A stretch of 21,687 bases of DNA from the NCBI GenBank assembly GCA_023441105.1, contig JAEZQX010000399.1:1-21687 (forward strand), read 5' to 3'. How positions within the stretch are numbered: the first letter of the stretch is position 1; each line of letters opens with the position of its first letter. The notes under the pieces are model-generated. The model was given only the letters and a program-made list of their open reading frames with translations. It did no database searches and was not told the DNA's origin. Positions 1-21,687 of the stretch are shown piece after piece. This stretch comes from Pseudomonadota bacterium. Its GTDB lineage: Bacteria; Pseudomonadota; Gammaproteobacteria; Burkholderiales; Burkholderiaceae. Both the position numbers and the translations under genes were made by a program.

Positions 1-3
1 TCC

Positions 4-34
4 GACGCCTGCCGCCCCGATGCCGGCAGGCGTC
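4..34 (-). terminator. Hairpin downstream of cysB, possible terminator
   Basis: A perfect 11-bp inverted repeat (4-14 with 24-34, GACGCCTGCCG and its complement) encloses a 9-nt loop, 13 bases past the cysB stop. It suits a transcription terminator for the long minus-strand operon. No T-run can be confirmed, because the bases after the stem on that strand fall outside the window. Confidence 0.5.
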
Positions 35-47
35 CGCCCGATCGGGC

Positions 48-947
48 CTAACGCTTCATCGCCTCGATCAGCGCCTGTTCGTAGCCGCGCAGGATGCGGC
101 CGTGCAGGTAGGCCACGCGGGTTGTATTGCGGGCGAACGGATGGCCGATCGGCAGCTTCACCAGCCGGTTGGCGGGCTCGCAGTCGGCGTCGACCTCCTC
201 CTCGAAGGCGAGCTCGGAGACGATGCCGACCCCCAGGCCGAGCCGGACATAGGTCTTGATGACGTCCGAATCGGTTGCCTCGAGCACGATCCGCGGCTGC
301 AACCGATGCTCGCTGAAGGCGCGGTCGATGCGGCCGCGGCCGGCGAACTGCGGATCGTAGGTGATCAGGTCGTACTCGACGAGCGCCTCGAGGGTCACGG
401 TGTCGAGCTGGCACAGCGGATGCGACGGCAGCGCCACCACGCAGTGGAACCAGGAGAACAGATCCTCGGAATGGAGGTCGGCCTGCTGGGCCAGCGCTTC
501 GGTGGCGATGCCGAGGTCGACCTGGCCGGAGCGGATCATTTCGACGATCTGCGACGGGCTGCCCTGGTGCAGTCGCACCGTCACCTCCGGGTACTGCGCC
601 CGCAGCCGGGCGATAGCGGGCGGCAGCGAATAGCGCGCCTGGGTGTGGGTGGCGGCGATGCGCAGCTCGCCGACCTGGGCGTTGTGCCAGTCCTGGGCGC
701 TGCGCTTGAGGTTGTCGATCTCGAGCAGGATCCGCTCGACGATGGTGACCACCTCGCGGCCGGCGTCGGTCAGGTTGGTGAGCCGCTTGCCGTGACGAAC
801 GAAGATGGTGATGCCGAGCTCGTCCTCCAGCTCCCGGATGGCCTTGGACAATCCCGGCTGGGAGGTATGGAGGGCAAGGGCGGCGGCGGTGAGGTTCAGG
901 TCGCGCCGGACGGTCTCACGAAGATAGCGTAGCTGTTGCAGGTTCAC
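48..947 (-). CDS. cysB: CysB-family LysR-type transcriptional regulator
   Basis: LysR-type regulator of 299 residues, the usual size. Residues 1-60 are the winged helix-turn-helix, with TSQPGLSKAIRELEDELG as the recognition region; the rest is the effector-binding domain. Residues reported to hold sulfate in enterobacterial CysB are present at the same numbers: Thr100, Thr102 and Gln103 (THTQARY), Thr149 and Trp166. In the family CysB controls sulfate uptake and reduction genes in response to (N-)acetylserine and reduced sulfur. The start is GTG at 947; it overlaps the 3' end of cobA by 32 bp, so it is the last gene of the sulfite-reductase operon and probably translationally coupled. Having the regulator distal in the operon suggests autoregulation through the site at 4567-4587. 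Paralogues such as Cbl or SsuR are hard to exclude by eye. Confidence 0.9.
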   Translation of the reverse strand: MNLQQLRYLRETVRRDLNLTAAALALHTSQPGLSKAIRELEDELGITIFVRHGKRLTNLTDAGREVVTIVERILLEIDNLKRSAQDWHNAQVGELRIAATHTQARYSLPPAIARLRAQYPEVTVRLHQGSPSQIVEMIRSGQVDLGIATEALAQQADLHSEDLFSWFHCVVALPSHPLCQLDTVTLEALVEYDLITYDPQFAGRGRIDRAFSEHRLQPRIVLEATDSDVIKTYVRLGLGVGIVSELAFEEEVDADCEPANRLVKLPIGHPFARNTTRVAYLHGRILRGYEQALIEAMKR

Positions 948-1779
948 GGATGGATTGTGCTACGACTCGCGCGATTTGCCGGACGCCGGCGTCCGGGGCG
1001 GGCGCGGCGGTACCCAGCAGCAGCAGCGCCGGCTGGCCGGCCTGCTCCGGCGGCAGTGGTCCGAGCTCGCCGACGGTGGTGGCAACGATCGCCTGGCCGG
1101 GAAGCGATACGTTGACGACCCAGGTGGCGGGTGTATCCGCCGGCATGCCCAGCGACAGGAGTGTTGCCCGCGTCCTGGCGGCCACCGTGGAGGCCATGTA
1201 GAGCGCGCCGCCGCCGGCGTTGACCAGCGCGCGTGCCCACTGCACGTCGACCTTCCCGGCCGTCGCCGCGCCGGCTGGGCCGGCCGTGCCGGCGGGGGCC
1301 TGCACCTGGGGCGTCGCGAACACCATCGAGCGGCGCCGGCCGCGTTCGGTCATCGGCGCGGCCAGGGCGGCATGCGCGGCCTGGGCGGTGGTGATGCCGG
1401 GCACCACGTCCACCGCGATGCCGGCCTCGCGCAGTGCCTCGAGCTCTTCCTGGGCTCGCGCGAACATCAGCGGATCACCACCCTTGAGGCGGACTACCAG
1501 GCCGCCGCGGCGGGCGCAGTCGATCAGGGTGCGGTTGATGTCGTTCTGGCGGGTGCTCTTGCGGCCGGCGCGCTTGCCGACGCTGATGATCGCGGCACGC
1601 CTGGCAAGGGCTAGCACTTCGGGCTGCACCAGCGCGTCGTGCACCAGCCAGTCGGCTTCGGCAATGAGGCGCGCCGCCTTCAGGGTCAGCAGGTCGACGC
1701 TGCCCGGCCCGGCCCCGACCAGGATCACCCGGCCCGGCAGTGGCGCCGCGGCCACTGTCGATGTTCCGTCGCGGCTCAC
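916..1779 (-). CDS. cobA: Uroporphyrinogen-III C-methyltransferase (SUMT), stand-alone
   Basis: A 287-residue tetrapyrrole methylase converting uroporphyrinogen III to precorrin-2 with two SAM, the entry to siroheme. The SUMT signatures are clear: VGAGPGSVDLLTLKAARLI (residues 21-39) and VRLKGGDPLMFARAQEE (96-112), followed by DVVPGITTAQAA. The N-terminal dehydrogenase/chelatase half of CysG is absent. I chose GTG at 1779 because it overlaps the DUF934 stop as GTGA and puts the glycine loop at the usual distance; upstream codons in this frame only shadow DUF934. Oddities: the usual LTHRG-type motif reads PMTERGRRR, the following TGH motif is replaced by ATPQ, and an Ala/Gly/Pro-rich insertion fills residues 161-176. 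A divergent paralogue is possible, but the setting next to cysI supports a siroheme role. Confidence 0.85.
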   Translation of the reverse strand: MSRDGTSTVAAAPLPGRVILVGAGPGSVDLLTLKAARLIAEADWLVHDALVQPEVLALARRAAIISVGKRAGRKSTRQNDINRTLIDCARRGGLVVRLKGGDPLMFARAQEELEALREAGIAVDVVPGITTAQAAHAALAAPMTERGRRRSMVFATPQVQAPAGTAGPAGAATAGKVDVQWARALVNAGGGALYMASTVAARTRATLLSLGMPADTPATWVVNVSLPGQAIVATTVGELGPLPPEQAGQPALLLLGTAAPAPDAGVRQIARVVAQSIREPATATLSS

Positions 1780-2331
1780 CAGCGGGCCTGGGGGAGGTGG
1801 GTCTGCTCGCGGCCGGCAAGGTCGGCGGCAGTCGCGGGCGCCGGCGGGCGACGCCGGAACAGCGGGCCGCGATCGGCTGCCGCCTGGTACACCTCGGAAA
1901 AGTCGCCGAAGCCCCTCAGCGCATCCGCCACCGACTCGCCGTCCTTCAGGTCGAAGGTGTCGAAGCCGCAGCGCGCGAGATAGAACATCTGGTCGCGCAG
2001 CACGTCGCCGACGGCGCGCAGCTCGCCCTGCCAGCCATGGCGCTGGCGCAGCAGGCGGGCGGTGGAATAGCCGCGGCCGTCGGTGAAGGCCGGGAAGCGG
2101 ACGGCGACCAGTTCGATGCGGTCGAACAAGGGGACGATGGCGCCAGGCTCGTCGGCCGGCTCGAGGCAGATGCCCAGGTTGGCTCCGGCGGCTGCCAAGG
2201 CGTCGGCATGCAGCGGCCATTGCGCCAGCGACAGGATCAGCCGCCGGGACGTCGCGCCCGCCGCGGAGCCCGGAGTCGCTTCCCCGTCGGCCTGGAACCA
2301 GGTCCAGCCGTCGGCGATCGGTCCGTTGCGG

Positions 2332-2348
<17 letters not shown>
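1776..2348 (-). CDS. DUF934 family protein linked to sulfite reductase
   Basis: A 190-residue soluble protein of the DUF934 family, recognised from the conserved block GRGYSTARLLRQR (about residues 91-103), then a GELRAVGDVLRDQ stretch and a C-terminal GFDTFDLKDG. The family nearly always sits directly after the siroheme sulfite reductase in beta- and gammaproteobacteria and is thought to assist sulfite reduction, but its biochemistry is not established. No heme or Fe-S cysteine cluster is visible; only two cysteines stand out, one in the GICLEP stretch and one in ARCGF. ATG at 2348 overlaps the cysI 3' end by 17 bp and the stop overlaps the cobA GTG, so it is embedded in the operon. The C-terminal 30 residues are Arg/Pro/Ala-rich and poorly conserved-looking. 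Confidence 0.85.
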
Positions 2349-3993
<1,645 letters not shown>

Positions 3994-4002
3994 GAAGGCG
4001 GG

Positions 4003-4512
4003 TCAGCTCTGCTGCCAGGGCAGGCCGGCCGCGCGCCAGCCGCCGATGCGGCCGCGCTGCTTCTGCGAGTCGAGCGGGCCCTCGAAGCCCTGCAGGACGT
4101 TCCAGGCGGAGCGGTAGCCGGCGCCGGTGGCTGCCTTGGCGGCGCTCACCGAGCGCGCGCCGCTGCGGCACAGGAACAGCACCTGCCGCTCCGGCGGGAC
4201 CGCCTGAGCCAGCTGCTCCAGGAACTTGTCGTTGCGGACCTGCTCGCGACCCCTGGCCCATTCGATGTGGAGGGCGCCGGGCACGCGCCCGACATAGTGC
4301 AGCTCCTCGGCGGTGCGGACATCGACCAGGGTCGCCTGGCCCGACTGGAACAGCTGCCAGGCGAGCCCGGGAGCGACATCGCCGGCATAGCCGAGCTCGA
4401 CACGGGCGTCCGACCCGCTTGCTGGATCCCGGTCGCGGGTGTTGGCGCCGGGGGCGCTGGCGGGGAGGTTCGACGGTGCCGCGGACCTGGCGGCAGTAGG
4501 TGCATGTTCCAT
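4003..4512 (-). CDS. Rhodanese-like sulfurtransferase
   Basis: A single rhodanese domain of 169 residues, using ATG at 4512 (the reading frame stays open to 4599, but the upstream part includes the operator palindrome). An N-terminal Ala/Pro-rich region of about 38 residues precedes the domain, which includes TLVDVRTAEEL (61-71) and the active-site loop LCRSGARS with catalytic Cys115. The family transfers sulfane sulfur through a Cys persulfide. It is the first gene of the compact run to cysB, 9 bases ahead of cysI, suggesting it handles sulfide or persulfide made by the pathway; that role is inference. The C-terminus (NVLQGFEGPLD...WRAAGLPW) resembles single-domain rhodaneses common in beta- and gammaproteobacteria. 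No signal peptide is seen. Confidence 0.88.
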   Translation of the reverse strand: MEHAPTAARSAAPSNLPASAPGANTRDRDPASGSDARVELGYAGDVAPGLAWQLFQSGQATLVDVRTAEELHYVGRVPGALHIEWARGREQVRNDKFLEQLAQAVPPERQVLFLCRSGARSVSAAKAATGAGYRSAWNVLQGFEGPLDSQKQRGRIGGWRAAGLPWQQS

Positions 4513-4566
4513 CCCGTCGAGGATAGTCCCCGTCCGCGCGGCGACAAACGACTTGTTGGACCTGAT

Positions 4567-4587
4567 CTTATAGCGCCGGCTTATAAG
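4567..4587 (-). promoter_or_regulatory. Candidate CysB operator upstream of the rhodanese-cysI operon
   Basis: CTTATA-N9-TATAAG is a perfect 6-bp inverted repeat with T-N11-A spacing, the classic shape of LysR-family operators. It is conspicuously AT-rich in a GC-rich region and centred about 65 bases upstream of the rhodanese ATG. The operon ends with cysB, so CysB is the obvious candidate ligand. The gene-proximal arm (TATAAG) also resembles a -10 box, so activation versus repression cannot be settled by eye. Confidence 0.55.
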
Positions 4588-4667
4588 GGCGCGGCGCAAG
4601 GACGGGGCGCCGCGGACGCGCCGGGAGCGGACTCCTGCGGCGAATTCCGGCGGCGAGGCCAGGGGGC

Positions 4668-5198
4668 TCAGGCAGGCACGTAGGTCAACCTGATCACATC
4701 GCCGTCGATCCGGTCGCTGGCCACCAGGCGGAGCGGTGGCCGGGGGCCGGCGAAATATGGCGTGCCCCGACCCAGCACGACCGGGTGCAGATAGATTCGA
4801 TACTCATCGATCAGGCCCAGCCCGGTGAGGCTGTGCGCCAGCCTCGGCCCGGCTACTTCGATCTCTCCCTCACGCCCGGCCTTCAGCTCCCGGATCGCCC
4901 GCTCGAGATCATCCTCGAGCAGCGTGGCGTTGGGGCCGACCGACTGCAACGAGCGCGAGACGACCCATTTCGGCTGCCTGCGCCATGCCGCCGCGAAGGC
5001 TCGTTCGTCGGCGCCCCATTCGGGGTGATCGTCGTCCCAGTAGCGCATGATCTCGTACATCTGGCGGCCGTACACACTGCCCGCCTGCCCCTCCGCTTCC
5101 GCGATGAAGTGGCGGAAGAGCGCGGGGCTGGGCCCGAATTCCGTGTGGTCGACGTAGCCGTCCAGGGACTGGTTCATTCCGAACACGAGCTTGGCCAT
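4668..5198 (-). CDS. Dihydrofolate reductase-like (RibD C-terminal domain) protein
   Basis: A 176-residue protein with the RibD_C/dihydrofolate-reductase-like fold: N-terminal FGMNQSLDGYVD (residues 6-17), GRQMYEIM (44-51), and the C-terminal nucleotide-binding part EVAGPRLAHSL then IDEYRIYLHPVVLGRG (130-145). Members such as YwjB/YyaP are presumed NAD(P)H-dependent reductases of unknown substrate and are usually not true folate enzymes. ATG at 5198 was chosen because it begins the conserved first strand (KLVFGMNQSLDG), preceded by a weak GGACG. It lies between the sirohydrochlorin chelatase (39-base gap) and the rhodanese (155-base gap), on the same strand, and could be co-transcribed with the former. 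Whether it reduces anything in siroheme or sulfur metabolism is unknown. Confidence 0.82.
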   Translation of the reverse strand: MAKLVFGMNQSLDGYVDHTEFGPSPALFRHFIAEAEGQAGSVYGRQMYEIMRYWDDDHPEWGADERAFAAAWRRQPKWVVSRSLQSVGPNATLLEDDLERAIRELKAGREGEIEVAGPRLAHSLTGLGLIDEYRIYLHPVVLGRGTPYFAGPRPPLRLVASDRIDGDVIRLTYVPA

Positions 5199-5217
5199 AT
5201 CACGTCCATTCTTTGCG

Positions 5218-5237
5218 CGACCGCAGCCGCGCGGTCG
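5218..5237 (-). terminator. Short GC hairpin immediately after the chelatase stop
   Basis: CGACCGC (5218-5224) pairs perfectly with GCGGTCG (5231-5237) across a 6-nt loop, starting right after the stop codon at 5238-5240. On the minus strand it is followed by GCGCAAAGAA rather than a T-run, so it may only attenuate transcription or protect mRNA ends. Confidence 0.3.
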
Positions 5238-5621
5238 TCATGTACCCAGGGCAGCCACCAGCGCCTGGCGCAGTGCGGGGGACTCCAGCACCGTCGGTTC
5301 GACGCTGACCTGCAGCTTCGGCCATCGCTGCCGCGCCTCGGCCACCAAGGCCGGCAGGTCGCGGTTGGTATGGGTGCCCGGGGCCAGGAAAAGCGGCACG
5401 ATCCGCACGACCAGGGTGCCGGCGTCGGCTTCCTCCGCCAGCACCTGAGGCAGGTCCGGCGACATCAGTTCCAGGAATGCCAGCCTCACCCGCTGCCCGG
5501 CGAAGTGCTGCCGGTAGTCGTCCGCCAGCTGCTCGAAGGGCACCCGCCAGTCGGGGCTCCGCGAGCCGTGGCAGAACAGGACCGTGACGCTGGCCCCGGC
5601 CGGGCGGGCCGACGGGTTCAA
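5238..5621 (-). CDS. cbiX: Short CbiX/SirB-type sirohydrochlorin chelatase
   Basis: A 127-residue single-domain class II chelatase that inserts Fe2+ (or Co2+) into sirohydrochlorin; CbiX-small enzymes work as homodimers. Family features visible: beta-strand VLFCHGSR with metal-ligand His18, FLELMSPDL with Glu51, and VPLFLAPGTHTNRDLP with second ligand His84. The start is TTG at 5621, overlapping the TGA stop of the preceding hydrolase as TTGA; no other start codon precedes the essential first strand, so the rare start looks real and coupled. Close to cobA and cysI on the same strand, it is most simply a ferrochelatase completing siroheme (SirB role). Iron versus cobalt specificity cannot be read from sequence, and the gene symbol reflects family rather than proven metal. 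Confidence 0.85.
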   Translation of the reverse strand: MNPSARPAGASVTVLFCHGSRSPDWRVPFEQLADDYRQHFAGQRVRLAFLELMSPDLPQVLAEEADAGTLVVRIVPLFLAPGTHTNRDLPALVAEARQRWPKLQVSVEPTVLESPALRQALVAALGT

Positions 5622-6313
5622 CGCACCTCGACCCTCAGTTCGCCGAGGCCGCTGACGCTACCCACCATCAGGTCGCCGCTGGCAACCGCGGCGACACCTT
5701 CGGGGGTGCCGGAGTAGATCAGGTCGCCGGGGCCGAGCGCCCAGTACGCCGACAGGTGCTCGATGGTCTCGGCGACGTTCCAGATGAGCTTGTCGATGGT
5801 GCTCTGTTGCGTGACCTTGTCGTTGACCCGCAACGCGATCTCGCCCTTGTCCATCCAGCCGGTCTTGCTGATCGGATGGATCGGACCGATCGGCGCCGAC
5901 TGGTCGAAGGCCTTGCCGATCTCCCACGGCCGCCCGGCCTTCTTGGCCTCGGTCTGCAGGTCGCGGCGGGTCATGTCGAGGCCGATCGCGTAGCCGAACA
6001 CATGCTCGGCGGCCTTGGCCGCGGCAATCTTCTCGCCACCCTTGCCGATCGCCACCACCAGCTCGATCTCGTGATGCAGGCTCTTGGTGCCCAGCGGATA
6101 GCGGATGCTGCCGGTTTCGCCATCCGGGACATAGACGATCGCGTCCGCCGGCTTCATGAAGAAGAAGGGCGGCTCGCGGCCGGTGAACCCCATCTCCTTT
6201 GCATGCTCCACATAGTTGCGGCCGACGCAGTAGATGCGGCGCACCGGAAAGCGCTGGTCCGACGCATGGACCGGGATCGAGACGGGGGCGGGGGGCGCGA
6301 ATACATAGCTCAT
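5618..6313 (-). CDS. Fumarylacetoacetate hydrolase family protein, fumarylpyruvate hydrolase-like
   Basis: A 231-residue FAH-fold hydrolase very like NagK-type fumarylpyruvate hydrolases of the gentisate pathway, which split fumarylpyruvate to fumarate and pyruvate. It has RRIYCVGRNYVEHAKEMG (25-42), PPFFFMKPADA (48-58), metal ligands in SLHHEIELVVAIG (Glu82, Glu84) and GLDMTRRDLQ (Asp113), then KAFDQSAPIGP and YSGTPEGV (200-207). ATG at 6313 was chosen because GGAG lies about eight bases upstream and the length matches the family. No gentisate dioxygenase or maleylpyruvate isomerase is nearby, so the substrate could instead be another acylpyruvate or oxaloacetate. It overlaps the chelatase start by four bases, an odd pairing that makes the two cotranscribed. 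Confidence 0.85.
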   Translation of the reverse strand: MSYVFAPPAPVSIPVHASDQRFPVRRIYCVGRNYVEHAKEMGFTGREPPFFFMKPADAIVYVPDGETGSIRYPLGTKSLHHEIELVVAIGKGGEKIAAAKAAEHVFGYAIGLDMTRRDLQTEAKKAGRPWEIGKAFDQSAPIGPIHPISKTGWMDKGEIALRVNDKVTQQSTIDKLIWNVAETIEHLSAYWALGPGDLIYSGTPEGVAAVASGDLMVGSVSGLGELRVEVR

Positions 6314-6335
6314 TGCTTGCTCCAGGCAGGGCGCA

Positions 6336-6352
6336 GGCGGCGTGGCGCCGCC
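6336..6352. repeat. GC-rich inverted repeat in the hydrolase leader
   Basis: GGCGGCG-TGG-CGCCGCC is a perfect 7-bp stem with a 3-nt loop, 23 bases upstream of the FAH-family ATG. It could fold in the 5' leader of that gene; a function is not evident. A TATGAT hexamer on the minus strand (6380-6385) is a possible -10 for this gene, without a convincing -35. Confidence 0.3.
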
Positions 6353-6468
6353 GGTCGGGGAATCTGGACGGTACCCCCGATCATACAAGCCTCGCCTTCC
6401 AGGCATGCCACAATCGGCTGGTGGCCACGGACCAATCAGAAGCAAGCCCAAGCCTGCCGCCGCCCGTG

Positions 6469-8655
6469 ATGTTGCCGGGGCCTGCGGCCGATGCTGCCGC
6501 GCGCACTGCCGCGCCGACCGCAAGCCGGGCGCCGGCGCGGCCCCGCGCGCCGCTGCTGTCGCTGCGCATCCTCGCGCTGCTCTGCATCGGCCTGCCCCTG
6601 CTGGTCTATGGCGTGGTCGGCGCCGTGCGCTACCAGCAGATCATCGCGGAGACCGAGGTCCGGCTCGATCGCGCGTTGCGCATCGCCACCGAGCACGCGC
6701 GACGGGTGCTGGAGACCAACGAGACCCTGCTGGCGCGCGCCGTCGAGGCCATCGGCGCGGCCGATGGCGAAACGATCCGCCGCCAGGAGGCGCGCATCCA
6801 CCAGCAGCTCGCCGCCATGTCGCTGAACAAGCCGCAGATCCAGGGGGTCTGGGTGGTGGACGAGGGCGGGGACATCGTCGCCAGTGACCGCATGCTGCCG
6901 GTCAAAGCCGGGCTGAACGTCGCCGATCGCCCCTACTTCCAGTGGCACGAGGATCGCCGCGGCGGAATCTTCGTCTCCGATCTGCTGGCCAGCCGCGTCA
7001 GCGGCCGGACGTTCTTCGACCTCAGCCGCGGCCGGTACGCGGCGGACGGCACCTTTGCCGGCACCGTCTCCACCAGCCTGGATCCCGAATACTTCGAGGC
7101 GTTCCACGGCGATCTCGCGGCCGACGAGCCGGGCCTGGCGATCACGATGCTGCGCGAGGACGGAGCCATCCTCTCGCGCTGGCCGCCGCTGCCCGAGGGC
7201 CCCGGCCGGCTCGCCGACGACAGCCCGGTGATGCGCCTGATCCGCGCCGGCCGGACCAGCGGCGGCACCCGCGGCATCTCTTCGGTCGACCAGCGCCAGC
7301 GGCTGCTGACCTTCACCCGGGTCGGCGACTTCCCTGTCTACCTCGGCACCGGCATGGCCATGCGCGAGATCCGGAGCCGCTGGCTCGACGAGATGTCGTG
7401 GCTCGCGGCTTTCGGGCTGCCGCCGTTGCTGGGCTTGTTCCTGGTGGCGCGCATCGCCATCGGCCGGACCCGCGATGCGCTCGACGCGGCGCATCGCCTC
7501 AGCGAGGAGACGCTGGCGCGGCGTCGGGTGGAGGAATCGCTGCTGCAGTCGCAGAAGCTCGAGGCGCTCGGTCGCCTCACGGGCGGGGTGGCGCACGACT
7601 TCAACAACGCGCTGATGGTGATCAGCAACAACCTCTTCCTGTTGAAGGAGAAGCAGCCCGAGGTCGACCGCGCGCGCGTCGCATCGATGGAACGGGCGGT
7701 GGAGTCGGCGACCAAGCTGACCCGCCAGCTGCTGGCCTTCTCGCGACGCCAGGCGCTGGTGCCGGAGTACGTGCGGCTGCAGGATCGGCTGCCGTCGTTT
7801 CGCGACCTCCTCGAGCCGGTGCTCGGGCGCCAGATCGAACTGGTGGTGATGACCGCGCAGGACACGCAGCCGATCATGATCGATCCGGCCGAGTTCGAGC
7901 TCGCGCTCATCAACCTGGCGGTCAATGCGCGCGATGCCATGTCGGGCGGCGGCCACTTCCGGCTCGCGGCGCGCAACGCGGCAGCCGATGAGCTGCCGCC
8001 GGGCCTCAAGCCGCCGATGGTGATGATCGAGGCGAACGACAGCGGCAAGGGTATCCCGCCGGAGCTGCTCGGCAAGGTGTTCGAGCCGTTCTTCACCACC
8101 AAGCCGGTGGGCGGCGGCACCGGCTTGGGCCTGAGCCAGATCTATGGGCTGTGCCAGCGCGGCGGCGGCCTGGCGACCATCCAGAGCCAGCTCGGCGTCG
8201 GCACCACGGTCAGGCTGTTTTTTCCGCCGGTGGCGGAGCGCCCGGCGGATGTGGCCAACGAACCGCCGGCGCTGCCGACCAATCTCGCTCGGACCGTCCT
8301 GCTGGTCGAAGACAACGACGAGGTGGCCGAAGCCCTGCAGCCGGTGCTGCAGTCCCTGGGCTGCCAAGTGACGCGGCTGGACCGGGCAGCCACCGCCGCG
8401 GAATGGCTCGGCCGCCAATCTCGCCTGCCGGACGTGCTGTTGTCCGACGTGGTCATGCCCGGAGAAATGGATGGCCTGACGCTGGCCCAGCGCGCCCGCG
8501 CCCGCTTTCCCGGGCTGCGCATCATTTTGATCACCGGGTATGCGGAGCAGATGGAGGCCATCTCCCGGCAGGGATTCGAGGTGATCCCCAAGCCGTGCTC
8601 GGCGGAGATTCTGGCGGCGGCCATCGCGCGGCAGGACGGTCAAAACCCAAGTTAA
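6469..8655 (+). CDS. Membrane-bound hybrid sensor histidine kinase with Cache-type sensor and receiver
   Basis: About 728 residues from ATG 6469; GTG 6466 or 6421 are in-frame alternatives, none with a clear ribosome site. Domains in order: Pro/Ala-rich cytoplasmic leader; first membrane helix (30-53); periplasmic Cache-like sensor (60-300; GVWVVDEGGDIVASD and NVADRPYFQWHED are typical); second helix (310-332); a short coiled coil; the phosphoacceptor motif LTGGVAHDFNN with His376; ATPase motifs with Asn486 (NLAVNARDAM), DSGKGIP, FEPFFTTKP and GTGLGLSQIYG; then a receiver with the acidic patch VEDND, phospho-Asp660 (LLSDVVMPG) and Lys708. The receiver lacks an output domain, so it needs a phosphotransfer or response-regulator partner not encoded here. 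It diverges from the FAH-family gene and ends just upstream of the adenylation operon. The ligand is unknown; small organic acids or amino acids are typical for Cache sensors. Confidence 0.9.
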   Translation: MLPGPAADAAARTAAPTASRAPARPRAPLLSLRILALLCIGLPLLVYGVVGAVRYQQIIAETEVRLDRALRIATEHARRVLETNETLLARAVEAIGAADGETIRRQEARIHQQLAAMSLNKPQIQGVWVVDEGGDIVASDRMLPVKAGLNVADRPYFQWHEDRRGGIFVSDLLASRVSGRTFFDLSRGRYAADGTFAGTVSTSLDPEYFEAFHGDLAADEPGLAITMLREDGAILSRWPPLPEGPGRLADDSPVMRLIRAGRTSGGTRGISSVDQRQRLLTFTRVGDFPVYLGTGMAMREIRSRWLDEMSWLAAFGLPPLLGLFLVARIAIGRTRDALDAAHRLSEETLARRRVEESLLQSQKLEALGRLTGGVAHDFNNALMVISNNLFLLKEKQPEVDRARVASMERAVESATKLTRQLLAFSRRQALVPEYVRLQDRLPSFRDLLEPVLGRQIELVVMTAQDTQPIMIDPAEFELALINLAVNARDAMSGGGHFRLAARNAAADELPPGLKPPMVMIEANDSGKGIPPELLGKVFEPFFTTKPVGGGTGLGLSQIYGLCQRGGGLATIQSQLGVGTTVRLFFPPVAERPADVANEPPALPTNLARTVLLVEDNDEVAEALQPVLQSLGCQVTRLDRAATAAEWLGRQSRLPDVLLSDVVMPGEMDGLTLAQRARARFPGLRIILITGYAEQMEAISRQGFEVIPKPCSAEILAAAIARQDGQNPS

Positions 8656-8726
8656 CAAAGTTCGCGGCCGTCCTTATTTAGTATCGAGGCAGCAGTGCCG
8701 AGGTGTTGGAGATGGAGCCGCAAGAC

Positions 8727-10331
8727 ATGGACGCAGTGGGCAGCCTGGCTGCCGCCGTCCATCGTCATGCCGTCGCCACGCCCTCGGCGCTCGCCGTCGC
8801 GTCTGCAGGACGCTTGCTCGACTACCGGCAACTGGCGGGACAGGCATCCCGTCTCGCCGGGTACCTGGCGGCAGCACCGGGATGGGCGGTGCCAGGGCAT
8901 GGCAACGACCGCCCGGAGCGCCCGCGGGTGGGTGTGCTTGCTTCCCGCAGTGCCGACGCCTGCATCGCCGTCCTTGGCGCGGCATGGGCAGGCGCGACCT
9001 ATGTGCCGTTGGGGCCGAGGCTGCCGGATGAGCGGCTTCTGGCGATCCTGTCGCGTTGCCGCCTGACGGCGATCGTCGCGGATGCCGTCGGCGCGAGCCG
9101 CCTCGATGGTCGCATCCTGCACGCGGCGCCGCCTTGCGTGCTGGCGCTGGGATCGAAGCCGAGCGACGGCGCGACGGAGGAGCGGGTGCAATGGATCGAC
9201 ACCGACGCGCCGTGGGATCGGCAAACCATCCCGGCACCGACGCCGATGGTCGCGTCCGATATCGCGTACATCATCTTCACGTCCGGCACCACCGGCGTGC
9301 CCAAGGGCGTGATGATCCCCTTGCGCGCCGCCCGGTACTACATCCGCACCATCACCGGGATGCTCGGGCTGGCGCCCTCGGACCGCGCCATGGAAAGCTG
9401 CGATCTGACCTTCGACTTCTCGGTGCACAACATGTTCAGCACCTGGGAGGCAGGGGCGTCCCTCCACCTGCTGCCTGCGGCTCGCGCCATGGGAGCGATC
9501 CGGTTTGCGCGCTCGAATCGCCTGACGGTATGGAACTCGGTTCCTTCGCTTGCCGGACTGCTGCGCCAGGTGAAGGCTCTGGCGCCCGGCGTGCTCCCGG
9601 ACCTGCGGCTCACGGTGTTCGGGGGCGAGCAGCTGTCGTGGCGCACGGTGCAGGCATGGCGGGCGGCAGCGCCGCAGAGCGCGATCTGGAACTTGTATGG
9701 ACCGACGGAAGCGACGGTGTTCTGCATGGGGCTGCCGCTCGCGGGACGGGCACCGATGGCCGATGGAAGAGACGTGATTGCCATCGGAACCGCATTCCCG
9801 GGCAGCGAGGCCGCCGTGCTCGACCCCCAAGGCCGTCCGGTTGCCGATGGCATTGCCGGCGAGCTTGCCATTGCAGGCGTGCAACTCGCCAGCGGCTACC
9901 TGAACGCAGCGGAGCAGACGGCAGCGCGCTTCCCGACCATCGATGGCAGGCGTTGGTATCTCACCGGCGATCTGGCGCGGCGCGATCCCGATGGCAGCTT
10001 CCAGTGGCTCGCGCGAGTGGACAACCAGGTCAAGCTGCTGGGGCACCGGGTCGAGCTCGAGGACGTGGATGCGCACCTGCGCGTCGTGGCCGATGCGGAT
10101 CTGGTGGGCACCGTCGCCTGGCCGCTGGCGGACGGTGACGCGCAGGGGCTCGTCGCCTTCTACGCCGGCGCAGTGCGCGACGAGGCAGGCATCATCGCGA
10201 CCCTCAAGCAGCGCCTGCCGCCCTACATGATTCCATCCCGTGTCGTGCGCCTGGATCGAATGCCGTTGAACGGCAACGGCAAGGTCGACCGCAGGGCGCT
10301 GCGCCAGCGTCTCGAAGAGGGACTCGCGTGA
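8727..10331 (+). CDS. Stand-alone amino-acid adenylation enzyme (DltA/AlmE-like)
   Basis: A 534-residue ANL-superfamily ligase resembling an NRPS adenylation domain without a fused carrier. Core motifs: P-loop FTSGTTGVPKG (184-194), TFDFSVHNMF (228-237) with Asp230 at the position that binds the alpha-amino group of amino acids, NLYGPTEAT (322-330), YLTGDLARRDPDG (411-423, Asp415), hinge region RVDNQVKLLGHRVELEDVD (430-448) and catalytic lysine in PLNGNGKVDR (Lys519). It should form aminoacyl-AMP and load the carrier encoded two genes downstream. ATG 8727 follows GGAG by nine bases; ATG 8712 or GTG 8703 are alternatives. An insert rich in Pro, Gly and Arg lies around residues 51-67. Its stop overlaps the next gene's start (TGATG). 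D-alanine or glycine are plausible substrates by family analogy, but specificity is inference. Confidence 0.88.
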   Translation: MDAVGSLAAAVHRHAVATPSALAVASAGRLLDYRQLAGQASRLAGYLAAAPGWAVPGHGNDRPERPRVGVLASRSADACIAVLGAAWAGATYVPLGPRLPDERLLAILSRCRLTAIVADAVGASRLDGRILHAAPPCVLALGSKPSDGATEERVQWIDTDAPWDRQTIPAPTPMVASDIAYIIFTSGTTGVPKGVMIPLRAARYYIRTITGMLGLAPSDRAMESCDLTFDFSVHNMFSTWEAGASLHLLPAARAMGAIRFARSNRLTVWNSVPSLAGLLRQVKALAPGVLPDLRLTVFGGEQLSWRTVQAWRAAAPQSAIWNLYGPTEATVFCMGLPLAGRAPMADGRDVIAIGTAFPGSEAAVLDPQGRPVADGIAGELAIAGVQLASGYLNAAEQTAARFPTIDGRRWYLTGDLARRDPDGSFQWLARVDNQVKLLGHRVELEDVDAHLRVVADADLVGTVAWPLADGDAQGLVAFYAGAVRDEAGIIATLKQRLPPYMIPSRVVRLDRMPLNGNGKVDRRALRQRLEEGLA

Positions 10332-11806
10332 TGACGCTGCAGGCCTTCGACCCGTCGTTCGCTGCCGCGCCGTCGCCGTCCGCGCCGCGCCGCTGCCGCA
10401 GCCTGTGGGCTTTCGATGAGCGCGAGGAAATCGTGCGGCTGGCGGGCACGCCAGCGGGCCGCCTGGTCCTGGTCTCGTTGTTCGCAGTTGCCGCCTGGCT
10501 TGCGAGCATCCATCCCATGGCGGTGGCAGTCGCGGCGGGCTTCGCTCATCTTCCGCGCTACCGCAGCTGGATCGCGCTCGGCGCCGCGTTGTCGGCGCTG
10601 ATCATGAATCCCGACGGCAGGATCTCGATCGACGGCATCGGCGCCATTCTCCTGCAGGAAGGCCTGGATGCGCGATCGGCATCTGCCTGGGGAATCACGG
10701 CGGCGGCCGTCGTGACCGCCTGCGCCGGCTGGCTGTTCGTCCTGATCCGCCGCGACAAGGCCCGGCTGGTGGCGCGGCGGCCGGCGCTGAGCCTGCTTGG
10801 TGCGTTGCTTGCCCTGTGCGCGATGGCGTCGCTGCCCTGGCCAGCCGCGCCGGTGCGCGCCGCCTGGTGGTCGGTCGTCGTGGTCTTCGCGGCCTTCTTC
10901 TGGTTCATTGCCTACGCGCTCGTCGACCAGCGCTCGCGCACGCCGGCGGCGCTGCCGTTCCAGCTGGGCATCCTGAATCCCTTCTGGGGTTCGAGCGCGA
11001 CGCCTTTCGGCAAAGGTGCCGCCTTCCTGCGCAAGCACCAGGCCAAGGACGACGTCGAGCTGGCAGTCACTCAGTTGAAGGGACTCAAGCTGCTGCTGTG
11101 GGCGCTTTTCCTGGCCCTGGCGGCAGCGCTTCTCGACGAAGCGCTCACCGACCGGCTCGGCATTCCCCGGCCGGACGACCTGTACGGTGCTTTCGCCCGT
11201 GGCGAGCCGTTCCAGTTGCACCTCGCATGGGCCGGCCTGGCCTGGGCCACCCTCGGCGGCACGCTGACGCTGGCGATCTGGGGACACGAGATCATCGCGA
11301 TCGCGCGGCTGGCCGGTTTCCGGCTGCCACGCAACACGTGGCGGCCCCTCCGATCGCGCAGCCTGGCGGAGTTCTGGAACCGCTACTACTACTATTTCAA
11401 GGAGTTGATGGTCGAGTTCTTCTTCATGCCGACCTTCCTCAGGTCGTTCCGGCAGCATCCGCGCCTTCGAGTGTTCTTCGCGACCTTCATGGCGGCCGGC
11501 GTCGGCAACGCCATCTACCACTTCATCAGAGACATCGAGTACGTCGCGCTTCTCGGCCCGGTGCAGGCATTCGAAGATTTCGCCAGCTATTTCCTGTATT
11601 GCTTCCTGCTCGCCATCGGCATCGGAATCTCGCAAGCCCGGATCAGCGCCGGGCGCCAGCTGCCGGTATCGCTGCTCGGGATGCTTTGGTCCGGCCTGTG
11701 CGTCTGGGGCTTCTTCATCTGCCTGCACGTGTTCAGCGACGAGTCGCGCACCCTGTCGCTGCGCGAGCGGCTCTCCTTCTTTGTCACTCTTTTCGGATAC
11801 GGATGA
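10331..11806 (+). CDS. Polytopic membrane protein, divergent MBOAT (DltB-like) acyltransferase candidate
   Basis: A 491-residue integral membrane protein with roughly 10 hydrophobic segments (about 44-60, 62-74, 80-92, 120-139, 152-170, 177-199, 252-269, 298-318, 381-398, 418-434 and 444-466). After a long loop comes SLAEFWNRYYYYFKELMVEF (344-363) with MPTF, then VFFATFMAAGVGNAIYHFIRD (381-401). This layout matches the MBOAT pattern of an (D/E)FWxRW-like motif followed by a membrane segment carrying the catalytic histidine; His397 is the candidate. In Dlt systems DltB moves the aminoacyl group from the carrier across the membrane. The match is by pattern only: the usual second motif (GLWHG-like) is altered to GVGNAIYH. 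ATG 10331 overlaps the ligase stop by one base (GTG 10328 is the alternative), and its stop overlaps the carrier start. A non-MBOAT transporter is possible. Confidence 0.65.
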   Translation: MTLQAFDPSFAAAPSPSAPRRCRSLWAFDEREEIVRLAGTPAGRLVLVSLFAVAAWLASIHPMAVAVAAGFAHLPRYRSWIALGAALSALIMNPDGRISIDGIGAILLQEGLDARSASAWGITAAAVVTACAGWLFVLIRRDKARLVARRPALSLLGALLALCAMASLPWPAAPVRAAWWSVVVVFAAFFWFIAYALVDQRSRTPAALPFQLGILNPFWGSSATPFGKGAAFLRKHQAKDDVELAVTQLKGLKLLLWALFLALAAALLDEALTDRLGIPRPDDLYGAFARGEPFQLHLAWAGLAWATLGGTLTLAIWGHEIIAIARLAGFRLPRNTWRPLRSRSLAEFWNRYYYYFKELMVEFFFMPTFLRSFRQHPRLRVFFATFMAAGVGNAIYHFIRDIEYVALLGPVQAFEDFASYFLYCFLLAIGIGISQARISAGRQLPVSLLGMLWSGLCVWGFFICLHVFSDESRTLSLRERLSFFVTLFGYG

Positions 11807-12078
11807 TGGACACGACCGCCAAGCAGGATCTGCGTGCATTTCTGTCCGGATGCCTCGGCGCCGCCGGCGACACGCACGAATTCTCCGACGACTCCTCGCT
11901 CTTTGTCAGCGGCAGGCTCGACTCGCTCACCATGACGAAGCTGGTGATGTTCCTCGAGGACTCGTTCGGCATCGACTTCGCAGAGGTGGAGTTCGACGTC
12001 GACCTGATCGACTCGGTGGAGGCGATCGAGGCACTGTTGCAGGATGCGGATGCTTCGCGCGGGACGCTCGCCGGATGA
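11803..12078 (+). CDS. Acyl/peptidyl carrier protein (DltC/AlmF-like)
   Basis: A 91-residue acidic four-helix carrier protein. The phosphopantetheine attachment site is Ser41 in SGRLDSLTMTKLVMFLED, preceded by the DDSSLFVSG loop; helix III follows in FEVEFD-like acidic sequence (EVEFDVDLIDSVEAIEALL). A 4'-phosphopantetheinyl transferase elsewhere must activate it. ATG 11803 overlaps the membrane-protein stop as ATGA (ATG 11806 is equally possible), so the three genes are coupled. With no fatty-acid or polyketide genes nearby and a free-standing adenylation enzyme in the same operon, it most likely carries the amino acid activated by that enzyme. Its length is slightly above the usual DltC because of a loose C-terminal tail of about ten residues. 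Confidence 0.88.
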   Translation: MMDTTAKQDLRAFLSGCLGAAGDTHEFSDDSSLFVSGRLDSLTMTKLVMFLEDSFGIDFAEVEFDVDLIDSVEAIEALLQDADASRGTLAG

Positions 12079-12117
12079 GGACGCGCTAGCACTGGCGCGA
12101 GGTCCCATCTCATCCGG
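12071..12117. terminator. Bidirectional terminator hairpin between convergent genes
   Basis: CCGGATGAG (12071-12079) and CTCATCCGG (12109-12117) form a perfect 9-bp stem; inside it GCGC (12083-12086) pairs with GCGC (12095-12098 region). Both stop codons, of the carrier gene on plus and of the TetR gene on minus, lie in the stem. No T-run follows on either strand, so efficiency as an intrinsic terminator is uncertain. Confidence 0.5.
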
Positions 12118-12847
12118 ACTTGCGGCGGCGCTTTCCCTCGATGACTGCGGCCAACCCCGACAACTGCTGCTCCAGCATCGGTGCCAGCGTCTCGCGCAGC
12201 AGCGCTGCCCGGTCGCCCGGCGGGGCGAAGTGATCGAGCTGGCCGGCGAGGGCAAGATGCGCGAAGCCATGGACCACGGACCACACCTCGAGCAGCGCGT
12301 TCCTCTGCGACGCTGAGAGCGGCCGGGCCGCCGGAACCGCGTAGAGGTCCCGGATCGCCTGCTCGAGCGCCTGGAATGCAGCCTGCCCGCTACGCTGCAA
12401 AGGCTCGTCCTTCTTCAGCCCGGCCTGGAACATGAGCCCGAAGCGGCCGGGATACTGCAAGGCGAAAGCCACGTAGCCCACGCCCTGTTCGCGCAAGCGC
12501 GCAAGCGGGTCGCTGCCGCCGCGGGCATTGCCGGCTTCGAGAGCCGCCGTCAGGTTGTCGAATGCGGAGGTCGCCACTGCCGTCAGCAAGCCCGCGGCAT
12601 CGCCGAAATGATGGGCCGGCGCCGCCGGCGAAACACCCGAACGCCGCGCCACCTCCCGCAGCGAGAAACCTTCGACGCCGCGCTCGGCGAGCAGGGATTC
12701 GGCGGCCTCGATCAGCGCCGGCCGCAACGCGCCGTGGTGATAGGCGCTGCGGCGTGCCGGCACCGCCGCAGGGGCGGGTGAAGGTGCTGGCGCTGGTGCG
12801 GGGCTGCGCCGGGATGCGCGAGGCCTGGTGGCAGTCGGTCGATTCAT
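12110..12847 (-). CDS. TetR/AcrR-family transcriptional repressor with WHG-type C-terminal domain
   Basis: 245 residues from ATG 12847. A disordered Pro/Ala-rich N-terminal tail of about 32 residues precedes YHHGALRPALIEAAESLLAERG; the helix-turn-helix is FSLREVARRSGVSPAAPAHHFGD (61-83). The C-terminal ligand domain carries WSVVHGFAHLALAGQLD, the W..HG signature of the TetR_C_33/WHG group, often local repressors of lipid, solvent or aromatic-compound genes. The gene diverges from the membrane-protein operon at 12988-15144, and the shared region holds two near-identical elements that look like its operators, so it probably represses itself and that operon. Upstream in-frame codons to 12889 run through the operator region, making ATG 12847 the better start. 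The ligand is unknown. Confidence 0.88.
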   Translation of the reverse strand: MNRPTATRPRASRRSPAPAPAPSPAPAAVPARRSAYHHGALRPALIEAAESLLAERGVEGFSLREVARRSGVSPAAPAHHFGDAAGLLTAVATSAFDNLTAALEAGNARGGSDPLARLREQGVGYVAFALQYPGRFGLMFQAGLKKDEPLQRSGQAAFQALEQAIRDLYAVPAARPLSASQRNALLEVWSVVHGFAHLALAGQLDHFAPPGDRAALLRETLAPMLEQQLSGLAAVIEGKRRRKSG

Positions 12848-12861
12848 GGTGGCATCCGGAA

Positions 12862-12876
12862 CTTGACAACGTTCAG
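12862..12876 (+). promoter_or_regulatory. TetR operator candidate, copy 1
   Basis: CTTGACAACGTTCAG: copy 1 of a CTTGACA-N2-GTTCAG element, 15 bases upstream of the TetR ATG. It contains TGA-N6-TCA dyad symmetry and a consensus TTGACA (12863-12868) that could be the -35 box of the plus-strand promoter. Confidence 0.5.
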
Positions 12877-12891
12877 ATTCTAGCGTCAAAT
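12863..12891 (+). promoter_or_regulatory. Candidate promoter for the ABA4-like/membrane/phosphoesterase operon
   Basis: Consensus -35 TTGACA (12863-12868), 17-base spacer, and TCAAAT (12886-12891, 4 of 6 match to TATAAT). Transcription would begin near 12898, inside the second operator copy, about 90 bases upstream of the ATG at 12988. On the minus strand TAGAAT (12877-12882) is a possible -10 for the TetR gene, again lying between the two copies. Confidence 0.4.
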
Positions 12892-12894
12892 GAT

Positions 12895-12909
12895 CTTGAC
12901 AGTGTTCAG
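12895..12909 (+). promoter_or_regulatory. TetR operator candidate, copy 2
   Basis: CTTGACAGTGTTCAG: copy 2 of the element, differing from copy 1 only in the two central bases and starting exactly 33 bp after it, about three helical turns, so two dimers would bind the same face of the DNA. The local sequence is unusually AT-rich for this window. Confidence 0.5.
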
Positions 12910-12987
12910 TTTTACGCTCTCAAGCCCCTGCCATTTGGCCTTGCCGCGAGCAATCCGACTGAACCGCACCCTTCGATGGAGATGTTC

Positions 12988-13458
12988 ATGTCCGACCGTG
13001 CCCTGACCGATCCGCACCTCCTCTTCGCGCTCGCCAACGGCTTGGCCATGCTGTCGTGGCTGGCGCTGGCGGTTTCGCCGCACGGCGCCCGCTGGACGCC
13101 GCGGGTGCGGCAGATCGCCGGCCGATTCGTGCCGCTGCTCTTCGCCGTGGCCTACGTCGCGTTGTTCCTCGCCAAGGGGATGGGCGGCGGTGGCTACGAT
13201 TCGTTGGCCGCCGTGCAGCGCCTGTTCGCGGTGCCGGAGCTGCTGCTTGCCGGCTGGCTGCACTACCTGGCGTTCGACCTCTTCGTCGGCGCCTGGATCG
13301 CCGGCCGGGCCGGCGCGATCGGCCTGCCGCATCTGGTCGTGCTGCCGCTGCTGCTGTTGACCTTCATGTTCGGGCCGGCCGGGCTGCTGGCGTTCGCGCT
13401 GATCCAGGCCCTTCGCTCCCGCCGCGGCGCGACAGCCGGTCCGGCTGTTCCGCAGTGA
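12988..13458 (+). CDS. ABA4-like (DUF4281) small membrane protein
   Basis: 156 residues with four predicted helices (about 9-30, 46-64, 84-106 and 114-141). The C-terminal part, HYLAFDLFVGAWIAGRAG (92-109) then HLVVLPLLLLTFMFGPAGLL (115-134), matches the DUF4281/ABA4-like family, named from a plant protein needed for neoxanthin formation; bacterial members have no established role. ATG 12988 is preferred because GGAG lies six bases upstream; ATG 12976 is a possible alternative that would add four residues. First gene of the operon that diverges from the TetR regulator, with 76 bases before the next gene. Confidence 0.8.
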   Translation: MSDRALTDPHLLFALANGLAMLSWLALAVSPHGARWTPRVRQIAGRFVPLLFAVAYVALFLAKGMGGGGYDSLAAVQRLFAVPELLLAGWLHYLAFDLFVGAWIAGRAGAIGLPHLVVLPLLLLTFMFGPAGLLAFALIQALRSRRGATAGPAVPQ

Positions 13459-13534
13459 TTGCCCCCGAACCCGTTTGCTCCGAGAACGCCCTTCCGACCG
13501 ATCCTCGAACGTTCATCCAGAAGGAGATCGAGCC

Positions 13535-14350
13535 ATGGCTACCTTGACCCTGAACCCCCGTCCGGCCTTGCACGCCACCTGGCGCGCGCCCTGGCGGCTG
13601 GCCGCCGAGTTGCATGCCCGCGAGCCGCGACTGGCAATCTACGGCGCGCTGCTGCTGGCGCTGCTGCTGCCGATGGCGGTGGCCGCGGGCCTCGACGACC
13701 GGATGCTGCGCGATGTCAATGTCTGGATCAAGCCGATGAAGTTCTCGCTGTCCATCGCCGTGCTGGCCTTCACCACCGCCTGGTTCGCCGGTCATCTGCC
13801 GGAACGGGTCCGTACCGGCAGGGCGATGGACTGGATCGTCTGGCTGCTGGTGATGACCGGCAGCTTCGAGCTGGCGTACATCACGCTGCAAGCCGGGCTG
13901 GGCGCGGGTTCGCACTACAACCTGGTCGACGGCTTGCATATCGCCATGTATGCCCTGATGGGCATCGCCGCCCTGGTGCTGACGGCGACCCAGCCGATGC
14001 TCGCCTGGCTGCTCTATCGTCACGGAGACCGGTCGCTGCCACCCGCCTATCGCCAGGCCGTGCTGCTCGGGCTGGTGCTGACGTTCGTCATGGGTGCCGG
14101 GGCCGGCATGCTCCTGTCGAACCTCCAGCCGCCCGCCGGCGGCGCGGTCGTGCCGCTGTTCGGCTGGTCGCTGCAGGGCGGCGACCTGCGGCCGGCCCAT
14201 TTCGTGGGGATCCATGCCGAGCAGGTGCTGCCGCTCGCGGGCTTCGCCGCCGGGATGCTGGGCGTCGCGCGCGCGAAGCTGGCGGTGTGGGCTGCGACCC
14301 TGGCCTATGCAGCCTTGTTCGGCGCTCTGGTAGTCTGGGGGCTTTCCTGA
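13535..14350 (+). CDS. Unrecognised polytopic membrane protein (about seven helices)
   Basis: 271 residues, starting at ATG 13535 with a near-ideal AAGGAG eight bases upstream. Predicted helices: 33-52, 69-87, 99-118, 133-160, 173-194, 224-243 and 247-269. Distinct motifs are VNVWIKPMKFSLS (61-73) after helix 1, MTGSFELAYITLQA (107-120), NLVDGLHIAMYALMG (129-143) and DLRPAHFVGIHAEQVLP (217-233), with His222 and His227 near the last membrane pair. The conserved-looking charged residues and histidines inside or beside helices suggest ligand or cofactor binding, but I do not recognise an assigned function. It follows the ABA4-like gene, precedes the phosphoesterase by 26 bases, and is likely under the same TetR control. 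Confidence 0.8.
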   Translation: MATLTLNPRPALHATWRAPWRLAAELHAREPRLAIYGALLLALLLPMAVAAGLDDRMLRDVNVWIKPMKFSLSIAVLAFTTAWFAGHLPERVRTGRAMDWIVWLLVMTGSFELAYITLQAGLGAGSHYNLVDGLHIAMYALMGIAALVLTATQPMLAWLLYRHGDRSLPPAYRQAVLLGLVLTFVMGAGAGMLLSNLQPPAGGAVVPLFGWSLQGGDLRPAHFVGIHAEQVLPLAGFAAGMLGVARAKLAVWAATLAYAALFGALVVWGLS

Positions 14351-14376
14351 CCCGACGAGCCCTCGGCCAAAGCCCC

Positions 14377-15144
14377 ATGAAGCTGCACATCCTGTCGGAC
14401 CTGCACCTGGGATCCGGTGGCTTCGAGCCGCCTGTCACCGACGCCGATGTCGTGATCCTGGCGGGCGACATCGCCCGGCCGAAGGAAGCGGTGCCGTGGG
14501 CCAAGCAGTTGGGCAAGCCGGTCCTGTACGTCGCCGGCAACCACGAGTTCTACGGCGGCAGCATCGACGGCACCCTGGAAACGCTCAGGCGCGCCTGCGC
14601 CGGCAGCCCGGTGCAGGTGCTCGACGACAGCGAAGTCGTCCTGGGTGGGGTGCGTTTCCTGGGCTCCACGCTGTGGTCGGACTTCGAGCTCTTCGAGGAT
14701 GCGGCGCGCCGGGCGGAGGCGATGGCCGAAGCCCAACGCCTGATCCGGGACTTCAGCCGCATCCGCCGGGCGGAAGCCTCGGATGCGGTGTTCACGCCGC
14801 AGGATTCGGCCGCCTTGTTCCGGCGTCACGCGAACTGGCTGCGCCAGCGGCTCGACGTTCCGTTCCAGGGGCAGACCGTCGTCATCACCCATCATTCGCC
14901 GTCGCCGGGCAGCATCCATCCCCGCTTCGCGGACTCGCTGCTGAATGCCTGCTTCGTGTCCGCCGCGGACCACCTGCTCGACGGCCGGCGGGTGCAGCTC
15001 TGGATCCATGGCCACACGCACGACAGCTTCGACTACCGCGTCAACGGCACGCGGATCGTCTGCAACCCGCGCGGCTATGCGAAAGATGGCGTCATCGAGA
15101 ATGCTCGCTTCGAGGCGGGGCTGGTGATCGAAGTCGCCGGCTGA
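14377..15144 (+). CDS. Calcineurin-like metallophosphoesterase
   Basis: 255 residues with the complete dimetal phosphoesterase motif set: SDLHLG (Asp8, His10), LAGDIA (Asp31), GNHEFYGG (Asn55, His56), ITHHSPSPGS, and IHGHTHDSFDY. It is soluble and cytoplasmic, with no signal peptide. Members hydrolyse phosphomonoesters, cyclic nucleotides or diadenosine phosphates; the substrate is not predictable. ATG 14377 begins directly at the first strand (MKLHILSDLH), the usual arrangement, with a weak ribosome site. It lies 26 bases after the membrane protein, probably the last gene of the TetR-divergent operon, and converges on the serine hydrolase. Confidence 0.88.
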   Translation: MKLHILSDLHLGSGGFEPPVTDADVVILAGDIARPKEAVPWAKQLGKPVLYVAGNHEFYGGSIDGTLETLRRACAGSPVQVLDDSEVVLGGVRFLGSTLWSDFELFEDAARRAEAMAEAQRLIRDFSRIRRAEASDAVFTPQDSAALFRRHANWLRQRLDVPFQGQTVVITHHSPSPGSIHPRFADSLLNACFVSAADHLLDGRRVQLWIHGHTHDSFDYRVNGTRIVCNPRGYAKDGVIENARFEAGLVIEVAG

Positions 15145-15170
15145 CGGTCGCAGGGCCGCCGGCCGACTTC
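15130..15170. terminator. Hairpin between phosphoesterase and serine hydrolase, probable bidirectional terminator
   Basis: GAAGTCGCCGGC (15130-15141) pairs with GCCGGCCGACTTC (15158-15170) with a single bulged C; GATC tracts outside extend it imperfectly. The stem includes the last codons of the phosphoesterase, and the loop starts at its TGA. No U-tract is apparent. Confidence 0.45.
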
Positions 15171-15185
15171 GTCGATCACGCCGGA

Positions 15186-16475
15186 TCAGGCGAGCGACTG
15201 GTACACCGCCTTCTCGAAGGCATAGAACTGCGGCAGGGCCTTGACGTCGGCGAACGGCAGGATCTGCGACAGGTAGACGCCGCCCACGCCCTTCTTCTGG
15301 TCGATCCAGTAGTAGGTGTTGGCCAGGCCCGCCCAGGCGAGGCTGCCGGCGCTGCGCCCGGTCGGCGCTTCCTGGTCGTTGATCATGAAGCTCAGGCCCC
15401 AGCCCTTGGGCATGCCGGGGAAGAATTCGGCGTCGTTGGTGGCAGCCGGCGCGGCGGTCTTGAGCATCGTGACCTTGATGTTGCCCATGTTGTTGCGCGA
15501 CATCTCCGCCACCGTCGCCGGTTGCAGCACCTGGTGGCCGTTGGCCTTGCCGTCGTTGAGCATCATGCGCACGAAGGCGAGATAGTCCCCGGCGGTGGAG
15601 TAAAGTCCGCCGCCGCCCATTTCGAACTCGGGATCCTGCGGGATCTCCAGGTCGATCGGTGCGAGCTTGCCGTCCCCGCCGCGTTGGTGGACCTTCGCCA
15701 GCCGGGCACGCATGGCCGGCGTGATCTTGAAGGCGGTGTCGCGCATGCCCATCGGCTCGAAGACATTGGCAGCGAGGTACTCGCCCAGGCGCATGCCGCT
15801 GACCGCCTCGACCATCTTGCCGGCGTAGTCGATGTTGATGCCGTAGTTCCACTCCTCGCCCGGATCGGCGACGAGTGGCGTGGCGAGGGCCGCGTTCTGG
15901 CAGGTGATGATGTCGGGAATGTTGCGCACCTTCTCATACTTGCCGATGTCCGGATTCCACAGGCTGTAGGAAAAGCCGGCCGTATGGGTCAGGAGGTTCC
16001 TCAGCGTCACCGGACGCTTGGGAGCCCGCAAGCGCGGCGTGTCGCCGTCCCAACCCTCCAGCACCTTGACGTCGGCAAGCGCCGGGATCACCTTGCTGGC
16101 CGGATCGTCGAGGGAAAGCCTTCCCTTCTCGACCAGTTGCATGGCTGCCATGCCGGTGATGGCCTTGGTCATCGAGGCGATCCAGACGACCGTGTTCGGT
16201 TCCATCGCCGGACCACTGCCGAGCACCCTCTTGCCGAAGCCGCCCTGGTAGATCGTCCCCTCGCGATTGGTGGCGCAGGCGATGACGCCCGGTATGTCAC
16301 CCGAGTCGACGCCTGCGCGAAGAATCTTGTCGGCCTCGCTCTTGAGCGTGTCGCCCCGGCCGCCGGCGGCGCTGCTCGGCGCCTGCGGCGACGTCTGGCC
16401 GCGGGTGATGCCGGTCCCGCCGAGGGCGGCGAGCGCAGCGGTGGCTTGGAGAAAGTCTCTACGTCGAATGCCCAT
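15186..16475 (-). CDS. Tat-exported serine hydrolase (class C beta-lactamase/esterase fold)
   Basis: 429 residues. The N-terminus MGIRRRDFLQATAALAALGG is a twin-arginine signal (RRRDFLQ plus hydrophobic run), so the protein is probably exported folded to the periplasm. The catalytic motif is Ser101-X-X-Lys104 in WIASMTKAITG, followed by TLRNLLTHTAGFSY (157-170) and the Tyr211 motif WNYGINID, the YxN equivalent. Such enzymes include esterases such as EstB, D-aminopeptidases and, rarely, true beta-lactamases; the sequence does not distinguish these. ATG 16475 has AGGAG about six bases upstream. It lies 70 bases after the amidase on the same strand, consistent with a two-gene unit degrading an amide or ester substrate. 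Confidence 0.85.
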   Translation of the reverse strand: MGIRRRDFLQATAALAALGGTGITRGQTSPQAPSSAAGGRGDTLKSEADKILRAGVDSGDIPGVIACATNREGTIYQGGFGKRVLGSGPAMEPNTVVWIASMTKAITGMAAMQLVEKGRLSLDDPASKVIPALADVKVLEGWDGDTPRLRAPKRPVTLRNLLTHTAGFSYSLWNPDIGKYEKVRNIPDIITCQNAALATPLVADPGEEWNYGINIDYAGKMVEAVSGMRLGEYLAANVFEPMGMRDTAFKITPAMRARLAKVHQRGGDGKLAPIDLEIPQDPEFEMGGGGLYSTAGDYLAFVRMMLNDGKANGHQVLQPATVAEMSRNNMGNIKVTMLKTAAPAATNDAEFFPGMPKGWGLSFMINDQEAPTGRSAGSLAWAGLANTYYWIDQKKGVGGVYLSQILPFADVKALPQFYAFEKAVYQSLA

Positions 16476-16545
16476 GGTTGTCTCCTTGACTTCAGGCCTC
16501 GCAGACAAGCGCCGCTCTCGGCGACGCTCGTGATATCGCCGTCGC

Positions 16546-17952
16546 TCAGTCCCAGGTGGGGGGCTGTCGATAGCCCGCCGCCACCAGGTCCACCGCGTGT
16601 GCCACGGCCAGCAGCGCTTCGTCGCCGTAACGCGGCCCGACCAGTTGCACGCCCACCGGCAGGCCGTCCGGCGCCAGACCAGCCGGGATGACCACGCAGG
16701 GGTTGCCGAGCAGGCTGAAGGGGAACAGGTAGTGGTCGACGAAGCGGGAGTCCACCAGGGTGCCGTCGATGTCGAAGGGTGCGCGGGGCGGCGAATGGAC
16801 GAAGGCGTTGCCGTTGGCTGCCGGGCACAGGAAGGCGTCGAAGCGGCGGGTGAGGATGTCGTCGACCGCGCGCACCAGCGCATCCCGCGCGGCCTGGACC
16901 TTGATCCAGGCGACGAGGCCGCTGGCGGCCGCGGGTCCTGCCTTCACCGGCAGGCTCATGCCCATCATTTCCATGACGGCGGCGGAAACGAGCGGGAAAG
17001 CTGCCTCCCACACCGCCATCAGCTGCTCGCGACTGAACCCGGGATCCCCTTCCTCCACCCGTGCGCCGGCGTCCTCGAGCCGGCGGGCGACCTGCTCGAC
17101 GGCCGCCCGCACCGCGTTGGCGGTGGGCACGCCGCTCCAGCTGCTGCGCCACAGGATGCGCAGCGATTTCGGCTCGCGGCGTGGTGCGCGGCGCCACGGC
17201 ACCGGCGCGACCTCGATGTCGCTGCCGTCCGGGCCGACCAGCAGTGCTGCCAGCAGCGCCAGGTCGTCGATGCTGCGTGCCAGCGGGCCATAGCTGCAGA
17301 GCTGCCGGTCCATCCGCGGCACGCCGGGTGGCGGTGGAATGTGGCCGGTGCCCGGCACGCGGTTGGCGGTCGGCTTGAAGCCGTAGATGCCGCAGTAGTG
17401 GGCCGGGATGCGGATCGATCCGCTCATGTCGCTGCCGACGTCGAACGGCGCGAGACCGGCCGCCACCGCCGCTGCCGCGCCGCCGCTCGAGCCGCCCGGC
17501 GTTCGTGAAGGATCCCACGGATTGCTGGTGCGGCCGAAGATGTCGTTGCTGGTCTGCAGGCTCATCGCCAATGGCGGCACGTTCGTCTTGCCGAGCAGGA
17601 TCGCACCCGCCGCCTTGAGCCGGGCTGCCACGGTACTGTCGTGGGACGGCACGTGATCCGCCAGCGGCGGATGGCCGGCAGTGGTCCGCAGGCCCGCGGT
17701 TTCGTAGCAGTCCTTGAGGGTGAATGGGACGCCGTGGAGCGCCCCGCGGCGGCCATCCTGTTCCGCCTGCGTGTCGGCCGCGCGCGCCCGCAGTCGCGCA
17801 CCCTCCGGATCGAGGGTCACGATGGCGTTGAGGCGCGGGTTGTGCCGGTCGATGCGCGCCAGCAGGTCGTCGAGCAGCTCGACGCAGGAGGCCTCACGCC
17901 GGCGCAGGAGCGCTGCCAGCCCGCTGGCGGTGTGCTCGCCGAGCCGCGCCAT
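16546..17952 (-). CDS. Amidase signature family hydrolase
   Basis: 468 residues, normal family length, hydrolysing a carboxamide to acid and ammonia in the cytoplasm. The Ser-cisSer-Lys triad is complete: Lys80 (GVPFTLKDCYETAG), cis-Ser155 (TPGGSSGGAAAAVAAG) and nucleophile Ser179 (GSDMSGSIRIPA, then YGFKPT). The glycine usually two residues before the nucleophile is Ser177 here, a mild deviation in the oxyanion-hole strand. C-terminal NPCVVIPAGLAPDGLPVGVQLVG is typical. ATG 17952 has a GGGGGCGAG stretch upstream. GatA is unlikely, since no gatB/gatC are nearby; a catabolic aryl/acyl amidase is more likely. It precedes the Tat-exported hydrolase. Confidence 0.9.
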   Translation of the reverse strand: MARLGEHTASGLAALLRRREASCVELLDDLLARIDRHNPRLNAIVTLDPEGARLRARAADTQAEQDGRRGALHGVPFTLKDCYETAGLRTTAGHPPLADHVPSHDSTVAARLKAAGAILLGKTNVPPLAMSLQTSNDIFGRTSNPWDPSRTPGGSSGGAAAAVAAGLAPFDVGSDMSGSIRIPAHYCGIYGFKPTANRVPGTGHIPPPPGVPRMDRQLCSYGPLARSIDDLALLAALLVGPDGSDIEVAPVPWRRAPRREPKSLRILWRSSWSGVPTANAVRAAVEQVARRLEDAGARVEEGDPGFSREQLMAVWEAAFPLVSAAVMEMMGMSLPVKAGPAAASGLVAWIKVQAARDALVRAVDDILTRRFDAFLCPAANGNAFVHSPPRAPFDIDGTLVDSRFVDHYLFPFSLLGNPCVVIPAGLAPDGLPVGVQLVGPRYGDEALLAVAHAVDLVAAGYRQPPTWD

Positions 17953-18063
17953 CTCGCCCCCGGTGAAATACCCGATCGACGATCATGGCACTTCGGCCGC
18001 GGGTCGCCAAGGCCCGCGAAACGTCCCGCAACAGATGGACCGGCAGGCCGCGCGCCGCCGCCG

Positions 18064-18495
18064 TCAGCCCCTGGATCGGGGTCTTCTGTTGCGCTTTTCC
18101 TGCATCCCGTCGGGCCTGCTTTCGACGAAATGCTGCAGCCTCGCGAGCGCCTGGTCCCATTGCAGGGATACCGTGTCCAGGTAGGAACGGGCCTGCGCGA
18201 GCGGCGCCGGTGCGAAGGCGAACTGGCTCTCGCGACCGATCCTGATCGAACTGACCAGGCCGGCCTCCTGCAGCACGCGCAGGTGCTTGGTCACGCCCTG
18301 CCGGGTCAGGCCGAGGCCATCGGTCAGCCGGGTGATCGACCGCGCCTGGCCATCGCTCAGGCGCGCGACGATCCGCAGGCGGGTCGCATCGCCCAGCGCG
18401 GCGAAGATCGGCGCCGCGTCGGCCGGCGCTTGTCGCCCCCGGGGGACCAGCGTGCGAGCGGCCCCCGCCCTGCCGCCGGCATCAGTTCTCGACAT
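18064..18495 (-). CDS. ArsR/SmtB-family transcriptional repressor
   Basis: 143 residues. A winged helix-turn-helix spans about residues 26-95: PIFAALGDATRLRIVARLSDG, then SITRLTDGLGLTRQGVTKHL as recognition segment and VSSIRIGRESQFAFAP as wing. No CxC metal motif is present, so it is not the metal-sensing type; it matches the ArsR group paired with SRPBCC proteins. Its ATG at 18495 lies inside the SRPBCC 3' end (14-bp overlap), so the two are coupled. The two palindromes at 18936-18953 and 18981-18996 are the obvious candidate operators. The final residues (QEKRNRRPRSRG) are a basic tail. Confidence 0.9.
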   Translation of the reverse strand: MSRTDAGGRAGAARTLVPRGRQAPADAAPIFAALGDATRLRIVARLSDGQARSITRLTDGLGLTRQGVTKHLRVLQEAGLVSSIRIGRESQFAFAPAPLAQARSYLDTVSLQWDQALARLQHFVESRPDGMQEKRNRRPRSRG

Positions 18496-18931
18496 GCTCG
18501 GCGATGTACTTGGCCTGGGCGTTCCAGCCTTCGGTGTTCATGCGCAAGGCGGTGAGGCGGCGGGGGTCGTCGGGCAGCGACGCGAAGCCGGATTCGCTGA
18601 TGTGCAGGCGGGTGCCGCCGGCGATCGGCTCGAGCCGGAACTCCACCAACGTGGTCGGTTCGCGCGAGTAATCGGCGTCCGGATTGTCCGAATAGGGGCA
18701 CCAGGTGAACGAGAACAGCCGTTCGGGGTCCATGGCCTTGACCGTCGCCTCCCACCGGAAGTGCTCGTAGCCGGGATGGGTGATGTGGCCGCGCGAGATC
18801 TCGCCCACGCGGAAGGGTCCGTCGAGCCTGGCGCGGAACCACTGCCCGAACTCCACGTGATCGGTGAGGGCGCGCCAGACCCGCGCGACCGGGGCTTTCA
18901 GTTCAATGGTCTTCTCGATGCGATCCTGCAT
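18482..18931 (-). CDS. SRPBCC (AHSA1-like) domain protein
   Basis: 149 residues forming one SRPBCC/START-like ligand-binding fold: RIEKTIELKAPVARVWRALTDH (4-25), FGQWFRARLDGPFRVGE, WEATVKAMDPERLFSFTWCPY, TTLVEFRLEP and a C-terminal helix ESGFASLP...WNAQAKYIAEH. AHSA1-like proteins linked to ArsR regulators are very common, but their ligand is mostly unknown. ATG 18931 sits ten bases after a perfect AGGAGG, and that ribosome site lies inside the palindrome 18936-18953, so a bound repressor could block both transcription and initiation. It is transcribed first, then overlaps the ArsR gene. The reading frame is open further upstream, but the strong ribosome site and family length fix this start. 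Confidence 0.88.
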   Translation of the reverse strand: MQDRIEKTIELKAPVARVWRALTDHVEFGQWFRARLDGPFRVGEISRGHITHPGYEHFRWEATVKAMDPERLFSFTWCPYSDNPDADYSREPTTLVEFRLEPIAGGTRLHISESGFASLPDDPRRLTALRMNTEGWNAQAKYIAEHVEN

Positions 18932-18935
18932 GATT

Positions 18936-18953
18936 GGCAACCTCCTGGTTGCC
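18936..18953 (-). promoter_or_regulatory. ArsR operator candidate, gene-proximal
   Basis: GGCAACC-TCCT-GGTTGCC is a perfect 7-bp palindrome with a 4-bp spacer. It contains the AGGAGG ribosome site of the SRPBCC gene and would lie at or just after the transcription start. It shares the GCAACC-N4-GGTTGC core with the site at 18981. Confidence 0.6.
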
Positions 18954-18955
18954 CG

Positions 18956-18984
18956 ATCATGGCACGAACCCGCGCGATAGGCAA
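18956..18984 (-). promoter_or_regulatory. Candidate sigma-70 promoter of the SRPBCC-ArsR operon
   Basis: On the minus strand -35 TTGCCT (18979-18984), 17-base spacer, -10 CATGAT (18956-18961), each 4 of 6 to consensus. It sits between the two palindromes, and the -35 box overlaps the distal one, so ArsR binding would exclude RNA polymerase. Expected transcription start is near 18949, inside the proximal palindrome. Confidence 0.5.
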
Positions 18985-18996
18985 CCGTCCGGTTGC
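18981..18996 (-). promoter_or_regulatory. ArsR operator candidate, distal
   Basis: GCAACC-GTCC-GGTTGC is a perfect 6-bp palindrome with the same arms as the site at 18936-18953; the centres are 44 bp apart, about four helical turns. It is also about 130 bases upstream of metH and could in principle affect that divergent gene. Confidence 0.55.
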
Positions 18997-19129
18997 ATGC
19001 AGGGAAGCGTCGGTGCGGGCGACTTCCCCGGCCCGCGCCGGCAGGTCTTTGCCGCAAACGCCACTTTGTCACGGGGCTGCTCGATAACCCCTTGATAGAA
19101 TTGGCGTTTTGCCAGCCAGAGTGGTCCCC

Positions 19130-21687
<2,558 letters not shown>

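Follow-up and report, generated by a model that had tools for sequence, protein, structure and literature searches.

Why would a bacterium encode an amino-acid-activating enzyme, a membrane protein and a carrier protein side by side, as in systems that modify the cell envelope, and where would the activated amino acid go? A locus of this kind lies in a window of 21,687 nucleotides (the whole stretch of DNA analysed), for which we infer a Gram-negative host; the nearest named matches of its membrane protein are in Betaproteobacteria. Three contiguous open reading frames, here called A, M and C, make up the locus:

8727..10331, plus strand: A, stand-alone amino-acid adenylation enzyme (PF00501, TIGR01733, pocket code by alignment)
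10328..11806, plus strand: M, 492-aa membrane protein assigned to the MBOAT superfamily, putative aminoacyltransferase (hhalign, profile matches, conservation)
11803..12078, plus strand: C, stand-alone phosphopantetheine carrier protein (PF00550, conserved Ser)

Both junctions are 4-nt overlaps, GTGA between A and M and ATGA between M and C. A starts at ATG 8727 (alternative GTG 8703) and C at ATG 11803 or ATG 11806. These coordinates agree with the first-pass annotation, which described an adenylation enzyme, a membrane protein and a carrier encoded contiguously with overlapping ends. It also reported neither a DltD nor an AlmG-type transferase, and among the 18 window proteins scanned we likewise found neither the DltD nor the lipid A acyltransferase (AlmG-type) family.

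A matched PF00501 with 217 bits in a Pfam search and TIGR01733 with 319.9 bits (cut-off 317.4) in an NCBIfam search, in which fatty-acyl-CoA ligase models scored lower. The DltA model TIGR01734 gave 226.2 bits, far under its cut-off of 559.85. Alignment placed Asp238 (codon 9414-9416) at the position of PheA Asp235 and Lys527 at that of Lys517, in keeping with the amino-acid-binding Asp claimed for the ligase at the outset. The ligase might instead have been an acyl-CoA-type or NRPS-cluster enzyme, as that annotation allowed; besides the TIGR01733 match, no condensation domain or multimodular synthetase of an NRPS cluster was found among the window proteins scanned. The pocket code read by alignment, DFHNVGLVFK, is perhaps threonine-like. 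Of 69 aligned A-family rows, 63 have both the pocket Asp and the pocket Lys; the remaining six are misaligned or belong to different AMP-binding proteins. Among 29 rows of the window's clade, chosen by the M tree, 19 carry the identical code. Since the code differs outside the clade, the amino acid used probably differs between clades.

The carrier assignment of C held up as well. C matched PF00550 with 25.4 bits (cut-off 20.8), and its attachment Ser (codon 11923-11925, within RLDSL) is present in 53 of 53 aligned carriers. The DltC model TIGR01688 gave 19.4 bits, under its cut-off of 52.35, and the best NCBIfam match was the acyl carrier of ornithine-lipid synthesis, at 44.9 bits for a cut-off of 130.

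M matched no Pfam model even at E 10, so the gathering score of PF03062 was not reached, and no NCBIfam model at E 0.001; the case for its MBOAT nature is therefore made by profile comparison. Aligned by hhalign with 19 PF03062 proteins, M gave a probability of 93.5 (E 2.3e-7), compared with at most 0.5 for two reversed and five shuffled controls, with the match confined to the C-terminal part (columns 294-514). Searching 300 genomes of the order of locus L001 with the M profile gave weak matches in 24 genomes, and 10 of 10 matched proteins tested carried PF03062. The same profile found no MBOAT chain among PDB sequences, only chance matches at E 1 or worse. Several hydrophobic stretches appear in M in an averaged hydropathy plot, too crude for a reliable helix count. 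By remote homology, then, M appears to belong to the MBOAT superfamily as a distinct family that neither Pfam nor NCBIfam models, and it is at this superfamily level that the original description of an MBOAT-like membrane protein stands. His398 (codon 11519-11521), a putative catalytic residue, is kept in 184 of 185 sequences, with one gap, and Asn351 (codon 11378-11380), Tyr356, Lys358 and Glu359 are present in all 185. The first His of the canonical MBOAT motif, which we take to be the equivalent of DltB His289, is not conserved in M (Tyr in 95, His in 53 and Ser in 17 of 185).

The first-pass annotation had proposed a survey of gene order. In that survey, A-M-C was the arrangement at 46 of the 62 loci whose flanks were long enough, the window included, far beyond chance; a further 16 loci, in which M sits close to the end of its contig, were excluded. 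A script's distance threshold classed 43 loci as A-M-C, 27 of them with the 4-nt A/M overlap, and three (L068, L070 and L038) were added by hand from their coordinates. Elsewhere the order was A-C-M (four loci) or the three genes were otherwise placed (six), and for three of five loci with M alone, the same genome encodes an A-C pair at another site. The distances of A, M and C correlate over 53 loci (r 0.80 to 0.91, permutation p 0.0005). Cassettes occur in Proteobacteria, Nitrospirota, Acidobacteriota and Gemmatimonadota, and the genera that have them include the cultivable Noviherbaspirillum, Bradyrhizobium and Dechloromonas and the wastewater genus Accumulibacter; many of the genomes surveyed are metagenome bins. 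No conserved fourth gene emerged: once ORFs lying antisense to the cassette genes were set aside, the most widespread flanking families reached 17 and 14 of the 78 loci. One protein from each was scanned, and these proved to be an ABC-transporter ATPase and a TctC receptor.

In known systems, a C-terminal acyl-shuttle motif, FxYxxF, passes acyl groups on to a partner enzyme of the SGNH type, for example DltD. This motif was found in the last 80 residues of 0 of 185 M sequences versus 31 of 33 ordinary MBOATs from the same or related genomes. Widening the search to the last 120 residues of M gave one internal match, in the contig-cut L042, 104 residues from the end. A DltX-like micro-ORF was sought in 78 loci, with seven weak matches and none convincing, and a DltD-family search returned nothing over cut-off in 43 genomes of relatives. 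Neither an SGNH nor a lipid A acyltransferase family ranked among the 25 commonest of the 164 families represented in 146 flanking proteins. The single sub-threshold DltD match (20.8 bits, cut-off 22.7) comes from genome G034. An ordinary MBOAT, L100, with the motif FIYFQF, is encoded roughly 1.2 kb away on that contig, and we take the match to be the partner of L100.

Our preferred reading, at a probability of roughly one half, is that A, M and C form a three-protein aminoacyl-transfer system in which M transfers directly to a membrane acceptor with no SGNH relay. Judging from its family, A would activate one alpha-amino acid with ATP; in the clade of the window this may be threonine or a related amino acid. 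A would then attach the activated amino acid to the phosphopantetheine arm of C through a thioester bond. M, as its remote homology and conserved residues suggest, would take the aminoacyl group from C and transfer it via His398. The transfer is proposed to be direct, to an acceptor reaching the M active site within the membrane, because no shuttle tyrosine motif, no convincing DltX-like peptide and no DltD were found. The absent relay points less to LPS, a glycan or a periplasmic protein than to a lipid or some other acceptor embedded in the membrane. The likeliest site would be a membrane-lipid hydroxyl or amine, as opposed to SGNH relay to a polymer. A hopanoid (aminoacyl bacteriohopanetetrol) was considered as the general acceptor and rejected, since no more than 10 of the 43 genomes gave a hopene cyclase match above the cut-off. 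A broader proposal is offered tentatively, the odds lying somewhat against it: that these cassettes represent an SGNH-independent, carrier-dependent MBOAT class in at least four phyla, in which a membrane lipid is directly esterified or amidated and pocket changes give lineage-specific aminoacyl lipids.

Tailoring genes adjoin the cassette in some lineages. A methyltransferase directly precedes A in Bradyrhizobium (L040 and L055 scanned) and is fused to A in L035, while in L002 a radical SAM protein and a methyltransferase follow C. Cassettes with the code DPGGSGLVDK are adjoined by fatty-acid-desaturase-family and ACT-domain proteins (six loci by clustering; L058 scanned), and in L010 a PLP-decarboxylase ORF begins 3 nt after C. 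Such neighbours would also suit a small-molecule pathway core, in which the A-C thioester is tailored in some lineages and M passes it to a small hydrophobic co-substrate, yielding a diffusible or secreted metabolite. We consider this unlikely: no tailoring neighbour of these kinds was found beside the window cassette among the window proteins scanned, the 25 commonest flanking families include no condensation or thioesterase family, and M appears to be a homologue of membrane acyltransferases. The cassette's component types match DltA, DltB and DltC, and A resembles PDB 4oxi (222.9 bits), which we take to be AlmE, so that M might pass its aminoacyl cargo to an SGNH-type enzyme encoded away from the cassette, which would decorate LPS or another polymer; with terminal FxYxxF missing from all 185 M sequences and the searches for DltX, DltD and flanking SGNH families as reported above, this relay seems improbable. 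In a last alternative, A would ligate fatty acids, C would carry the acyl chain and M would acylate a lipid with it. This would suit the ornithine-lipid match of C, far under cut-off as it is, and the fatty acyl groups that MBOATs often move, and is very improbable given the TIGR01733 result, the Asp and Lys shared across A-family rows and a pocket conserved within the clade.

If direct transfer by M is correct, the cassette would be a simpler way of adding amino acids to membrane components in bacteria without teichoic acid. It would be a conserved three-gene unit without an SGNH partner or shuttle tyrosine, unlike the known bacterial envelope-modifying MBOATs, which have both (PMC12148441). 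M would be a previously unnamed transfer enzyme, and the pocket codes yield substrate guesses that can be tested, with members in cultivable genera.

Among known systems, AlmEFG, which adds glycine to lipid A in Vibrio, also combines a stand-alone amino-acid ligase with a carrier in a Gram-negative. AlmG is a lipid A acyltransferase-like enzyme, whereas the cassette transferase is an apparent MBOAT homologue. The A pocket also differs from the glycine code DILQLGMIWK (PMC12283262). PatA/PatB, AlgI and other MBOAT-SGNH acetylation pairs share with M an MBOAT-superfamily membrane enzyme with an invariant His. PatA has an acetyl-CoA donor, a C-terminal FxYxxF and an SGNH partner, as is proposed for other such pairs (PMC12148441); M lacks the motif, and the DltD search and the commonest flanking families gave it no SGNH partner. 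The OlsHI ornithine-lipid pathway supplies the best NCBIfam match of C, but that pathway relies on a GH3-like enzyme together with an alpha/beta-hydrolase (PMC12493201), and the cassette ligase and transferase are of other types. With DltABCD(X), the Gram-positive D-alanylation system, the cassette shares a ligase, a carrier, an MBOAT-superfamily protein and an expected carrier-thioester donor. It differs in that no DltD or convincing DltX was found with it, in lacking the shuttle tyrosine motif, in the scores of A and C, which fall well short of the cut-offs for DltA and DltC, in M falling outside all Pfam and NCBIfam models, and in a pocket that varies by clade. Having neither the shuttle motif (0 of 185) nor a conserved first motif His in M, it is therefore more than a Dlt system from which DltD is missing, and what stands of the reduced Dlt/Alm-like module originally described is a conserved ligase-carrier-MBOAT unit without DltD or AlmG.

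Three contiguous genes in the window encode an adenylation enzyme (A), a 492-residue membrane protein (M) and a carrier protein (C). Their positions agree with the ORFs proposed in the first-pass annotation, with a 4-nt overlap at both the A/M and the M/C junction:

6442–8655, + strand (that of A): hybrid histidine kinase (HisKA, HATPase and receiver), 5′ of the cassette
8727 (ATG; or GTG at 8703)–10331, + strand: A, matching PF00501 (217 bits) and TIGR01733
10328–11806, + strand: M, without a Pfam or NCBIfam match
11803–12078, + strand: C, matching PF00550 above cut-off

A passed the amino-acid adenylation model TIGR01733 (319.9 bits, cut-off 317.4), and C carries a conserved putative attachment residue. 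Of the three domains expected from that annotation, AMP-binding and PP-binding were recovered in A and C, and MBOAT was not found in M with Pfam at E-values up to 10; NCBIfam gave no match to M at E 0.001. The genes surrounding the cassette are ordinary. The histidine kinase gene ends 71 nt before the ATG of A and may be cotranscribed with the cassette or regulate it, and the 3′ side holds a convergent TetR regulator followed by ABA4-like and phosphoesterase genes. Two candidate ORFs elsewhere in the window, at 13532–14347 (272 aa) and 17641–18552 (304 aa), lack any Pfam match.

Profile comparison identifies M as a remote MBOAT homologue. The M family aligned over columns 294–514 with 19 PF03062 proteins, namely those among 24 fetched from the same genomes that have a long ORF carrying the canonical motif (hhalign probability 93.5, E 2.3e-7; 93.2 with a larger set). 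In control runs, the probability was 0.2 and 0.4 for two reversals and did not exceed 0.5 for five column shuffles. Weak M-profile matches in 24 further genomes, from the 300 surveyed below, fall on the same columns, and all ten of these proteins that were scanned carried PF03062. Among 185 M sequences, which include near-copies (66 from the loci and window, 119 from a protein search), the putative catalytic residue His398 is found in 184 and falls in a gap in the remaining one; it aligns close to the His conserved among MBOATs. Asn351, Tyr356, Lys358, Glu359, Gly393, Gln249, Lys251 and Lys254 are present in all 185. At the column corresponding to the His of the canonical FWRRWH motif, 95 sequences have Tyr, 53 His and 17 Ser. 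The active site of DltB is described as containing His289 and His336 (PMC11035591), and we assign His289 to the His of FWRRWH. No relative of M could be detected by sequence in the PDB.

M is a family that travels with A and C. The protein search gave 810 relatives among 7994 scored candidates; in the 120 listed, most of those named are called "hypothetical protein", and one (P0100) carries the name DltB in its source record. Searching with an alignment of 32 relatives (A1) retrieved 77 loci from named genomes, 78 with the window, spanning four phyla: mainly Betaproteobacteria, with Bradyrhizobium and other Proteobacteria, Nitrospirota, Acidobacteriota and Gemmatimonadota. Gene order was assigned by six-frame profile searches and classification in the 62 loci with enough flank (L038, L068 and L070 re-assigned by hand). 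The conserved order that a neighbourhood survey was meant to reveal was borne out, with A-M-C in 46 loci and A-C-M in four. All three genes were present but placed otherwise in six (L029, L031, L046, L059, L071, L056), one had A-M shortly before the end of its contig (L030), and M stood alone in five. For two of these lone M genes, L050 and L064, an A-C pair is encoded at another site of the genome (L124, L125); the genome of L027 likewise has such a pair (L123), along with two complete cassettes (L015, L020). L022 was taken to share a genome with L018, which has M, C and an A truncated by the end of the contig, and L076 is a fragment with no close A in its genome. The A-C pairs of L123, L124 and L125 have no adjoining M, and the lone M lies elsewhere in the genome (in L050 adjoining scpA/scpB). 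Pairwise distances across 53 loci were correlated (A-M r=0.80, A-C 0.84, M-C 0.91; permutation p 0.0005 each), some of which is also expected from common descent of the genomes alone. A survey of 300 genomes of the order to which L001's genome belongs, L001's own among them, scored at most five candidates per genome and found full members in five, of which one is divergent (190 bits); the cassette is thus uncommon and patchily distributed in this order. In Candidatus Accumulibacter (L003, L004, L007, L011), a second full-length M lies directly 3′ of C (A-M-C-M), perhaps to serve another acceptor or to form a heteromer.

In an alignment of 69 rows, the window's A has the pocket code DFHNVGLVFK, which 19 other A proteins share. 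Codes tabulated in PMC12283262 include DFWNIGMVHK as threonine-type and DVWNIGLIHK as ornithine-type; the pocket is identical to the former at six of ten positions, with two more conservative, and to the latter at five. Threonine or a relative would be a first guess only. In an M-tree clade of 29 rows, 19 have exactly DFHNVGLVFK, and conservation at the eight variable pocket positions exceeds that of equally variable columns outside the pocket (0.69 vs 0.47, p 0.007). Placing the 21 codes on the 53-row M tree takes 20 changes, which is the smallest number possible. The M of the window groups with that of L001, whose code is DVQIIGHVCK. Clades other than that of DFHNVGLVFK have unrelated codes, and the amino acid therefore probably differs between clades.

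Flanking genes were sampled at up to two per side of 49 cassettes, the window not among them (90–1000 residues each, list to 49,000 residues), yielding 146 proteins from 40 loci. By Pfam, methyltransferases were commonest (8), followed by H+ pyrophosphatase, TctC, BamE and NodS (6 each); SGNH, lipid A acyltransferase and condensation families were absent from the 25 commonest of 164 Pfam families in these proteins. In Bradyrhizobium, A is immediately preceded by a methyltransferase gene (L040:6961-8394; L055) or fused to one, giving a single 1033-aa protein (L035:6779-9877). Other cassettes have radical SAM and methyltransferase genes (L002) or a PLP decarboxylase gene (L010) 3′ of C. By clustering, the six DPGGSGLVDK cassettes (L058, L046, L053, L061, L067, L075) adjoin a desaturase-family (fatty-acid) and ACT-domain pair, of which that of L058 (L058:11655-13079) was scanned singly.

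In PatA, the acetyl group is shown to pass via the Tyr of an FxYxxF motif at the C terminus, on its way to an SGNH partner; DltX supplies this motif to DltB, and the same route is proposed there for other MBOAT-SGNH pairs (PMC12148441). F.Y..F was found in the last 80 residues of none of the 185 M sequences, and in the last 120 of one, internally, 104 residues from the end of a contig-cut M (L042); no M ends with it. By comparison, 31 of the 33 ordinary MBOATs examined (19 taken from the same genomes, plus 14 of 15 weak-match proteins fetched) end in FxYxxF, against a rate of 0.02 for shuffled tails. Both exceptions are incomplete: an in-frame stop interrupts L082, and the frame of L086 continues past the end of its DNA stretch. 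A search for DltX-like micro-ORFs from -5 to +4 kb of M at 78 loci gave seven matches, all of which we attribute to chance; those most like a candidate were a 72-residue ORF with an ATG start (L042) and the last part of a 173-residue open frame (L069). DltD was not found above cut-off in the 43 genomes searched, many of them metagenome bins, which represent 44 of the 77 loci. One sub-threshold match (20.8 bits, cut-off 22.7) occurs in the genome of L042 (G034), some 1.2 kb away from an ordinary MBOAT that has FxYxxF (L100).

A Gram-negative dlt-like system exists in the dra locus of Bordetella. No description of an A-M-C cassette was found in the titles and abstract openings of the open-licence matches listed for MBOAT, Dlt, AlmEFG, NRPS and aminoacyl-lipid topics. 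In the mechanism we propose, A would activate an amino acid, perhaps threonine, and C would be loaded with it; M would then transfer the aminoacyl group directly to a membrane acceptor. For this acceptor we favour a membrane lipid, because MBOATs without SGNH partners act on membrane-embedded substrates and the polymer relay seems to be missing.
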